Assembly: GCF_025947185.1 (NCBI RefSeq) | Contig: NZ_CP110001.1 | Location: forward strand, 3,658,001-3,722,000 | From: Flavobacterium sp. N2038 | GTDB taxonomy: Bacteria > Bacteroidota > Bacteroidia > Flavobacteriales > Flavobacteriaceae | DNA: 64,000 nucleotides | Reading direction: 5' to 3' | Part shown: positions 1 through 64,000 of the stretch, in pieces | Layout: each line of letters begins with the position of its first letter | How positions within the stretch are numbered: position 1 is the first letter of the stretch | Position numbers and translations under genes: made by a program | Notes under the pieces: model-generated | Told to the model about the DNA's origin: nothing | The model's input: the letters and a program-made list of their open reading frames with translations, nothing else | Databases searched by the model: none

Positions 1-389
1 AAAGTAATTCTTTTTTCAATTTCTGAACTTAAGCTTAAGAAAACCGGGCAAGTCATTCCCGCACGCTCCAGTATAGTCCTGCTTTTTTCATCGGCAACAC
101 CCTGCATATCAAATACAATTTCGATTGCTCCGATTCTTCTTGGTTCTGCATTCATAATTTTAGTTACTTCCGCAGTAGAGCCAACAAAGTCTACATTTAA
201 ATCACGGGCTTTAATTCCCATAATAGTCATCATACAGCTTGCTAATGCATTTGCCACAGTGTCTGTTGGCGAAAATGCTTCTCCTTTTCCGTTATTATCA
301 ACCGGTGCATCAGAAATGATTTCACTTCCTGATTGTACGTGAATTGATTTTGTTCTTAAATCGCCTAAATAGGTTACTTTTGATGTCAT
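1..389 (-). CDS. OsmC family protein (3' end cut by window edge)
   Basis: The 129 visible residues match the OsmC/Ohr family, small cytoplasmic thiol proteins that reduce hydroperoxides. The two redox cysteines are visible: C52 in the ALASCMM helix and C114 in GMTCPVF, the usual spacing. The family is about 135-140 residues long, so only a few C-terminal residues are missing. The ATG overlaps the TAA of the upstream LysM gene by one base (TAATG), so the two are probably translationally coupled. The spacing fits an OsmC-like rather than a classical Ohr protein, but the substrate cannot be read from the sequence. Confidence 0.85.
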   Translation of the reverse strand, partial: MTSKVTYLGDLRTKSIHVQSGSEIISDAPVDNNGKGEAFSPTDTVANALASCMMTIMGIKARDLNVDFVGSTAEVTKIMNAEPRRIGAIEIVFDMQGVADEKSRTILERAGMTCPVFLSLSSEIEKRIT

Positions 390-2488
390 TAATTTGCTAC
401 TTTTAAAGTTAAGTCAGTATCGTAATATAAAATGTAAACACCTTTGTTTGCGTGTCCTCCATCTTCTTTTTTATAATATTGAAATTTATTATCCACTTGT
501 TCCGTCGTCATTAAATCTGCCGTTTCCTGATATGTTTTTCCTTGCATCAAACGCATCATCGTATCAAAAGTTACATCAAAACCTTTGGTTGCATAAGCAT
601 TTGGATTTACTTTATTCTTCAATCGGTACGATTTTTCAAAGATCTGAACTCCGGCATCATCGCTTTCACGAGTTACTGATGGATACATTAATTTTAATTT
701 TGTCAAATTATCAAAACTAATTTCATCGGTATCCAGTGTACTATTTGGTTCTAAAATCACCAATTGCACCTGACAGGTTTTTTGTGCATCCAATAAAGCT
801 TTTATCGTTGTTTTTACCATTGCCGTATTTCCGGTTTCCATTACTACATAGTTCATTCTGTTTGGCAGCAATAAACTTTTCAGATTAGCTACATCCAAAC
901 CTCCCGTTTCTGTCAAAGCTGCAAAAACAACTCCTTTTTGGTTTTGTTTGATATAATTAACTACCGATTCTTTTTTCTTATCAACTACAGCAACTATATT
1001 TCCGTTTTTAGCACGCATATAATCAAAAACCGCATTACGAATAACATCATTTGATGGAATTGCCTGATACAAATTATCAATTGGGTTTGCTGCATCTTTA
1101 GACAATGGAGAAATTACAGGAACATTATATATACGAAGTGAGTTTGCAGTCGCCTCAGCATTATTTTGATAAAATGGCCCAATTACAGCATTTGCATTTT
1201 GAAGTTTATTCTGCGCGATTAAACTCGAAACATTTGATGTCGTTTTAGTTTCTCCTGAATCATAAATAGAAACATCTATTGGCAATTTTAGCGTTTTGGC
1301 AGAATCAATTGCCATCATAGCTCCAGAATAAAAATCAAGAGTCATGTTTAAAAATTTATCGCTTTTAATTCTCGTAGCGGTACTTGTTGTATCACTTTGC
1401 ATTTTTGCCAAATTAAAAGGCAACAATAAAACTACTTTCTGACGACCTGTTTGCCCCCTCTTTTTGGTCAATTCAACTATTTCAGGATCTGCCGAAACAG
1501 ATTCAGATTTTACTTTATCGACAATTTTAATCCCACTTGGGACATCTGCAGCTTTTTCAATTGGTTTCTCCATCTCTTTTTCTGTCGGTTGTGCCTGTAC
1601 AATAATTGGAGCCGGCGCTAAATATCCTGTCGGAACTTTCAAAACCATTCCTTCTTTAACTCCTTCTGAAAGAGACGGATTTAATGCTGTCAATTCTTCC
1701 TGAGTCAAATGAAAAGTTCTTCCTAAACTATAAAATGTTTCTTTTGGTTTTACCTGATACTCCATATAAGTGGTTGCTTTTTTAGGAGTTTCTGCAGCTT
1801 TTTTAGTTTCTGTTGGTTTCACCGTATTTACTGCCGGAGCTGCTGTTTCGGTTTTAGGAGCTATTCCTTTTATTGTCAGTCTGTAACCTACAGGTAAACT
1901 TTCAACAATCTCAGGATTACGTTTTTCTAATTCTGCAACTGAAATGTTATATTGTTTTGCAATACCAAATTTGGTTTCCTTTGCTGCCACATCATGATAA
2001 ACATATTTTTCCTGTGCTGCACTTTTAGCTGGCTTTGAACTTGCAGCAGCTGCTTTTGGAGCAGAACCTTTTGCAGGAATCACTAATTTTTGTCCAATTT
2101 GTACTCCGTCTTTTTCCAAAAAAGGATTTGCCGCTTTTAAAGCCGCGTCCGAAATACCATATTTTTTCTCGATACTGTAAAAAGTCTCTTTTGGCTGAAC
2201 GTCATGAATAATTTCTTTTGAATTACCTTCCGATTTAGCCACAGCTGTTTCCGTTTTTGCCACAGATTTATTTCCTTTTGTCGGAATCAGCAAAACTGTA
2301 TTTGGTTTTACTCCGCTTCTGGCATCCGGATTCAGCGAATAAATATCATAAGGTGTCACTTTAAATTTTACAGCAATCTCGTTAATTGTTTCCCCGCCTG
2401 AAACCGTATATTTTACCACTTTCTCTTGCGAAAAAGCAGAACAGGTAACAAAAAAAACGAAAAACAGTAATGTTGAATAATATTTCAT
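389..2488 (-). CDS. LysM-repeat protein with a periplasmic-binding-protein-like C-terminal domain
   Basis: The 699-residue exported protein has a signal peptide (about residues 1-20, ending CSAFSQ). Four LysM modules follow at about 26-69, 92-140, 162-208 and 242-287; each has the motif (K/G)ET followed by a hydrophobic helix and ends in an IP/VP-type strand. Residues 350-699 resemble a type I periplasmic-binding fold (the ABC branched-chain amino-acid receptor type), with VVLLLPF at the start and a VIGPFY segment. It probably binds peptidoglycan in the periplasm; the ligand of the C-terminal domain is unknown. It lies 96 bp downstream of a second LysM gene and overlaps osmC, so all three may be co-transcribed. 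Ala/Lys/Thr-rich linkers separate the modules. Confidence 0.85.
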   Translation of the reverse strand: MKYYSTLLFFVFFVTCSAFSQEKVVKYTVSGGETINEIAVKFKVTPYDIYSLNPDARSGVKPNTVLLIPTKGNKSVAKTETAVAKSEGNSKEIIHDVQPKETFYSIEKKYGISDAALKAANPFLEKDGVQIGQKLVIPAKGSAPKAAAASSKPAKSAAQEKYVYHDVAAKETKFGIAKQYNISVAELEKRNPEIVESLPVGYRLTIKGIAPKTETAAPAVNTVKPTETKKAAETPKKATTYMEYQVKPKETFYSLGRTFHLTQEELTALNPSLSEGVKEGMVLKVPTGYLAPAPIIVQAQPTEKEMEKPIEKAADVPSGIKIVDKVKSESVSADPEIVELTKKRGQTGRQKVVLLLPFNLAKMQSDTTSTATRIKSDKFLNMTLDFYSGAMMAIDSAKTLKLPIDVSIYDSGETKTTSNVSSLIAQNKLQNANAVIGPFYQNNAEATANSLRIYNVPVISPLSKDAANPIDNLYQAIPSNDVIRNAVFDYMRAKNGNIVAVVDKKKESVVNYIKQNQKGVVFAALTETGGLDVANLKSLLLPNRMNYVVMETGNTAMVKTTIKALLDAQKTCQVQLVILEPNSTLDTDEISFDNLTKLKLMYPSVTRESDDAGVQIFEKSYRLKNKVNPNAYATKGFDVTFDTMMRLMQGKTYQETADLMTTEQVDNKFQYYKKEDGGHANKGVYILYYDTDLTLKVAN

Positions 2489-2584
2489 AATAAGGCTTAA
2501 AACAATTTAATTTTTAATTTCTAACAAGGTACTAAATTCTACTCAAAGCAAGATTCGCGCCATATGTTAATTAGATGCAAATTA

Positions 2585-4501
2585 TTATCTGAGATCAATT
2601 TCAACTTTAGCAATAACAATCTTTTTATATAACTCATCTTCCTCTTTTTTCTTGCATTTATACAGAACTTCTTCCATATTTTGGAACTTATCTGAGTAAA
2701 CATAATACGAAAGACTATTAATATTGAAAAAGAAACTAGCGTTAAAATCACCAGAATCAATAAGTTTCATAATACACTTATCGCGCAATGTTGCGTCTGT
2801 AAATATACCTAAAACTAAGTAATACCCATTTGAAACTTCTTTAAGATTATCAAAAACTTCAACCTGTACCGTTTTATCCTTTTTAAGAGGGTTTTGCTCC
2901 AATTCGCGTTTCATTTCTTCCAATGAAACTGTTTTTGAAGCCTCGGCAGCATTTGTTTTGCTTTGTTTTTTAATCGCTTCATCCTGATACTTTTTCAGTT
3001 TAACCAAAGCCAGTTTATCATCAAATTTTCTGGCTTCCATACTATAATAAGAAGCTTTGCTGATATGTCTTTTAACTTCGATTTTTTTCTGAATATCTAA
3101 TGAATCAATTTTAGCAATTAATAACTGATTTTGTGCATCACCTTGCTCCTGCTCGATTTTATAACGTTTAATTTCTTCTAAAGAAAGGCGTTGTTGTATA
3201 GAAGCAACATTGTTATTTTTTTCGCTTTCGCGGATTTTCTTCTTGTACTCCTGATTTTCTTCAACGGCAATTTTTTCTACTTTATTCATCAAACCGGCGT
3301 AGGCTTTTCGGTTTTCTGCCAGTTCCTTTTTTAATTGAGAAGATAATTCACTTGTTTTTCCAATACTTTCAGACGATTGTTTTTCCAGACGTTTAGATTC
3401 ATCAACATTCAAAATATCCATACGTTTTAGTTCCACCAAATCATTATTCATCGTATTTACCAACGAGTCCAATTTGGCCATCAAAATATCCTGTACATTT
3501 TTATTGGCTTCTAAAACCAAACGTAATTTTTCAACCGAATTCTCTTTAGAGCCATTCATATCATTCAGATTGACTTTCAGGTCATTGATTTTAATGATCT
3601 TCTGATTCATTTCTTTCTGAATCACCAATCTGTCTTTTAAATCTTCAAGCTCAACTGTTTTCGCTTTTGTTTTCTCAACTACAACTTGTTTTTCTGCCAA
3701 AGCCATCATTAATTCTTCGCTTTCGTTGGCAGGTTTAATTTCCTTTGTATTAATGGCTAATTTATTTCCAACCACCAGACCATTTACAATTTCAGGATTT
3801 TGAGATTCTAATTGCTCAATTGAGATTCCAAACTTTTTAGCAATCGAAAACTTTGTTTCCTTTGGCTCTACGACATGAAAAACAGTTTCCTGATTGATAA
3901 TACGAACTCTTCCGTCCAGGGTTTTTCTCTTATTTGGTATAACAATCGTTTGTCCTATTTGCAATCCGTTTTGCAACAAGTCTTTATTTAAGTTTTCTAA
4001 GTCCTGAACCGAGACATTATATTGTCTGGCAATACTGAATAAAGATTCTTTTGCAATAACCAAATGCGTTACTTTTGAAGAAGTAGCATTTTCTGTTTTA
4101 GAAGGATTTGAAGTATTTTGCGGAATAACAAGTTCCTGCCCGATTTGGAGTCCGTTTGCAAGAATGTCTTTGTTTGCTTCCTGAATTGTTTCTACAGAAA
4201 CATTGTATTGTTTAGATAAACCGTAAAGCGTTTCTTTTGCACCAACAATATGGGTAATTTGTTGCTCTTGTTTTTGCTTTTCTACAGCGTGAACCGGAAT
4301 CTTAATTATTTGATTGTCTTTGATTCCACTTTGCGATTCAGGGTTGAATTTGTAAATCTCATCAATCGAAACCTTATACTTTTGGGCTATAAAATAAGCG
4401 GTTTCTCCCTTTTGAATTTTGTGTTCAATAAATGAATCTTGCGCAATTATTCTGTTAAAAGACAAAATAAAGACAAGAAAAAATGTTAAAAATTCTCTCA
4501 T
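2585..4501 (-). CDS. LysM-repeat, coiled-coil protein with SPOR-like C-terminus
   Basis: This 638-residue exported protein has a signal peptide (about 1-20, ending RIIAQ). Four LysM modules lie at roughly 26-70, 83-127, 143-188 and 207-250, the same N-terminal plan as the neighbouring 699-residue protein. Residues about 270-530 are charged, Lys/Glu-rich and heptad-like, predicting a long coiled coil. The last 80 residues (starting near NGYYLVLGIF) look like a SPOR-type peptidoglycan-binding fold. The protein therefore appears to have cell-wall-binding domains at both ends of a rod. A terminator upstream separates it from guaA. Role not established; cell-envelope organisation is inferred. Confidence 0.8.
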   Translation of the reverse strand: MREFLTFFLVFILSFNRIIAQDSFIEHKIQKGETAYFIAQKYKVSIDEIYKFNPESQSGIKDNQIIKIPVHAVEKQKQEQQITHIVGAKETLYGLSKQYNVSVETIQEANKDILANGLQIGQELVIPQNTSNPSKTENATSSKVTHLVIAKESLFSIARQYNVSVQDLENLNKDLLQNGLQIGQTIVIPNKRKTLDGRVRIINQETVFHVVEPKETKFSIAKKFGISIEQLESQNPEIVNGLVVGNKLAINTKEIKPANESEELMMALAEKQVVVEKTKAKTVELEDLKDRLVIQKEMNQKIIKINDLKVNLNDMNGSKENSVEKLRLVLEANKNVQDILMAKLDSLVNTMNNDLVELKRMDILNVDESKRLEKQSSESIGKTSELSSQLKKELAENRKAYAGLMNKVEKIAVEENQEYKKKIRESEKNNNVASIQQRLSLEEIKRYKIEQEQGDAQNQLLIAKIDSLDIQKKIEVKRHISKASYYSMEARKFDDKLALVKLKKYQDEAIKKQSKTNAAEASKTVSLEEMKRELEQNPLKKDKTVQVEVFDNLKEVSNGYYLVLGIFTDATLRDKCIMKLIDSGDFNASFFFNINSLSYYVYSDKFQNMEEVLYKCKKKEEDELYKKIVIAKVEIDLR

Positions 4502-4512
4502 AAATAGTAGGT

Positions 4513-4550
4513 TTAAAAAATTAAGGCATTACAAATGTAACGCCTTAATT
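4513..4550 (-). terminator. Rho-independent terminator of guaA
   Basis: A stem TTAAGGC (4521-4527) pairs with GCCTTAA (4542-4548), extended by TTAC/GTAA around one bulge. Read on the minus strand it is followed by TTTTTT. It lies between the guaA stop and the ATG of the downstream LysM gene. Confidence 0.75.
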
Positions 4551-4562
4551 TGAAAAATCTTA

Positions 4563-6092
4563 CTATTCCCACTCAATTGTTGCAGGTGGTTTTGAACTAA
4601 TATCGTAAACCACACGATTTACGCCTTTTACTTTATTTATAATGTCATTAGACACTTTCATTAAGAAATCATAAGGTAAATGAACCCAGTCAGCAGTCAT
4701 ACCATCTGTAGATTCTACCGCTCTAAGCGCTACTACTTTTTCGTATGTACGCTCATCGCCCATTACTCCAACACTGTTTACAGGAAGCAAAATTGCTCCG
4801 GCCTGCCAAACTTTGTCGTATAATCCCCAAGATTTTAATCCTTCGATAAATACAGAATCAACATCTTGTAAAATTTGTACTTTCTCTGGTGTAATATCTC
4901 CTAAAATTCTGATTGATAATCCTGGTCCCGGGAAAGGGTGTCTTCCTAATAATTCAGGATCTATTCCTAATGTAGCTCCAACTCGTCGCACTTCATCTTT
5001 AAAAAGCATTCTAAGTGGCTCTACAATTTTTAATTTCATATAATCTGGCAATCCACCAACATTATGGTGTGATTTAATTGTAGCCGACGGTCCTTTTACA
5101 GAAACCGATTCGATTACGTCAGGATAAATTGTTCCTTGCGCTAACCATTTTACGTCTTCAATTAAATGTGATTCATCATCAAAAACTTCAATAAATACAC
5201 GTCCAATGGTTTTACGTTTGGTTTCAGGATCACTGATTCCTGCAAGTTCAGAAAGAAAACGATCTCCGGCATCAACACCTTTCACGTTTAATCCCATTCC
5301 TTTATATTGATCCAATACGTTTTGGAATTCGTTTTTACGAAGTAAACCGTTATTTACGAAAATACAGTACAGATTTTTACCAATAGCCTGGTTTAATAAA
5401 ACAGCTGCTACAGTAGAATCTACTCCTCCTGATAATCCTAAAACTACTTTATCATTCCCAAGTTTCTCTTTTAATTCTGCCACCATTTCTTCTACGAAAG
5501 CATTTGGTGTAAAATTTTGAGGAACTTCGGCAATTTTCACTAAAAAGTTCTCCAGCATTTTTGATCCGTCAGTAGAGTGAAAAACTTCCGGGTGGTACTG
5601 AATTGCATAAGTTGTTTCACCTTCAATTTTATATGCAGCATATTCTACATCGTGTGTGCTCGCTAATTTTACAGCATTTGTTGGAAGTGCTTTGATACTA
5701 TCGCTATGGCTCATCCAAACCTGGCTGTTTTCTGAAACTCCGTCAAAGAAAGTTTCATTTTCTTTAATAAAAGATAAATTAGCTCTACCATATTCTCTGG
5801 TATTTGAAGCTGCTACTTCTCCACCGCTAAAGTGAGCTAAGTATTGCGCTCCATAACAAACTGCCAACATTGGAAGTTTACCACGAATTTGAGATAAATC
5901 AGGATGTGGAGCGTCTTCTGCACGAACAGAAAATGGGCTTCCTCCCAGAATTACTGCTTTATAAGGTGATAAATCACTTGGAAAGTGATTGTAAGGGAAA
6001 ATTTCGCAGAATATATTTAATTCGCGAACTCTACGCGCAATAAGCTGAGTATATTGCGATCCGAAATCTAAAATAAGTACGTTGTGTTGCAT
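4563..6092 (-). CDS. guaA: GMP synthase (glutamine-hydrolysing)
   Basis: GMP synthase converts XMP, glutamine and ATP to GMP in the cytoplasm, the last step of de novo guanine nucleotide synthesis. The N-terminal class I glutamine amidotransferase carries the nucleophile C79 in AVCYGAQY and the YHPE histidine/glutamate motif. The ATP-pyrophosphatase domain has the P-loop GLSGGVDST near residue 220, and the dimerisation domain ends with the typical [10 protein letters not shown] chose the ATG at 6092 (509 residues, [11 protein letters not shown]) over an in-frame TTG six bases upstream; it matches the family start and length. Confidence 0.98.
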
Positions 6093-6150
6093 GCGCAAAA
6101 GTACTTTTTATATTCGAAATTGAAAAATTGATTTTTGATTTTTTTTTACT

Positions 6151-6252
6151 GAAAGGTTCTAAGGTGCTAAGACGCTAAGATTCTGAGCCTTTTTTAAACC
6201 TCAAAAAATAAAAAACTTAGCTCCTTAGAATCTTAGCAACTTAGTATCTTCG
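6151..6252. repeat. Imperfect inverted repeat built from CTAAG-type decamers
   Basis: The left arm (6151-6187) and right arm (6215-6252) are imperfect reverse complements. Each consists of about 10-bp units of the type CTAAG(A/G)TT. Related pieces built on CAAAGGTTC occur near 6.9, 62.6 and 63.7 kb. It lies between the divergent guaA and lipoprotein genes. Confidence 0.7.
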
Positions 6253-6313
6253 CAAAAAAATCCAAAAACCCGATTATTTCGTATTTATCGAAAAACCCTA
6301 TTTAAATTTAACT

Positions 6314-6841
6314 ATGAAATCAAAATTAATTGCCCTTTCTCTCTTTTTATCTTTATTTTTAAGCTCCTGCAATGCTGTTGATGATTTATTGACGTTCAAT
6401 ATTTCAAATGAAACTTCGATCAAAATCAAAAGTACTTCTCCAATCAATTTGCCCTCTGAGATTGTCACTCCGGAAGTAACCACAAATTCATCAGCTCAAT
6501 TTGAAAACAACAAAACCAAAGCCAGTCTTGTAAAAGATGTTAAATTAAGATCACTTCAATTAGCCATTACAGAGCCTTCAGACAAAACTTTTACGTTTTT
6601 AAAATCAATTCATTTATACATTTCCACTACAGATTCTGATGAAATAGAATTAGCTTATCAGGACAATATTAATGCATCAACAAATACAATTGATTTAATC
6701 TGTACGGATAAAAAACTAGATCAATACATTAAAGCTGATAGTTACAAAATAAGAACTAAAGTAACTTTAAAAGAAACATTAACAAAAGATGTGACAATAA
6801 AAGCAGATATGAAGTTTAAGGTTACTGCAGATCCTTTTTAA
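6314..6841 (+). CDS. Putative lipoprotein, function unknown
   Basis: The 175-residue product has an SPII signal peptide with lipobox LSSC, lipidated Cys at residue 19. The rest is Thr/Ser/Lys-rich with alternating hydrophobic residues, suggesting a beta-sandwich; no catalytic motif is visible. It reads like a small cell-surface or periplasmic lipoprotein. It is monocistronic: a REP-like element lies upstream and a hairpin downstream. Confidence 0.75.
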   Translation: MKSKLIALSLFLSLFLSSCNAVDDLLTFNISNETSIKIKSTSPINLPSEIVTPEVTTNSSAQFENNKTKASLVKDVKLRSLQLAITEPSDKTFTFLKSIHLYISTTDSDEIELAYQDNINASTNTIDLICTDKKLDQYIKADSYKIRTKVTLKETLTKDVTIKADMKFKVTADPF

Positions 6842-6857
6842 TTTTCAGAAAAAAGGC

Positions 6858-6927
6858 TCAAAGCAACAAAGGTTCAGAGATTAACGAAGCGTAAAAACTT
6901 TGTCTCTCTGAACCTTTATTGCTTTGA
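6858..6927. repeat. 23-bp inverted repeat (CAAAGGTTCAGAG type), possible bidirectional terminator
   Basis: The left arm 6858-6880 and right arm 6905-6927 pair over 23 bp with a single mismatch. It sits between the converging genes ending at 6841 and 6940, so it could stop both transcripts. It belongs to the same family as elements at 62552 and 63668. Confidence 0.7.
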
Positions 6928-6939
6928 ATCTTTATAAAG

Positions 6940-7653
6940 CTATTCTTTCGTAACAATAATCGATGCTTTAAAACCAGCCGCCAAATTATCCCAATAATCA
7001 TTGGTGATCAATTGGCCCTTGTCATCGTAAACCTGTATTTCGGCAGTATTTCCTCCTAACGAACCAATATTTAAGGCCTCAAAATCTAATTTATTGAATC
7101 CGTCAACAAGGTTTATTTTTACATCTTTAAAATTAGAATCCAGAAATATCTGATCCCTGATTACGTAATCATTATTGGACACTTTTACCAAATCGCCATC
7201 GATTGCACCAAAATCACGAAATTTCACGATAAAATATTGTGACTTGGTTTTGAAATCTCCTAATGAAATATTTTTCTTTACAAGTGTTCCTCTTCCTTCT
7301 CTTAAACCGGCATCTTTTAAGGCTTTGTCTAAATCTTTTTCCATTTTTGCCACATAGCGGTCACCTGGGTTTGCAAATTCTGTTTCGGTTGACATCGTGA
7401 ATTTACTTTTCTCTTCGCCAATCTGGAATCTTGATTTTGGAGTTATACTCGTATTATCGTAAACATTTGGTGTTTTTATACCTGGAATATCCAAATTATC
7501 AGCCTGCGGGTCTTTTACCTGCGGAATAGGTGTCTTCTTAGGTTTCGCACTAAACTTTGGAGCAGGAATACTCTTGTATTTAGTACTAAATTCAGTTTGG
7601 GCTGATACCGTTACAGCAGTAAAAAATAATATGAAAAATAAAATGTGCTTCAT
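6940..7653 (-). CDS. Exported protein of unknown function
   Basis: The product has 237 residues from the ATG at 7653 (MKHILFFILFF...), which begins a clear signal peptide cut near VSAQ; a longer frame reaching 7725 adds 24 residues without exporting features. A Pro/Lys-rich stretch (about residues 25-60) is followed by a globular part. The C-terminal 90 residues are beta-rich (SLGGNTAEIQVYDDKG) and resemble an Ig-like or lectin-like fold. Proteins of this shape are common and uncharacterised in Flavobacteriaceae. Probably periplasmic. Confidence 0.75.
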   Translation of the reverse strand: MKHILFFILFFTAVTVSAQTEFSTKYKSIPAPKFSAKPKKTPIPQVKDPQADNLDIPGIKTPNVYDNTSITPKSRFQIGEEKSKFTMSTETEFANPGDRYVAKMEKDLDKALKDAGLREGRGTLVKKNISLGDFKTKSQYFIVKFRDFGAIDGDLVKVSNNDYVIRDQIFLDSNFKDVKINLVDGFNKLDFEALNIGSLGGNTAEIQVYDDKGQLITNDYWDNLAAGFKASIIVTKE

Positions 7654-7959
7654 TGAAAAAGTTTTATCGAAATCGGCTTTTATAATTTTTATAAAATAAA
7701 TAGTATAGCAAAGCAAAAATAGCATAATTTACTTAGTCACTTTAACTTTAAGGTTTTTATAACAATAAATTAGGCAAATTTTTGGATACAAAAAACCTGC
7801 CAAAAATTTAAGCACCACATTAAAACCAAATAGTATTGTACGAATATTCTAAAGTTATTTTTCATTTTTTTTATTATAAAACAACAGCTTTACTTTGACA
7901 GTAAGTAACTTATTCTTAAATTCAGTGTTTTAATTTACGTTTATAAAAAAATTGATAAA
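7654..7959. other. Divergent intergenic region
   Basis: This 306-bp AT-rich stretch separates the exported-protein gene (minus) from cbpA (plus) and must hold both promoters. A TACTTTGAC sequence near 7891 resembles the TAnnTTTG box, but with one base fewer. No repeat or RNA structure was found. Confidence 0.5.
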
Positions 7960-8877
7960 ATGGATTATATCGACTACTATAAAACATTGGACATTACAAA
8001 AAGCGCTACTGAAGCTGAAATCAAAAAAGCGTATCGAAAACTTGCCCGAAAGTACCATCCGGATTTAAACCCAAATGATAAAGAGGCAGAACAAAAATTC
8101 AAGGAAATAAACGAAGCAAATGAGGTTTTGAGTAATCCGGAGAATCGCAAAAAATACGATAAATACGGAAAAGACTGGAAACATGCCGATGAATTTGAAA
8201 AAGCAGGTTACGATCCAAATCAGCAACAATACTCAAGACAACAGCAAGGCGGTCAAAATTATTCTGATTTTTCAGGTAGTGATTTTGGTGGTGGTGATTT
8301 TTCGGATTTCTTCAATTCTATGTACGGTTCCGGGCGAAGCAGCCGAAGCCAGTCTAAATACAGAGGGCAGGATTTTAATGCCGAATTACAATTAGATTTA
8401 GCATCTGCATATACCACACATAAACAAAGCTTAACGGTAAACGGTAAGAATATCCGAATTACCATTCCGGCCGGAGTCGAAAACGGACAAATAATAAAAA
8501 TCCCCGGACATGGAGGACCTGGAGCGAATGGTGGCCCAAATGGCGATTTATATATCACTTTCACCATTGCTAATAGTTCAGACTTTAAACGAGAAGGAAA
8601 TAATTTATATGCCGATGTCGAACTGGATTTATACACAGCCGTTCTGGGCGGAGAGATTTTTGTCAATACTTTTGATGGAAAGGTAAAAATAAAAGTACCC
8701 GCAGAAACCCAAACTGGAACAAAAGTTAAACTGAAAGGAAAAGGCTTTCCGGTTTATAAAAAGGAAAATCAATTTGGTGATTTGTACATTACCTACAACC
8801 TAAAAATCCCAACTAAATTATCCCAAAAAGAAAAAGAATTATTTCAAGAATTAGCTAAAATAAGAAATCATGAGTAG
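7960..8877 (+). CDS. cbpA: J-domain co-chaperone, CbpA/DnaJ class II
   Basis: The protein has 305 residues. The N-terminal J domain (about 1-70) contains the HPD motif at 33-35 that stimulates the DnaK ATPase. A Gly/Phe/Gln-rich linker covers about 72-125. The C-terminal substrate-binding beta-domains follow without the cysteine zinc-finger repeats of DnaJ, as in CbpA. The stop overlaps the start of cbpM by 8 bp, an arrangement known for this pair. It likely helps DnaK refold proteins under stress. Confidence 0.92.
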   Translation: MDYIDYYKTLDITKSATEAEIKKAYRKLARKYHPDLNPNDKEAEQKFKEINEANEVLSNPENRKKYDKYGKDWKHADEFEKAGYDPNQQQYSRQQQGGQNYSDFSGSDFGGGDFSDFFNSMYGSGRSSRSQSKYRGQDFNAELQLDLASAYTTHKQSLTVNGKNIRITIPAGVENGQIIKIPGHGGPGANGGPNGDLYITFTIANSSDFKREGNNLYADVELDLYTAVLGGEIFVNTFDGKVKIKVPAETQTGTKVKLKGKGFPVYKKENQFGDLYITYNLKIPTKLSQKEKELFQELAKIRNHE

Positions 8878-9175
8878 CAAAAACTTAATCCTGATAAAAC
8901 AGTTTTGTCTGTATCACGAAATTGAAAATACATTTATAACAGAATTGAATAATTACGGTTTGATTGAAATTATTTCGCAAGAAGAAGAACAGTATTTTCA
9001 TCCGAAACAATTGCCTGCTGTAGAAAAAATGATTCGTCTTCATTATGACCTGAAAATTAACATGGAAGGAATTGATGCTATCGCTCATTTATTGAATAAA
9101 ATCGAAGCTTTGCAACAAGATTTAACTTCAACCCAAAATAAGCTTCGTCTTTTTGAGCAACATTTTACAGAATAA
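8870..9175 (+). CDS. cbpM: Chaperone modulator CbpM-like (MerR-type fold)
   Basis: This 101-residue protein overlaps the end of cbpA. Segments such as YHEIENTFITELNNYGLI and HYDLKINMEGIDAI match the MerR_2/CbpM family, small helix-turn-helix-like proteins that bind the J domain of CbpA and inhibit it. The C-terminus is a coiled coil (NKIEALQQDL). In this family the MerR-like fold works in protein-protein contact rather than DNA binding. The overlap implies coupled translation and a fixed ratio to CbpA. Confidence 0.88.
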   Translation: MSSKNLILIKQFCLYHEIENTFITELNNYGLIEIISQEEEQYFHPKQLPAVEKMIRLHYDLKINMEGIDAIAHLLNKIEALQQDLTSTQNKLRLFEQHFTE

Positions 9176-9330
9176 AACCGATGCTCAAAATATCACAAAA
9201 AAGAACAATTTGCATGTTGATTTTAAGCAAATTCAACTGATTTTGCCAAGCATATTTCATAAATTGCGGTGTTATTAACTAACCTGAATTTGTTTTAAAA
9301 AAAACCAAACAAATTCAAAAAACATAAAAA

Positions 9331-9714
9331 ATGAAAAGAGAAAACATCTTGACAGGATCACCGTGGGAAGACAAAATGGGATATTGCCGTGCAGTAAGAA
9401 TTGGCAATATCATCGAAGTTTCAGGCACAGTGGCAATTGTTGATGGCGAAAAAGTAAAAGCTGACGATGCTTATGCGCAGACCTATAATATAATTGAACG
9501 TGTTGAAAAAGTTTTAGAAGACTTAAACGTTGGAATTAAAGACGTAATCAGAACCCGTATTTTTACAACTAACGTAAATACTTTTGAAGATGTTGCCAGA
9601 GCACATTCTGCTTTTTTTAGAGATGTAAAACCAACTACAGGTTTTTATGAAATCAGTAAATTAGTTGCACCGGAATATTTGGTTGAAATTGAGTTTACAG
9701 CTGTAGTACAGTAA
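9331..9714 (+). CDS. RidA/YjgF family protein lacking the catalytic arginine
   Basis: The 127-residue protein covers the YjgF/YER057c/UK114 fold, trimeric enzymes that hydrolyse reactive imines and enamines. The VIRTRIF (71-77) and C-terminal LVEIEFTAV segments are typical. Canonical RidA has an arginine in the PARS segment before that final strand; here the equivalent reads PTTG (101-104), so this is probably a non-deaminase subfamily. It is 155 bp from cbpM and appears monocistronic. Substrate unknown. Confidence 0.88.
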   Translation: MKRENILTGSPWEDKMGYCRAVRIGNIIEVSGTVAIVDGEKVKADDAYAQTYNIIERVEKVLEDLNVGIKDVIRTRIFTTNVNTFEDVARAHSAFFRDVKPTTGFYEISKLVAPEYLVEIEFTAVVQ

Positions 9715-9725
9715 TACTTTTTTTT

Positions 9726-9843
9726 GCCGCGAATTACACTAATTTCCACTAATTATTTTTTAGCCACTCCCGATAGTTATCGGGATAATGGATTAAAAAT
9801 GTTTTTTTCCTTTTAATTCGTGAAAATTCGTGAAATTCGTGGC
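9726..9843. repeat. Imperfect palindrome of the GCCACGAATT family with an embedded CCCGATAGTTATCGGG
   Basis: A left arm starting GCCGCGAATTACAC (9726) is complemented by AATTCGTGAAATTCGTGGC near 9815-9843. Between them lies a perfect 16-bp palindrome at 9769-9784. The same family forms the array at 41.8-42.4 kb, and the 16-bp palindrome recurs near 52705. Confidence 0.7.
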
Positions 9844-9866
9844 TAGAAAAACATCACAAAAAATTA

Positions 9867-11123
9867 ATGGCTTTCCAATTCCCAAAACAAATCCTGCTTT
9901 CCGTTCCTAAATGGATTATTATTTGTGCTTTAATTGGCCTGTTTTCAGGATCTGCATCTGCATTTTTTTTAGTTGCTCTAGAATGGGTTACACAATTTAG
10001 AATTCACCATAACTGGATTATCTGGCTTTTGCCTATTGGCGGATTTTTAGTTGGCTTAAGTTATTATTACTGGGGACAATCTGTTGTTAAAGGAAATAAC
10101 CTGTTGCTTGAAGAATACGAAAATCCACAAAAAGTAATCCCTTTCAAAATGGCCCCTTTGGTTCTTTTAGGAACCCTCCTTACCCATTTATTCGGGGGCT
10201 CTGCCGGACGAGAAGGAACTGCGGTACAAATGGGAGGCGCAATTGCTGATCAATTCACTAAAATTTTTAAATTAGACCATTCAGAACGTAAAATTTTAAT
10301 TATTCTCGGAATCAGTGCCGGTTTTGCTTCTGTTTTTGGAACACCTTTGGCAGGTGCTATTTTTGCTTTAGAAGTTTTATATTTTAGTAAAATCAATTTC
10401 AAAAGTATCGTTCTTTCTTTTGTAGTGGCTTATGCAGCTTATTTCACCGTAGAATTTTGGGAAATAAAACATACCCACTACAGTATTCCAGTTGTTTCAG
10501 AAATTAATTTCAGTACTTTATTTTACACCATAATTATTGGTTTATTATCTGGTTTTGCTGCTTTATTATTTGCCAGAAGTACTCATTTTTGGAGCTCCTT
10601 ATTCACTAAAAACATTAAATATCCGCCGCTGCGTCCCGCTATTGGCGGAGTTGTTTTAGCGATCGCAATTGCAGGTTTTGGATTCACCAAATTCTCAGGA
10701 CTTGGAGTTCCTGTGATTGTAGATTCCTTTTCTAGTCCAAACGAATGGTATGATTTTTTACTTAAAATTCTTTTTACCGGATTTACTTTAGGTGCCGGTT
10801 TCAAAGGAGGAGAAGTTACTCCCTTATTTTTTGTAGGTGCCACTTTAGGAAGTACACTTTCTTTAATTATTCCAATGCCAATTGCGCTTTTGGCCGGCTT
10901 AGGATTCGTTGCGGTATTCTCCGGAGCCACACACACTCCTATCGCCTGCACCATTATGGGAATGGAATTATTTGGCATTCAGCCCGGAATTTTCATTGCT
11001 CTTGCCTGTACAATTGCTTATTTTTCATCAGGTTCTGTTGGGATCTATAAATCACAGATTGTCAAGGGAGCAAAGTATAAATTGTATCAGCGATTTAAGA
11101 AAGAAGAATTAGAACATCTGTAA
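9867..11123 (+). CDS. ClC-family anion transporter, probably the fluoride (CLC-F) clade
   Basis: The 418-residue polytopic membrane protein belongs to the ClC chloride channel/antiporter superfamily. The gating-glutamate loop is GREGT (114-118, E116) in THLFGGSAGREGTAVQMGG, not the GREGP of E. coli ClcA. The GSGIP filter is missing, with KGNN (75-78) near its place, and the last filter loop reads GGEVTP instead of GxFxP. These replacements are those I associate with CLC-F fluoride/proton antiporters, so fluoride export is the best guess. No fluoride riboswitch was seen upstream; a REP-like palindrome fills the gap to the RidA gene. Confidence 0.85.
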   Translation: MAFQFPKQILLSVPKWIIICALIGLFSGSASAFFLVALEWVTQFRIHHNWIIWLLPIGGFLVGLSYYYWGQSVVKGNNLLLEEYENPQKVIPFKMAPLVLLGTLLTHLFGGSAGREGTAVQMGGAIADQFTKIFKLDHSERKILIILGISAGFASVFGTPLAGAIFALEVLYFSKINFKSIVLSFVVAYAAYFTVEFWEIKHTHYSIPVVSEINFSTLFYTIIIGLLSGFAALLFARSTHFWSSLFTKNIKYPPLRPAIGGVVLAIAIAGFGFTKFSGLGVPVIVDSFSSPNEWYDFLLKILFTGFTLGAGFKGGEVTPLFFVGATLGSTLSLIIPMPIALLAGLGFVAVFSGATHTPIACTIMGMELFGIQPGIFIALACTIAYFSSGSVGIYKSQIVKGAKYKLYQRFKKEELEHL

Positions 11124-11238
11124 TTAAAATGCCAAAACTTAAATTCCAAAATTCATAACTCATAACTCCTAACTTAAAAGTGTGTTAATCTGCAAAATGA
11201 TTTCAACATTACATTAAAAAAATGTAAATTCGCACACT

Positions 11239-12243
11239 ATGAAAATACAAGATATACAGGCAATACAATTGTTGCTTGCTACCCCAAAGAAGATTGCAAT
11301 AATTCCGCACAGAGGCCCAGATGGCGATGCCATGGGCTCTACCTTAGGTTTATACCATTTTTTATTAAAAAATAATCATCAGCCAACGGTGATTGCACCA
11401 AATGATTTTCCAGATTTCTTAGCCTGGCTTCCAGGTTCTGAAACGGTAAAAATATTTGAAAAAGACACTGAAAACTGTACAAAAATATTAGAAGAAGCTG
11501 AGTTAATTTTTACACTTGACTTTAATGCCCTGCATCGTACAGGCGAAATGGAACATACTTTAGCAAAGCTAACTGCTCCGTTTATCATGATTGATCATCA
11601 CCAAAAACCTGATGATTATGCGGCCTATACGTATTCTGATACTTCTTACGGGTCAACTTGTGAAATGGTTTATAACTTTATCAATTTTTTAAACAAAAAA
11701 GAAGATATTGATAAAACAATCGCAACTTGCATTTATACAGGAATCCTAACTGATTCAGGTTCATTCCGTTTCCCGGGAACCACGGGCAACACGCACCGTA
11801 TTATTGCTGAATTGATTGATTTAGGAGTTGAGAATACTCAAATTCCTGTTCTGTTATTTGACAACAGTTCATACAGCCGTCTTCAATTGTTAGGCCGTGC
11901 TTTGCAGAATATGAAAGTTCTGGATGAGCATAAAACATCTTACACTTCGCTTACACAAGCCGAATTGGATTCTTTCGATTATATAAAAGGTGATACTGAA
12001 GGAATTGTAAATTACGGTTTAAGTATAAAAGGTATTGTTTTTACTGCTATTTTTATCGAAAATAAAGACGAGAAAATCATCAAAATATCTTTCCGTTCAC
12101 AAGGCGGATTTGATGTAAATCAATTTGCAAGAGATCATTTTAATGGTGGAGGACACAGCAATGCTGCCGGTGGAAAATCGGACTTATCTATGGAAGAAAC
12201 ATTAAATAAATTTGAAGATTTAGTAACTAAACTAAAAATATAA
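11239..12243 (+). CDS. nrnA: DHH-family phosphoesterase, NrnA-type nanoRNase/pAp phosphatase
   Basis: The 334-residue cytoplasmic enzyme carries the metal-binding DHH motifs: PHRGPDGDAMGS (DGD at 28-30) and IDHHQKP (119-121), plus the DHHA1 motif GGGHSNAAGG at 303-312. NrnA enzymes degrade 2-5-mers of RNA and dephosphorylate 3'-phosphoadenosine 5'-phosphate. It is six bases upstream of gldI, an association also known in gliding Flavobacteria. TAAATTCG just before the ATG resembles a Bacteroidota -7 box. Confidence 0.93.
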   Translation: MKIQDIQAIQLLLATPKKIAIIPHRGPDGDAMGSTLGLYHFLLKNNHQPTVIAPNDFPDFLAWLPGSETVKIFEKDTENCTKILEEAELIFTLDFNALHRTGEMEHTLAKLTAPFIMIDHHQKPDDYAAYTYSDTSYGSTCEMVYNFINFLNKKEDIDKTIATCIYTGILTDSGSFRFPGTTGNTHRIIAELIDLGVENTQIPVLLFDNSSYSRLQLLGRALQNMKVLDEHKTSYTSLTQAELDSFDYIKGDTEGIVNYGLSIKGIVFTAIFIENKDEKIIKISFRSQGGFDVNQFARDHFNGGGHSNAAGGKSDLSMEETLNKFEDLVTKLKI

Positions 12244-12249
12244 CCAACT

Positions 12250-12939
12250 ATGAATTACTTAAAACTGGGTATTTGCAGTTTTCTTTTTGCTGTTTTATTG
12301 GTGAGTTGCAAGCATCATGAAGAAGCCAGAAGACCGCTTTCGAGAACTTCAGGAACTTTCATGAAAAAATCGGCTGACCGAAATAAGAAATTAGTAGCCA
12401 ATGAAGAAAGTGTCATCAAAAAAATCATAAAAAATAACCCTAAGGTAAAATATTATGCCACCAGAAAAGGATATTGGTTTTCTTATGATGAGCGAAATTT
12501 AAATGAAACTCAAACACCACGAAAAGGAGATATTGCTTATTTCAACTTAGAAATAAAAGATATCAATGGTAAAGTTATTTACTCAGAAACGGAACTTGGG
12601 CCTCAAACCTATGCTGTAGACAAGCAGGATATTATGATGGGTCTGAGAGACGGAATCAAATTAATGCATAAAAATGAAACGGTTACCTTTTTGTTTCCGT
12701 CACATATCGCTTATGGCTATCATGGTGACAATAACAAAATTGGAACCAACCAATCTTTAATTTGTACGGTAACGCTACGAAATTTTGTTCCGGATCCTAC
12801 TGCTCCAAAAACAGCTGTACCTGCAGGTCAAACTGCAACAGCTCAGACTCCGGCAGGACAAACACCAAAACCGGCAACACCTAAACCAGCTGCTGTAAAA
12901 CCTTCTGCTCAACCGAAAAAAGATACAATAAACCCTTAA
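12250..12939 (+). CDS. gldI: Gliding motility lipoprotein GldI, FKBP-type peptidyl-prolyl isomerase
   Basis: The 229-residue lipoprotein has lipobox LVSC (Cys20). The FKBP domain spans about residues 75-180 (GDIAYFNLEI...IAYGYHG). GldI is needed for gliding and T9SS-dependent surface localisation in F. johnsoniae, where it is thought to fold exported proteins in the periplasm. The C-terminal 45 residues are an Ala/Pro/Thr/Gln-rich tail, longer than I recall for the F. johnsoniae protein. It sits between nrnA and two further isomerases in what looks like one operon. Confidence 0.9.
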   Translation: MNYLKLGICSFLFAVLLVSCKHHEEARRPLSRTSGTFMKKSADRNKKLVANEESVIKKIIKNNPKVKYYATRKGYWFSYDERNLNETQTPRKGDIAYFNLEIKDINGKVIYSETELGPQTYAVDKQDIMMGLRDGIKLMHKNETVTFLFPSHIAYGYHGDNNKIGTNQSLICTVTLRNFVPDPTAPKTAVPAGQTATAQTPAGQTPKPATPKPAAVKPSAQPKKDTINP

Positions 12940-12954
12940 AAAAACATTTTAAAA

Positions 12955-14031
12955 ATGAAAAAGAGTATTTTATTATTACTATTAGCCGTGACCTCATTTT
13001 ATTCCTGTAAAGACGAACACAGCAATTTACCTGATGGTTTATACGCCGATATAGAAACAAACAAAGGACATGTTATCGTTGAATTAGATTATAAAAAAGC
13101 ACCTATTACGGTAGCCAATTTTGTAACCCTTGCAGAAGGTAAAAACGAGTTTGTAACAAAAGAATATCTTAAAGGCAAACCATTCTATAATGGGCTGAAA
13201 TTTCACAGAGTTATTGAAGATTTTATGATCCAGACAGGAGACCCTGAAGGAACTGGTTCTGGTGATACAGGATATAAATTTAAAGATGAAATCACAGACT
13301 TAAGATTTGACAAAGCTGGTGTTCTGGCAATGGCAAACAATGGTCCGGGCACCAACAGCAGCCAGTTTTTTATCACGCACGTTGAAACGCCATGGTTAGA
13401 CGGAAAACATACTATTTTTGGTCATGTGGTTGAAAAAGGACAAGAGGTTGTAAATAAAGTAAAACAAGGTGACACAATTGTTTCTGTAACAATCATCAGA
13501 AATGGTGAAGCTGCTAAAAAGTTTGATGCTGTAAAAGTTTTTCATGATTATTTCTCAGATATTGAAAAGGAAAAAAGTAAATATGCAGGAGCTCAAAAAG
13601 AAAAAGTAGCTTACTATGCGGCTTTGAAAGCAAAAGCAACCAAAACAAATTCTGGACTAGAATATGTAATTACTGAAAAAGGTTCAGGTAAAAAACCAGC
13701 TATCGGAACACAGGTATACATTCACTATGCAGGATTCCTTGAAGACGGAACATTGTTTGATGCAAGCATTGAAGATGTAGCAAAAGCATTCGGAAAATAT
13801 GATCCGGCAAGAGCAGAACAACACGGTTATCAGCCAATTCCATTTCAGGCAGGAAAAAAAGACGGTTTGATTCCCGGATTTATCGAAGGAATTGAGCAAC
13901 TTTCATTTGGAGACAAAGCAGTTCTTTTTATTCCATCTCATCTGGCTTACGGAGCAACTGGCGCAGGGGGAGTAATTCCGCCAAATGCAAATATCATTTT
14001 CGAGATTCAATTATTAGAAAAGCCACAATAG
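12955..14031 (+). CDS. Cyclophilin-FKBP fusion peptidyl-prolyl isomerase, lipoprotein (copy 1)
   Basis: This 358-residue protein joins two unrelated isomerase folds. After a lipobox (SFYSC, Cys18) comes a cyclophilin domain (about 30-185: FHRVIEDFMIQTGD, NSSQFFIT, LDGKHTIFG). An alanine-rich helical linker follows, then an FKBP domain (about 255-358: FEDGTLFDAS-like strand, GLIPGFIEG, IPPNANIIFEI). Cyclophilin-FKBP fusions of this order are known as dual-family immunophilins and have been reported in Flavobacterium. It presumably folds outer-membrane or secreted proteins in the periplasm. It is 15 bp from gldI. Confidence 0.92.
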   Translation: MKKSILLLLLAVTSFYSCKDEHSNLPDGLYADIETNKGHVIVELDYKKAPITVANFVTLAEGKNEFVTKEYLKGKPFYNGLKFHRVIEDFMIQTGDPEGTGSGDTGYKFKDEITDLRFDKAGVLAMANNGPGTNSSQFFITHVETPWLDGKHTIFGHVVEKGQEVVNKVKQGDTIVSVTIIRNGEAAKKFDAVKVFHDYFSDIEKEKSKYAGAQKEKVAYYAALKAKATKTNSGLEYVITEKGSGKKPAIGTQVYIHYAGFLEDGTLFDASIEDVAKAFGKYDPARAEQHGYQPIPFQAGKKDGLIPGFIEGIEQLSFGDKAVLFIPSHLAYGATGAGGVIPPNANIIFEIQLLEKPQ

Positions 14032-14064
14032 TACATACTAACATAAACTTAAATTCTAAACAAA

Positions 14065-15198
14065 ATGAAGTTTAAATTTTTATTTTTATTTTGCCTTGCT
14101 GTTGCAAACCTACAGGCACAAACAACAAAAAAGCCTGCAACAAAACCAAAGGCAGCAGCAACAACAAAAGCAGTTGTAAAAGCAAATCCAAATGAGGGTA
14201 TTTTTGCTACTATTGCAACTACAAAAGGAGACATTGTTCTTTCTTTAGAATATGTAAAAGCTCCTGTTACAGTTGCCAACTTTATTTTATTGGCAGAAGG
14301 AAAAAACCCAAATCTAAAAGTAGAGAAACTAAAAGGGAAACCATTTTATGATGGGTTAAAATTTCACAGAGTTATAAATGATTTTATGATTCAAGGTGGA
14401 GATCCTGACGGAAATGGCTCGGGTGGTCCTGGTTATTCTTTTAAAGATGAATTTACAGAAGAACTAAAATTTGATAAAGGCGGAATACTGGCAATGGCAA
14501 ATTCGGGGCCAGCTACAAACGGAAGTCAATTTTTTATTACACATAAAGAAACTCCATGGTTAAACGGAAAACACACCATTTTTGGTCATGTAGTATCTGG
14601 AATGGACAATGTAAATAAAATTGTTCAGGATGATATCATGACAAAAATTACAATTACCCGTAAAGGTGCAGCTGCTAAAAAATTCGACGCTTTGAAAGTG
14701 ATTGCTGATGATGCTAAAAAAGGAGAAGCAAAAAAACTGGAAGCTCAAAAAGTAGTAACCCAAAAAGCAGCTTATTTTGCAGCAAGTAAAGCAAAAGCAA
14801 CCACAACTGCTTCTGGTTTAAAATATGTAATTACACAAAAAGGAACTGGTGTTAAAGACGCTGAAGGATCTCCTATTTATTTTCACTATGCAGGTTATTT
14901 TGAAGACGGAACTCTTTTTGACAGCAGTATGGCCAGTGTAGCAAAAGCTTACGGTAAATATGATGCCAGCAGAGATGCACAAGGCGGATACAAAGCTTTT
15001 CCTTTTACAGTAGGCAAAAAAGACGGAATGATTCCCGGCTTTATTGAAGCATTAGATATGATGACTGACGGAGAGAAAGCAACTTTTATTTTGCCATCAA
15101 ATTTAGCTTACGGTGAAAAAGGTGCCGGAGGTGTAATTCCACCAAATGCTACTTTGATTTTTGAAATTGAAACCTATAAAAATCAGCCGAACAAATAA
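14065..15198 (+). CDS. Cyclophilin-FKBP fusion peptidyl-prolyl isomerase, soluble periplasmic (copy 2)
   Basis: The 377-residue paralogue of the preceding gene has the same plan: cyclophilin (about 45-205) then FKBP (about 270-377). The export signal differs: MKFKFLFLFCLAVANLQAQ is cleaved by signal peptidase I and has no lipobox, followed by an Ala/Lys/Thr-rich spacer. Copy 1 is thus membrane-anchored and copy 2 free in the periplasm. The 33-bp gap and the strong terminator just after it make it the last gene of the nrnA-gldI run. Confidence 0.92.
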   Translation: MKFKFLFLFCLAVANLQAQTTKKPATKPKAAATTKAVVKANPNEGIFATIATTKGDIVLSLEYVKAPVTVANFILLAEGKNPNLKVEKLKGKPFYDGLKFHRVINDFMIQGGDPDGNGSGGPGYSFKDEFTEELKFDKGGILAMANSGPATNGSQFFITHKETPWLNGKHTIFGHVVSGMDNVNKIVQDDIMTKITITRKGAAAKKFDALKVIADDAKKGEAKKLEAQKVVTQKAAYFAASKAKATTTASGLKYVITQKGTGVKDAEGSPIYFHYAGYFEDGTLFDSSMASVAKAYGKYDASRDAQGGYKAFPFTVGKKDGMIPGFIEALDMMTDGEKATFILPSNLAYGEKGAGGVIPPNATLIFEIETYKNQPNK

Positions 15199-15228
15199 TT
15201 CATACTGATTCTTTTAAATAAAAAACGA

Positions 15229-15268
15229 AGCCATCAATTAGCAATTTTTGATGGCTTTATTTTTTTTA
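15229..15268 (+). terminator. Terminator of the nrnA-gldI-isomerase operon
   Basis: A 9-bp stem, AGCCATCAA (15229-15237) with TTGATGGCT (15248-15256), is followed by a T-rich run. It lies 30 bp after the last isomerase stop. Confidence 0.85.
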
Positions 15269-15384
15269 ATAACAGATGCTGGTTTTCTATTAAATTCTCA
15301 AAACACAAAACAATTCTGCCCCCTCAAACGATAGTAACAATAACGTTTGCGTTGATTTTATGCTAAATCCTGAACAAAATACCT

Positions 15385-15392
15385 TACCTTTG
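15385..15392 (+). promoter_or_regulatory. -7 box TACCTTTG upstream of the EamA gene
   Basis: A perfect match to the Bacteroidota TAnnTTTG box, 32 bp before the ATG at 15424. No TTG at the standard distance was found. Confidence 0.5.
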
Positions 15393-15423
15393 CCGGCCTT
15401 AATTTTTAAAACAGGAATTTCAA

Positions 15424-16323
15424 ATGTCACAAAACAATGTATTAAAAGGAGTCTTTTTAGTTGCTTTAGGAGCTACAACTTTCGGAATGTTAGCCACTTT
15501 TGTAAAAATGGCCTATTCTGAAGGATTTACTACAGCCGAAGTAACAACATCCCAATTTGTTTTAGGAATAATTGGAATTTTACTTATCAATACCTTTCAA
15601 AAAATAAAAAATAAAGATAAAGTTGTAAAAAAAGCAACTTCAAAAAATATCTTTCAATTAATGCTTGCCGGAACTTCTTTAGGAATGACTAGTTTGTTTT
15701 ACTATCTGGCTGTAAAATATATTCCGGTTTCGATTGGAATTGTTTTATTAATGCAAACCGTTTGGATGGGAGTTTTGCTGGAAATGATTTTAGAAAAAAA
15801 ACTACCTTCAAAACAAAAAGTGATTGCAGTATTTATTGTTCTTATCGGAACTGCTTTAGCTACAAATATTATCCATGCTGATTTTCATCTGGATTGGAGA
15901 GGAATTATGTGGGGCATTTGTGCTGCTGCTTCTTTTACAACTACTATGTTTACAGCAAATCGCGTTGCTACCGAAATCTCATCGGCACAACGAAGTTTAT
16001 ACATGCTTTTAGGTGGTGCAGTAATTGTATTTTCTTTTGCATTGGCTACTCAAACAGAAACTTTTAATCTGGAAATCTTCCTTAAATGGGGAATTATTTT
16101 GTCTTTGTTTGGAACAATCATCCCTCCTATGCTTATGAATGCTGGTTTCCCGTTAACCGGAATTGGCCTTGGAAGCATCGTTTCTGCTCTTGAACTTCCA
16201 GTTTCTGTTACTATGGCATTTGTACTTTTAAATGAAAAAGTGATCTTATTACAATGGGTTGGGATTGCTTTGATCATTCTTGCCATCATTATAATGAACA
16301 TAAATTTTAAGACTAAAAAATAA
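15424..16323 (+). CDS. EamA/DMT-family transporter
   Basis: The 299-residue inner-membrane protein has about ten hydrophobic helices in two homologous five-helix halves, as in the drug/metabolite transporter superfamily (EamA repeats). Family members export amino acids, nucleotides or other metabolites; the substrate cannot be deduced here. A short lysine-rich cytoplasmic loop (KIKNKDKVVKKATSKN) separates two helices in the first half. Monocistronic by spacing. Confidence 0.88.
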   Translation: MSQNNVLKGVFLVALGATTFGMLATFVKMAYSEGFTTAEVTTSQFVLGIIGILLINTFQKIKNKDKVVKKATSKNIFQLMLAGTSLGMTSLFYYLAVKYIPVSIGIVLLMQTVWMGVLLEMILEKKLPSKQKVIAVFIVLIGTALATNIIHADFHLDWRGIMWGICAAASFTTTMFTANRVATEISSAQRSLYMLLGGAVIVFSFALATQTETFNLEIFLKWGIILSLFGTIIPPMLMNAGFPLTGIGLGSIVSALELPVSVTMAFVLLNEKVILLQWVGIALIILAIIIMNINFKTKK

Positions 16324-16410
16324 TCCTTTTTGCAAAGTGCTAAAAAAAAAGCTCTTGTAATGCAATAATTGTTAATTTTTTTATAAATTCGTGATAAACA
16401 ACAAGATATC

Positions 16411-16767
16411 ATGAATATACCCTGGCATTTATATTTAATGGCTTTTTTATATATCCTTGCCGGTATCAATCATTTCAGAAAACCCGGAATGTATTTTAAA
16501 ATCATTCCGCCACAATTTAAGAATCCCAAATTAATAAATAACTTAAGCGGAGGTGCCGAAATAATATTGGGTGCGCTCCTGTTTCTTCCTGTTGCAAAAA
16601 GTTTTGCAGCATGGGGAATTATTGCTCTGTTGATTGCTGTATTCCCAGCCAACATTTACATGTTTCAAAATAAAAAAGCGAGTTTTGGTTTACCAAATTG
16701 GATTTTATTTGTACGTTTGCCCTTACAATTTGTTTTGATTTTTTGGGCATATCAATATACCTGTTAA
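16411..16767 (+). CDS. DoxX-family membrane protein
   Basis: The 118-residue protein has four predicted membrane helices and the family pattern YILAGINHFRKPGMYFKIIPP followed by GGAEIILGALLF. DoxX-like proteins are small inner-membrane proteins of mostly unknown biochemical role, some linked to redox stress. It is 33 bp upstream of aqpZ and could be co-transcribed. Confidence 0.82.
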   Translation: MNIPWHLYLMAFLYILAGINHFRKPGMYFKIIPPQFKNPKLINNLSGGAEIILGALLFLPVAKSFAAWGIIALLIAVFPANIYMFQNKKASFGLPNWILFVRLPLQFVLIFWAYQYTC

Positions 16768-16800
16768 CAATCAAATCTATTAATCTAAAATTATTTAATT

Positions 16801-17508
16801 ATGAAAAAATTATTTGCAGAGTTTTTTGGAACTTATTGGTTAGTTTTTGGAGGTTGTGGAAGCGCCCTTTTTGCAGCTGGAATTCCTGATCTCGGAATTG
16901 GGTTTGCAGGTGTTGCTTTAGCATTTGGTTTAACTGTTTTAACAATGGCTTATGCTGTAGGACATATATCAGGAGGGCATTTTAATCCTGCGGTTTCTTT
17001 TGGCTTATGGGCTGGCGGAAGATTTTCAGCAAAAGATCTTGTACCTTATATTGTTGCTCAATGCGTTGGTGCTATTGCTGCTGCGGGTACATTGTATACG
17101 ATTGCATCAGGCAAAGCCGGATTTGTAATTGACAATACAAAAGCGGGGGCTTTTGCATCAAATGGTTTTGGAGCTTTTTCTCCAGATGGATATTCATTAC
17201 AATCTGCTTTTATTGCTGAATTTGTATTGACATTATTCTTTCTTTTGGTAATCTTGGGAGCTACAGACAAATTTGCAAATGGCAGATTTGCCGGTATCGC
17301 TATTGGTTTAGCTTTAACTTTAATTCACTTAATCAGTATTCCAATTACAAATACTTCTGTTAACCCTGCGAGATCACTTTCTCAGGCCATTTTTGTTGGC
17401 GGTGAACCATTATCACAGGTTTGGTTATTTTGGGTTGCTCCAATTCTGGGAGCTATAGTCGCCGGGTTTATATATAAAAACCTATTGCAAAATCATGCTG
17501 AGGCTTAA
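16801..17508 (+). CDS. aqpZ: Aquaporin Z
   Basis: This 235-residue inner-membrane water channel has six helices. The two NPA boxes are at 62-64 (HFNPAVSFG) and 188-190 ([10 protein letters not shown]), with the selectivity-filter arginine at 191. Phe in AFGLTVL and the aromatic/arginine filter fit a water-specific AqpZ rather than a glycerol facilitator. An inserted loop of about 20 residues ([16 protein letters not shown]) between helices 3 and 4 is usual for AqpZ. Confidence 0.95.
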
Positions 17509-17558
17509 TTGCACAGTAACTCAAACCAATCATTATTATTAACACTAAAATTTAATAT

Positions 17559-17801
17559 ATGGAATTTTTATATTTTTTACTTATAGGAGCAGTTTCAGGA
17601 TGGCTAGCCGGTCAAGTTTGGAAAGGTGCTGGTTTTGGATTAATTGGCAATATCATTGTTGGAATCATTGGTGGATTTGTCGGTGGATGGATCGCCGGAA
17701 AATTGGGTATTGGCGGCGGCGGACTTCTTTGGCAAATTCTAATTGCCGCTGGAGGTGCCTGGGTTTTACTATTCATTATTAGCCTGATCAAAAAAGCATA
17801 A
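17559..17801 (+). CDS. GlsB/YeaQ/YmgE-family stress membrane protein
   Basis: The 80-residue, glycine-rich protein has three hydrophobic helices (LIGAVSGWLAGQVWKG, IVGIIGGFVGGWIAGKLG, LIAAGGAWVLLFIISLIK). This is the transglycosylase-associated/YeaQ family, small inner-membrane proteins induced by stress. It lies 50 bp after aqpZ and before a terminator, so it is probably the last gene of the DoxX-aqpZ group, consistent with an osmotic role. Confidence 0.88.
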   Translation: MEFLYFLLIGAVSGWLAGQVWKGAGFGLIGNIIVGIIGGFVGGWIAGKLGIGGGGLLWQILIAAGGAWVLLFIISLIKKA

Positions 17802-17839
17802 ATACAGTAAAGTAATAATTTACTCATTAGAATATACAA

Positions 17840-17882
17840 AGAGAAAAAAGAAGTCTAAATGACCTTTTTTCTCTTTTTTTTA
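17840..17882 (+). terminator. Terminator after the GlsB-like gene
   Basis: An 11-bp stem, AGAGAAAAAAG (17840-17850) with CTTTTTTCTCT (17864-17874), followed by T's. Confidence 0.75.
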
Positions 17883-17952
17883 CCACACAACAGAACAAAA
17901 CAGATTTCTTCAACAAAATACTCCTTTAGCAATAAATTCCCTAAAAAAAACA

Positions 17953-17981
17953 TTGTTATTTCATCAATTTTATTACATTTG
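17953..17981 (+). promoter_or_regulatory. Bacteroidota promoter of the sterol desaturase-like gene
   Basis: TTG (17953-17955), an 18-bp spacer and TACATTTG (17974-17981), 20 bp before the ATG. This fits the TTG/TAnnTTTG consensus well and implies a short leader. Confidence 0.7.
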
Positions 17982-18001
17982 AGCAAATACATTGCTTAAT
18001 T

Positions 18002-18829
18002 ATGAATGAAATTATTAATTATTTCAGTACAATTCCGTCTACACATCGAAGTTTGATTTTGATCGGAGGAATTACCCTTTTTTGGCTAATTGAAAATACG
18101 TTTCCGCTTTTTCAGATGCAGTATCGTAAATGGCATCATGCAGGTATTAATATTTTCTTTACTATTACGACTATAATAGTCAATTTTATTCTGGCATTTA
18201 TCTTAATTAAAACTGCAGCCTGGACTACTGATAACAATTTTGGGATACTACAATGGCTTCCTGAATTACCTATCTGGCTTTATACCCTAATTGGATTACT
18301 TTTATTAGATTTAATTGGAGCTTATCTCGCACATTTTGTACAACATAAAATAAAATTTTTATGGCGTTTTCATCTTATTCATCATACCGATACCTGGATT
18401 GACACCACTACTGCAAACCGACATCATCCGGGCGAAAGTGTTATTCGTTTTCTATTTACAACCTTGGGCGTTTTAATTGTGGGAAGTCCAATGTGGATGG
18501 TCTTTCTGTATCAGTCCTTATCTGTAATAGGCTCACAATTTAATCATGCTAATATTTCGCTTCCTGCTAAACTGGATGTATGGCTAAGTTATTTTATTGT
18601 CTCTCCCAATATGCATAAAGTGCATCATCATTATATGCTGCCTTATACCGACAGTAATTACGGAAACATTTTTTCGGTATGGGATCGTTTATTTGGCACT
18701 TTTACAACCTTACCAAAAGATGAACTGATATATGGGGTTGATACTCATATGAAGCCCGAAGAAAACAATAAATTGCAAAATTTATTGCAAATTCCGTTTC
18801 AAAAATCGGGATCGAAAAAAAACAGTTAA
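18002..18829 (+). CDS. Sterol desaturase/fatty acid hydroxylase family protein
   Basis: The 275-residue membrane protein carries the three histidine clusters that hold the di-iron centre: HFVQH, HLIHHTD with NRHHPG, and HKVHHHY. Several hydrophobic helices precede and separate them. Family members hydroxylate or desaturate lipids at the membrane. In Bacteroidota the substrate is usually unknown; sterols are unlikely, so a fatty acid, sphingolipid or carotenoid is more plausible. Confidence 0.87.
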   Translation: MNEIINYFSTIPSTHRSLILIGGITLFWLIENTFPLFQMQYRKWHHAGINIFFTITTIIVNFILAFILIKTAAWTTDNNFGILQWLPELPIWLYTLIGLLLLDLIGAYLAHFVQHKIKFLWRFHLIHHTDTWIDTTTANRHHPGESVIRFLFTTLGVLIVGSPMWMVFLYQSLSVIGSQFNHANISLPAKLDVWLSYFIVSPNMHKVHHHYMLPYTDSNYGNIFSVWDRLFGTFTTLPKDELIYGVDTHMKPEENNKLQNLLQIPFQKSGSKKNS

Positions 18830-18949
18830 AATCAGTAAAAAAAATATCCCTGAGCGAACCAACTAATTATTTTTTTTATTAATATTGATATATAAAATGA
18901 AAATCAATCTATTAATCATTAACCTCTATTTTGAATTAATTTTCACGAG

Positions 18950-19228
18950 ATGAAAAAGAGTAACCGCAAAGAATTGAATTGGGAACAAACTGAAAAACTT
19001 GTTTCGTTAGCTTTAGAAGAAAAAAATCCATTTGAGATCATTAAGAAAGAGTTTGGATTGGCAGAAAAAGAAGTACTGGAAATTTTGAAGAAGAAAATGC
19101 CTCTTGAAAAATTTGAAATGTGGAAAAAGAAGGCTCTTGCAAATAAACCAAAACCAAAACCCGTTAAAATTGATGATTTTGATGAAGATCTGGATGGTAA
19201 ATATTACATTAAGAACAAATTTGACTAA
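18950..19228 (+). CDS. DUF2805 (TIGR03643-like) small protein
   Basis: This 92-residue basic protein has a conserved helical N-terminus (LNWEQTEKLVSLALEEKNPF) and the pattern FGLAEKEVLEILKKKMP, resembling a short helix-turn-helix. It ends with an acidic and aromatic tail (DDFDEDLDGKYYIKNKFD). It matches my memory of DUF2805, a family without known function. Monocistronic, with its own terminator. Confidence 0.75.
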   Translation: MKKSNRKELNWEQTEKLVSLALEEKNPFEIIKKEFGLAEKEVLEILKKKMPLEKFEMWKKKALANKPKPKPVKIDDFDEDLDGKYYIKNKFD

Positions 19229-19235
19229 AATAAAG

Positions 19236-19261
19236 CTCCTGAAATTCAGGAGTTTTTTTTT
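19236..19261 (+). terminator. Terminator after the DUF2805 gene
   Basis: A compact hairpin CTCCTGAAATTCAGGAG (19236-19252) followed by nine T's. Confidence 0.88.
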
Positions 19262-19326
19262 ATTTTTAACTAATTGTAACAATTTCATATTTATTTAGTC
19301 CTATACACATAACTAAACTTACGTAC

Positions 19327-21186
19327 ATGAAAAAAATAATTTACACCTTAGCTCTGGCTGTAACACTTTGGAGCTGTAAAACAGGGAGTACTGGCGGCTC
19401 TGCAAAAAATAACATTGTAGATGTTAACATCAATCTTGTTGATGTAAAAGACGATAAAGTTTTGGTAACGGTTACTCCGCCTGCTATTAAAACTGACGAA
19501 GTTATTTATAGTATTCCTAAAACAGTTCCGGGAACATATTCTACAGATAATTACGGTAAATATTCTGATGATTTTAAAGCTTTTGATGCGAAAGGAAATG
19601 CGTTAACTGTAAAAAGAATTGATGACAATTCGTGGTCAATTTCTAATGCAAAAACGCTAAAAAAGATTACTTATTTAACCGGAGATACTTTTGACACCGA
19701 GAAAGGAACTGGTTTTGGTAATGATGATGTATTTTCTCCGGCAGGTACTAATATTAATGCAGGAGTAAACTTCATGGTTAATACGCATGGTTTTGTAGGT
19801 TATTTTCAAGACAAACTAGATGTTCCGTATAAAGTTACAATTACACATCCTGAAGCACTGTGGGGAGCAACATCAATGACAGATGAAGATGCAAGTAAAA
19901 CAAGTGATGTTTTTACAACTCCTCGTTATGCTGTTTTGGTTGAAAATCCGATTATGTATTCTAAACCGGATTATACTACATTTAACGTTAACGGAATGGA
20001 TATTCTGATCGCCGTTTATTCTCCAACAGGAAAATTTACAGCAGAAAGTATTACACCCGAAATGAAAACGATGATGACCGCTCAGAAAAACTTTTTAGGG
20101 CCTGTAAACTCAACTAAAAAATATTCTGTTTTACTATACTTATCAAGTATGGCAAAAGATGATGCGCATGGTTTTGGAGCCTTAGAACATCCTACTGCAA
20201 CAACGGTTGTTTTACCAGAATCAATGCCAAAAGAAAAATTAGTCGAATCAATGAAAGATGTTGTTTCACATGAATTCTTTCATATTGTAACACCACTAAC
20301 GATTCATTCAAAAGAAATTCAGTATTTTGATTACAATGCACCAAAAATGTCTGAGCATTTATGGATGTACGAAGGGGTAACAGAATATTTTGCTAATCTT
20401 TTCCAAATCAATCAGGGATTAATTAATGAAGGAGAGTTTTACACTCGAATCGCTGATAAAATAGAGCAGGCAAAAAGCTTAGACGATACTATGTCATTTA
20501 CTAAAATGAGTGCAAATGTACTAGTACAACCCTATAAAGATCAATACTTAAATGTATATCAAAAAGGGGCACTAATTGGTATGTGTATTGACATCATCAT
20601 TAGAGAAAAAAGTAATGGAGAAAGAGGAATTCTGGATTTAATGCATAAATTATCTAATGAATATGGTATTGAAAAACCATTTAATGATAACGAACTTTTC
20701 GCAAAAATAACGTCATTGACTTATCCTGAAGTTGGAGAATTCTTAGAGAAATATGTAGCAGGAACTACTCCTATTCCTTACGATTTTTATTTAGCTAAAG
20801 TTGGTGTAACAAAAGCAACACAAAAAACACCAGGTCCAGTATTCTTAAAAGGACAAACTCCTTATATTACAGTTGACAAACAAACTAAAGAAATTGCAGT
20901 TCGTTCTGACATCGAGCCAAATGAATTTTTCAAAAACTTAAACATAAAAGGTGGAGATAAAATTCTTGCGATCAATAACAAACCTTATTCTTTAGAGAAC
21001 ATCTATGATTTAATTACTGAAAGTGAAAACTGGAAAGAAAACGATCCTATCACAGTAAAAATCAAACGTGGTGGTAAAGAAGAAACTATAAAAGGAACTG
21101 TAAAATTACCATATGAAGAATCTGAAACTTTTAAAGCTACAGATGTTACAAAAGAAAAACTTAAAAATGCATGGTTAAAAGGGTAA
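19327..21186 (+). CDS. M61-family metallopeptidase with PDZ domain, lipoprotein
   Basis: The 619-residue lipoprotein (lipobox LWSC, Cys17) has the zinc motif HEFFH at 315-319 and a downstream glutamate in WMYEGVTEYFANLF, as in M61 glycyl aminopeptidases. An N-terminal beta domain precedes the catalytic domain. A PDZ domain covers roughly 510-600 (VRSDIEPNEFFKNLNIKGGD). M61 enzymes remove N-terminal Gly or Ala from peptides. Probably attached to the outer membrane facing the periplasm or surface. Confidence 0.92.
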   Translation: MKKIIYTLALAVTLWSCKTGSTGGSAKNNIVDVNINLVDVKDDKVLVTVTPPAIKTDEVIYSIPKTVPGTYSTDNYGKYSDDFKAFDAKGNALTVKRIDDNSWSISNAKTLKKITYLTGDTFDTEKGTGFGNDDVFSPAGTNINAGVNFMVNTHGFVGYFQDKLDVPYKVTITHPEALWGATSMTDEDASKTSDVFTTPRYAVLVENPIMYSKPDYTTFNVNGMDILIAVYSPTGKFTAESITPEMKTMMTAQKNFLGPVNSTKKYSVLLYLSSMAKDDAHGFGALEHPTATTVVLPESMPKEKLVESMKDVVSHEFFHIVTPLTIHSKEIQYFDYNAPKMSEHLWMYEGVTEYFANLFQINQGLINEGEFYTRIADKIEQAKSLDDTMSFTKMSANVLVQPYKDQYLNVYQKGALIGMCIDIIIREKSNGERGILDLMHKLSNEYGIEKPFNDNELFAKITSLTYPEVGEFLEKYVAGTTPIPYDFYLAKVGVTKATQKTPGPVFLKGQTPYITVDKQTKEIAVRSDIEPNEFFKNLNIKGGDKILAINNKPYSLENIYDLITESENWKENDPITVKIKRGGKEETIKGTVKLPYEESETFKATDVTKEKLKNAWLKG

Positions 21187-21208
21187 TTTCTTTTAACTCA
21201 AAAAACAA

Positions 21209-21238
21209 AAAAACCGACAAGTAATTGTCGGTTTTTTT
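21209..21238 (+). terminator. Terminator after the M61 peptidase gene
   Basis: A stem AAACCGACAA/TTGTCGGTTT with a GTAA-type loop, followed by T's. It begins about 23 bp after the stop. Confidence 0.88.
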
Positions 21239-21292
21239 GTTTTTAGTCTTATTCCTCATTTCGACGAAGGAGAAATCACAATATTGTGATTA

Positions 21293-21736
21293 TTATTTCT
21301 TAGCCGGAAATTTCCAGTCAAATTCGTCTTTGTCGTTTATAATTGCACCAATTTCAAACTTCACAACCTCATCAAATTCTGTTTGAAGGATAAACCAGTT
21401 ATCTTCATTAAAATAATTTTCAAAAGTATCAAACGTTTCCTGATTGTATTTTGTAATTCCTTTAGTCGCTAAATCTTTCTTTACATCAGCAATTTTTCTT
21501 CCGATTAGTTTATACCCGAAAACTTCTAAATCGTTGCTTGAAGCGACTAAATAACCCAATTTCAGGTCTTCTTCCTGATAAAATGTCAATCTGATTTTGT
21601 AGGCATTATATACAAAAATCACATTGTCATCTTCGTCTTTATAATTTTTATCAGGTTTTCCTAAAGCAGCCGTTACATCATTCTGCTTCATTCCGAAAAG
21701 CAATTTATCAATTCCTGATTTTAGATTTATTTTCAT
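21293..21736 (-). CDS. Small protein of unknown function, SmpA/BamE-like N-terminal motif
   Basis: The 147-residue cytoplasmic protein has no signal peptide. LLFGMKQNDVTAALGKPD near the N-terminus resembles the motif shared by SmpA/BamE-like and several immunity-type proteins. The rest is acidic with alternating strands. No toxin gene lies nearby, so an immunity role is only a guess. It stands alone between a terminator and a palindromic repeat. Confidence 0.65.
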   Translation of the reverse strand: MKINLKSGIDKLLFGMKQNDVTAALGKPDKNYKDEDDNVIFVYNAYKIRLTFYQEEDLKLGYLVASSNDLEVFGYKLIGRKIADVKKDLATKGITKYNQETFDTFENYFNEDNWFILQTEFDEVVKFEIGAIINDKDEFDWKFPAKK

Positions 21737-21839
21737 ATTTACTTGTCTTTATTTGAAGTGCAAATTTCGTGAAGTTTTTTGTTGTTCCGCCACGAATTAC
21801 ACAAATTTTCTCGAATTTTAATATTATTCTCTTGTCAGG

Positions 21840-21891
21840 CTGAGCGAAGTCGAAGCCCTTTTCGCTACAAAAGCCCTTCGACTTCGCTCAG
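21840..21891. repeat. Palindromic repeat CTGAGCGAAGTCGAAG
   Basis: 16-bp perfect arms at 21840-21855 and 21876-21891 enclose CCC-type flanks. Just upstream (21789-21812) is a fragment of the GCCACGAATTACAC family. Elements of this type are dispersed through Flavobacterium intergenic DNA. Confidence 0.75.
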
Positions 21892-21952
21892 GGTGATGCC
21901 GTAATAAATAAAACAGCGTAAATCCGTTTTATCCGTACAATCTGCGACCTAT

Positions 21953-24292
21953 CTAATTTTGATATTGCTTTTTATTCGGTTTATTACTCATATAGAAAGT
22001 AATTTTACCACCATTAATAACATCCGCATGTTTTAAAAACGGCTTATCCAATTGTTTTCCATTCAATAAAACTTTGCTCACAAACACATTTTTATCTGAT
22101 TGATTTACCGTTTCGACTTCGAAAGTTTTACCATTTTCTAAATTGAAAACAGCATTTTTCACTAACGGACTTCCCAAAGCATATTCATCAGAACCTGGTG
22201 CAACAGGATAAAATCCTAAACTGCTAAAAATATACCAGGCGCTCATTTGTCCGAAATCGTCATTTCCGCCTAAACCATCAGCGCCGTTTCGATACATTTT
22301 TTTCAGAATCATTCTGATTTTGTCTTGTGCTTTCCAAGGCGAATTTGTCCAGTCGTACAAATAAACAACATGATGCGAAGGTTCGTTTCCGTGCACATAA
22401 TTCCCTATGATTCCTTCTCTGGTAATATCTTCTGTATTTTCAAAATATTTGTCCGGCAAATGCATGCTGAATAGCGAATCCAGACGAACATTAAATTGGT
22501 CATTTCCGCCCATCATTTTAATCATTTCTGCGGGATCTTGCGGAACGTACAAACTATAATTCCACGAATTTCCTTCAATAAAACCTTGTCCATGTGTATC
22601 TAAAGGATCAAATTCTTTTTTGAAAGTTCCGTCGTTTAATTTAGGACGCATAAATCCCGTTTTCTCGTCGTAAACGTTTTTATAATTTTTAGATCTTTTG
22701 ATGAATTCATTATAAATATCCGTCTTTCCTAGTTTCTTCGCAGCCTGCGCAATTGCCCAATCGTCATAAGCATATTCTAATGTTTTAGAAACCGATGAAC
22801 TGTTTTTATCCTCAGGAACATAACCCATTTTCATATAATATTCCAATCCGTCATAATAAGGAACTTTTGCAGTGTTAACACAAGCCTGAAGTGCTTTTTC
22901 TTTATCAAAATTCCCGTTTCCTTTTACAATTGCATCAGCAACAACAGATACGGAATGATAGCCAATCATACACCAGTTTTCATTGGCATAATGCGACCAG
23001 ATTGGCAGCATTTTATGAACACTTTGGTCTGAATGTGCCAACATTGAACTTATCATATCTGAATTTCTTGTTGGCTGAACCAGATTAAAAAGCGGATGTA
23101 AAGCTCGGTAAGTATCCCACAAAGAATAACTGGTATAATTTTTAAAGTTATCGGCTTTATGAACATTCATATCCAAACCTTTGTAATTTCCGTCTAAATC
23201 CATGTATTCTGTTGGACCTAAAAAGGCGTGATACATTGCGGTATAGAAATTAACCAAATCTTCTTTTTGAATGGTTTCAATCTGGATTTTGTTCAGTTCC
23301 TTGTTCCAAATTTCCTGACTTTGTTTTTTAACACGTTCAAAATCCCAATCCGGGATTTCTTTTTTCATATTTTCAAGTGCTCCAGCAGAACTTACTGGTG
23401 ACAAAGCCATTTTAATTTTGATTTTTTCTCCTTCGTCTGTATCAAAATCAAAGAATAATTTAAGGTTTTGACCTGCCATTTCGGGGAAATTCTTGGTTTG
23501 ATCAAATCTTCCCCAAAAACCTCTGTAAACACTTTTTTCCTGCGCTGCCTGTCCGTAACTTTTGATTGGTTTGCTAAAAGACATGGCAAAATAAACGGTT
23601 CTGGTTCTCGCCCAGCCATTCGTCTGGCGATATCCTGTAATTAAAGTATCGTTTTCTACTCGAACAAATGTCCAAACATTCTTTTTATCATAATTGTAAA
23701 TTCCTGAGGTTAAATCGAGAATAATATGTGCTTCGTCAGATTTTGGAAATGTATATTGGTGCATTCCTACGCGCGTTGTTGCGGTAAGTTCAGCTTTGAT
23801 TTTATGATCTTCCAGAAGTACGCTGTAATATGCAGGTTCTGCTTTTTCGGTTGAATGTGAAAATGCTGACCGATAACCTGACAATGGTTTTGAAGCAACG
23901 CCCGAATTTAATTGTAGTTTCCCCGTTGTTGGCATAATTAGAAAATCGCCTAAATCAGAATGTCCTGTTCCGCTAAAATGGGTGTGACTGAAACCTACAA
24001 TCGTTTTGTCTTCGTATTGATATCCAGCACAATATTTATAGACTTCTCCGTTATATTTTCCGTTTAAACTATAAGCAATTGTATCTGTTTCAGGACTTAA
24101 TTGTACACTCCCAAACGGAACTGTTGCGCCCGGATATGTATGTCCCATTTTGGCGGTTCCAATCATTGGATCGACATATTGAATCAAATTTTTAAGGTTA
24201 TTTTCCTTTTTCTGCGCATTTGTATTTGCCGTAAAAGCAAGCATTAAAATTCCAAATGCAATAATAAAAGCAGGTTTTTGTACAATATTCAT
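21953..24292 (-). CDS. GH92-family alpha-mannosidase, exported
   Basis: The 779-residue protein has a signal peptide ending near TANTNAQ. The sequence follows glycoside hydrolase family 92: an N-terminal beta-sandwich with YVDPMIGT and GHTYPGATVPFG, FSHTHFSGTGHSDLGDF, and an (alpha/alpha)6 catalytic domain with GNEPSHHVVYLYDW and DDFGQMSAWYIFSSLGFYPVAPG. GH92 enzymes are calcium-dependent exo-mannosidases acting on alpha-mannans and N-glycans. No SusC/SusD pair or other glycosidase flanks it, so it is not part of a visible polysaccharide utilisation locus. Confidence 0.95.
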   Translation of the reverse strand: MNIVQKPAFIIAFGILMLAFTANTNAQKKENNLKNLIQYVDPMIGTAKMGHTYPGATVPFGSVQLSPETDTIAYSLNGKYNGEVYKYCAGYQYEDKTIVGFSHTHFSGTGHSDLGDFLIMPTTGKLQLNSGVASKPLSGYRSAFSHSTEKAEPAYYSVLLEDHKIKAELTATTRVGMHQYTFPKSDEAHIILDLTSGIYNYDKKNVWTFVRVENDTLITGYRQTNGWARTRTVYFAMSFSKPIKSYGQAAQEKSVYRGFWGRFDQTKNFPEMAGQNLKLFFDFDTDEGEKIKIKMALSPVSSAGALENMKKEIPDWDFERVKKQSQEIWNKELNKIQIETIQKEDLVNFYTAMYHAFLGPTEYMDLDGNYKGLDMNVHKADNFKNYTSYSLWDTYRALHPLFNLVQPTRNSDMISSMLAHSDQSVHKMLPIWSHYANENWCMIGYHSVSVVADAIVKGNGNFDKEKALQACVNTAKVPYYDGLEYYMKMGYVPEDKNSSSVSKTLEYAYDDWAIAQAAKKLGKTDIYNEFIKRSKNYKNVYDEKTGFMRPKLNDGTFKKEFDPLDTHGQGFIEGNSWNYSLYVPQDPAEMIKMMGGNDQFNVRLDSLFSMHLPDKYFENTEDITREGIIGNYVHGNEPSHHVVYLYDWTNSPWKAQDKIRMILKKMYRNGADGLGGNDDFGQMSAWYIFSSLGFYPVAPGSDEYALGSPLVKNAVFNLENGKTFEVETVNQSDKNVFVSKVLLNGKQLDKPFLKHADVINGGKITFYMSNKPNKKQYQN

Positions 24293-24413
24293 CAGGTCTT
24301 TTTTGGGTAATTGTTTGGTTTAGAAAATTACGATAAAATATAGTTTTAAAAAATTTAAATTTTAAACTAAATAGCATTTGAATATCTTTGGTTTTCTAAA
24401 CATAACTGCCGAA

Positions 24414-25037
24414 ATGAAAAAAATAACTCTATTCCTGTTTCTTCTAAATTCTATATTTGCTTTTTCTCAAAAAATTGAAAGTTATCCATTAGATAAAGAA
24501 CAAATAACTCAAAGAGAGCTTAATGAAATTTCTGATTTCCCTATTTATAAAGCTTTTGAATACAGCGATAAAGGCGGCGTTACTAATTTGGTTTTAACCG
24601 AAAATCAAAAAAATATTTCTAAAAAAGATACTTTAAACACCAAAATTCAGGCAATTTGTGTGATGAATGATCACGGCGGCTTTTTAGAGAAATGGAGAAT
24701 TAATGATTTACTGGAAGATTCTATTCCGAAGGAAACTACGATTTGGTTTTGGACAAAATACTGTAGTACAAAAGATCTTGATGGCGATGGTTACATTGAT
24801 CCGGTAATTGTTTACGGAACCAAAACTGAATATAATGAGATTAGACGTGTAAAAATTATTACAGTTTACAACAACAAGAAATATGTTATTCGTGCTGTAG
24901 AATGTGATCTAGATTATTGCAGAAGTTTTAAAAAAGATTCCAACTGGAATAAGCTTCCGCAGAAAATAAAAACTTATGTGGATCAATTAGTAATCAAAAT
25001 TAGAAAGGAACAAGGTTTATTGTTGGTGAATGGATGA
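24414..25037 (+). CDS. Exported protein of unknown function
   Basis: The 207-residue product starts at the ATG at 24414, giving a signal peptide MKKITLFLFLLNSIFAFSQ; a TTG-initiated form from 24378 would add 12 residues. The centre has DLDGDGYIDPVIVYG, a calcium-loop-like motif typical of FG-GAP or dockerin-like repeats. It resembles a family labelled surface polysaccharide biosynthesis protein M949_RS01915 in Riemerella, but I hold that loosely. Divergent from the GH92 gene with a short AT-rich spacer. Confidence 0.7.
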   Translation: MKKITLFLFLLNSIFAFSQKIESYPLDKEQITQRELNEISDFPIYKAFEYSDKGGVTNLVLTENQKNISKKDTLNTKIQAICVMNDHGGFLEKWRINDLLEDSIPKETTIWFWTKYCSTKDLDGDGYIDPVIVYGTKTEYNEIRRVKIITVYNNKKYVIRAVECDLDYCRSFKKDSNWNKLPQKIKTYVDQLVIKIRKEQGLLLVNG

Positions 25038-25126
25038 AATAAATTCCAATTTTAAAAATTCCAAATTCCAATTGTTGGATTCCATATCTTAAACTTCATT
25101 TCAAAATATTCCTGCACGCGCTTTTC

Positions 25127-25280
25127 TTTGTCTAAGCTGGATTAAAATCCAGCCCTACAATATTGACCGAGCCTAATGGCTCTTTTTTAAAGTTCCGTAG
25201 AACGGTTCATGTTATGCTATGTTTTTGTCTAAACTGGATAAAATCCAGCCCTACAATATTGGTCGAGCCTAACGGCTCTT
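25127..25280. repeat. Two direct copies of a 57-58-bp hairpin element
   Basis: Copies at 25127-25184 and 25224-25280 differ at only a few positions. Each contains two small hairpins: CTGGAT(T)AAAATCCAG and GAGCCTAATGGCTC. A third hairpin, GTTCCGTAGAAC, lies between them. Related hairpins are found at 48484-48530 and 49851. Confidence 0.8.
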
Positions 25281-25284
25281 ATTC

Positions 25285-25890
25285 CTAAAGCTTGCTTTTT
25301 AAATTCTCTTTTACCTCATCAAACCATTCATTTCTTAGAATACTTAAAATAATTGAATCACGGCGAACTTCACTATTTGCTGTTGGCATATGATTGCGTA
25401 AAACTCCTTCGACTTTGCATCCGATGCTTTTCATGGCAGCAACACTGCGCTGGTTGTTATTATCGGCGCGGAATTCTACACGTTCCATTCCGAGGGTTTC
25501 AAAAGCAAATTGGAGTAATAAAAATTTACAATGTTTGTTTAATCCGGTTCCTCTAAATGCCGAACCGTACCAAGTGTAGCCTAATTGCAGGGTTTTGTAT
25601 TCAAGCTGGATGTCGTAAAAACGTGTTGAGCCAGCATATTTTTGAGATTTTTTATCGAATACTATAAAGGGAAATTCTCTTTTATCATCTCGGGCTTTTA
25701 TTGCTGATTGGATGTATTTTATCAAATTTTCTCTCCCATCAGCACCAACTAATGAATACTTCCAGGTTTCTGGCTCGTTGATGGAAATTTCTAATAAATT
25801 ATCGACGTCTGATTCTTGTAAGGGGCGTAATAAAACTAATTCGTCTTCTAAAATTATTTGGTCTGAAAAACTTAAATTTGATTTTGTCAT
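25285..25890 (-). CDS. GNAT acetyltransferase, RimJ/RimL type
   Basis: The 201-residue enzyme matches the Acetyltransf_3 branch: VLLRPLQESDVDNLLEIS at the start, LGYTWYGSAFRGTGLNKHCKFLLLQ for acetyl-CoA binding, then ERVEFRADNNNQRSVAAMKSIGC. Such proteins acetylate ribosomal-protein N-termini or small amines; the target is unknown. It follows the membrane-protein gene by 3 bp and ends a three-gene minus-strand run. Confidence 0.9.
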   Translation of the reverse strand: MTKSNLSFSDQIILEDELVLLRPLQESDVDNLLEISINEPETWKYSLVGADGRENLIKYIQSAIKARDDKREFPFIVFDKKSQKYAGSTRFYDIQLEYKTLQLGYTWYGSAFRGTGLNKHCKFLLLQFAFETLGMERVEFRADNNNQRSVAAMKSIGCKVEGVLRNHMPTANSEVRRDSIILSILRNEWFDEVKENLKSKL

Positions 25891-25893
25891 TGC

Positions 25894-26472
25894 TTATATC
25901 TTCTGAGATTCTTCATGAATTTTATATTCTGAAATTTTGATAAATTCCAACTTATTGCTTCTTTTTAAATTTTTAATCTGCCATAGAGCGGCAATCAAAA
26001 CACCAATTCCTCCTCCTGCATAACTAAAACTATGCATTTCTGAAACAGCAATAAAATTTTTCACATTATTAACTTGAAGAGGAAAACAACAAGTTGATTC
26101 TAAATTTGATAATCCAAGAAATCCATAACATAAACCTATCAAACCTACTAAAATTGTTATGCTTAGCATGATTAAAATTGCATTGCTAATCCCTTTAAGC
26201 ATTGCCTTTGAGCTAGAATAAAATAATCGTATAAAAGCAAATACCAAACCAGAAACTAGTCCAATCCACCAAGTCGACCATGCTCCAATTATTGAGACTG
26301 TCAATCTTGGAGTGTTTCTGCCATATTCTACAAAACCAAATCTTTCGAATAGTACTTTTGTAAAAAATTCATTTGATAATGTAAAAGTGAATTGATTATG
26401 CAAAACTCCAAAAAGTATCGCAATAACAACGCTTAAAAAAATACAGCAAATAAAGATCAGTGCTTTTTTCAT
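25894..26472 (-). CDS. Small membrane protein of unknown function
   Basis: The 192-residue protein has four hydrophobic helices (residues about 4-25, 58-85, 92-120 and 145-165), with a basic C-terminal tail (IKNLKRSNKLEFIKIS). A loop carries a CC pair (NLESTCCFP). No family recognised. It sits between two cytoplasmic genes with gaps of 30 and 3 bp, suggesting an operon with the GNAT enzyme. Confidence 0.7.
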   Translation of the reverse strand: MKKALIFICCIFLSVVIAILFGVLHNQFTFTLSNEFFTKVLFERFGFVEYGRNTPRLTVSIIGAWSTWWIGLVSGLVFAFIRLFYSSSKAMLKGISNAILIMLSITILVGLIGLCYGFLGLSNLESTCCFPLQVNNVKNFIAVSEMHSFSYAGGGIGVLIAALWQIKNLKRSNKLEFIKISEYKIHEESQKI

Positions 26473-26502
26473 CTCACTTTTTACGAATAAACAATAACAA
26501 AA

Positions 26503-26859
26503 CTATTCACTCATTTCATCGTAACGTTCCGGAACTTGCGGATCGTACAACGGACATTTGAATTCTTCCATTACAGAAACCAATTGATTCATGGTTTTTC
26601 CTTCTGTCCCGTAACAGTCAATTTTTACACTTTGTGGAGTTGTGATAACCTGAAAAGCACCTTTTCCTTCTTTATTTTTCCAGCTGTTTTCGTCTACTCT
26701 TTCCCATTTTGAGAATACCGAATTAATTCGGTTTAGAATTACATCAACAGGAAGAATAGCCAATCCTACGACTTCTTCTTTTTCAATAAGGGCATCGCAA
26801 ACTTCCTGATTGTTCAGGTAAATTTCTTCTAAATATCTCCAAAAAAGTAATTCGTACAT
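26503..26859 (-). CDS. Small cytoplasmic protein of unknown function
   Basis: The product is 118 residues from the ATG at 26859 (MYELLFWRYLEEIYLNN); an in-frame TTG two codons earlier is less likely. It has no signal peptide or membrane segment, and is acidic and mixed alpha/beta. The shape recalls small immunity-type proteins, but no toxin is nearby. First gene of the three-gene run with the membrane protein and GNAT enzyme. Confidence 0.65.
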   Translation of the reverse strand: MYELLFWRYLEEIYLNNQEVCDALIEKEEVVGLAILPVDVILNRINSVFSKWERVDENSWKNKEGKGAFQVITTPQSVKIDCYGTEGKTMNQLVSVMEEFKCPLYDPQVPERYDEMSE

Positions 26860-26875
26860 AATCAAAAGTATTTTA

Positions 26876-26951
26876 AACCATATAAGTGATATAAGTTCAT
26901 ATTAAAAGTACTTAAAAAACACTAAACTGAACTTATATCACTTATATGGTT
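26876..26951. repeat. Perfect 24-bp inverted repeat
   Basis: The arm 26876-26899 (starting AACCATATAAGTG) is the exact reverse complement of 26928-26951, around a 28-nt AT-rich loop. On the plus strand it is followed by T9. It lies between purM (ending 26959) and the next minus gene. The best U-tract is on the strand without an upstream gene, so it may be a dispersed repeat reused as a terminator. Confidence 0.8.
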
Positions 26952-26958
26952 ATTTTTT

Positions 26959-28137
26959 TTAATAGTTGAAGGTTCCGTATTCGCTGGTAATTGTAAGCTT
27001 CTTAGCTTCTGAAGCTTCTACTCTACCTACGATTTGTGCCTCAACATTGAATGATTTTGAAATTTCAATAATATCCTGAGCAATACTTTCAGGAACATAA
27101 ATTTCCATACGGTGACCACAGTTAAATACCTGATACATTTCTTTCCAGTCTGTTTTTGATTGTTCCTGAATTAACTTGAACAATGGCGGAACCGGAAATA
27201 AATTGTCTTTTATAATGTGTAGATTCTGAACGAAATGTAAAATCTTAGTTTGTGCGCCTCCACTGCAGTGCACCATTCCGTGAATATCTTCCGGTGTATA
27301 TTGATCTAAAATTTTCTTGATAATCGGAGCGTAAGTTCTTGTTGGAGAAAGTACCAATTGTCCTGCATTGATTGGACTATTTTCTACTTCATCTGTTAAG
27401 TTAACCTGTCCTGAATAAATTAATTCTTCTGGTACTAATGCATCATAACTTTCAGGATATTTTTTAGCAAGATATTTTCCGAAAACATCATGACGTGCCG
27501 ATGTTAATCCGTTACTACCCATTCCGCCATTATATCCTTTTTCGTAAGTTGCCTGACCAAAAGAAGCCAAACCAACAATTACGTCACCGGCTTTGATATT
27601 TGCATTATCCACAACGTCACTACGTTTCATACGTGCTGTTACTGTTGAGTCTACAATTATAGTACGAACAACATCTCCAACATCTGCAGTTTCTCCTCCA
27701 GTTGAGTGAATAGTTACTCCAAAAGATTTTAACTCGTTGATTAATTCTTCTGTTCCATTGATAATTGCAGAAATTACCTCAGCAGGAATTAAATTTTTAT
27801 TTCTTCCAATTGTAGAAGAAAGTAAAATATTATCTGTTGCGCCAACACATAATAAATCATCTATATTCATGATTAAAGCATCTTGTGCGATTCCTTTCCA
27901 AACTGAAATATCTCCGGTTTCTTTCCAATACATATAAGCCAAAGATGATTTTGTACCCGCCCCGTCTGCATGCATAATAAGGCAGTGATCGTTGTCCTGA
28001 GTTAAATAATCAGGAACAATTTTACAGAATGCCTGCGGAAATAAACCTTTGTCTATATTTTTAATAGCGTTATGTACGTCTTCTTTTGATGCCGAAACAC
28101 CTCTTTGTGCATATCTTTTGCTAGAATCTGAACTCAT
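26959..28137 (-). CDS. purM: Phosphoribosylformylglycinamidine cyclo-ligase (AIR synthase), Bacteroidota form
   Basis: The 392-residue protein belongs to the PurM/PurL/SelD ATP-grasp-like superfamily: YAQRGVSASKEDVHNAI, MHADGAGTKSSLAYMYW, DALIMNIDDLLCVGA and HSTGGETADVGDVVRT are the family's ATP and substrate motifs. PurM closes formylglycinamidine ribotide to 5-aminoimidazole ribotide in purine synthesis. It is longer than E. coli PurM (345 residues), as is usual in Bacteroidota, where it is often labelled AIR synthase related protein. Monocistronic. Confidence 0.88.
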   Translation of the reverse strand: MSSDSSKRYAQRGVSASKEDVHNAIKNIDKGLFPQAFCKIVPDYLTQDNDHCLIMHADGAGTKSSLAYMYWKETGDISVWKGIAQDALIMNIDDLLCVGATDNILLSSTIGRNKNLIPAEVISAIINGTEELINELKSFGVTIHSTGGETADVGDVVRTIIVDSTVTARMKRSDVVDNANIKAGDVIVGLASFGQATYEKGYNGGMGSNGLTSARHDVFGKYLAKKYPESYDALVPEELIYSGQVNLTDEVENSPINAGQLVLSPTRTYAPIIKKILDQYTPEDIHGMVHCSGGAQTKILHFVQNLHIIKDNLFPVPPLFKLIQEQSKTDWKEMYQVFNCGHRMEIYVPESIAQDIIEISKSFNVEAQIVGRVEASEAKKLTITSEYGTFNY

Positions 28138-28216
28138 GAAAATTAGTTTGTGTTGATGTGGTGCAAAGATAATCCCTTTTTTTAATTCTTTGACTTATTC
28201 GAATATTTGATTCACA

Positions 28217-28255
28217 AAAAAATTCGATAACATTTTGGATGCTATCGAATTTTTT
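28217..28255 (-). terminator. Terminator at the end of the curli operon
   Basis: A 13-bp perfect stem (28217-28229 with 28243-28255, core TTCGATA/TATCGAA) with A/T flanks gives a U-tract on the minus strand. It lies about 40 bp past the last gene of the csg run. Confidence 0.85.
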
Positions 28256-28292
28256 GAACTAAATTGTCTTTAAAAACTTTATCTTTTTAAAA

Positions 28293-29780
28293 TTATTTCC
28301 AATCTGGCATTGATGCATTCTGGAATAATGTTGTCCTTGTTGAGTTATCACCCACATTGGCGGTCTGAATATTTTTGGCAGACAAACCATCATTGGATGT
28401 GTTGACAAATATTACCTGAGCTTCATTTGGTGAGAACTTGACATCTAAATCATTGAATCCGTTATCTTTTTGACTCTGTAATTCTGCCGCTGTATTGGTT
28501 GCCACGGTGTAAATGAATATTCTCGAATCCATTCTTCTGTAATCTGCGTTTTCAAATCCTGAAACATCATAGGTATATACAATTTTACTGTTATCAAGTG
28601 AAATATTAATACCGCTTGCCGCGCCTGTTACTCCGGAAAGTACCTGATACAAGAAATCTCCGGCCGCACTTATTACATAGATCTCGACATTATATCCATT
28701 GACATCGTTTACTTTTAACACCATCTGACTTCCGTCCTGACTCCAGTCGCATTCTGAGATAAACTTACCGCTTGGCGTTTTATACAACTGAATTAAGCCT
28801 GAACCATCAGCATTTATACGATAGAGTTTATCAAAATTAGGATAGATAATTTGCGCTCCGTTGGCACTCCAACAGTAATTAACGTGATCCATATTAAATC
28901 CGGCGATTGGTACAAAATTGGTTATTTTTCTAATATCTGTTCCGTCAGGATTCATACTGAAAATTTGATTTACAGAACCATCTGTACTGATATAAGCAAT
29001 TCTGTTAATGCTTAAGTTTTTTCTGGGTCTGTAACTATTTACCTCAGCAGATGTCATTTGCAATTCGTTTCCTGCTTCATCGGCGGTAAAAATAACGTTA
29101 TTGTTTTTTATTTTCTTAACGTACAAATACCTTGGATTTGGAAATGCCAGTGTTGAAAACGAATTGGTCACACTATTTGTTGGTTTATTTATACCATCGC
29201 TAACAGAAACCTGCCAATAATACTTGGTGCTGTAATTTAAACCTGAGATCGCCAATGTCGTTGTTTTGAGATCGGCATACGTTTTAACTTCATCTGTTGT
29301 GCCATTTTTTACAGTAACGGTATAAGTTAAAGGATCTGATTCCTGATCGGTCGCTGTCCAGGTTAAATTTAATGCTAAAGCTTGTCCTGTAGCATTATTT
29401 AAAGGTGCTGTTAATACCGGAATAGTTGGCGGTTTATTGTTTGCTGTTGAGACTTCTAACTCAAAAATAATCTGAGATGGCAGATCTTTTTCAACTGTTG
29501 CAGGTTGAAATCTGGCAATAAAACCATCTTTCTGAGCCTGAAAAGAATATTTTCCTACTGGTACTTTTTCGATTAAAAAATACCCGTCTTTATCTGAGAA
29601 TACAGTACTGGAGGTAGGGCTCGACGAGATACGGGCATTTTCTATGGGCTCGTATGTTCGGGCATCAACTACTCTTCCTTTTACTGTTCCTGTTCCTGTT
29701 TCATCTACCTGCTCTTCACTACATGAAATTAAAAAAAGAAGGCACATCAAAATTTTTAATCCTATTTTCATTTGAGACAT
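28293..29780 (-). CDS. Curli-operon lipoprotein: CarboxypepD_reg, FN3 and TolB-like propeller domains
   Basis: The 495-residue lipoprotein has lipobox FLISC (Cys20). Domains in order: a carboxypeptidase-regulatory-like beta-sandwich (about 30-110, GTVKGRVVDARTYEPIENA), an FN3-like module (about 115-210, ending YYWQVSVSDG), then beta-propeller repeats like TolB/DPP-IV (about 215-495: IFSMNPDGTDIRKIT, LYRINADGSGLIQL). It is the sixth gene of the csg run, 62 bp after csgG, followed by the terminator. Its place suggests a surface accessory or anchor for the amyloid, but that is inference; it is not a classical Csg protein. Confidence 0.82.
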   Translation of the reverse strand: MSQMKIGLKILMCLLFLISCSEEQVDETGTGTVKGRVVDARTYEPIENARISSSPTSSTVFSDKDGYFLIEKVPVGKYSFQAQKDGFIARFQPATVEKDLPSQIIFELEVSTANNKPPTIPVLTAPLNNATGQALALNLTWTATDQESDPLTYTVTVKNGTTDEVKTYADLKTTTLAISGLNYSTKYYWQVSVSDGINKPTNSVTNSFSTLAFPNPRYLYVKKIKNNNVIFTADEAGNELQMTSAEVNSYRPRKNLSINRIAYISTDGSVNQIFSMNPDGTDIRKITNFVPIAGFNMDHVNYCWSANGAQIIYPNFDKLYRINADGSGLIQLYKTPSGKFISECDWSQDGSQMVLKVNDVNGYNVEIYVISAAGDFLYQVLSGVTGAASGINISLDNSKIVYTYDVSGFENADYRRMDSRIFIYTVATNTAAELQSQKDNGFNDLDVKFSPNEAQVIFVNTSNDGLSAKNIQTANVGDNSTRTTLFQNASMPDWK

Positions 29781-29842
29781 ATTTTATATTGAATTTAATC
29801 CTCTGATTATTTTGAAAAACTGACGTTTTATTGACAGCCTCT

Positions 29843-31216
29843 TTATTTCTTTTTGTACTTATAGCCTTTAGGAAAATAATAGGTCATTCCTAATCCAAAT
29901 CTCCAGTAAAAGTCATCCCTGACCCCTGCAATATTATAATCTATATTATCGGTAAAATTTACATTGTATTCGCCATACAATTTAACGCCAAACTGACTCG
30001 TGACGAGATATTCCAGACCTCCTCCAAACTGGACTTTACTGTGTACATTTTCAAATTTGGAATTAAATCCTACACCTGTCCCTCCAAAAATATAGGGCGT
30101 AAAAGTATCCTGTGGCAAAATCAAAAATTCGAGGTTCATATCTAAAGTGGTATACCCAAAATCATCTTGTCCTTTATTTCCGAGTTTAAAAACATTTGTT
30201 GAACCGCTAAGAGCAAATCCTGGTGTAAAAAAGAACTTGGCAGCTCCTCTGGCCATTGGCTCAGCAATTGGGCTTTTGTAATCACCCTGCATATAAGTTG
30301 CACCTCCAGTCAGTTCAATTCCAAAACGGGCTCGTCTTTCGCTTAAGTTTCTGTTATAAAGTTGTGCTAAATCTGCTTCACTTTTCTCTTTATCATATTC
30401 TGCGACATAAGCATCAACTTGATTTTGAGGGGCATTTACTTCCCAGAGTTTATCTTTGATTCCGTCTACGATAAGTCCTTCAACAGCTTTCTCAATTGCT
30501 TCTGTTACAGCCAACTGAATAGGCTCATTTCTTGTAAACCCGGTTTCAACTTCCAGAAGTCTGTTTAGATTTACATATCGGAATAAACTAGCGTCTACAC
30601 TTTGCGACAGAATCGTTTTGGACACATATACAGTATTTAGAATTTTTCCGTTTGAAGTCGAAACTAATCTTAAATACACTGTTACTCTGTCTTGTCTGTA
30701 ACGTGTAGAACCTCCGGCTCCAAAATATCTGGCTCCAAAACCTCCCGTAATAATATTGGTATCATAAGAAATAATTCCCCCTTCTAGTAAAACTCCGGCG
30801 AACAAAAGCGGAGTCAAAACCGTTTCGTTTGGTTCTGTTTTAGAGGCATATTCCTGACGTGTAGATCGAATGATATTTCGCTCGTTTAGTAAGTTTCCTA
30901 AATTTTCACGTTCAATGGGTACGAACCATTTGGAATCTTCTAAGGCTTTAATTAAAATTGAAGTTGCGCCTTGTGTTACAGCGGTACTAAATGTACTTCC
31001 CAATTCAGTAGCTTTATATTGCCCTGTCTGGTCTTTAAATTTGTACACACCAACCACAATTTGCTCTTTGGGTTTTGGCATTTCTACTAGTGCAGTCGTC
31101 GCAGGAGTATTTTCTCCAAATACTGCTTTCTGAACCCCAACTGGTTGATTGAAATAAGCTCCACATCCTGAGAAGAGGCAAGTTATTAGAAATAGAAAAA
31201 GGGGACTTTTATTCAT
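29843..31216 (-). CDS. csgG: Curli secretion channel CsgG with C-terminal beta-barrel extension
   Basis: The first 290 residues match CsgG, the nonameric outer-membrane lipoprotein pore exporting curlin: lipobox LFSGC (Cys18), VVGVYKFKDQTGQYK, and VTVYLRLVSTSNGKILNTVYVSKTI. E. coli CsgG is 277 residues; this one is 457. The extra 160 residues (about 300-457) read as an outer-membrane beta-barrel of the OmpA/OmpW type: FGIELTGGATYMQGDY, TPYIFGGTGVGFN, and a final WRFGLGMTYYFPKG strand. A fused barrel would put two membrane-spanning structures in each subunit. It lies in csg order after csgF (58-bp gap). Confidence 0.9.
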   Translation of the reverse strand: MNKSPLFLFLITCLFSGCGAYFNQPVGVQKAVFGENTPATTALVEMPKPKEQIVVGVYKFKDQTGQYKATELGSTFSTAVTQGATSILIKALEDSKWFVPIERENLGNLLNERNIIRSTRQEYASKTEPNETVLTPLLFAGVLLEGGIISYDTNIITGGFGARYFGAGGSTRYRQDRVTVYLRLVSTSNGKILNTVYVSKTILSQSVDASLFRYVNLNRLLEVETGFTRNEPIQLAVTEAIEKAVEGLIVDGIKDKLWEVNAPQNQVDAYVAEYDKEKSEADLAQLYNRNLSERRARFGIELTGGATYMQGDYKSPIAEPMARGAAKFFFTPGFALSGSTNVFKLGNKGQDDFGYTTLDMNLEFLILPQDTFTPYIFGGTGVGFNSKFENVHSKVQFGGGLEYLVTSQFGVKLYGEYNVNFTDNIDYNIAGVRDDFYWRFGLGMTYYFPKGYKYKKK

Positions 31217-31274
31217 AATTATTTATTTACAGTAAAACATGAACCTTACATTTTTAAATAGACAATCTAAAGAT

Positions 31275-31742
31275 TTATTGTCCCGGAAGAATTACTTGTG
31301 TTTGCTCACCAGTCTCTATATCCAAAATATCAACCACTAATCCTAAATTAGAATTATAAATATCAACTGATAATGTTCCAAAAACATACGTTCCCGGAGA
31401 CAATGTTCCTCCGCCGGTTCCAGTTCCTGTACCGGTTCCAGTTCCCGTACCTGATCCGGTTCCTGTACCTGAACCAAACTGATCATTAAATAACGAATTA
31501 GAAAGTCGGTTTAGCAACTGATTGTTCAAGTTACTTTTGAAACGTTCTAAATCTGTTGGTTGTTTAAAACCATTGTTGGTATCTTCTTTATAATCATTTT
31601 GTGCCTGTGCAGAACTAAGCAGCCAGGGATAATTAAAAGTGTCACCTCCAAAATTTGGATTGGCAGGTTTATACGCAAGATCTTGCGCTGTTGAAACTGC
31701 CGTAAAGCCAAATAAGCATACGAGTAAAGCTATAGTTTTCAT
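31275..31742 (-). CDS. csgF: Curli assembly protein CsgF with Gly-Thr linker
   Basis: The 155-residue exported protein (signal peptide ending VSTAQ) has the CsgF hallmark ANPNFGGDTFNYPWLLSSAQAQND (about 27-50), the N-terminal part that plugs the CsgG pore in E. coli. Residues 90-113 are a nearly pure Gly-Thr/Ser run not found in E. coli CsgF, encoded by imperfect hexanucleotide repeats. A beta-rich C-terminus follows (YVFGTLSVDIYN), which in E. coli couples secretion to nucleation by CsgB. Confidence 0.92.
   Translation of the reverse strand: MKTIALLVCLFGFTAVSTAQDLAYKPANPNFGGDTFNYPWLLSSAQAQNDYKEDTNNGFKQPTDLERFKSNLNNQLLNRLSNSLFNDQFGSGTGTGSGTGTGTGTGTGTGGGTLSPGTYVFGTLSVDIYNSNLGLVVDILDIETGEQTQVILPGQ
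31404..31475 (-). repeat. GGnACn hexanucleotide repeat inside csgF
   Basis: Seventy-two bases of imperfect (GGT/A-ACN) repeats encode the Gly-Thr linker. On the plus strand it reads as repeated GTTCCn/GTACCn blocks. Such a tract can change length by slippage in multiples of six without breaking the frame. Confidence 0.8.
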
Positions 31743-31808
31743 ATCTAAATTATTTTAATTCCTACGTTAAAGAGCAAACTTACTTACTGAAAAAATCATT
31801 TCTCAATA

Positions 31809-32543
31809 TCAATATTGAGTGAGTATTTTATTCTGTTTTTCCAGATCTTTAAAATATTTAAAGGCTTTTGAAGCTGCAGAATCTGCCATATACTTCAAAA
31901 AATCTTCATCCGGACGAGAAATAAACTCCTCAACTATATCGCTGTCTACCAGAATTGTAATTTTGGTCGTTCTGCCAAAAGTCAATTCTTCCTGAACTGT
32001 AACAATTTTTGTGGTATGTATTTTTAGTTTTGAATATTGCGCATAGAACATGTCGTAATAATCATTTCCTAATTTTGTTTTGGTATCGTTAGCTACAATA
32101 CCTACCATTTCGATTCCATCAACAGGAACAGATTTTCCTGTATCTTTTTCGATATCTTCTCCAAAAACAACTCTGTCTTTACCAATTATAGCATTGGCTT
32201 CGTCATAAATCAGTAATAATATGATAATCTCATCTTCTTTTGTAAAGTTGACTTGTGTTTTAGAAAGTTCAACTTTTTGAATAGGTTCTAATGTTACCCT
32301 TCCGTCCTGAGCATTATTTGATTTATTTGAATTGGTTTTGTTTTTCTTGAATACAGTTAATTTGTACGATATATTTTTAAACTCTGATTTTAAATTCTCA
32401 ACAGTTCCGGTAATGGCCAGTAAATTTTCAATCTCTTTTACTTCAATTTTTGCTTTTACTTCTTTGTAAACTGCCTGTGAAAATGCAGCTTCAGAAAAAA
32501 AAATAGCTAAAACAACAATCAGTATGTTTAAATATCTTTTCAT
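31809..32543 (-). CDS. csgE: CsgE with an extra N-terminal CsgH/CsgC-like beta domain
   Basis: The C-terminal half (about 140-244: GIEMVGIVANDTKTKLGNDYYDMF, then VQEELTFGRTTKITILVDSD) is CsgE, the periplasmic chaperone that caps CsgG and gives substrate specificity. E. coli CsgE is 129 residues; this protein is 244. After the signal peptide (ending AAFSQ), residues 24-130 form an Ig-like beta domain (ISYKLTVFKKN, a QDGRVTLEP strand, IIILLLIYDEAN) that resembles CsgH/CsgC, the periplasmic inhibitors of premature amyloid formation. Chaperone and inhibitor may thus be one polypeptide. Stop-start gap to csgB is 4 bp. Confidence 0.88.
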   Translation of the reverse strand: MKRYLNILIVVLAIFFSEAAFSQAVYKEVKAKIEVKEIENLLAITGTVENLKSEFKNISYKLTVFKKNKTNSNKSNNAQDGRVTLEPIQKVELSKTQVNFTKEDEIIILLLIYDEANAIIGKDRVVFGEDIEKDTGKSVPVDGIEMVGIVANDTKTKLGNDYYDMFYAQYSKLKIHTTKIVTVQEELTFGRTTKITILVDSDIVEEFISRPDEDFLKYMADSAASKAFKYFKDLEKQNKILTQY

Positions 32544-32547
32544 GATA

Positions 32548-33027
32548 CTAGCGATTGAATACGTAAATTGTCCCCGAGTTTCCTGTTTGATTAATTATTA
32601 AATCTTTTGATATTGAATTTGAACCGGAACTAATGACCGATAAATTATTGCCGTCCTGATTAATTGACATTGAAGCGACTCCTCTGGTATACATCGAATA
32701 ATCACTTATATAATTGTTGTTGCCTGTTTGCGTGTAGGATTCATTAATTTCCTCAGCTTTTTTGTAGATATCCATGTAATTATTATTACCGGTTTGCTGA
32801 GCAGTTACATAAGCGTTGTTGCTTATTATGGTTAAATTGGCTTGATTGTAGTTTCCAATTTGAGTTACAGTAACAATATTTCTACTTTTAAGATATTGAT
32901 TTACTGTTTGATTTTGATTGTTTATTTCATTCATTTTTAAAACATAGTCACTCATATTCATCTCAATTGACTGAGAGAATATAACTCCGCTGATTAGACA
33001 GGAAATAAAAGTGGCTAAAAGTTTCAT
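32548..33027 (-). CDS. csgB: CsgB-like minor curlin (nucleator)
   Basis: The 159-residue exported protein (signal peptide ending VIFSQ) contains several degenerate curlin strands of the form Q-x-G-x-x-N (VTQIGNYNQ, AQQTGNNNYM, TQTGNNNYI, NQDGNNL, NQTGNSG). The first 40 mature residues lack repeats. Compared with the neighbouring major curlin it has fewer and less regular repeats, as expected for the nucleator CsgB that anchors fibres to the surface. Assignment as B rather than a second A is by order and repeat quality. Confidence 0.82.
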   Translation of the reverse strand: MKLLATFISCLISGVIFSQSIEMNMSDYVLKMNEINNQNQTVNQYLKSRNIVTVTQIGNYNQANLTIISNNAYVTAQQTGNNNYMDIYKKAEEINESYTQTGNNNYISDYSMYTRGVASMSINQDGNNLSVISSGSNSISKDLIINQTGNSGTIYVFNR

Positions 33028-33037
33028 AATCTTTAAT

Positions 33038-33080
33038 GATAAAAAAAAGGAAGAACTTAATATATTAGGCTCTTCCTTTT
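33038..33080 (-). terminator. Hairpin with U-tract between csgA and csgB (possible partial terminator)
   Basis: Ten-bp perfect arms AAAAGGAAGA (33045-33054) and TCTTCCTTTT (33071-33080) with a 16-nt loop. On the minus strand the stem runs into a T8 tract. It would stop most transcripts after csgA and let a minority read into csgB-E-F-G. Confidence 0.75.
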
Positions 33081-33093
33081 CTTGGTTTATTTT

Positions 33094-33717
33094 TTAGTTA
33101 GATTGGATCACAAGACTTCCGTTAAGGAATCCAGTTTGTGTAACTGTACTGATGTGATCATTTCCAAATTGTGCAGTAGCGGCAAAGTTACCAGCTCCAT
33201 ATTGCTCAATGCTGGAATTGTTATCCCAACCTGCCTGGAAAGTAATTGCATTGTTGAACAATCCATATTGTTCAGTATTTGCAATATTATCATCTCCTAA
33301 CTGAATGGTAGTTGAGTTATTAGCCCAGCCTAATTGGAAAGTATTAGAATAATTTCCATTACCTAATTGAAATACATCAGAGTCATTATCTATCCCGAAT
33401 TGAGTTACATAAGCTTGATTTCCAATCCAGAATCCTTGAAAGATGTTTGAATTATTGCTATCTCCTACTTGTGTTACAACTGCAAGATTTCCTGCTCCTA
33501 ATTGAAGGATTTGAGATTCATTGTCTTCTCCATATTGCCCAACAATAGCAACATTTAAAATACCGATCTGATCAACGTCTGAATGGTTTTCTTCTCCAAC
33601 CTGAACAACCAAAGCTCCATTTAACAGGCCTAATTGGTCAACATCACTTACATTGCCTTGAGCAAAGGCTACTCCTGCAAACAGCATCGCGGAGATGCTT
33701 AAAATTACTTTTTTCAT
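33094..33717 (-). CDS. csgA: Major curlin subunit CsgA
   Basis: The 207-residue exported protein (signal peptide residues 1-20, ending VAFAQ) is built almost entirely of curlin strands, Q-x-G-x-x-N, about sixteen of them or eight two-strand repeats of about 22 residues (DVDQLGLLN, VVQVGEEN, DVDQIGILN...). Strands stack into a cross-beta amyloid outside the cell. E. coli CsgA has five repeats, so this is a longer subunit. It is rich in Asn, Gln, Gly and acidic residues, with almost no Lys or Arg after the signal peptide. First gene of the csg run. Confidence 0.92.
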   Translation of the reverse strand: MKKVILSISAMLFAGVAFAQGNVSDVDQLGLLNGALVVQVGEENHSDVDQIGILNVAIVGQYGEDNESQILQLGAGNLAVVTQVGDSNNSNIFQGFWIGNQAYVTQFGIDNDSDVFQLGNGNYSNTFQLGWANNSTTIQLGDDNIANTEQYGLFNNAITFQAGWDNNSSIEQYGAGNFAATAQFGNDHISTVTQTGFLNGSLVIQSN

Positions 33718-34111
33718 AATAAATATATTTAATTGGTTATTAATACAAATTATTATGTAGGCTGTGCAATTTGGGAGAAAAAATTTGGGTCTTTAGAACG
33801 TGAAAAAGAAAAATAAAAACTTGCTTTTTTTCTTATTTCATACCCAAAATTAGAAAACTTCCAGAAAATCGAATCAGGTATAAATACGTATTTTACAAGA
33901 TCTTAATGTCTTTTCGATGAAGTGTAAAACTATCTCGACCAACTACTGCATTTGTTTTTTTTGTTAGTAAGAAAAAGGCGACTTATTACAATTACTTTAC
34001 ATTAATCGCCAATCTGATGCTAAAAATGAATCTGCACAACAATTATTTTAACATAATCACAAAAAAAGCCTGTCTTTTTGAGACAGGCTTTAACAAATTA
34101 TTTTCTTATGG
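33718..34111. other. Region upstream of csgA
   Basis: 394 bp with no ORF. It must hold the csgA promoter (minus strand) and ends at the glnN terminator. An inverted pair GGCGA/TCGCC lies near 33977-34012. No clear TTG/TAnnTTTG pair and no CsgD-like regulator gene were seen. Confidence 0.5.
34061..34091 (-). terminator. Terminator of glnN
   Basis: An 11-bp stem AAAGCCTGTCT (34065-34075) with AGACAGGCTTT (34081-34091) and a U-tract on the minus strand. Confidence 0.88.
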
Positions 34112-36301
34112 TTATTTCGTAAACAATAATTCTCTGTATTTGGTCAATGTCCAACTTTCGTCGTCTACTAATAATTCTAATTTGTCACAGTGATTTCTAA
34201 TGTCTTCAAAATAAGGTTTTACTTTGTTACAATATGCTTCAGCCATTTTTAGAGCATCGGTTAACTGATTTGCTTTCTTTCTTTCTTCAGTCATTGCCAA
34301 TACTTTAGAATTTATTCCTTCGATATGACCAGAAATCTCTTTAATTAAAACGATTTGCTCTTTGGCAATAGTTTCGAATTCTTTTCCGAAAATTTCTTTT
34401 AATCCTTTAACGTTTTCAATCAAAGTATTTTGGTAACGAATTGCTGTTGGAATTACGTGGTTTCTTGCGATATCTCCTAAAACTCTTCCTTCAATCTGAA
34501 TTTTCTTAGTGTATTCTTCTAATTCTATTTCATAACGAGCTTCGGCTTCAACATGATTTAAAATTCCCATTTCACTAAACAAATCCAAAGCTTGTTTTGA
34601 CACTTTGGCCTTAATAGCTTCCGGAGTGGTTTTAAAATTACTTAAACCTCTTTTCTTTGCTTCTTTTTCCCAGGCTTCACTATATCCGTCACCTTCAAAA
34701 AGTATTTTCTTAGATTGCTTGATATATTCTCTTAAAACATTAAAAATCGCGTCGTCTTTTTTCATGTCTTTTGACTCGATCAAAGAATCAACTTCAATTT
34801 TAAAATCTTTTAATTGTTTTGCCACAATTGCATTTAAAGTTGTCATTGCATTTGAACAGTTTGCAGTTGAACCCACTGCTCTAAACTCAAATTTATTTCC
34901 TGTAAAGGCAAACGGCGAAGTTCTGTTTCTGTCTGTGTTATCTAAAAGTACATCCGGAATTTTACCAACAACATTTAGTTTTAGGTCTGTTTTTTCTTCA
35001 GGAGATAATTTTCCTGTTGTAACGCTTTCTAATTCTGATAAAACTTTCGTTAACTGTGCTCCAATAAAAACCGAGATAATTGCCGGCGGCGCTTCATTTG
35101 CTCCTAACCTGTGATCGTTGCTTGCTGTTGCGATAGAAGCTCTAAGCAAAGTTTCGTAATCGTTAACCGCTTTTATTGTATTGATAAAGAAAGTCAAAAA
35201 CTGTAAGTTGCTCATTGGTGTTTTACTAGGACTCAATAAGTTAACTCCGGTATCTGTAGCCAAAGACCAGTTATTATGTTTTCCTGAACCGTTTACTCCT
35301 TTAAATGGTTTTTCATGAAATAATACTTTAAAATCATGACGTTCTGCAACTCTCTGCATTACATCCATTAATAAAGAGTTATGGTCCACAGCCAAGTTTG
35401 TCTCTTCAAAAATAGGTGCCAGCTCAAACTGATTTGGTGCAACTTCATTATGACGTGTTTTTACAGGAATTCCCAAAAGCATACATTCCTGTTCTAAATC
35501 TCTCATATAAGTAAGAGCACGAGTCGGGATAGATCCAAAATAATGATCGTCTAGTTGTTGTCCTTTAGCAGAAGTATGTCCTAATAAAGTTCTTCCCGTC
35601 ATCATTAAATCCGGACGTGAATTTGCCAAAGCTTTATCTATAAGGAAATATTCCTGCTCCCATCCTAAAGTTGCAGTTACTTTTTTTACATTTTTATCAA
35701 AGTACTTACAAACTTCTGTCGCCGCTTCATCAATTGCAGATAATGCTCTTAATAAAGGTATTTTATTATCTAATGCTTCACCGGTATAAGCAATGAATAC
35801 AGTTGGAATACATAATGTTGTTCCGTAAATAAATGCCGGTGATGTTGGATCCCAGGCAGTATAACCTCTGGCTTCAAAAGTGTTTCTGATTCCTCCATTC
35901 GGAAAACTTGATGCATCTGGTTCTTGTTGTACCAATTGCGCTCCACCGAATTTCTCTACCGGATCGCTTCCATCATAAGACGTTTCGAAAAAAGCATCAT
36001 GTTTTTCTGCAGTTGTTCCTGTAAGTGGCTGAAACCAGTGCGTGTAATGTGTAACACCTTTGGCTAGAGCCCATTCTTTCATTCCCATGGCAATATAATC
36101 TGCCAGTTTTCTTTCTATTTTAGTTCCATGCTGAATGGCATCTCTTACTCCTTTTAATGCATCTGAAGTTAAATACTGCTTCATCGCTTTTTCGTTAAAC
36201 ACATTCGATCCGAAAATATTTGATTTTCGGTCAATTTCTTCAAAATGTACCGGTTTTCTGTTAGAAGCTTGTTGCAAAGCCTGGAAACGTAATGTTGACA
36301 T
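34112..36301 (-). CDS. glnN: Type III glutamine synthetase
   Basis: The 729-residue enzyme makes glutamine from glutamate, ammonia and ATP. Its length and N-terminus are those of GSIII (GlnN), the large form first known in Bacteroides and cyanobacteria. Visible motifs are LGWEQEYFLID, HNEVAPNQFELAP, FKGVNGSGKHNNWSL and NEAPPAIISVFIG. The C-terminal 150 residues form the helical GSIII-specific extension. It is divergent from the short GSII-like gene 428 bp away, so nitrogen control of both from the shared region is likely. Confidence 0.96.
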   Translation of the reverse strand: MSTLRFQALQQASNRKPVHFEEIDRKSNIFGSNVFNEKAMKQYLTSDALKGVRDAIQHGTKIERKLADYIAMGMKEWALAKGVTHYTHWFQPLTGTTAEKHDAFFETSYDGSDPVEKFGGAQLVQQEPDASSFPNGGIRNTFEARGYTAWDPTSPAFIYGTTLCIPTVFIAYTGEALDNKIPLLRALSAIDEAATEVCKYFDKNVKKVTATLGWEQEYFLIDKALANSRPDLMMTGRTLLGHTSAKGQQLDDHYFGSIPTRALTYMRDLEQECMLLGIPVKTRHNEVAPNQFELAPIFEETNLAVDHNSLLMDVMQRVAERHDFKVLFHEKPFKGVNGSGKHNNWSLATDTGVNLLSPSKTPMSNLQFLTFFINTIKAVNDYETLLRASIATASNDHRLGANEAPPAIISVFIGAQLTKVLSELESVTTGKLSPEEKTDLKLNVVGKIPDVLLDNTDRNRTSPFAFTGNKFEFRAVGSTANCSNAMTTLNAIVAKQLKDFKIEVDSLIESKDMKKDDAIFNVLREYIKQSKKILFEGDGYSEAWEKEAKKRGLSNFKTTPEAIKAKVSKQALDLFSEMGILNHVEAEARYEIELEEYTKKIQIEGRVLGDIARNHVIPTAIRYQNTLIENVKGLKEIFGKEFETIAKEQIVLIKEISGHIEGINSKVLAMTEERKKANQLTDALKMAEAYCNKVKPYFEDIRNHCDKLELLVDDESWTLTKYRELLFTK

Positions 36302-36729
36302 GGTATGTATATTTTAAATTCGTACTAATTTTAAATAGAAAAATGAGCAACAAATATAGACAATAAAAAAGCCTGTTCTGAATATAAATTACAGAAATTT
36401 AGTCAGTGATTTTTCAACATAAAGCGCTTTTTTCAAAGAATAATGAATTCAAAGTAAAGAAATATAACAAAACTGTGCGGTAATATTGATTAAATAAACA
36501 TTTTTTCATAATTCCTTAACTCAGAAACTCAAAAAAGGCCCCTAATTATTACGAATTTATTTTTTTATGGCGAATAAAATTGCTTTTTTTAAAATATACC
36601 CCTCTCAAAATTGCGCTTCTCAAAAAAATTATACTTCACCAAACAAAATAGCCCCCTAATTTTTAGGACTAAAAAAATAAATCTATATTTGACCCAACGA
36701 AAAAAACAAAAAAATTAATTTATATTATT
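36302..36729. promoter_or_regulatory. Divergent promoter region between two glutamine synthetase genes
   Basis: 428 bp without ORFs. A -7 box TATATTTG lies at 36684-36691, 39 bp before the right-hand gene. Two related C-rich blocks, GGCCCCTAATTATTA (36537) and GCCCCCTAATTTTTA (36651), stand out in AT-rich DNA and may bind a nitrogen regulator; a third partial block, TACCCCTCTC, lies at 36597. Confidence 0.5.
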
Positions 36730-37746
36730 ATGGCTAAAATTAAGTTAGAGTACATTTGGTTAGATGGATATGAACCAACTCAAAATCTTAGAAGTAAAAC
36801 TAAAGTTGAAGAGCACGAAAATTTCAAAGGAACATTAGAAGAGCTTGGAAACTGGTCATTTGATGGTTCATCTACTAAACAAGCTGAAGGTGGTTCTTCT
36901 GACTGTCTTTTAGTTCCTGTTGCAATTTATCCGGATCCAACTCGTATCAATGGATGGTTGGTAATGTCTGAAGTTATGTATGCTGACGGAACTCCACACC
37001 CTTCTAATGGTAGAGCTACAATTGATGATGATAATGATGATTTTTGGTTTGGTTTCGAACAAGAGTATTTTATCATGGATACTAAAACTCAACTTCCACT
37101 TGGTTTCCCAGTTGGAGGATACCCTGCTCCACAAGGGATGTACTACTGTTCTGTAGGTGGAAAAAATACACACGGAAGAAAATTAGTTGAAGAGCATGCT
37201 GATTTATGTATCGCTGCAGGAATCAACTTTGAAGGAATCAACCAGGAGGTTGCTTGCGGACAATGGGAATTCCAATTATTTGCTAAAGGTGCTAAAAAAG
37301 CCGGAGACGAAATCTGGGTTGCTCGTTACCTATTAGATCGTTTGACTGAAAAATATGGTTACTATATTGAATATCACCCAAAACCTCTGGGAGATACAGA
37401 CTGGAATGGTTCTGGTATGCATGCTAACTTCTCTAACGAAGTATTAAGAACATGTGGAGATCAGGCAACTTACGAAAGAATTTGTGAAGCTTTCCGTCCT
37501 GTTACTGCTGAGCATATCGCGGTTTACGGAGCTTACAATGACCAACGTTTAACTGGTAAGCACGAAACTGCTTCTATTCACGATTTCTCTTATGGAGTTT
37601 CAGACAGAGGATGTTCTATCAGAATTCCTTTGATGACTGTTCAAAAAGGATGGAAAGGATGGTTGGAAGACAGAAGACCAGCTTCAAACGGAGATCCATA
37701 CAAAATTGCTGCAAGAATTATCAAAACTGTTAACTCAGCATTGTAA
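36730..37746 (+). CDS. Type II-like (eukaryotic-type) glutamine synthetase
   Basis: The 338-residue enzyme is much shorter than bacterial GSI (about 470) and matches the GSII/eukaryotic type: KLEYIWLDGYEPTQNLRSKT, NWSFDGSSTKQAEGG, FGFEQEYFIMD, GINQEVACGQWEFQ, GSGMHANFSN and SIRIP with the ATP-binding arginines. It supplies glutamine for biosynthesis. Being GSII it lacks the adenylylation loop of GSI, so control is more likely transcriptional or by feedback. Divergent from glnN. Confidence 0.93.
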   Translation: MAKIKLEYIWLDGYEPTQNLRSKTKVEEHENFKGTLEELGNWSFDGSSTKQAEGGSSDCLLVPVAIYPDPTRINGWLVMSEVMYADGTPHPSNGRATIDDDNDDFWFGFEQEYFIMDTKTQLPLGFPVGGYPAPQGMYYCSVGGKNTHGRKLVEEHADLCIAAGINFEGINQEVACGQWEFQLFAKGAKKAGDEIWVARYLLDRLTEKYGYYIEYHPKPLGDTDWNGSGMHANFSNEVLRTCGDQATYERICEAFRPVTAEHIAVYGAYNDQRLTGKHETASIHDFSYGVSDRGCSIRIPLMTVQKGWKGWLEDRRPASNGDPYKIAARIIKTVNSAL

Positions 37747-37769
37747 TTTAAAGCTTAAAGTATATTCTA

Positions 37770-37802
37770 AAAGTGCTGACATAATGTTGGCACTTTTTTT
37801 AT
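37770..37802 (+). terminator. Terminator after the GSII-like gene
   Basis: AAGTGCTGAC (37771-37780) pairs with GTTGGCACTT (37786-37795), including two G-U pairs, and is followed by T's. Confidence 0.8.
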
Positions 37803-37976
37803 TTATGGGTCGAGAGCTTTTCGAATTCGCTCAATGTGACAGTCGCTTTACTTAGCAAAAAACACAATATCAATCCGAACGGATTAGGAATCTTTTTACA
37901 TTTTACATCCAACAAAATTTACTTAATTTTAAAAATAAGTTTCTTATAATTAATTTTTAAGTTAAACTTCAAAACT

Positions 37977-37984
37977 TATCTTTG
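37977..37984 (+). promoter_or_regulatory. -7 box TATCTTTG upstream of the TerC gene
   Basis: A perfect TAnnTTTG match, 24 bp before the ATG at 38008. Confidence 0.5.
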
Positions 37985-38007
37985 TAGATCATTTTAAACA
38001 AAACATT

Positions 38008-38982
38008 ATGATAGTCTGGATTCTCTTTTTACTTGCTGTAGTTTTTATTCTCGCTTTAGACTTAGGCGTCTTTAACAAAACACCACACATCATTAGTACC
38101 AAAGAAGCCAGCAAATGGACCTTGATTTGGGTTACTCTGTCTTTTCTATTCTCCGGAGTTATTTATTGGCTATATACCACAGATTATATCGAAAACCCTG
38201 ACGGTCTTAAACCTGCAGTAGCTTCTATGAAGTTTATTACAGGATATTTAATTGAATTATCCTTAAGTGTCGACAACATATTTGTAATCGCTATTATTTT
38301 TGCTTCATTCAAAATTCCGCAAAAATACCAGCACCGCGTTTTATTCTGGGGAATTTTAGGAGCCATTGTTTTCCGTGGTTTAATGATTTTCTTTGGTGTA
38401 ATGTTAATCAATAAATTTACCTGGACCACTTATGTATTTGGTGCATTCTTAATTTTTACTGCTCTAAAAATGTTATTCTCTGGTGAAGACGAGGATTTTC
38501 ATCCCAAAGATTCTTTCGTTTATAAAGCATTAGGAAAAATTATTCCAATTACATCAGAAACAGATGGAGAGAAATTTTTCATTAGCACAAAGACTGCAAA
38601 AAAAGCTGCTACTCCACTATTTGTTGCTTTGATTGTAATTGAAGTTATGGACGTTCTTTTTGCTGTAGACAGTGTTCCGGCAATTCTTGCTATTACCTCA
38701 GATCCGTTTTTAGTATTTAGTTCTAATATTTTTGCTATTCTGGGATTACGTTCTATGTATTTCTTCCTGGCAAATATGCTGGCTAAATTCAGTTATTTAG
38801 AATATAGTTTAGTTGCTATTTTAGCTTTTGTGGGATTAAAAATGCTGCTGCACGACTGGATCCATGTACCGGAGTGGGCTTCTTTAGGATTCATCGCTTT
38901 ATCACTTTTAGTTGGTATTCTGGTTTCTCTTAAATTTGGACAAGAGAAAGTACTAACTGATTCTGATTCTCACGAGAAATAA
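38008..38982 (+). CDS. TerC/Alx-family metal homeostasis membrane protein
   Basis: The 324-residue protein has about nine membrane helices and the TerC signatures ELSLSVDNIFVIAIIF and VIEVMDVLFAVDSVPAILAIT, whose membrane aspartates are thought to bind metal. Alx-type members export manganese; the older tellurite-resistance label is historical. A charged cytoplasmic loop (GEDEDFHPKDS) lies between helices. Monocistronic with its own terminator. Manganese export is inferred from the family. Confidence 0.92.
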   Translation: MIVWILFLLAVVFILALDLGVFNKTPHIISTKEASKWTLIWVTLSFLFSGVIYWLYTTDYIENPDGLKPAVASMKFITGYLIELSLSVDNIFVIAIIFASFKIPQKYQHRVLFWGILGAIVFRGLMIFFGVMLINKFTWTTYVFGAFLIFTALKMLFSGEDEDFHPKDSFVYKALGKIIPITSETDGEKFFISTKTAKKAATPLFVALIVIEVMDVLFAVDSVPAILAITSDPFLVFSSNIFAILGLRSMYFFLANMLAKFSYLEYSLVAILAFVGLKMLLHDWIHVPEWASLGFIALSLLVGILVSLKFGQEKVLTDSDSHEK

Positions 38983-39004
38983 TCATTTCGAAATATATAA
39001 ACAT

Positions 39005-39036
39005 AAAAAAGGAAATCTCACGGTTTCCTTTTTTTT
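39005..39036 (+). terminator. Terminator after the TerC gene
   Basis: Arms 39005-39015 (A6GGAAA) and 39024-39034 (TTTCCT6) with an 8-nt loop. Confidence 0.85.
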
Positions 39037-39148
39037 ACATTTAACCCACAAAAGAAAGCTTAATCTTACAATTTAACATTAAAAAATAAGAATATACATT
39101 TATTTTAAATACATTTATCTCATTATAAACCATTTAAAAGCCTTTATT

Positions 39149-40129
39149 ATGAGAAAAATTTCATCTTTTTTAATATTAATCTTTATCATCACGAGCTGCG
39201 ATAATAAAGAAGAATTGACTTCAAATAATCAAACTCTTAATAATCCAACGCAAACTTACATCATCAATGGCGACATTAAATATGAGTCTGAAATTACTGA
39301 TGGTTCAAAACCCAAAAAACCCATTTTAGTATATCACATTCCAAAAATAACAAACGATAGCGAAAAATTGACTGGTAAAACTTCAGAGCAATCTGTTATT
39401 TTAAATTTTATGGGCGGAATATCTGAAACGACAAATAGCGGCTGCACAATTGATGTTTATTCAGAATATTTAGAAAACCACTACACAACCGATAAAGGCG
39501 TTTATGGTCACAATCCCTTTCCTCTTTACCCTCGTACGAATGAATATTTAATTAGAGGCTATGGAAAACCACATCAAAACTTTTATTACAATGCTTTAGT
39601 TATGAATGCAAGTAATAAAGGCATTAAACGTACAGTATCCAGAAATAACATACCCGTAAATGATAATTCATCTAAAATTTCAGCCATATCCATTGAATAC
39701 CCATTTAAAGCAAATATTACTTATGAAATTTCACTCAAAACATTTTTCAATGATAATAGAAAAATGATTGATAACATTCAAAGTAATGGTTTCCCAATAT
39801 TAAGTGCTTCATTGGAAGATACAGGCATTTTATTTGGAGGCATAACTTCATGCGAAAACGATCTAAAATACAGTGCTACCAATCAGAATTATATGAGATC
39901 ATATACACTAGAAGACAATATGGCAAAGGAGAGGATTATTACTTATAAATTTTCCCCTACAGAAGTTAAAAATGCTCTTTCAATTATGCTATTACCTACA
40001 CGTGGAGAACGTGGTACAGATCAAAAAATCCCAACCAGTGATTATACAATGGTATTACTAACAGTAACAATAATTGAAAAACCATTTGATCCTTCTATCA
40101 ATGTTATCCGAAATGGCGGTCGTCGATAA
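39149..40129 (+). CDS. Lipoprotein of unknown function
   Basis: The 326-residue product has lipobox IITSC (Cys17). After an Asn/Thr-rich spacer the protein is beta-rich, with segments such as TYEISLKTFFND and YKFSPTEVKNALSIMLLPTRG, consistent with a surface beta-sandwich. No family recognised. It stands between two terminators, so is its own unit. Confidence 0.72.
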   Translation: MRKISSFLILIFIITSCDNKEELTSNNQTLNNPTQTYIINGDIKYESEITDGSKPKKPILVYHIPKITNDSEKLTGKTSEQSVILNFMGGISETTNSGCTIDVYSEYLENHYTTDKGVYGHNPFPLYPRTNEYLIRGYGKPHQNFYYNALVMNASNKGIKRTVSRNNIPVNDNSSKISAISIEYPFKANITYEISLKTFFNDNRKMIDNIQSNGFPILSASLEDTGILFGGITSCENDLKYSATNQNYMRSYTLEDNMAKERIITYKFSPTEVKNALSIMLLPTRGERGTDQKIPTSDYTMVLLTVTIIEKPFDPSINVIRNGGRR

Positions 40130-40130
40130 A

Positions 40131-40160
40131 AAAAAAGGAAATCCTAAGATTTCCTTTTTT
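40131..40160. terminator. Bidirectional terminator
   Basis: Twelve-bp arms 40131-40142 and 40149-40160 (A6GGAAAT/ATTTCCT6) lie between converging genes. A-run and T-run flank the stem, so it can serve both strands. Confidence 0.85.
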
Positions 40161-40185
40161 ATGTTTATTGATTATTAAATCAATT

Positions 40186-40725
40186 TTATTTCAGAATTTT
40201 TACATTACTGTCGTCTATGTTGTATTTCTTGATAACTTCATTGTAATCTGAATAATCAGGTTTATTAACAGATTTTCCTGTTGTTGAAGAAAAAGCACCT
40301 GGAACAATTACAATTCTAAAAGTTTGATTTTTTATAAACTCAGGAGTTAAATTTAAGTCATAACTACCACCTGCATAAATTGTAAAATCTGTTTTACTAA
40401 AATCAAAATCATAATCAAAATCACCTTTTGACGTGTACACTGTTCTAGGAATTTGCTGCCAAATTGGAGTTGTAGGATTAATAGTTCCTATCAATCTATA
40501 AATCAACACCACATCAGAATCAAAAATATTTGGAGTTAACTTTCTATAAATATTAAAACCATCTGTGGCATTATAATCAAAATTTACGTTTTGAAGTTCA
40601 AAAACTTCAGCTATTACTGCATCTTGTCCCGGAGGCCCTGGAACTCCCGGAGGTCCTTCTGGTCCTTCACAACTAGAAAATGCGATTAATCCAACAACCG
40701 CAAAAAGGGTAAGTATCTTTTTCAT
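40186..40725 (-). CDS. Lipoprotein with short collagen-like segment
   Basis: The 179-residue lipoprotein has lipobox AFSSC (Cys19), followed at once by a short collagen-like run GPEGPPGVPGPPGQDA (five Gly-X-Y triplets). The globular remainder (about 130 residues) is beta-rich. Bacteroidota have many small lipoproteins with this EGPxGPPG start and an unknown globular part; the run is probably a stiff spacer lifting the domain from the membrane. Confidence 0.78.
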   Translation of the reverse strand: MKKILTLFAVVGLIAFSSCEGPEGPPGVPGPPGQDAVIAEVFELQNVNFDYNATDGFNIYRKLTPNIFDSDVVLIYRLIGTINPTTPIWQQIPRTVYTSKGDFDYDFDFSKTDFTIYAGGSYDLNLTPEFIKNQTFRIVIVPGAFSSTTGKSVNKPDYSDYNEVIKKYNIDDSNVKILK

Positions 40726-40809
40726 AATATTTGTTTTTAAGATTTATAAAGGTAATCCAAAAACCAAACCAAAAATTCTGTTAAACTGGTTTTTGATTAA
40801 ATTTTCTAG

Positions 40810-41679
40810 TTATTTTTTTGCAACAATCTGATTTTTAAGCAATATTTTATTAAAAAATAACACATGATATGGCAGTGAATTTTCCCAGTAATCCCATGTA
40901 TGAGCGCCAGGGCGTTCTGTATAATCGTGTTCAACCTTATTGTATACTAATCTACGATGTAATTCTCTGTTTGGTTCTATTAAAAAATCGTCAACACCGC
41001 AATCCATAATCAACGGCAATTTGTTTGCTTTTATTCTATCAAGCATGTTGATTACAGCATATTGCTCGTACATTTCAGAACTTCCGCTTTTGTCTCCAAA
41101 AACAGGTTGCATTAATTTTACCACTTGTGCCGAATTATCACGATTGAGCATTACACTCATATCTACTGCTCCACTCATACTTCCTGCCGCACAAAACAAA
41201 TCAGGATGTTTGGCAGATAAATACAATGCACCATGTCCCCCCATAGAAAGTCCGGTTATAACTCTCCCAGTTTTATTATTGATTGTTCGGTATGTTTTAT
41301 CAACTTTTTCAACTACTTCCTTGGTGATAAAAGTCTCAAACTGACTTTCTTTATTTACCGGACTGTCCAGATAAAAACTAAAAGTCTCTCCTTCCGGCAT
41401 TACAATAATTAAATTATACTGATCTGATAAGGTCTGAACTAATTTTTTGTTGGGTGTGTTTTTTAGCCAGTCACTAAAATGTCCATAAGCACCATGCAAT
41501 AAATACATGACCGGAAATTTAGATTTGCTTTTAGCATAAGAATTAGGCAAAACGACCGCGGCTTTATAGGTTTTACCCATAGCGGTACTGGCAACTTGTA
41601 ACGTATCTACTTTTGCAGCATATGTCCAAGTGGACATGCAAATCAAAAAAGCAGAAATAAGCATTTTTAGTTTTTTCAT
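40810..41679 (-). CDS. Exported esterase, alpha/beta hydrolase of the esterase D/feruloyl type
   Basis: The 289-residue exported enzyme has a signal peptide ending TYAAK. The nucleophile elbow GLSMGGHGALYL contains the catalytic serine, with candidate acid in DCGVDDFLIEPN and histidine in PGAHTWDYW, and the family opening FPVMYLLHGAYGHFSDW. The family includes acyl esterases, S-formylglutathione hydrolases and carbohydrate esterases; signal peptide and fold suggest periplasmic ester cleavage, substrate unknown. Confidence 0.9.
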   Translation of the reverse strand: MKKLKMLISAFLICMSTWTYAAKVDTLQVASTAMGKTYKAAVVLPNSYAKSKSKFPVMYLLHGAYGHFSDWLKNTPNKKLVQTLSDQYNLIIVMPEGETFSFYLDSPVNKESQFETFITKEVVEKVDKTYRTINNKTGRVITGLSMGGHGALYLSAKHPDLFCAAGSMSGAVDMSVMLNRDNSAQVVKLMQPVFGDKSGSSEMYEQYAVINMLDRIKANKLPLIMDCGVDDFLIEPNRELHRRLVYNKVEHDYTERPGAHTWDYWENSLPYHVLFFNKILLKNQIVAKK

Positions 41680-41810
41680 TTTATTTTTTTTCTGATTAGG
41701 GAATGTAAATATAACTTTTTCAAAATAAAATATATGAAAAATCCGACCAGCTTTTTCTAATCGGAATTGTTTTTCAGATTGAACTGATTGTTATTGTTGC
41801 GGCACATTTT

Positions 41811-42440
41811 CCGCCACGAATTCACGAATTTTATTAGCCGAAATCGTGAATTCGTGGCGAAAAAAAATCCTTATAATCAGTGTAATCTGTGGCCTGTTTT
41901 TTTTGCCACTGATTAAAAGGATTGAATAGATTATTATTACTGCATAAATTGTTTGACACGAATTACACCAATTAGCACGAATTAAAATTAGTGGAAATTC
42001 GTGTAATTCGTGGCGAAAAAACAGGCCACTGATTAAATGGATTATTACTGCTTCGCAAAATGGTTGCCACCAATTACACCAATTAACACGAATTAAAATT
42101 AGTGGAGATTCGTATAATTCGTGGCGAAAAAAAATCCTTATAATCAGTGTAATCTGTGGCCTGTTTTTTTTGCCACTGATTAAAAGAATTGAATGGATAT
42201 TATTACTGCATAAATTGTTTGACACGAATTACACCAATTAATACGAATTAAAATTAGTGGAGATTCGTGTAATTTGTGGCGGAAAAACAGGCCACTGATT
42301 AAAAGGATTTAATAGATTAATTATTGTTGTGTAAATTGGTTGCCACGAATTACACCAATTTGCACGAATTAAAATTAGTGGAAATTCGTGTAATTCGTGG
42401 CGAAAAAAAATCCGTGTAATCCGTGTAATCTGTGGCAAAA
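41811..42440. repeat. Array of a 60-bp palindromic element (GCCACGAATTACAC family)
   Basis: Four 60-bp copies lie at 41955-42014, 42066-42125, 42221-42280 and 42342-42401, with a shorter one at 41813-41859. Each reads (G)CCACGAATTACACC ... GTGTAATTCGTGGC and folds on itself. Between them are second-type segments (AAAATCCTTATAATC... and GGCCACTGATTAAA). This fills most of the 813-bp gap between the esterase and AraC genes; the long ORFs crossing it only encode the repeat. No transposase was found. Confidence 0.88.
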
Positions 42441-42492
42441 AAAATATATCTAACCTACGTACATCAACAACAATCAGGAGCTACAAACAATA

Positions 42493-43365
42493 TTAGCTGA
42501 TAATAATTTTATGTTCCAGACGATATTGCGAAGCGCTTTTCCCAGTATATTGTTTAAAGGATTTACTAAAGTGACTGAAGTTATTAAAACCGCTTTCGTA
42601 GCAAACTTCATTAATACTTATTTGTTTTTCGGCCAAAAGTTTTGACGCGTGCACCAAACGATATTCATTTACAAACTCAGTAAAGGTTTTGTTTGAAATT
42701 TTCTTAAAATAACGGCAAAAAGACGGTGTAGTCATACTAACCAGACTCGACACTTCGTCTATAGCAATAGACTCCTGAAAATGATCTTTAACAAAATTAA
42801 AAACCACATTCATACGATCGCTATCCTGCGTTTGTAATTCCAAAGAAAATCCATCGGCATTTAAAACCGTGTATTCCTCAGAAGAATCTAATTCGTCTAA
42901 AATACTCAAGAGTGTCAGCAAACGTTCAAACGGAAGCTGATGTTCCATCATTTCGATTTTTTTGCCAATATGTTTTTTAGTTTCCCCATTAAAAGCAATT
43001 CCGGCTTTAGACTGACTAAGAATACGCTGCACCTTTCTCATTTCTGGAGCAACAAAAAAATCATTGCCCAAAAATTCCGGTTTAATATGAATAACAGTTT
43101 CACCTTTATTCCCTGTTTGTTCGTTTGTAAAACCACAATGCGGCAAATTGGAACCTATTAAAATCAAATCTCCATTGGTATAATAAGAAACGTGACTTCC
43201 TATTTGCCTCTTACCCGCGCCTCCGTTTATATAAACCAACTCAATTTCTGGATGATAATGCCATAAATGGGCTTTACTATTGGTTTTTTCGGCATGTTTG
43301 GTGTAGGTAAAAGAACTTCCGTATGAGTTTGATATCACTTCAAGAGCTGGGGCAATTGTCTTCAT
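42493..43365 (-). CDS. AraC-family transcriptional regulator (cupin sensor)
   Basis: The product is 290 residues from the ATG at 43365, after trimming 12 residues of a longer frame. An N-terminal cupin-like domain (HLWHYHPEIELVYINGG, GDLILIGSNLPHCGF) probably binds a small ligand. The C-terminal 100 residues are a double helix-turn-helix: IAIDEVSSLVSMTTPSFCRYFKK and ISINEVCYESGFNNFSHFSKSFK. Its upstream region carries one copy of a 34-bp element that also precedes three of the four small secreted-protein genes. It is therefore the prime candidate regulator of that cluster and possibly of itself. Confidence 0.9.
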   Translation of the reverse strand: MKTIAPALEVISNSYGSSFTYTKHAEKTNSKAHLWHYHPEIELVYINGGAGKRQIGSHVSYYTNGDLILIGSNLPHCGFTNEQTGNKGETVIHIKPEFLGNDFFVAPEMRKVQRILSQSKAGIAFNGETKKHIGKKIEMMEHQLPFERLLTLLSILDELDSSEEYTVLNADGFSLELQTQDSDRMNVVFNFVKDHFQESIAIDEVSSLVSMTTPSFCRYFKKISNKTFTEFVNEYRLVHASKLLAEKQISINEVCYESGFNNFSHFSKSFKQYTGKSASQYRLEHKIIIS

Positions 43366-43420
43366 GTTAATATCTTTAAAAAATAATAGCAAATTTAACA
43401 AAATCGCCTAAAATAATTCA

Positions 43421-43454
43421 AATTTTAACCTATAACGGTTTCGTAAATGAGAAT
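43421..43454. promoter_or_regulatory. Conserved 34-bp element, copy 1 (upstream of the AraC gene)
   Basis: Core AATTTTAACC-TATAACGGTTTCG-TAAATGAGAAT. Homology to copy 2 extends left to about 43374, close to the araC ATG at 43365. Here the element faces the divergent regulator gene; no secreted-protein gene follows directly. Confidence 0.8.
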
Positions 43455-43455
43455 T

Positions 43456-43633
43456 TTGCATAAAAAGCATCGTATACCTTTTTTAAATTATATCCAAAAT
43501 GGACATTTTTTTAACAACTCATTTTTTTACCCCTGTTTTTTTTTGCATATCGTATTTTTAATAGTCCAATTATGCAAATATGTTATTTGTGTAAGAAAAA
43601 TAGATTTTTTAACAAATTCAATTCTATACAAAA
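43456..43633. other. AT-rich spacer between element copies 1 and 2
   Basis: No gene, repeat or hairpin is visible in this 178-bp stretch, which is very AT-rich. It is part of the 447-bp gap between the AraC gene and the first paralogue. Confidence 0.4.
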
Positions 43634-43680
43634 CTTTAAAAAATAACAACCAAATTAACAAAAACACCTAAAATAATTTA

Positions 43681-43714
43681 AATTTTAACCTATAACGGTT
43701 TCGCAAATGAGAAT
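43681..43714 (+). promoter_or_regulatory. Conserved 34-bp element, copy 2
   Basis: Same core as copy 1 with one change (TCGCAAATGA). It starts 132 bp before the ATG at 43813 and 59 bp before the TTG box. Confidence 0.85.
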
Positions 43715-43739
43715 ACAGCATATAAATAAGAAAACTGAG

Positions 43740-43773
43740 TTGTACAAAAAAAGGAGTTATCAAAGTAATTTAG
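43740..43773 (+). promoter_or_regulatory. Promoter of secreted-protein paralogue 1
   Basis: TTG (43740-43742), a 23-bp spacer, then TAATTTAG (43766-43773) and a conserved CATCAGA. TAATTTAG is close to TAnnTTTG. The same layout recurs before paralogues 2 and 3. Confidence 0.75.
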
Positions 43774-43812
43774 CATCAGAAAAATGAACTAAAAATTTAA
43801 ACATACAGCATT

Positions 43813-44178
43813 ATGAAAAAGATTTTAAAATTAAGTTTAGTATGTGCGGTGCTTTTATCAGGTTTAAGTACTTATGCAATAGATGGAGATAACTCTTTTA
43901 ATTTTCACGTTTTAAAAACAAACGGAAAACAAATAACATTTGCAATGAATCAGGTACAAAAAGCAAGTATTAGTATTGTAGATAAGGATGGTAATTTAAT
44001 TTATACTGAGAATGCTTCTGGTAAGGACGGTATCCTTAGAACTTTTAGCTTAGAAGAATTTCCACAAGGAACTTACTTCTTAGAAATTGAAGACAACTTT
44101 AAAAAAGCAAGACACGAAATTACGGTTTCTGGTCAAACGACAAATTTGTCAACAAGAGCGATCTCTACTATTAAATAA
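43813..44178 (+). CDS. Small secreted protein, tandem paralogue 1
   Basis: This 121-residue protein has a signal peptide cut after STYA. The mature part is a single beta-sandwich-like domain (VLKTNGKQITFAMNQ, ASISIVDKDGNLIYTENASGKDG, LEEFPQGTYFLEIED). It looks like a minimal secretion-tail domain of the T9SS/Por or DUF3244 type, but has no separate passenger domain. Copies 1-3 share a near-identical signal peptide and the motif ASGKDGILR(T/S)FSLEEFP. Function unknown. Expression is expected to depend on the element at 43681. Confidence 0.85.
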   Translation: MKKILKLSLVCAVLLSGLSTYAIDGDNSFNFHVLKTNGKQITFAMNQVQKASISIVDKDGNLIYTENASGKDGILRTFSLEEFPQGTYFLEIEDNFKKARHEITVSGQTTNLSTRAISTIK

Positions 44179-44288
44179 ACAAATTGTTGCAATAAAATAT
44201 AAGTGTACTCAAACACTATAAAAGTTTATACTCTCATACAGTATAAAAATGAGGTTAAATAGTTAGTAAAGTAAAAAACGTAAGTTTT

Positions 44289-44326
44289 AAAAACAGCTCT
44301 TTGTGGTTATTGGGCTGTTTTTTTTG
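44289..44326 (+). terminator. Terminator of paralogue 1
   Basis: AAAACAGC pairs with GCTGTTTT, followed by T's. A nearly identical hairpin follows paralogues 2 and 3. Confidence 0.85.
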
Positions 44327-44462
44327 TGCTTTACTTTTATACAAACTTAGCAGATAAAATCGACCTTCATTTTCAAACAATTCCCCTCTTCAATGTAAAC
44401 TTAAAAACAATAAAACTTTAAATAAAAAACACTGAATTAACAAAATAGATAAATATAATTCA

Positions 44463-44496
44463 AATTTTAACCTACAACGGTTTCGTAAATGAGAAT
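44463..44496 (+). promoter_or_regulatory. Conserved 34-bp element, copy 3
   Basis: Core with one change (CCTACAACGG). It starts 132 bp before the ATG at 44595, exactly as copies 2 and 4 do for their genes. Confidence 0.85.
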
Positions 44497-44521
44497 ACAG
44501 CATCGAAATCAGAAAATAGAG

Positions 44522-44555
44522 TTGTGCATTTACCTATTTATCATAACTAATTTAG
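44522..44555 (+). promoter_or_regulatory. Promoter of paralogue 2
   Basis: TTG (44522-44524), N23, TAATTTAG (44548-44555), then CATCAGAGAATTA. Same distance to element and gene as for paralogue 1. Confidence 0.75.
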
Positions 44556-44594
44556 CATCAGAGAATTAGAACTATTAATTTAAAAACTAATGCT

Positions 44595-44999
44595 ATGAAA
44601 AAGATTTTAAAATTAAGTTTAGTATGTGCAGTGCTTTTATCAGGTTTAAGTACTTATGCAATTGGTGATAATGGAGATTTTAATCTTCATGTAATTAAAA
44701 GTAACGGGAAGCTAATTACGTTTGCAATTAACAAAGTAACAAAAGCCAGCCTGGCAATTTACGACAAAGATGGTACTCTAATTTATTCTGAAAGCGCTTC
44801 AGGAAAAGATGGGATTTTGAGAACTTTCAGTCTGGAAGAATTTCCTGCGGGAACGTATTATCTGGAAGCTGAAGATAATGTAAAAAAAGTGAGACACGAA
44901 ATTACAATTACCGATGAGCAAACCACTTTATCATCAAAAGCAATTTCGTCTGTCTATAAAACTGAATTCGCAAAAAATAAAAGTGTAGCATCGCGCTAA
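44595..44999 (+). CDS. Small secreted protein, tandem paralogue 2
   Basis: The 134-residue paralogue has a signal peptide differing from copy 1 only near the cleavage site (MKKILKLSLVCAVLLSGLST in both). The core motif ASGKDGILRTFSLEEFP is identical, while the mature N-terminus (GDNGDFNLHVIKSNGK) diverges. A basic tail ends KNKSVASR, absent from copy 1. The gap before it (44179-44594, 416 bp) holds only the terminator of copy 1 and the control region of this gene. Confidence 0.85.
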   Translation: MKKILKLSLVCAVLLSGLSTYAIGDNGDFNLHVIKSNGKLITFAINKVTKASLAIYDKDGTLIYSESASGKDGILRTFSLEEFPAGTYYLEAEDNVKKVRHEITITDEQTTLSSKAISSVYKTEFAKNKSVASR

Positions 45000-45028
45000 A
45001 AGTTATACTGAAAAATAAAATTTATTAT

Positions 45029-45072
45029 TTTAAGAAACAGCTCTTTTATAGTATTGAGCTGTTTTTTTTTTG
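45029..45072 (+). terminator. Terminator of paralogue 2
   Basis: AAACAGCTC (45035-45043) with GAGCTGTTT (45056-45064), then T's. Confidence 0.85.
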
Positions 45073-45219
45073 CCCTTTACTTTTTGATAAACCCAGCTTT
45101 ACAAAACCTTATAAATCAATTAGAAAAATTAGAAAAAAGTTACTAAATCGTAAAATTAAGCACTTTTAAAAACGTTGAAAAATAATAATCAAATTAACTA
45201 AAACGCTTAAAATAATTCA

Positions 45220-45253
45220 AATTTTAACCTATAACGCTTTCGTAAATGAGAAT
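45220..45253 (+). promoter_or_regulatory. Conserved 34-bp element, copy 4
   Basis: Core with one change (ATAACGCTTTCG). It starts 132 bp before the ATG at 45352. Confidence 0.85.
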
Positions 45254-45278
45254 ACAGCATATAAATAGGCAAATACAG

Positions 45279-45312
45279 TTGTTAAAATAACACACAAACC
45301 AGAGTAATTTAG
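45279..45312 (+). promoter_or_regulatory. Promoter of paralogue 3
   Basis: TTG (45279-45281), N23, TAATTTAG (45305-45312), then CCTCAGAGAATTA. Confidence 0.75.
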
Positions 45313-45351
45313 CCTCAGAGAATTAAACTAATAATTTAAAAACTAACAGTT

Positions 45352-45762
45352 ATGAAAAAGATTTTAAAATTGAGTTTAGTATGCGCAGTACTTTTTACAG
45401 GAATCAGCAGTTACGCGATTGATGGAAAAATTGATGACTTAAATCTTCATGTATTGAAAGGAAACGGAAAACTGATTACGTTCGCGCTTAATCAGACCAA
45501 AAAAGCCAGCCTTTCTATTTATGATAAGCAGGGAAATTTAATTTACTCTGAAAATGCTTCAGGTAAAGACGGAATATTAAGATCTTTTAGTTTAGAGGAA
45601 TTTCCGGAAGGAATTTATTTCCTGGAAATTGAAGACAGTACAAAAAAAGTAAGATATGAAATTACTATAAATGACGAAACTTCTGTTTTATCATCAAAAG
45701 CAGTTTCATCAGTTTATAAAGCAGGATTTTCTGCTAAAAATACTAGTGTAGCAGTACGCTAA
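45352..45762 (+). CDS. Small secreted protein, tandem paralogue 3
   Basis: The 136-residue paralogue has a signal peptide ending SSYA. The mature domain is as in copies 1 and 2: LHVLKGNGKLITFALNQ, ASGKDGILRSFSLEEFP, GIYFLEIEDSTKK. The tail KNTSVAVR parallels copy 2, so copies 2 and 3 are probably the closest pair. Its gap from copy 2 (352 bp) holds the terminator, AT-rich DNA, the 34-bp element and the promoter, and nothing else. Confidence 0.85.
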   Translation: MKKILKLSLVCAVLFTGISSYAIDGKIDDLNLHVLKGNGKLITFALNQTKKASLSIYDKQGNLIYSENASGKDGILRSFSLEEFPEGIYFLEIEDSTKKVRYEITINDETSVLSSKAVSSVYKAGFSAKNTSVAVR

Positions 45763-45826
45763 AAAAGTTATACTTTTCATAAGAGTATAAGGTTAGATAG
45801 TTAGTAAAGTAAAAACGTGATTGTTT

Positions 45827-45866
45827 TAAAAACAGCTCTTTGTGGTTATTGAGCTGTTTTTTTTTG
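45827..45866 (+). terminator. Terminator of paralogue 3
   Basis: AAAAACAGCTC (45828-45838) with GAGCTGTTTTT (45851-45861), then T's. Loop and flanks closely match the terminator of paralogue 1. Confidence 0.85.
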
Positions 45867-45986
45867 CTTTATACTGAACAAAAAAAGATGCAAAAAAGAT
45901 TTTCACAAAACTATTCTTAATAAATACATCTGACTGATTTTTATTGCATTAAAAAAACAATAAAAAATAAATCCGTAAGCCCCGTA

Positions 45987-46005
45987 TTTACGTACATAAC
46001 GTAAA
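45987..46005 (+). promoter_or_regulatory. Operator-like dyad upstream of paralogue 4
   Basis: A perfect 7-bp inverted repeat TTTACGT-ACATA-ACGTAAA. It lies in the 370-bp gap before paralogue 4, which lacks the 34-bp element. Its role is a guess. Confidence 0.35.
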
Positions 46006-46132
46006 CAAAATACCGAAATAGTTTTAATTCAGCATTTTAACACTCTAAAAAAGTGACTTTTTTGCATAAAATTAATTTTGTATTTGTAGTTTTGAAACGT
46101 TCCACATTTAGTAATAAACATTTAAAAAAAAC

Positions 46133-46510
46133 ATGACAAAATTTACCAAGACCGGGTTAGTTGCTGCCTTTTTTTTAGCGACATTATTTACCTATGCCAT
46201 TGATGGAAAAGGGGATTATATTTTAAATATAAAAACCGGAAACGGAAAAGTTGAAAGCTTCGCAGTAGACAATTCTTCTTTTTCAATCTACGATCAAAAT
46301 CACAATTTACTTTATGCGGGAGATTCTGCAGCAAACAAACTAGAAATTTCAAAAACAATAAGTCTGGAGGATTTACCTGCCGGAACTTACGTTTTGGAGG
46401 TTAAAGCAAATGAAAAAATTGCGAAACACGAAATTAAAGTTGCTGCCAAAAAAGTAAAGACAGTAAAGCTTGACGAAAGTGTAAACCAAAGTCCTTCTTT
46501 CCGTCGCTAA
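46133..46510 (+). CDS. Small secreted protein, diverged paralogue 4
   Basis: The 125-residue protein has a signal peptide ending FTYA and the same one-domain layout (LNIKTGNGKVESFAVDN, SIYDQNHNLLYAGDS, SLEDLPAGTYVLEVKAN). It has lost the ASGKDGILR motif and is clearly more distant than copies 1-3. Neither the 34-bp element nor the TTG-N23-TAATTTAG promoter precedes it, so its control differs. The tail is lysine-rich and ends SFRR. Confidence 0.8.
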   Translation: MTKFTKTGLVAAFFLATLFTYAIDGKGDYILNIKTGNGKVESFAVDNSSFSIYDQNHNLLYAGDSAANKLEISKTISLEDLPAGTYVLEVKANEKIAKHEIKVAAKKVKTVKLDESVNQSPSFRR

Positions 46511-46540
46511 CCTCCTTTTTTGCCCCCAAAAAAAAAGATT

Positions 46541-46575
46541 AAAAAGCAGCTCGTTCCAGGAGCTGCTTTTTTTTT
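46541..46575. terminator. Bidirectional terminator
   Basis: AAAAGCAGCTC (46542-46552) pairs with GAGCTGCTTTT (46560-46570). It lies between converging genes and overlaps the end of the minus-strand gene. Confidence 0.85.
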
Positions 46576-47020
46576 AATTGATTTCTTCTCTTAAAACAGT
46601 ACCCATTTTTACCATTTGCCAAAAGAGATCTGTTTCTGATGGAATTATAATCTTTTGAGATTCCCTGTAAACAGATGAATGCATAAAAGCATTTATATAA
46701 TCCAGAAAATCAAGCAGTCTGAAACTTTGTCTGTATTCTGACCGTATTTCCTGGCTGTTTGCAAAGCAAACGTTTCCACTCTCTTTCTCGTCCAGAAATA
46801 CCAAACCGGAAGACTTTGCAAACAGGTTTACAATTTCGATATTTATTGAAGTTATTATATCGTTTGATCTATCAAAAAATGTATTTAGAGTAAAACCAGT
46901 TTCTGTAGTATTTTGAGAAATTTTCAAAACAAGATTTTCCAATTCGGCTCGGGAAGAATCTACTCTGTCATACTGTAGATGCAAATCTTTTATCCAATTG
47001 AGATAATATTCCGTTGTCAT
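46574..47020 (-). CDS. Protein of unknown function
   Basis: This 148-residue cytoplasmic protein starts from the ATG at 47020 (MTTEYYLNWIKDLHLQYDRV); a TTG two codons upstream is less likely. It looks mainly helical, with no membrane segment. No family recognised and no operon partner. Confidence 0.62.
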   Translation of the reverse strand: MTTEYYLNWIKDLHLQYDRVDSSRAELENLVLKISQNTTETGFTLNTFFDRSNDIITSINIEIVNLFAKSSGLVFLDEKESGNVCFANSQEIRSEYRQSFRLLDFLDYINAFMHSSVYRESQKIIIPSETDLFWQMVKMGTVLREEIN

Positions 47021-47352
47021 AATCAAATAATATTATAAATCCGTTGGATGTAATTACTAAATATAAAGTTAGAGTATATATTTCATATAAATAAAAAATC
47101 GTCTTTATTAAACCGTTTTGGAGGTTACTGAAAAATCTAAAACATAATGTAAGTTATTTTTGATATTTGACTTAAAAAATCGATAAAATCAAGAAAATCA
47201 TCGTTTAATTACACGCTATATTATTGATTTAGATATATTTGCAAAATAAAATTTACTACACGCCTCAAAAATACCTACAAAATTATTTCAGAGATCAATT
47301 ACCCTTAATAACAAAAAAACTAATAAAAACCATTCTTCTAAACTCAATATTT
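47021..47352. other. Divergent intergenic region with a -7 box
   Basis: 332 AT-rich bases without a gene. TATATTTG at 47234-47241 matches the Bacteroidota -7 box and would give the TPR gene a leader of about 105 nt. This supports starting that gene at 47353 rather than at an upstream TTG. Confidence 0.45.
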
Positions 47353-47739
47353 ATGCAGAAACTATTTGTTTTTTTAGTCATATTGATCGGTTTTTCGTTT
47401 CGTGTTACGGCGCAAAGCGAAAAAGTTTTTACAACAGATAAAGTAAGCGACAAATACGCTTATGTTGATGTAACAAAAATCTACGAAAGAGTTGCTGCAA
47501 AAGGCTATAAATCGATAGACTTATTTCAGAAATTAGGAAACTCCTTTTACTCTGAAGATAAACTGGAAAAAGCTGCAACATGGTATGGCGAACTCTTTGC
47601 CATGACATCAGATTTAGAACCTGTATATTATTACCGCTATGCAGAATCTTTACGATTTATTTGCCAAAACGAAAAAGCAGATGCCATTATCGAAAAACTA
47701 AAACGCAAGTCTAAAGTTACCACGAAGAAAAAAGTTTAA
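47353..47739 (+). CDS. Orphan TPR-type exported protein resembling the N-terminus of OmpA/PorE-family proteins
   Basis: The product is 128 residues from the ATG at 47353, with a signal peptide ending VTAQ. The mature part (KYAYVDVTKIYERVAAKGYKS, GNSFYSEDKLEKAATWYGELF, YYYRYAESLRF) closely resembles the TPR region that begins the long OmpA-family proteins paired with PorP/SprF in Flavobacteria. Those continue with a propeller and an OmpA domain; here the gene stops just after the TPR with a KKKV tail and terminator. It could be a stand-alone adaptor or a remnant. Confidence 0.8.
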   Translation: MQKLFVFLVILIGFSFRVTAQSEKVFTTDKVSDKYAYVDVTKIYERVAAKGYKSIDLFQKLGNSFYSEDKLEKAATWYGELFAMTSDLEPVYYYRYAESLRFICQNEKADAIIEKLKRKSKVTTKKKV

Positions 47740-47760
47740 AGCAAAACCAGAATATAACTA

Positions 47761-47792
47761 AAAAAGCATCCGTTACAGCGGATGCTTTTTTG
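47761..47792 (+). terminator. Terminator of the TPR gene
   Basis: A 12-bp stem AAAAAGCATCCG (47761-47772) with CGGATGCTTTTT (47779-47790). Confidence 0.88.
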
Positions 47793-47886
47793 TATAAGTA
47801 AATCACACAGAGAATAACTCGTTGAGGGTAATTACTAAATATTTAATTTTAGCATAAATTCTAATTCAGTCAGAAATTATTTTCAA

Positions 47887-47894
47887 TATATTTG
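47887..47894 (+). promoter_or_regulatory. -7 box TATATTTG directly before a start codon
   Basis: A perfect TAnnTTTG match only 4 bases before the ATG at 47899. If used, the mRNA would be leaderless or nearly so. No TTG at the standard distance. Confidence 0.4.
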
Positions 47895-47898
47895 AAAT

Positions 47899-48390
47899 AT
47901 GAATCAAGACACAAAAGATATATCGATCAGGCGAGCTGTAAATGCAGATTTACCTAAACTTGCTGATTTTCTGCAATTTTTAGTAAAGGCAGAAAGACCC
48001 TTTGATGTAACATTAAAAGAGGGAAAGATTTTTTATTATGATATACAGGAACTTATTCTAGACCCCAAGACAGAAGTTTTGGTTATAGACTTTAACAATC
48101 AAATTATTGGTTGTGGATATGCTCAAATCAGACAAGCTAAGCCATATCAGAAACATGAATTTTTCGGGTATCTTGGTTTTATGTTTGTAGATCCGGATTT
48201 TAGAGGAAGAGGTCTTAATACGTTATTAATTAACGATCTTAAGAAATGGGTTTTATCTCAGGGAATAACCGAGGCTAGATTAGACGTATATCATGACAAC
48301 GAAGCAGCAGTCAACGCCTATAAAAAAGCAGGATTTAAACCAATATTGACCACTATGCGTTGTGACATAAGCCAAATGGATGATAATTAA
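47899..48390 (+). CDS. GNAT acetyltransferase
   Basis: The 163-residue enzyme has the GNAT fold: N-terminal ISIRRAVNADLPKLADFL, the acetyl-CoA loop GFMFVDPDFRGRGLNTLL and the C-terminal ARLDVYHDNEAAVNAYKKAGF. Substrate unknown. No later ATG gives a sensible start, since the N-terminal strand begins at residue 8. Confidence 0.9.
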   Translation: MNQDTKDISIRRAVNADLPKLADFLQFLVKAERPFDVTLKEGKIFYYDIQELILDPKTEVLVIDFNNQIIGCGYAQIRQAKPYQKHEFFGYLGFMFVDPDFRGRGLNTLLINDLKKWVLSQGITEARLDVYHDNEAAVNAYKKAGFKPILTTMRCDISQMDDN

Positions 48391-48483
48391 AGAAAAAAGC
48401 TTTAAATCTTTTTTATATTTTTATTCTTCTGCTGATTTTGTTGGCGTAAACAAATGGATTTTGATCACGAAATTTCTTGACAT

Positions 48484-48640
48484 GATGGATTAAAATCCAT
48501 CTCTACAATATTCTTCGTTCCTTTGGAACTCTTTATAGAATTTTATAAAAAACAACCACAATATTGTCATTTCTGACGAAAGAAGAAATCTTCGTATACT
48601 GAGCGCGCACTGTTGCGGAGCTACTTGCGAAGAGACAAAC
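48484..48640. repeat. Composite palindromic repeat A
   Basis: In order: GATGGATTAAAATCCATC (48484), GTTCCTTTGGAAC (48518), ACAATATTGTCATTTC and a GACGAA...TTCGT segment running into TGTTGCGGAGCTACTTGCGAAG. The same modules form repeat B at 49847-49990, on the other side of the polyprenyl synthetase gene. It fills most of the 335-bp gap 48391-48725; the remainder is AT-rich. Confidence 0.8.
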
Positions 48641-48725
48641 TTTATGGAGTTTTTAAGTGACATTAATAATTTGTCAGCAGCTGAAATTTGGTATACAACG
48701 AAAAATTTGATCGTAAACAAAACCA

Positions 48726-49700
48726 CTAAACTCTTCTTCCCATTAAACTCTCTGCAAAAGTTCTCAATAGTGCTTTCTTATTTTCGTTTATATTAATCTT
48801 TTCTAAAATTTTAGAAGCCTCAAAAGTATATTTCTCAATAGATTCCTGAGTTGCTGCCGGAACTCAGGATTTCTGAAACAATTCTGTTATAATTTTTATT
48901 TTTTTTACATTATCAACAAGACGAGTGGCATACAATTCTGTAATTAGTTCTTTATCGTTTGGGGTTACAAGTTCAAGAGCTTTAAAATATAGATAAGTTT
49001 TTTTATTCGAAATAATATCACCGCCTAATCTTCTCCCAAAGGTTGCAGTATCTCCAAAAAGATCCAAATAGTCATCTTGCAACTGAAATGCTAAACCTAC
49101 ATTAAGTCCAAAATCATAAATTAAATCGCAGTTTTCCTGAGAAGTTTGAGCAATAATGGCGCCCATTTTCATCGATGTCGCTATGAGTGCTCCGGTTTTA
49201 TACTCGATCATTTTTAGATATTCAGAAACCGTAACATCGTGACGGGTTTCAAAATCAACATCCCATGTCTGCCCTTCGCAAACTTCAAGGCCCATTTTAT
49301 TAACTGCTTGAGTCAAGGCCTTGGCAATACACGGTTCATAGTCTTGCAGATATTGATAGGTTTGAATTATCATAGCATCTCCGGTAAGAATAGCAATGTT
49401 AGTATTCCACTTTTTATGTATGGTTGGTTTTCCTCTTCTAATAGGATCTTCATCGATAATATCATCGTGAACTAGTGACGAATTATGAAAAGTCTCTATG
49501 GCCAAAGCCGCAGGTAATGCCAATTTATAGTCGGCACCAAAAATTTCTGTAGTAAGTAAAGTAAGAACAGGTCGTATTCTTTTTCCTCCCAATAACATCA
49601 TATAGACTATGGGGTCATAAAGATTTTTAGGTTCCTTATCTATAATTTGATTCTCTAAATAACTAATAAAAAAATCTGTGTATTGACCTATCGAATACAT
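48726..49700 (-). pseudogene. Polyprenyl synthetase interrupted by one in-frame TGA
   Basis: The first 278 codons encode a trans-prenyltransferase with both Asp-rich motifs, DDIIDED (from 79) and QDDYLDLFGD (DDYLD 209-213). Such enzymes condense isopentenyl diphosphate into long prenyl diphosphates, for example for menaquinone. TGA at 48866-48864 then stops translation after FQKS. The same frame continues for 45 sense codons (VPAATQESIEKYTFEA... SLMGRRV) to TAG at 48728-48726. Reading the TGA as Gly (GGA) restores 324 residues, the usual length. So this is a nonsense change, not a frameshift. The cut product (48864-49700) may keep some activity. Confidence 0.85.
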
Positions 49701-49846
49701 AAAATCTCAACTATAAATTTATAAGTTACTAAAATACAGATTTTTACAATGTTATTGTTGTGAAATTTTATAAATCAATTTTATGCTTTAAATCGCTTCG
49801 CTCTACAAAATGTTTGCAATTGCTGTGCAAAGTCTCCCGACTATAT

Positions 49847-49990
49847 TCTTCGTTCCTTCGGAACTCTTTATAGAACTTCATCAACAATAACCACAATATT
49901 GTCGTTTCGACGAAAGGAGAAATCTTCGCAAGTAGCTCCGCAACAGTGCGTGCTTAGCATACGAAGATTTCTCCTTTCGTCGAAATAACA
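49847..49990. repeat. Composite palindromic repeat B with a perfect 24-bp stem
   Basis: Arms 49905-49928 and 49962-49985 (TTTCGACGAAAGGAGAAATC...) pair perfectly around a 33-nt loop containing GTAGCTCCGCAACAGTGCG. GTTCCTTCGGAAC (49852) precedes. It matches repeat A on the other side of the polyprenyl synthetase gene. The 356-bp gap 49701-50056 holds little else. Confidence 0.85.
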
Positions 49991-50056
49991 AACTTTATAA
50001 AATTTTATTGTTTGACTGGCGCGAGCGGGACACTCGTGTAAACTTTTTATTTAAAC

Positions 50057-51631
50057 CTATTTTTTTATAATTTTCTTCGAAATTAAAGTTCCATTAACTT
50101 TTGCTTTCAATATATATGATCCCTGATTCAATCTGGAAATATCGATTTTGTTATTATTTAAATCCAATCCAGAAGTGCTAACCGATCTGCCATTTAAATC
50201 AAAAATCTGAAAACTTTCAACCTGAGTATCATTTTCAGTCTTTATATTGATAAAATCGCTTGAAGGATTGGGATAAAATACCAACGGTGATTTATTTTCT
50301 GTTAATGGAATACTTAAGTTATTAGCATACTTCCATAGTTTATCATCTTTTGCATAATATAGAATATCATTAAAAGAAACAATACTTAATACATTATCTA
50401 ACGCACTGATCTGCTGGAGTGAGTTTAATTTTAAATCAAAAACAAACCCTTTTGTAAAATTATCTTCAACTACTGATGCTATATAATATTCGTTATCATT
50501 AATTTTAAAAAAAGTAGAAGCATCTATCATATCTATAAAAATAAAAGGCTTTTTTATACCGTTTGATAATTCTCCAAAATTTGTAACTGCATTATTTGCA
50601 AGGTTTAATGATACTAAAGATGCCCCTCCAGTTTCATTTGCTGAAGAAAAAAGCAGCGAATTACCCGTTTTAGTAAAATTAGAAGGAGAAAAATAATGAT
50701 CACTCGTTTTGCTGTATATTTCGGCTACGCTGTTATTAGCTGAATCAAATTTCCATATCGACAATTTGTTCAAATCGGCAGAAAAAAACATAAAATACAA
50801 ATTATTGTTTGCTTCGATAACACTACTATGATGCGCCAGATATTGTTGGGCTTTCCAAACGTCGCCTACCACTTTTGTGTTTTCGAGCGTTCCATCAGTT
50901 TCATGCAGATAATTTCTGCTCACAAAATACAATTTATTATTATGCTCTATATATTGTGTTAATCCAGATGTGCCTGTAGGATAAGATCCATTTCCATCTA
51001 TTTCGGCTGTTATCGGAAAAGTACCTTCCAAAGTTCCATTACTCCTCCAAACTCTGGAATTGTTTGTGCCATAAGGCTGAAATGTAAAGATAAAGGTATT
51101 ATTGCATTTGCCTTGAAAAGATGGCGCATTCCAGATTGACATATTATCTTTAACCAATACTGTTGCTCCTGTTGTTGCATCTGTTTTCCAAACCTGCAAT
51201 TTATATTCTTCCTGAATTAAAAAATAAATCGAATTGCCAACAGCAGTAAGACTTGAAGTTCTTCCGTTAATAAAACTTGTTATTTTTACAGTACCAGCCT
51301 CTGTTCCATCTGTTTTCCAAATCTCTCCAAGAGAACTTTCGTCTTTTGCAATAAAATAAAAAATATTATTAATTGCTGTACCACCTACCAATGCCCCTGT
51401 TACAGAAGATTCTAAACCTGAGTATATATCTTTTATCAATTTTGTGCCAGAAGTAGTTCCGTCACTTTCCCATATTTCGCGGCCAGAATCAGCTTCACTG
51501 GCTTCAAATATCAGCTTATCGTTGATTTTTTTAAAACTCCATGGGTAGCTCGTAAAATCATATATTTTTTGCTGAGCATTGGTTTCAATAAAAATACAAA
51601 GCACAAAAAATAAAAGTAGTTTTGTTTTCAT
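50057..51631 (-). CDS. ELWxxDGT-repeat protein with T9SS type A sorting domain
   Basis: The 524-residue exported protein has a signal peptide ending TNAQ. Several repeats like IWKTDGTEAGTVKI, VWKTDATTGATVLV and VWRSNGTLEGTFPI are the ELWxxDGT motif of propeller-like surface proteins. The last 75 residues (FYPNPSSDFINIKTEND... FDLNGRSV... YILKAKVNG... KKIIKK) form a type A T9SS C-terminal sorting domain. It is therefore secreted by T9SS and released or attached at the surface. Role unknown. Flanked by repeat B and a terminator. Confidence 0.92.
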   Translation of the reverse strand: MKTKLLLFFVLCIFIETNAQQKIYDFTSYPWSFKKINDKLIFEASEADSGREIWESDGTTSGTKLIKDIYSGLESSVTGALVGGTAINNIFYFIAKDESSLGEIWKTDGTEAGTVKITSFINGRTSSLTAVGNSIYFLIQEEYKLQVWKTDATTGATVLVKDNMSIWNAPSFQGKCNNTFIFTFQPYGTNNSRVWRSNGTLEGTFPITAEIDGNGSYPTGTSGLTQYIEHNNKLYFVSRNYLHETDGTLENTKVVGDVWKAQQYLAHHSSVIEANNNLYFMFFSADLNKLSIWKFDSANNSVAEIYSKTSDHYFSPSNFTKTGNSLLFSSANETGGASLVSLNLANNAVTNFGELSNGIKKPFIFIDMIDASTFFKINDNEYYIASVVEDNFTKGFVFDLKLNSLQQISALDNVLSIVSFNDILYYAKDDKLWKYANNLSIPLTENKSPLVFYPNPSSDFINIKTENDTQVESFQIFDLNGRSVSTSGLDLNNNKIDISRLNQGSYILKAKVNGTLISKKIIKK

Positions 51632-51692
51632 TCGGTTTGTTTAGTTAGTTTTCTTATTAAAAGTAAATATATAAGTATAAAATATATAAACA

Positions 51693-51724
51693 AAAAAACC
51701 TCTCATTTCTGAGAGGCTTTTGTT
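51693..51724 (-). terminator. Terminator of the XRE gene
   Basis: A stem CCTCTCA (51699-51705) with TGAGAGG (51710-51716), and a U-tract on the minus strand. The 29-bp sequence is identical to the one at 53366-53394. Confidence 0.85.
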
Positions 51725-51736
51725 ATGTAAAGTTTG

Positions 51737-52144
51737 CTATTTTTCTTTTAGTAACTTTTCTAAATATTCTATTTTGTCTTTTTCTGATTGAAGCAAACGT
51801 TCGTAAAGCTTTTTATTTTCTTCTACCGTTTCCATTAATTTATCTAATGGATTGAAAGTGCAATTATTAAGTCCGAAATAATTATTAGGACTTTCATTAA
51901 AAGTATTGAAATAATTAATTGCCGCTTCGTCTGAAAAATTCTTAATCGCTTCAACCGTTACACCAAGTGCTTTTGCAACCTCGACAAGTTTTTCGTCATC
52001 AATGGTTTCGCTATTTTCCATAGCCGATATTGTTTGCTGGCTTATTCCCAAAGCCTGTGCCAAAGCTTCCTGTTTCATATCTCGAAGTTCACGAATACGG
52101 CTTATTTTTCGCCCTATATGATTTGGTTTTGTTAGTGTGCTCAT
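51737..52144 (-). CDS. XRE-family transcriptional regulator
   Basis: The 135-residue protein has an N-terminal HTH_3 domain (about 12-68: ISRIRELRDMKQEALAQALGI, SQQTISAMENS) that binds DNA, a short linker, and a C-terminal coiled coil (about 100-135: LMETVEENKKLYERLLQSEKD). The coiled coil probably mediates dimerisation. It is divergent from a small gene at 52328 and may control it. No toxin partner is recognisable. Confidence 0.88.
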   Translation of the reverse strand: MSTLTKPNHIGRKISRIRELRDMKQEALAQALGISQQTISAMENSETIDDEKLVEVAKALGVTVEAIKNFSDEAAINYFNTFNESPNNYFGLNNCTFNPLDKLMETVEENKKLYERLLQSEKDKIEYLEKLLKEK

Positions 52145-52327
52145 AATTCAAAGATAATAATTAAGTGTGAAAACTTCCACGGGTAACAAACTTATTTAGT
52201 ACAGTACGATACCCGCAAAACTGGTTTGGTAAAATACAATGTATCTCTTACTTCGCCAAATCAAACAAAAGTACAATTTTTCTTATAATTATTTTATAAA
52301 AGTCAAATTGTAAAACAATTAAAAAAC

Positions 52328-52651
52328 ATGAATCTTATGGAAACTCACGAAAAAGAAACTTTACAAAAACTGCAAAAATTAACCGCTCAGTATTTTACAA
52401 CACTAGAGCCAAACAACGAAGCCAATTCTTATACCGCACAATTTAAAGTTGTAAATTATTTAGAACTCGGCTGCCTCATTACCGATTTACTCAAATTATG
52501 CATTCTCGCACTTGATAATGACATGCATAACTTTTCTAAAAAAGATAAAAGTGCCACTATTAATGTTTCGTTGATTTTGGAAACGATTTTGCATTTGTTT
52601 CCTATGGATGAAATGGAGTTTTTGGGGTTTGTTAGCGAGGTTGTTGAATGA
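52328..52651 (+). CDS. Small protein of unknown function
   Basis: The 107-residue, mainly helical, acidic protein has no signal peptide. Two start choices exist (ATG at 52328 and at 52337); the first is used here. It lies opposite the XRE regulator across 183 bp, a typical regulator-target layout. The ATG at 52328 is preceded by AT-rich sequence without a clear -7 box. Confidence 0.65.
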   Translation: MNLMETHEKETLQKLQKLTAQYFTTLEPNNEANSYTAQFKVVNYLELGCLITDLLKLCILALDNDMHNFSKKDKSATINVSLILETILHLFPMDEMEFLGFVSEVVE

Positions 52652-52702
52652 TTTCTATTTGCAAAGGCAAAGGTGAAAGTTCTAATACTAAAAAATCTCG
52701 CA

Positions 52703-52723
52703 ATCCCGATAGTTATCGGGAGC
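52703..52723. repeat. CCCGATAGTTATCGGG palindrome
   Basis: The same 16-bp palindrome as at 9769. It begins a 640-bp run of palindromic repeats. Confidence 0.7.
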
Positions 52724-52748
52724 TAAGTCGCAAAGTTTTTACACAATC

Positions 52749-52855
52749 TTGTCATTTCGACCGAAGGGAGAAATCTTCGCAAGTAGCTCCGCAAAGATTG
52801 GCGATTTTCTTTGTCGAGCTTCGGGTGTGATTTCTCCCTTCGATCGAAATGACAA
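52749..52855. repeat. 27-bp inverted repeat, TTGTCATTTCGA(C/T)CGAAG type
   Basis: Arms 52749-52775 and 52829-52855 pair with one mismatch. The loop carries AGTAGCTCCGCAA as in repeats A and B. A GTCATTTCGAC-type piece also occurs at 21254-21290. Confidence 0.85.
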
Positions 52856-52898
52856 AATAATGCGATTTTCTTTTTTGTTGTTTCAAAATGGTATAAAC

Positions 52899-52976
52899 AT
52901 AGCCCGTGGTTTCAACCACGGGAACGTAATATTATCTTGCTCGTATTGTATACCCGTGGTTGAAACCACGGGCTAT
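52899..52976. repeat. Nested palindromes of CCCGTGGTT type
   Basis: Perfect 24-bp arms 52899-52922 and 52953-52976; each arm is itself a palindrome (CCCGTGGTTTCAACCACGGG). This REP/BIME-like layout resembles elements moved by RAYT (TnpA-REP) enzymes, none of which is in the window. Confidence 0.85.
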
Positions 52977-53152
52977 ATTTGACAATTGGATTTTTGTTTG
53001 TCAATTGGCCTGAGTGTCTTACTCGCGCATTTTTTTGAGTTCACAAGCAAAATTTTCGCACTAGTGGAAACTACTTTTTTTATGGAATTTACTAAGAGGT
53101 TTAGATTCTTAAAGTCTGCATAAAAAAAAGTCTGAAAGGCTAACAGCTTCAA

Positions 53153-53322
53153 AATAGGGCAACGTCCTATTATATAAAACCCACTGCAAATCGAAGCCCT
53201 GAAAGGGCGATAGCCATTCTTGTTATCTAATTGCTTACGCCCTTTCAGGGCTTTCTTATTACCCATATTACAGACATTGGGCTTTGCCCAATGCTAAAAA
53301 TACTTTTAGGCCTTTGGCCTTG
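53153..53322. repeat. Cluster of short palindromes (GCCCTGAAAGGGC, CATTGGGCTTTGCCCAATG, AGGCCTTTGGCCT)
   Basis: Four modules: ATAGGGCAACGTCCTAT at 53154; an inverted pair AAGCCCTGAAAGGGCG (53195-53210) with CGCCCTTTCAGGGCTT (53239-53254); CATTGGGCTTTGCCCAATG (53276-53294); and AGGCCTTTGGCCTT (53309-53322). The ORF that crosses them on the minus strand looks like repeat sequence, not a gene. Confidence 0.85.
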
Positions 53323-53365
53323 TTGGAGGGTTCTTAAATTGAAAAATATATTATATGTTTCCAAT

Positions 53366-53394
53366 AAAAAAACCTCTCATTTCTGAGAGGCTTT
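53366..53394 (-). terminator. Terminator of icmF
   Basis: Hairpin CCTCTCA/TGAGAGG with a U-tract on the minus strand, identical over 29 bp to the one at 51693. A second small hairpin GTCCGA/TCGGAC (53409-53425) lies between it and the stop. Confidence 0.8.
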
Positions 53395-53441
53395 CTATAT
53401 TAAACAAACGTCCGATAATTTCGGACTTTACAAATGTATTT

Positions 53442-56400
53442 TTACATATTCCTTCTATACTGCCCACCAACTTCAAACAACGCCGAAGTAATCTGACCTA
53501 AAGAACAAACCTTTGTAGCTTCCATTAAATGGTCGAATAAGTTTTCGTTTTTAATCGCAGCTTCCTGTAATTTGCTTAAATGCTCGTTTACTTTTGCTTC
53601 ATGAAATTGATGCAGGTTATCCAGCATCGTAATCTGGTATTGTTTTTCTTCTTCGGTAGCACGAATAACTTCTGCCGGAATTACCGTTGGAGATCCTTTT
53701 GAACTCAGGAACGTATTTACACCTACAATTGGAAAATCGCCGTTGTGTTTTAAAGTTTCGTAATACAAACTTTCTTCCTGAATTTTAGAGCGTTGGTACA
53801 TCGTTTCCATTGCACCTAGAACTCCGCCTCTTTCTGTAATTCTGTCGAATTCCTGAAGAACTGCAGCTTCAACTAAATCGGTTAATTCTTCGATGATGAA
53901 TGAACCTTGAATTGGGTTTTCGTTTTTGGCTAAACCTAATTCTTTATTTATAATCAACTGAATCGCCATGGCACGACGCACAGATTCTTCTGTTGGCGTT
54001 GTAATCGCTTCGTCGTAAGCATTGGTGTGCAATGAATTACAGTTGTCATAAATCGCATACAAAGCCTGTAAAGTCGTTCTAATATCATTAAAATCGATTT
54101 CCTGGGCGTGCAACGAACGTCCGGAAGTCTGAATATGATATTTCAGCATTTGGGCTCTTTCGTTGGCTCCGTATTTGTTTTTCAAGGCCTTTGCCCAAAT
54201 TTTACGTGCCACACGACCAATTACTGAATATTCCGGATCTACTCCGTTGGAGAAAAAGAACGATAAATTTGGTCCAAAATCGTTAATGTTCATACCACGG
54301 CTCAAATAATATTCCACGTAAGTGAAACCATTAGAAAGCGTAAATGCCAATTGCGTAATTGGGTTTGCTCCCGCCTCGGCAATATGATATCCTGAAATCG
54401 AAACGGAATAGAAATTACGAACGTTTTTGGTAATAAAATATTCCTGAACGTCGCCCATTAATCGCAGGGCAAATTCGGTAGAGAAAATACAGGTATTCTG
54501 AGCCTGATCTTCTTTTAAAATATCGGCCTGAACCGTTCCACGAACCTGCGATAATGTTTTTACTTTAATGTCATTATAAACATCCAAAGGTAAAACCTGA
54601 TCTCCGGTAACGCCCAAAAGCATTAATCCTAAACCATTGTTCCCATCTGGCAAATCGCCTTGGTATTTTGGTCTTTCGATTCCTTTTTCTTTATATATTT
54701 TGTTGATTTTAGTCTCAACTTCTTTTTCTAAATCATTGGCTTTGATGTACAATTCGCATTGCTGATCGATTGCGGCATTCATAAAGAAACCTAACAACAT
54801 TGGCGCAGGTCCATTAATCGTCATACTTACAGATGTTAAAGCATGAACTAAATCGAAACCTGAATACAATTTTTTAGCATCATCAAGACAGCAGATTGAA
54901 ACTCCCGCATTTCCAATTTTTCCGTAAATATCCGGACGTAAATCTGGATCGTTTCCGTATAAAGTTACACTGTCAAAAGCCGTAGAAAGACGTTTTGCAG
55001 GCATTCCCGCGCTTACATAATGAAAACGTTTATTGGTTCTTTCTGGTCCGCCCTCGCCCGCAAACATTCTTGACGGATCTTCGCCTTCGCGTTTAAACGG
55101 ATATAATCCCGAAGCAAAAGGAAATTCACCAGGAACATTTTCCTGTAAATTCCAACGCAAAATATCGCCCCAACCTTCATATTTAGGTAAAGCAATTTTC
55201 GGGATTTGTAAATGCGATAAACTTTCAGAATGCGTTGCAATCTTGATTTCTTTATCACGAACTTTAAACGAGTAAACTGGATTTTTGTATTTGGCTACTT
55301 TTTCATCCCAATTCAGGATAATTTCCCAATTGTACGGATCCAAGTCCATTTTTACTTTATCAAACTGATTTAGTAAAAGATTCAGGAAGATTCTGTTTTC
55401 ATCGTGTGATTCGACTGCACTTGGCAAAACGGTCGAATCGTCGATTCCGGCTTTTGTAATCTGAGGAACTTTTCCGGAAACGGATTCTATGGTTTTAAAA
55501 ATCCCGTATAGTTTCTGAGCTACTTTTTGTTGTGAAATAGCTGTTTCATCATAAGATCTGTTATTCTCTGCAATTTCAGATAAATAACGTGTTCTGTGTG
55601 GCGGAATCACAAAGATTTTCTCGCTCATTTCTTTTGTGATTTCAAAAGTCGATTTCAAATCTGAAGCCGTTTTTTCTACCACTTTATCCATAATCGCTTT
55701 GTAAAGCGTGTTCATTCCCGGATCATTAAACTGTGAAGCAATAGTTCCGAAAACCGGCATTTCATCAGGATTTTTATCCCAAAGATTATGGTTTCTTTGA
55801 TATTGTTTTTTTACATCACGCAAAGCGTCAAGCGCACCTCTTTTATCAAATTTGTTCAACGCTACTAAATCGGCAAAATCAAGCATGTCGATTTTCTCCA
55901 ATTGTGTTGCAGCTCCAAACTCTGGCGTCATTACATATAAGGATACATCAGAATGATCCATAATCTCGGTATCAGACTGACCAATTCCTGAAGTTTCCAA
56001 AATAATCAAATCATATTTTGCAGCTTTCAAAACCTGAATTGCTTCGGCTACATATTTAGATAAAGCCAAATTCGACTGACGTGTTGCCAGCGAACGCATA
56101 TAAACACGAGGATTATTAATAGCATTCATACGGATTCTGTCTCCTAAAAGTGCTCCTCCTGTTTTTCTCTTAGAAGGATCGACAGAAATCAATCCGATTG
56201 TTTTTTCTGGAAAATCAATTAGAAAGCGACGAACCAATTCGTCTACCAAAGAAGATTTTCCTGCTCCACCCGTTCCTGTAATTCCCAAAACAGGAATTTT
56301 AGATGTAGTGTTGTTTTCATGAATTTTATCAAAAACAGGTTTTGCAATTTCAGGGAAATTTTCTGCCGCCGAAATCAAACGTGCAATTGCTGTTGGAACT

Positions 56401-56882
56401 TTATTTTCGATATGATCTACTTCTCCGTTCAATTTATCCCCAATAGGAAAATCAGCACGCTGCACCAAATCATTAATCATTCCCTGAAGCCCTAATGAGC
56501 GACCATCATCCGGAGAATAAATTCTTGTAATACCATATTCATGCAATTCTGAAATTTCGCTTGGCAGAATTACTCCGCCTCCTCCACCAAAAATTTTGAT
56601 ATGCCCCGCTCCTTTTTCGCGTAGCAAATCATACATATATTTAAAGTATTCATTGTGCCCTCCCTGGTAAGAAGTCATTGCAATAGCATTGGCATCTTCC
56701 TGAATGGCAGTATTCACCACTTCCTCAACACTGCGGTCATGTCCAAGGTGAATTACCTCAACTCCGGTTGACTGAATAATACGACGCATGATATTAATTG
56801 CAGCATCATGTCCGTCAAAAAGCGAAGCAGCTGTGACAATTCTTACTTTATTTTTAGGAATATATGGTATTTGTTGTTCCAT
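53442..56882 (-). CDS. icmF: Fused B12-dependent acyl-CoA mutase IcmF (isobutyryl-CoA mutase type)
   Basis: The 1146-residue protein has three parts in IcmF order. Residues 1-145 bind cobalamin, with the base-off motif DGHD (23-26). Residues 190-410 are a MeaB-like GTPase chaperone with P-loop GTGGAGKS (203-210). Residues about 480-1146 are the TIM-barrel mutase and linker ([25 protein letters not shown]). IcmF interconverts isobutyryl- and n-butyryl-CoA by a radical mechanism, and some also isovaleryl/pivalyl-CoA. The GTPase is fused, unlike methylmalonyl-CoA mutase. Phe in PFKR rather than the tyrosine of MCM supports an ICM. No riboswitch seen upstream. Confidence 0.93.
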
Positions 56883-57174
56883 TTTATGAATATGATAATT
56901 TTAAGGGAGCAATTTACAAATTATTTTAATATTTGATGATTAGAATAGCGTTATGTTAACAAAAAAAAGAAATGTTTTTTTAGCAGCACCAAATAACAAA
57001 TTTTAAAACAAATTGAGATCAGTTAAGAAAAGCTTAAAGACATGGCAATTTCGCAACATTTAAACAAAATCAGAAAACATGTTTTGTAGTTTCTGATTGT
57101 AATTTAGCCATGTAGAAAAACCCCAAATTTTTACCAAAACGCTCAAATCTAAAAGTAGTAACGTAAAAATTGAA
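56883..57174. other. Divergent intergenic region
   Basis: 292 AT-rich bases between icmF (minus) and the L,D-transpeptidase gene (plus). It must hold both promoters; no clear -7 box, repeat or riboswitch was identified. Confidence 0.4.
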
Positions 57175-58746
57175 ATGAAAATGAAAACTCTATATTCCCT
57201 AAGTATAATTCTGGTTCTTAGCTTTACTATGGTTTCTTTTGAGAAGAACGAAAGCAATAAAAAAACTAAAACTACAGAAAACATCTTTGTTAATTTTAAT
57301 GATCCCCAAACAAAAGTTAACAGTACGATTTTAAATGACTTTTTTAGAAGATATGCTGATTTAAAGAAATACAAATCTGATGTCATGTCATTGTACAAAA
57401 GCAGATCGTTTGGAACAATCTGGTATGATGAAGACCAGATTAATGAATTTGCAACTGTTCTATATGAAAAAGCAAAAAAAACAGATAATCTGGTTGTTCC
57501 TTACCAAAAAGAAATAGACCAGCTTTTTGATTCATCAGAAGCCAAACTTTCCAAAACTGATGCTGATATGCTTCTGAGTTCTTTATATGTTGTATACACT
57601 AAAAAAAGTAATTCAGATTCTAAAAAACTATCTTATGATATGTTGCTGAAAGATTTTTTGAATTACAGCACTATTGAAGAAGCAACTGCAACCACTGGAA
57701 AAGATGATAAAACGCTTTTTGATCAATACTACAAATTGCAAGGTGTTTTAAAACAATATAAAAAACTGGACAGATCTAATAAATGGAAACCAATTGTTGC
57801 AGAAACTCCTTATAAAGATTTGCGTCCGGATGCGGTTTCAAATACCATTGCTCAGGTAAGAACGCGTTTGTATTTATTAGGAGATTTAAAACATGATTCA
57901 AAAAGCGATGTCTACGATCGTGAACTGATGGATGCTGTTATGAAATATAAAGTTCGAAACGGTTTCAAACCCAACTATATTCTTGCTGAAGAACATATTA
58001 AAGAAATGAATATTCCGCTTTCTGATAAAGTAAAAACACTGACACTTAATATGGAAAGATGCCGTTCTATTTCGTCTTTAATTGTAAACAGCGATGAGTA
58101 TGTTTTGGTTAATGTCCCTTCATATGAATTGTATTATGTAAAAAACGGAAAAGTGGTATTAACATCAAGTGTATTTGTTGGATCACCTCTTACTAAAACC
58201 ACCATTTTTAATGCAGAAATCGACAGAATTGTTTTCAGCCCTTACTGGACCGTACCACAAAGTATTGTAGAAAATGAGTTAAAATTAAAAATAGCTGCCG
58301 ATCCCAATTATCTTGCCGATCATAATATGGAAATGGTAAATGGCCAGGTAAGACAAAAACCGGGTCCTGAAAACTCTCTTGGGCTTGTGAAATTTGTGTT
58401 TCCAAATCCTGATGATATCTATATGCACGATACCCCATCTAAAACCTTATTTGATTTTGAAAAAAGAACTTTCAGCCATGGTTGTGTAAATGTAAAAATG
58501 GCCAAAGAATTAGCTGTTGCCATGCTACAAGATTATCCGGAATGGACAACCGAAAAAATTGATAAAGCGATGGCCGGGAAAACCGAAAACAGTTTTAAAC
58601 TGTCTAAAAAAGTCCCAATCTATATTACTTATTTCACCTCGTGGGTAAATGATAATGGCGAAATTGGTTTTTATCAGGATATTTACGAAAAAGACAATGA
58701 GCCTGCTAACTTACAACTTCCTCAGGAAACTATAGTGGCAAACTAA
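57175..58746 (+). CDS. L,D-transpeptidase (YkuD family), exported
   Basis: The 523-residue protein has an N-terminal signal sequence (MKMKTLYSLSIILVLSFTMVSF). A peptidoglycan-binding-like region (about 225-285) precedes the YkuD catalytic domain. The active-site signature is complete: His in YMHDTPSK, then 15 residues and SHGCVN with nucleophile Cys437. These enzymes form 3-3 cross-links or attach proteins to peptidoglycan. Domain order resembles the large YcbB (LdtD) type. Two ATGs six bases apart are possible starts. Confidence 0.9.
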   Translation: MKMKTLYSLSIILVLSFTMVSFEKNESNKKTKTTENIFVNFNDPQTKVNSTILNDFFRRYADLKKYKSDVMSLYKSRSFGTIWYDEDQINEFATVLYEKAKKTDNLVVPYQKEIDQLFDSSEAKLSKTDADMLLSSLYVVYTKKSNSDSKKLSYDMLLKDFLNYSTIEEATATTGKDDKTLFDQYYKLQGVLKQYKKLDRSNKWKPIVAETPYKDLRPDAVSNTIAQVRTRLYLLGDLKHDSKSDVYDRELMDAVMKYKVRNGFKPNYILAEEHIKEMNIPLSDKVKTLTLNMERCRSISSLIVNSDEYVLVNVPSYELYYVKNGKVVLTSSVFVGSPLTKTTIFNAEIDRIVFSPYWTVPQSIVENELKLKIAADPNYLADHNMEMVNGQVRQKPGPENSLGLVKFVFPNPDDIYMHDTPSKTLFDFEKRTFSHGCVNVKMAKELAVAMLQDYPEWTTEKIDKAMAGKTENSFKLSKKVPIYITYFTSWVNDNGEIGFYQDIYEKDNEPANLQLPQETIVAN

Positions 58747-58767
58747 TTTAAAACAATGAATTAATCT

Positions 58768-58805
58768 AATCGGAAGCTTATTTATTAAGCTTCCGATTCT
58801 TTTTT
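58768..58805 (+). terminator. Terminator of the L,D-transpeptidase gene
   Basis: 13-bp perfect arms 58768-58780 and 58786-58798 (AATCGGAAGCTTA/TAAGCTTCCGATT) with a 5-nt loop and T-tail. Confidence 0.9.
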
Positions 58806-58933
58806 GGCTCAATCCTAAAAAAAAGCTTAAAATGCTAATTTTAAATCTTTTAGGGATCGTTTAAATATAAAAACTACCTGAAATTTGCACTATATTTAAT
58901 ACCGCTATTTTATAACCTAAAAATAAAATAAAA

Positions 58934-59302
58934 ATGAAAACAAACAATATTGAAGGACTTACAGTATTTGAAATTAATGTATTAATTCAACAAGGCGGAA
59001 AATTTGTAAAATTTCCTTATTTGTCAGGTTTGGTAAAAAAAATCAAAAGTTCAAACATTTATTTTGTTCGTCCAGAGGAACATTCATTCAAATACCGTTT
59101 GAAGCATTTTTTTATAAACTTAAAACTAAGTATGAATGCTTTTCCTAATAATCCAATCTACATTATTAAATCTCTCTTATTCTTCCTTAAAGGAGGAAAA
59201 GATTATACGTATAACGTATTAGAATACTTAAACAGAACAAATTTCAATTATAATTCTGATTTGTACGACTTATATGATCTTAACAGTTTAGAAGAAGTTT
59301 AA
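58934..59302 (+). CDS. Small protein of unknown function
   Basis: The 122-residue protein has no signal peptide. It opens MKTNNIEGLTVFEINVLIQQGGKFVKFPYL, then a basic middle and an acidic, Tyr/Leu-rich tail (SDLYDLYDLNSLEEV). The N-terminal VFEIN-QQGGKFVKFPY pattern is seen in small Flavobacteria proteins without a function. First of a run of small genes to 61.7 kb. Confidence 0.62.
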   Translation: MKTNNIEGLTVFEINVLIQQGGKFVKFPYLSGLVKKIKSSNIYFVRPEEHSFKYRLKHFFINLKLSMNAFPNNPIYIIKSLLFFLKGGKDYTYNVLEYLNRTNFNYNSDLYDLYDLNSLEEV

Positions 59303-59412
59303 TTATATTGTCTTAAGCTGTTAGTTTTATACCTTTTCAAGACTGAGATTATAGTTACTTAAAAAGAAATTTGCCGAAATTTTTAAGCAAATATTCTAAT
59401 TAAAAACTCATA

Positions 59413-60279
59413 ATGAAAATACCTATTTTTCTTGTTGCTACTATAGCAATTATTTTTACTGCTTGTAATAACAAAAAAAATGATTTAACTGTAAATGAAG
59501 ATGGGATCATCAAACCTAAAGTCCCAAAAGCTGAAGGATTTAGACGAATATTATTTATAGGGAACAGTCATACCGAATACTTTGTTAGCGCACCTACTTT
59601 GTTTCAGGAATTATGTAATGCAAACAATCAATCTATGTATGTTCAGCAACTAGTAACTATGGGGGTTTCGCTTGATAAAGTTTATGACACTAATAAAACA
59701 GAAGCTAATCAAAGTTTTTCCAACAGAGATAAAGACGGAAATTATTATGATTATGTTGTACTTCAGGAATCAACTCCAATTGCATTAACTAATCTTGAAA
59801 AATACAGATCCAATTTAAAAATGATCGTCGAAAAGATTCATAAAAATAGTCCCGATGTGGCAGTATATATTTATGAAGGGATGCCTCCTGTAGCCTATAC
59901 AGATCCAAAATATGATGAATATTATACAGAAATGCGCAGAAATTCACTTTTAGCAATGGTGTTTATTAAAAATGCAGGCTTGTTAAGAGTTGGTGATGCT
60001 GTCAATGACGCATATGAAGGCAAAAACGGCTATAAATATCTGGTAGACAACAAGGACAACCTACGTTACGGAGGTAATACATTTCATTTTTTAAACGATG
60101 GCGGTTTCTTGCAAGCCACGTTATTATATGCAACTATCTTCGACAAAAAACCAATCATTCCTAAAAAACTTATGTTAACCACCGGAACTGGAGATGATGA
60201 TTGCATGCGAAAACAAGAGGTTATTAAAGCAATCAGTAATCCTGACGCTTTATTGGAAATTGCTTTTAATAACAAATAG
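59413..60279 (+). CDS. SGNH/GDSL-like lipoprotein
   Basis: The 288-residue lipoprotein has lipobox IFTAC (Cys18). The opening ILFIGNSHTEY is an SGNH block I with the catalytic serine, and DYVVLQES and VAVYIYEGMPP follow as later blocks. The usual block V DxxH is replaced by NTFH with FLNDGG after it, so the catalytic acid may be altered. Acyl or carbohydrate ester hydrolysis at the cell envelope is the family's usual role. Similar to DUF4886-type SGNH proteins. Confidence 0.72.
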   Translation: MKIPIFLVATIAIIFTACNNKKNDLTVNEDGIIKPKVPKAEGFRRILFIGNSHTEYFVSAPTLFQELCNANNQSMYVQQLVTMGVSLDKVYDTNKTEANQSFSNRDKDGNYYDYVVLQESTPIALTNLEKYRSNLKMIVEKIHKNSPDVAVYIYEGMPPVAYTDPKYDEYYTEMRRNSLLAMVFIKNAGLLRVGDAVNDAYEGKNGYKYLVDNKDNLRYGGNTFHFLNDGGFLQATLLYATIFDKKPIIPKKLMLTTGTGDDDCMRKQEVIKAISNPDALLEIAFNNK

Positions 60280-60301
60280 AACTTAAATCATTTTAAAACT
60301 T

Positions 60302-60340
60302 AAAATCTCTTTATAAAATTTTATAAAGAGATTTTTTATT
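60302..60340 (+). terminator. Terminator of the SGNH gene
   Basis: A 17-bp perfect inverted repeat without loop, 60302-60318 against 60319-60335 (AAAATCTCTTTATAAAA...), running into T's. Confidence 0.8.
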
Positions 60341-60416
60341 TAATATAAAAACACTTTAAAATCAATACAATTAATTCTTACTTTAGCTTCAATAAACTAA
60401 CCAAAAAACCAATTTT

Positions 60417-60839
60417 ATGGAAGATTCAAATGAGTTAATACAAAGAAAAAGCTGGTGGGACAGAAACTGGAAATGGTTTGTTCCAACTGGTTGTTTAAGC
60501 ATTATTGTACTCATCGGATTATTTATAGCCGGAGTTTTCTTTGGAGTTACCTCAATGATGACAGAATCTGATGTTTATAAAGATTCTATGATAGCTGTTA
60601 AAAACAATAAAATCATCATCGAAAAATTAGGAAACCCGGTAGAAACCGACGGAATGATTTCGGGAAGCATCAGCACGAGTAATAATGCAGGAAACTGCAA
60701 TCTGCAAGTTCCGCTGAAAGGTCCAAAAGGAAAAGGAACTTTGTTTATAATTGCTAATAAACAAGGAAAATGGAAGTACGAACAACTATCTGTTTACATT
60801 GAAAAAACTCAGGAAGAAATAGATTTGCTACAAAAGTAA
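60417..60839 (+). CDS. Coa1/Tim21-family membrane protein
   Basis: This 140-residue protein has one membrane helix (about 20-45: WKWFVPTGCLSIIVLIGLFI) after a SWWDRNWKW start, and a C-terminal domain with VKNNKIIIEKLGNPVE and VPLKGPKGKGTLFIIANKQG. This is the pattern of Coa1, an assembly factor linked to cytochrome c oxidase in mitochondria; bacterial members are unstudied. No oxidase genes lie nearby. Confidence 0.78.
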   Translation: MEDSNELIQRKSWWDRNWKWFVPTGCLSIIVLIGLFIAGVFFGVTSMMTESDVYKDSMIAVKNNKIIIEKLGNPVETDGMISGSISTSNNAGNCNLQVPLKGPKGKGTLFIIANKQGKWKYEQLSVYIEKTQEEIDLLQK

Positions 60840-60871
60840 TGCTGATAAAATCGATTATATAAAATACTATA

Positions 60872-61435
60872 ATGAAATTATTTATTCTTTCCTGTTTTGT
60901 GTTTTTTCAAAGTCTGTTTCTTTCTGCACAAAGTCATAATAATTATAATGTGTTTACAAACAGAATTGCATCGTTTTCAAAACCTGCTACAATCTTATAC
61001 AAAAACGTTGATGCAAAAGGAAATGGTTTTATCGAATTTACAAATTCCAAAAAACAAGTGCTACGTTTTCGATTATTTAACCATAATGTAAAGCCCGGAC
61101 TTTGCAGCATCGCTTTTGAACTGTATTATTACGAGAAAAACGATCTGAAAAGAATTGAATCGCTTGATATTAACGGAAATTTAATTGGTTGTAATATAAA
61201 ACTAAACGGAGAAGCTGCTACAGAATATGTAATTGAAAAACCGGACTTATACCTTAAAAAAAAGAAATTAATTGATGCTGCTGAAGGAAACATCGATATG
61301 AAAGATGACAGCAACGAAAAAATCATCAGAGTAAAATTATTCGATCAAAATAACATTTTAATAAAAGAAAAAAAAGCCACGTATATATCCAGCAAAACCT
61401 ACTGGGACTATACTATTAGAATGTCGTGGCCTTAA
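60872..61435 (+). CDS. Exported protein of unknown function
   Basis: The 187-residue product has a signal peptide ending LFLSAQ. The mature part is beta-rich and charged, with YVIEKPDLYLKKKKLIDAAEG in the middle. No family recognised. It follows the Coa1-like gene by 32 bp, so the two may be co-transcribed. Confidence 0.65.
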   Translation: MKLFILSCFVFFQSLFLSAQSHNNYNVFTNRIASFSKPATILYKNVDAKGNGFIEFTNSKKQVLRFRLFNHNVKPGLCSIAFELYYYEKNDLKRIESLDINGNLIGCNIKLNGEAATEYVIEKPDLYLKKKKLIDAAEGNIDMKDDSNEKIIRVKLFDQNNILIKEKKATYISSKTYWDYTIRMSWP

Positions 61436-61487
61436 TAAAAAGTCAAACAATTTAAATTGTATTAGAATCAATTATCAAAATTAAAAA

Positions 61488-61694
61488 ATGGCCAAAGAAC
61501 CTTTTGCAGCAAAATTAACCTCTATATGGATTGGTGGTTTTTTCTTTTGGTTTGTAAATGGTTTTAAAACAAAACTATCAGAACAATTTACAACCGAACT
61601 GGAAAAAAAGAATTTATGGGCAGGCTATTTTATTCAGCTTCTATTTGTCGGAATATTAGTTTATATACTTACCAAAAACGAGATCAGTATATAA
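61488..61694 (+). CDS. Small membrane protein of unknown function
   Basis: The 68-residue product has two hydrophobic helices (TSIWIGGFFFWFVNGF and AGYFIQLLFVGILVYILT) flanking a charged loop. The stop lies inside the hairpin of its own terminator. Homology not recognised; coding is likely because the ATG, length and terminator fit. Confidence 0.6.
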   Translation: MAKEPFAAKLTSIWIGGFFFWFVNGFKTKLSEQFTTELEKKNLWAGYFIQLLFVGILVYILTKNEISI

Positions 61695-61707
61695 TGATCT
61701 CGTTTTT
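61674..61707 (+). terminator. Terminator overlapping the end of the 68-residue gene
   Basis: Arms 61674-61686 (AAAAACGAGATCA) and 61695-61707 (TGATCTCGTTTTT). Confidence 0.85.
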
Positions 61708-61793
61708 TATTGGCTAGGAGTGTTGATGTTTATTATCAAACAAAATCTTTCCTGACTTAAAATAAAATTGTGGCGTTGTTTTTGAATAAGTAG

Positions 61794-61801
61794 TATTTTT
61801 G
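61794..61801 (+). promoter_or_regulatory. -7 box TATTTTTG upstream of the DUF4197 gene
   Basis: A TAnnTTTG match 22 bp before the ATG; a TTG lies 23 bp upstream at 61768-61770. Confidence 0.5.
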
Positions 61802-61822
61802 AAACTTAAATAAAACCCCCAA

Positions 61823-62542
61823 ATGAAAAAGATTTTACTATTAGCCCTTATGTTTTCGCTTTCTTGTTGTGCAGAGATGCAACAAACATTAAATCAGTTA
61901 CCACAAATCGCATCTCAGATTCCCGGAGTAGGCGGTGTTGATATTTCGGCCGGATTAAAAGAGGCACTGAATAAAGGAATTACGCAACAAGTAAGTAAAT
62001 TAACTGCTGTTGACGGTTTTTACAAAAATGAAGCTGTAAAAATTTTAATGCCTGCAGAATTACAAAAAGTAGATGCCACTTTAAGAAAAGTAGGTTTGAG
62101 TTCGCTTGCAGATGAAGGCGTTAAAATGCTAAATCGTGCTGCCGAAGATGCCGTAAAAGAAGCAACTCCAATATTTGTATCAGCAGTAAAAAATATGTCG
62201 TTTACTGATGCTAAAAATATATTATTAGGAAATGACAGTGCAGCAACAAGCTATTTGCAAACCAGCACTACAACAGCTTTGTACGGAAAATTTAATCCAG
62301 TGATTAAAAATTCGTTTGCGAAAGTTGGTGCAGATGTGGTTTGGACAAAAATTATTAATAAATACAACACAATCCCGTTAGTAAAAAAGGTAAACCCTGA
62401 TTTGACTGATTATACAACCAATCAGGCTTTAACAGGTGTTTTTAAAATGATTGCTGTTGAAGAAAAAGATATTCGTAACAACATCAGCGCAAGAACAACT
62501 CCTTTATTGAAAAGTGTTTTTGCAATGCAGGACGGAAAATAA
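61823..62542 (+). CDS. DUF4197 lipoprotein
   Basis: The 239-residue product has a lipoprotein-type signal (FSLSCC, lipidated Cys15 or 16). The helical body (DISAGLKEALNKGITQQVSKLT, YKNEAVKILMPAELQKV, AAEDAVKEATPIFVSAVKNMSFTDAKNILLG) is DUF4197, a family of unknown function found across Gram-negative bacteria. Probably periplasmic. Confidence 0.85.
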   Translation: MKKILLLALMFSLSCCAEMQQTLNQLPQIASQIPGVGGVDISAGLKEALNKGITQQVSKLTAVDGFYKNEAVKILMPAELQKVDATLRKVGLSSLADEGVKMLNRAAEDAVKEATPIFVSAVKNMSFTDAKNILLGNDSAATSYLQTSTTTALYGKFNPVIKNSFAKVGADVVWTKIINKYNTIPLVKKVNPDLTDYTTNQALTGVFKMIAVEEKDIRNNISARTTPLLKSVFAMQDGK

Positions 62543-62551
62543 TTTTTTTTC

Positions 62552-62630
62552 CAAGGCTCAAAGGTGCAGAGTTACAAAGGCACAAAGAAACCTTTGTAAC
62601 CTTGAACCTTTGTAATTTTGTCACTAACCA
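62552..62630. repeat. AAGGTTC-type inverted repeat
   Basis: Left part AAGGCTCAAAGGTGCAGAG... (62552) and right part CCTTTGTAACCTTGAACC... (62590-62609) are imperfect complements of about 10-bp units. It ends just before purU, so may act on its leader. Confidence 0.75.
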
Positions 62631-62643
62631 AAAAACAACCAAA

Positions 62644-63498
62644 ATGCAAAAAATTACCATCTTAATTCACTGTAAGGATCAAAAAGGAATTATTGCCGCA
62701 GTGACTACTTTTATTGCAAAAGTAGAAGGAAATATTACTTACATTGATCAGCATGTTGATGTGGAGCAAAATGTATTTTTTATGCGATTGGAATGTGAAC
62801 TAACCAATCCGAAAACTACAATTGATGGATTAAAAGCTGATTTTGATCAAACCATTGCAACTGATTTTGGTATGTCCTGGAATTTATACAATCAGGAACA
62901 AAAACCAAAAATGGCTTTGTTTGTCTCAAAATATGATCATTGCTTATTTGATATTTTAGGTCGCTACAGTGCCGGTGAACTAAATATTGAAATTCCGGTT
63001 ATAATAAGTAATCATAATGATTTAAGAGGTGTTGCAGAACGTTTTAATATTCCGTATCACTGTGTTCCTTTCACAAAAGATAATAAAGAAGAAGGCGAAG
63101 CCAAACAAATTGAGTTGCTAAAAAGATATGACATCAATTTTATTGTTCTGGCGCGCTATATGCAAATCATTACACCCAATTTGATTAGTCTTTACCAGAA
63201 TAAAATTATTAATATCCATCATTCGTTTTTACCGGCTTTTCCGGGCGCAAAACCTTATCATTCGGCTTTTAAACGCGGAGTAAAAATTATTGGTGCAACA
63301 AGCCATTATGTTACCGAAGAATTAGACGAAGGACCAATTATCGAACAGGATATTACGAGGGTTTCACACATTCATTCAATTGAAGATTTTATTATGAAAG
63401 GACGCGATTTAGAACGTATTGTTTTAGCCAGAGCTATTAAATTGCATGCTGAACGTAAAACAATGGTTTACAGCAATAAAACGGTTGTGTTTTCATAA
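62644..63498 (+). CDS. purU: Formyltetrahydrofolate deformylase
   Basis: The product is 284 residues from the ATG at 62644; an in-frame earlier ATG would add 14 residues encoded by repeat DNA. An N-terminal ACT domain (about 1-80) senses a ligand. The catalytic formyl transferase domain follows: LARYMQIITPNLISLYQNKI, IHHSFLPAFPGAKPYHSA, GATSHYVTEELDEGPIIEQD. PurU hydrolyses 10-formyl-THF to THF and formate, balancing one-carbon units. The 5' UTR overlaps a repeat. Confidence 0.95.
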   Translation: MQKITILIHCKDQKGIIAAVTTFIAKVEGNITYIDQHVDVEQNVFFMRLECELTNPKTTIDGLKADFDQTIATDFGMSWNLYNQEQKPKMALFVSKYDHCLFDILGRYSAGELNIEIPVIISNHNDLRGVAERFNIPYHCVPFTKDNKEEGEAKQIELLKRYDINFIVLARYMQIITPNLISLYQNKIINIHHSFLPAFPGAKPYHSAFKRGVKIIGATSHYVTEELDEGPIIEQDITRVSHIHSIEDFIMKGRDLERIVLARAIKLHAERKTMVYSNKTVVFS

Positions 63499-63817
63499 TG
63501 TTTTTTTAACTGCGAGTTTTTTACCGCAAAGTGCGCGAAGATTTACGCAAAGACCGCTAAGTTTTTTTGCTTGTGAATTCTGTTGACTTTTCGAAGATCG
63601 CAAAGGCTGTTGTCTATATTTTTTTGCCCGCAGATTTAACGGATTGAACAGGTTTTCGCTGATTTTCTTTGAACCTTTGTAACTCTGTACCTTTGAACCT
63701 TTGAACCTAAAAAAATAAACAAACCCGACAGGTATTTAAAATCTGTCGGGTTTTATTTTTATATAAAGTAAAAAAGCTTTGAACCTTTGTTACTCTGCAC
63801 CTTTGAACCTTTTAAAA
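63499..63817. repeat. Repeat-filled gap between purU and katG
   Basis: The first part (63518-63660) has CGCAAAG-type units. Then come direct copies CTTTGAACCTTTGTAACTC... at 63668-63703 and 63778-63813, which flank the terminator at 63721-63753. They are the same family as 62552 in the opposite orientation. No gene is present. Confidence 0.78.
63721..63757. terminator. Terminator between converging purU and katG
   Basis: 11-bp arms AAACCCGACAG (63721-63731) and CTGTCGGGTTT (63743-63753), followed by T's on the plus strand and preceded by A's. Confidence 0.88.

Positions 63818-64000
<183 letters not shown>

Follow-up and report, generated by a model that had tools for sequence, protein, structure and literature searches.

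Regulators of the AraC/XylS class carry an N-terminal cupin-like ligand domain, although not in every member. In the Escherichia coli araC-araBAD system, as outlined in PMC4760080, a local AraC-family regulator acts through an operator in paired parts close to the promoter of its target, and has one more site elsewhere. From sequence, we propose the same layout in Flavobacterium sp. N2038, within a stretch of 64,000 nucleotides (NZ_CP110001.1, 3,658,001 to 3,722,000; hereafter the window, whose numbering we use). Here, in contrast to E. coli, the regulator and targets are different ones, with an Ig-domain protein for secretion as the target; operator and gene have been amplified together as one unit, no clean direct repeat was seen, and looping is doubtful. 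Our main reading, to which comparison of sequences leads us to give a probability of about 0.8, is that the locus is a dedicated AraC-type activator regulon for an exported Ig domain of DUF3244/T9SS-tail-like type, amplified in the F. johnsoniae group. A literature search by titles and abstract openings found no description of the araC/secreted-gene pair, the operator or looping in Flavobacterium.

The araC-family gene (42493..43365, minus strand) encodes the proposed activator and autoregulator, a 290-aa product with a C-terminal double-HTH domain (PF12833, HTH_18; 71.8 bits, cut-off 33.6, E=6e-20) and an N-terminal Cupin_2 match under cut-off (24.3 bits, E 2.6e-5; cut-off 27.2). Its predicted -7 box, TAAATTTG on the minus strand, was placed at 43390..43397 by reading the sequence. 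Divergent from it, on the plus strand, lie three genes for secreted Ig-like proteins: gene 1 (43813..44178, 121 aa), gene 2 (44595..44999, 134 aa) and gene 3 (45352..45762, 136 aa). An earlier note on this DNA had described these as a tandem family of three, each gene with the same 34-bp core 132 bp before its ATG. Indeed, AATTTTAACC starts at 43681, 44463 and 45220, at that distance in three of three genes. The count of cores was nevertheless incomplete, as a fourth, at 43421, stands without a gene of its own beside the divergent araC; this lead operator keeps module A (43425..43443, by core match). The family, too, has a further member that was missed, the diverged gene 4 (46133..46510, plus strand), which lacks the core, has a consensus -7 box (TAGTTTTG) and is 43% identical to gene 2. 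Gene 4 is present in 70 named loci, and in none of these did module B score above background upstream of it; the sequence places gene 4 probably outside the regulon. Another family member, at 3013768 of the same genome, is also of the gene-4 type without an operator.

The 34-bp element also proved to be part of something larger, since the conserved stretch extends past it, and the core is best explained as the middle of a two-part operator of about 55 bp, with module A reading TTAACCTATAACGGTTTCG and module B about GAGAATACAGCATnnAAATnnGAAAA. On the plus strand, modules A and B lie at 43685..43703 (by core match) and 43709..43735 (by module B score) for gene 1, 44467..44485 and 44491..44517 for gene 2, and 45224..45242 and 45248..45274 for gene 3. 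A 31-mer of the core, with up to three mismatches allowed, has four matches in the 4.67-Mb genome, all at this locus, compared to none for the reversed control; thus the core is not there by chance. The module B pattern at the same tolerance gave three perfect matches at the locus and two elsewhere with three mismatches (control, 3). Among the matches listed for module A in related genomes were 12 second sites (L197-L208), seven before what we take to be a TetR-like/TolC-like pair, four between presumably PorP-like and pgk-like genes, and one inside a coding sequence; because none has a module B by eye, these were rejected as regulon members and left uncounted.

The earlier note had proposed a search of related genomes for the core and its promoter spacing, and both are kept across 76 named loci. 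These hold 276 cores, of which three were dropped (9 mismatches), leaving 204 gene-linked and 69 lead copies. A first classification had 200 gene-linked (197 with a -7 box at +83) and 73 lead copies; ten rows were later moved, three from gene to lead (L082, L091 and L092, with core spacings of 250, 412 and 260) and seven from lead to gene copy (six with the -7 box at +83, and L070 at +82). Conservation profiles, module A mismatch counts and module B scores use the first classification. The core is nearly invariant across copies, and conservation is absent upstream of about -55; of the 200 gene-linked operators, 198 show at most one mismatch in module A. The operator training set comprised 42 of 48 divergent Flavobacterium loci, the six with an intergenic region above 204 bp being left out. 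Direct-repeat and dyad searches in the operator returned weak, AT-rich inverted signals only, and no clean AraC-type direct repeat.

The claimed promoter, TTG-N23-TAATTTAG, is present before all three genes (TTG at 43740, 44522 and 45279; -7 boxes at 43766..43773, 44548..44555 and 45305..45312, plus strand), and TAATTTAG is one base off TANNTTTG, the -7 consensus given in PMC6847099. The TTG may be an operator part rather than a -33 element, because with the -7 box taken to begin at -12 it would sit near -38. Module B of gene 1 begins 57 bp 5' of the -7 box, a spacing found in 185 of the 200 first-counted gene copies (46 bp in 13), but this figure is partly a product of selection, since the best box in a 25-bp range was taken. 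The check at fixed offset, which is free of that bias, puts the -7 box at +83 in 203 of 204 gene-linked operators and at +82 in L070, while the ATG offset varies among the operator copies of the 76 loci. Downstream, folding bears out the like terminators, with similar hairpins followed by T runs at 44289..44322 (-13.3 kcal/mol), 45032..45067 (-14.3 kcal/mol) and 45828..45861 (-14.2 kcal/mol), all on the plus strand; a simple scan restricted to loops of 3-8 listed none of the three.

We considered that the core might be bound by another, widely used factor, or be tied to an alternative sigma factor, with araC a mere neighbour. In the window's species group most -7 boxes differ from the sigma-A consensus by one base, but both the 31-mer and the module B pattern searches confine the operator in the window's genome to this locus, a misfit with a global factor, and araC and the secreted gene co-occur and remain paired across genera. 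Nor does an alternative sigma factor sit well with the consensus -7 boxes of other genera (full consensus in 23 of 24 loci); within Flavobacterium, 23 of 42 single-operator loci carry the consensus T at the seventh position of the box, so that the off-consensus box is not universal. We regard this explanation as unlikely. It is far less probable still that the core acts as RNA, in a leader or riboswitch: although it lies near the predicted transcript start, it is upstream of the predicted -7 box, and no Rfam family reached cut-off in 43000-46700, where the three weak rows include none over the core.

Equal conservation of the neighbouring DNA would point to recent duplication rather than selection on the element, as the earlier note remarked. 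Instead, the three window units share 95% identity in the core and 93-100% in the -7 region, compared to 35-57% in the N23 spacer, 62-77% in the 60 bp 5' of the core, 56-64% further upstream and 67-75% in the mature coding DNA. Comparison of synonymous divergence, likewise suggested there, gave a dS of 1.49-1.76 among paralogues, against 0.21-0.29 to the nearest named relative. Thus, the duplications are old, and recent copying does not explain the conservation of the element. In the protein tree, moreover, the closest neighbour lies in another locus for 195 of 199 secreted proteins (five of the 200 entries were dropped, namely four short frames, three of them lead rows, and one frame with no stop codon within its locus; the seven gene copies recognised later are absent). 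Over their first 66 coding nucleotides, genes 1 and 2 show 98% identity, which could be gene conversion, but the dates, together with conservation of the element between species and, as module B, between genera, oppose recent duplication or conversion without selection as the full explanation, and we give it next to no weight. The claim of in-place duplication of an activator-controlled secreted family is supported, with activation itself inferred, and the best explanation is that a unit of operator, promoter, gene and terminator was amplified in tandem in the F. johnsoniae group.

The lead copy beside araC differs from the gene copies in a specific way. The median module B score is 29 in gene copies and -15 in 66 lead copies, while module A is kept in both, and the octamer at +83 is -7-like in only 3 of 64 lead copies. 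Thus, by its sequence, the araC-proximal copy has lost module B and the gene promoter, and represents a natural dissection of an operator. Conversely, CAAATTTA, in the araC -7 box region, is nearly invariant in 61 lead copies and altered in gene-linked copies. In 72 of the 76 loci, araC and the first core are 57-61 bp apart; the remaining four hold at most 260 bases ahead of the first core. Module B and the best araC -7 box stand 59 bp apart in 36 of 42 Flavobacterium loci, whereas their distance varies in 23 loci of other genera (92, 59, 93, 38 and others). A role of module A in autoregulation is a guess, since we could not recognise module A by eye outside Flavobacterium.

The lead copy could also form a DNA loop with the gene 1 operator, like araO2 and araI1 of E. 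coli. For 59 of 69 lead copies the two cores are 261-263 bp apart, or some 25 turns; three exceptions at 250-251 are about one turn shorter, and the length is far less variable than that of 73 control intergenic stretches. However, the spacer contains conserved T-tract blocks (60% identical ungapped, compared to 33% when shuffled), so embedded elements could fix its length; moreover, the distance is 260 in the window, 278, 382, 389 and 412 in other named loci, and 382-1013 in six further genomes whose araC is at 80-82%. We consider looping doubtful.

We examined how closely araC and the secreted gene travel together. Among 61 genomes of the genus, 24 have the secreted gene; 23 of them carry an araC orthologue (E<1e-100), which none of the other 37 has; in the 24th, a contig ends inside or near araC, whose first 74 residues are present at 73%. 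All 48 of the more divergent among 91 araC orthologues that were read are divergent araC/secreted-gene pairs. Furthermore, three unlinked Flavobacterium paralogues (L025, L026 and L027) have kept module B and, 57 bp on, a -7-like box, an argument in favour of a diffusible factor. The co-occurrence and co-conservation of araC and the secreted gene are confounded by shared ancestry, and the locus sets are not independent, because loci overlap (the contigs of L149 and L152 appear identical to those of L086 and L091) and strain CF136 is the source of both L091 and L118.

The pairing extends to other genera, in which 23 of 24 loci read, from two families, are divergent araC/secreted-gene pairs (seven judged by eye), although tblastn does not link the partner gene to the window proteins in 7 of the 23. 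Module B as trained on Flavobacterium was found at p<=0.05 in 22 of the 24 loci; this is the operator half nearest the promoter, and the -7 box follows it at 57 bp in 22 of the 24. L238 fell below threshold (p 0.095), and L253, the sole locus without a partner gene, has no module B site (p 0.85). The exported protein is about 23-35% identical across genera where tblastn finds a match, compared to 49-66% for the regulator.

The signal peptide and the ASGKDGILR motif are on average better conserved than the mature part, as first noted (8.0 and 8.7 versus 7.3 on a 0-9 scale). Gene 1 scores above cut-off for DUF3244 (27.9 bits, cut-off 25) and Por_Secre_tail (27.3, cut-off 27); genes 2 and 3 are just under for DUF3244 (22.2 and 23.4), for which gene 4 has no row, and gene 3 also matches Por_Secre_tail (31.2). 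The T9SS type A profile TIGR04183 (cut-off 23) is matched by genes 1, 3 and 4 (24.1, 28.4 and 28.5 bits), with gene 2 under it (20.7). Structure prediction for the gene 2 protein gave moderate confidence (pLDDT 73), and the model matches the Ig-like beta-sandwich of solved DUF3244 members (PDB 3d33, 3sd2 and 4g5a; identity 10-20%) in a comparison by VIA-align; a sequence search of the PDB gave no credible relative. In T9SS type A proteins the sorting domain is C-terminal and has cargo in front (RgpB, 7pq4; NucA complex, 8glk), whereas genes 1-3 encode a single domain followed by a C-terminal tail, with no cargo, and in this differ from type A cargo. DUF3244 genes appear in an iron-response table of B. 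thetaiotaomicron, in which no function is given (PMC10434189).

Layout, conservation, exact spacing, co-occurrence, age and the module B loss in the lead copy can be read from the DNA; from these we infer the adjacent araC product as binder and activator, autoregulation, and the order of events. An unspecified cue would lead the neighbouring AraC-family protein to bind module B (about -69 to -43) and to bring polymerase to a -7 box that, in the window's species group, mostly differs from consensus by a single base; module A, which adjoins the araC promoter, probably serves autoregulation too. The ancestral state would be a single operator common to araC and one secreted-protein gene, with tandem duplication in the F. 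johnsoniae group and later specialisation of the araC-proximal copy for araC. More tentatively, the regulon, for which our searches gave no description, may span at least two families of the order, with one AraC-type orthologue per genome controlling a pair of T9SS-tail-like domains that lacks cargo and diverges fast; in the F. johnsoniae group the tail-like domain at the C-terminus might have been lost and the remainder amplified, turning a possible T9SS-exported protein into a family of periplasmic or otherwise exported Ig modules, with the araC-proximal operator as a separate autoregulatory site.

Since the operator-promoter-gene-terminator unit is what was duplicated, one regulator would drive several exported Ig-domain proteins in parallel, and amplification may raise or diversify output. 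The exported protein has diverged far more than the regulator or the operator spacing, which raises the question of what the exported module contacts. For the regulator, on which our searches gave no paper, the sequences predict in precise terms an operator, the promoter geometry and a set of targets, which hold across genera and in two families.

Re-examination of the window bore out what the earlier note had described there: the same core (AATTTTAACC) lies 132 bp before the ATG of gene 1 (start 43813, 121 aa), gene 2 (start 44595, 134 aa) and gene 3 (start 45352, 136 aa), a predicted TTG-N23-TAATTTAG promoter is found upstream of all three, and a terminator-like hairpin follows each. We also located a fourth core at 43421, which has no gene and adjoins the divergent AraC-family regulator gene araC (42493..43365, minus strand), and a fourth, diverged paralogue at 46133, which has no operator. 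A search of the whole source genome (4.67 Mb, one contig) with a 31-mer of the core, allowing up to 3 mismatches, returned the four window sites and no other; the reversed 31-mer gave 0 matches in the same search. Elsewhere in the window, a divergent pair at 34112-36301 (minus strand) and 36730-37746 (plus strand) presumably encodes glutamine synthetase-like proteins of two types, judging from the translations.

We then considered related loci, sampling 76 distinct named Flavobacterium/Flavobacteriaceae loci (two from one strain) from the best 80 of 100 matches; the nearest is that of Flavobacterium branchiicola (gene 2 at 95%). These loci hold 276 cores within 9 mismatches and 273 within 7, the latter comprising 204 gene-linked copies and 69 lead copies (cores beside araC without their own gene). 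Profiles and scores refer to a gene-linked set of 200, which includes 3 lead copies and misses 7 gene copies. In gene-linked copies, TTAACC to GAGAATA is nearly invariant (the exact 28-mer is present in 145/200), a second conserved run reaches about +60, and conservation fades upstream of about -55. The spacing of core and promoter, proposed earlier as a feature to look for in relatives, is indeed fixed: the predicted -7 box starts 83 bp past TTTTAACC in 203 of 204 copies and 82 bp past it in 1, unlike the core-to-ATG distance, which varies. The box reads TAATTTAG in 135/200 copies and TAATTTTA in 40/200; PMC6847099 gives the F. johnsoniae -7 consensus as TAHHTTTG, located 4 or 5 nt ahead of the start. 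In one locus (L065, near base 2207) the frame linked to the operator spans just 33 aa, which may point to a broken or misassembled copy.

Synonymous divergence among the window paralogues, a comparison the earlier note had suggested, is large (dS 1.49-1.76, dN 0.17-0.21) compared with that between the window genes and F. branchiicola (dS 0.21-0.29). Moreover, in a tree of 199 proteins the nearest neighbour came from another locus for 195 and from the same locus for 4. These comparisons support the view that conservation of the element reflects selection rather than recent copying. Separately, the first 66 coding nt of genes 1 and 2 (43813-43878, 44595-44660) are 98% identical and the remainder 67%, a pattern suggestive of gene conversion or of selection acting on the signal-peptide DNA.

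Lead and gene-linked copies differ in what they retain of the two-part predicted operator. Module A has 0 mismatches in 52/66 lead copies and 146/200 gene copies, whereas the median module B score is -15 in leads and 29 in gene copies, and the gene -7 box is present in 3/64 leads versus 197/200 gene copies; the araC -7 box is retained in leads and mostly lost from gene copies. The contrast sharpened when we corrected the split, moving three low-scoring copies to the leads and seven scoring 23.9-31.8 for module B to the genes. Thus, module A accompanies both promoters and module B that of the gene. A single shared operator is present in ancestral-looking loci (e.g., L149, L150, L151 and L153). 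The leads of L152 and L154 still contain a decayed promoter-like stretch, which makes loss of a first gene the probable origin of the lead copy.

The lead core lies 261-263 bp from the gene 1 core in 59/69 leads (260 bp in the window). This steady length, compared to 164 to 1045 in 73 control intergenic stretches (trimmed by 55 bases, gaps <100 excluded), is consistent with a possible DNA loop between the two operators, but the spacer (window 43454-43680) also carries, in the named loci, conserved T tracts, which could themselves fix its length, and a ATATCGTATTTAA-like block, all at fixed positions. An Rfam search of 43000-46700 gave no match above the cut-off.

The regulator and its presumed targets occur together. 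The distance from araC to the first core is 57-61 bp in 72 of the 76 named loci, and the other 4 have ≤260 bases of sequence before the first core. An araC orthologue (E<1e-100; next matches about 1e-61) is present in 91/249 genus genomes. Among 61 searched for both, the secreted gene is in 24, with an orthologue in 23 of these and in 0 of the 37 without it; the remaining one, G044, carries the first 74 araC residues, 73% identical, close to a contig end. Likewise, at least 3 module A matches genome-wide (≤2 mismatches) occur in 46/49 genomes with araC at ≥80% identity and in 0/200 remaining genus genomes, and single matches in araC-less genomes are, by eye, about as frequent as control matches. 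In all 48 of the 91 orthologue loci examined, which are the more divergent ones (at least 2 probably being the same records as loci among the 76), the secreted gene is divergent from araC; the intergenic region is <205 bp in 42, and in 36 of these module B and the best araC -7 box are 59 bp apart.

A module A-like sequence, TTAACATAAAACGGTTTCG, is conserved near base 2000 in seven related genomes (L197-L202, L208), where no module B was seen by eye; it lies about 80-100 bp upstream of a gene pair we take to be TetR-like and TolC-like. TTAACTTATAACGTTTTCG is conserved in four genomes (L204-L207, near base 2000), between what are presumably PorP-like and pgk-like genes.

Beyond the genus, an araC orthologue (E≤1e-80) is present in 62/296 genomes of the order, in 20/90 genera and three families. 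We examined 24 other-genus loci (20 of the 62 and four others), and found a divergent small secreted protein beside araC in 23 (16 by tblastn to window proteins at E≤0.01, 7 by reading alone), usually of ~195 aa with two domains resembling T9SS C-terminal tails, in some with one. The sole third-family locus among the 24, L253, has no such partner, which leaves two families with the pair. In five loci (L239, L241, L243, L248 and L251) no long frame begins until 285-686 bp from araC, and a short or lost frame may intervene. With a matrix trained on the 42 Flavobacterium loci with intergenic regions <205 bp and 200 Markov shuffles per locus, module B was detected at p≤0.05 in 22/24 loci, falling below threshold in L238 (p 0.095) and L253 (p 0.85); the best -7 box follows at 57 bp in 22 loci, at 58 bp in one and, in L253, at 54 bp, and it is the full TANNTTTG in 23 of the 24. 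Three unlinked Flavobacterium paralogues, two located on contigs other than that of araC (L025, L027) and one 2.1 Mb away from it (L026), likewise keep module B, followed at 57 bp by a -7-like box. In B. thetaiotaomicron, DUF3244 genes BT2221 and BT3221-23 appear in tables of iron-responsive genes (PMC10434189).

Taken at the level of sequence, we consider it likely (probability roughly 0.8) that the locus is a dedicated regulon under an AraC-type activator, highly stable in its predicted operator geometry and amplified in one clade. Correcting the copy counts and allowing for the overlap between locus sets left this probability unchanged. This kind of regulation is already known; what is unusual here is its target and the breadth of its spread.
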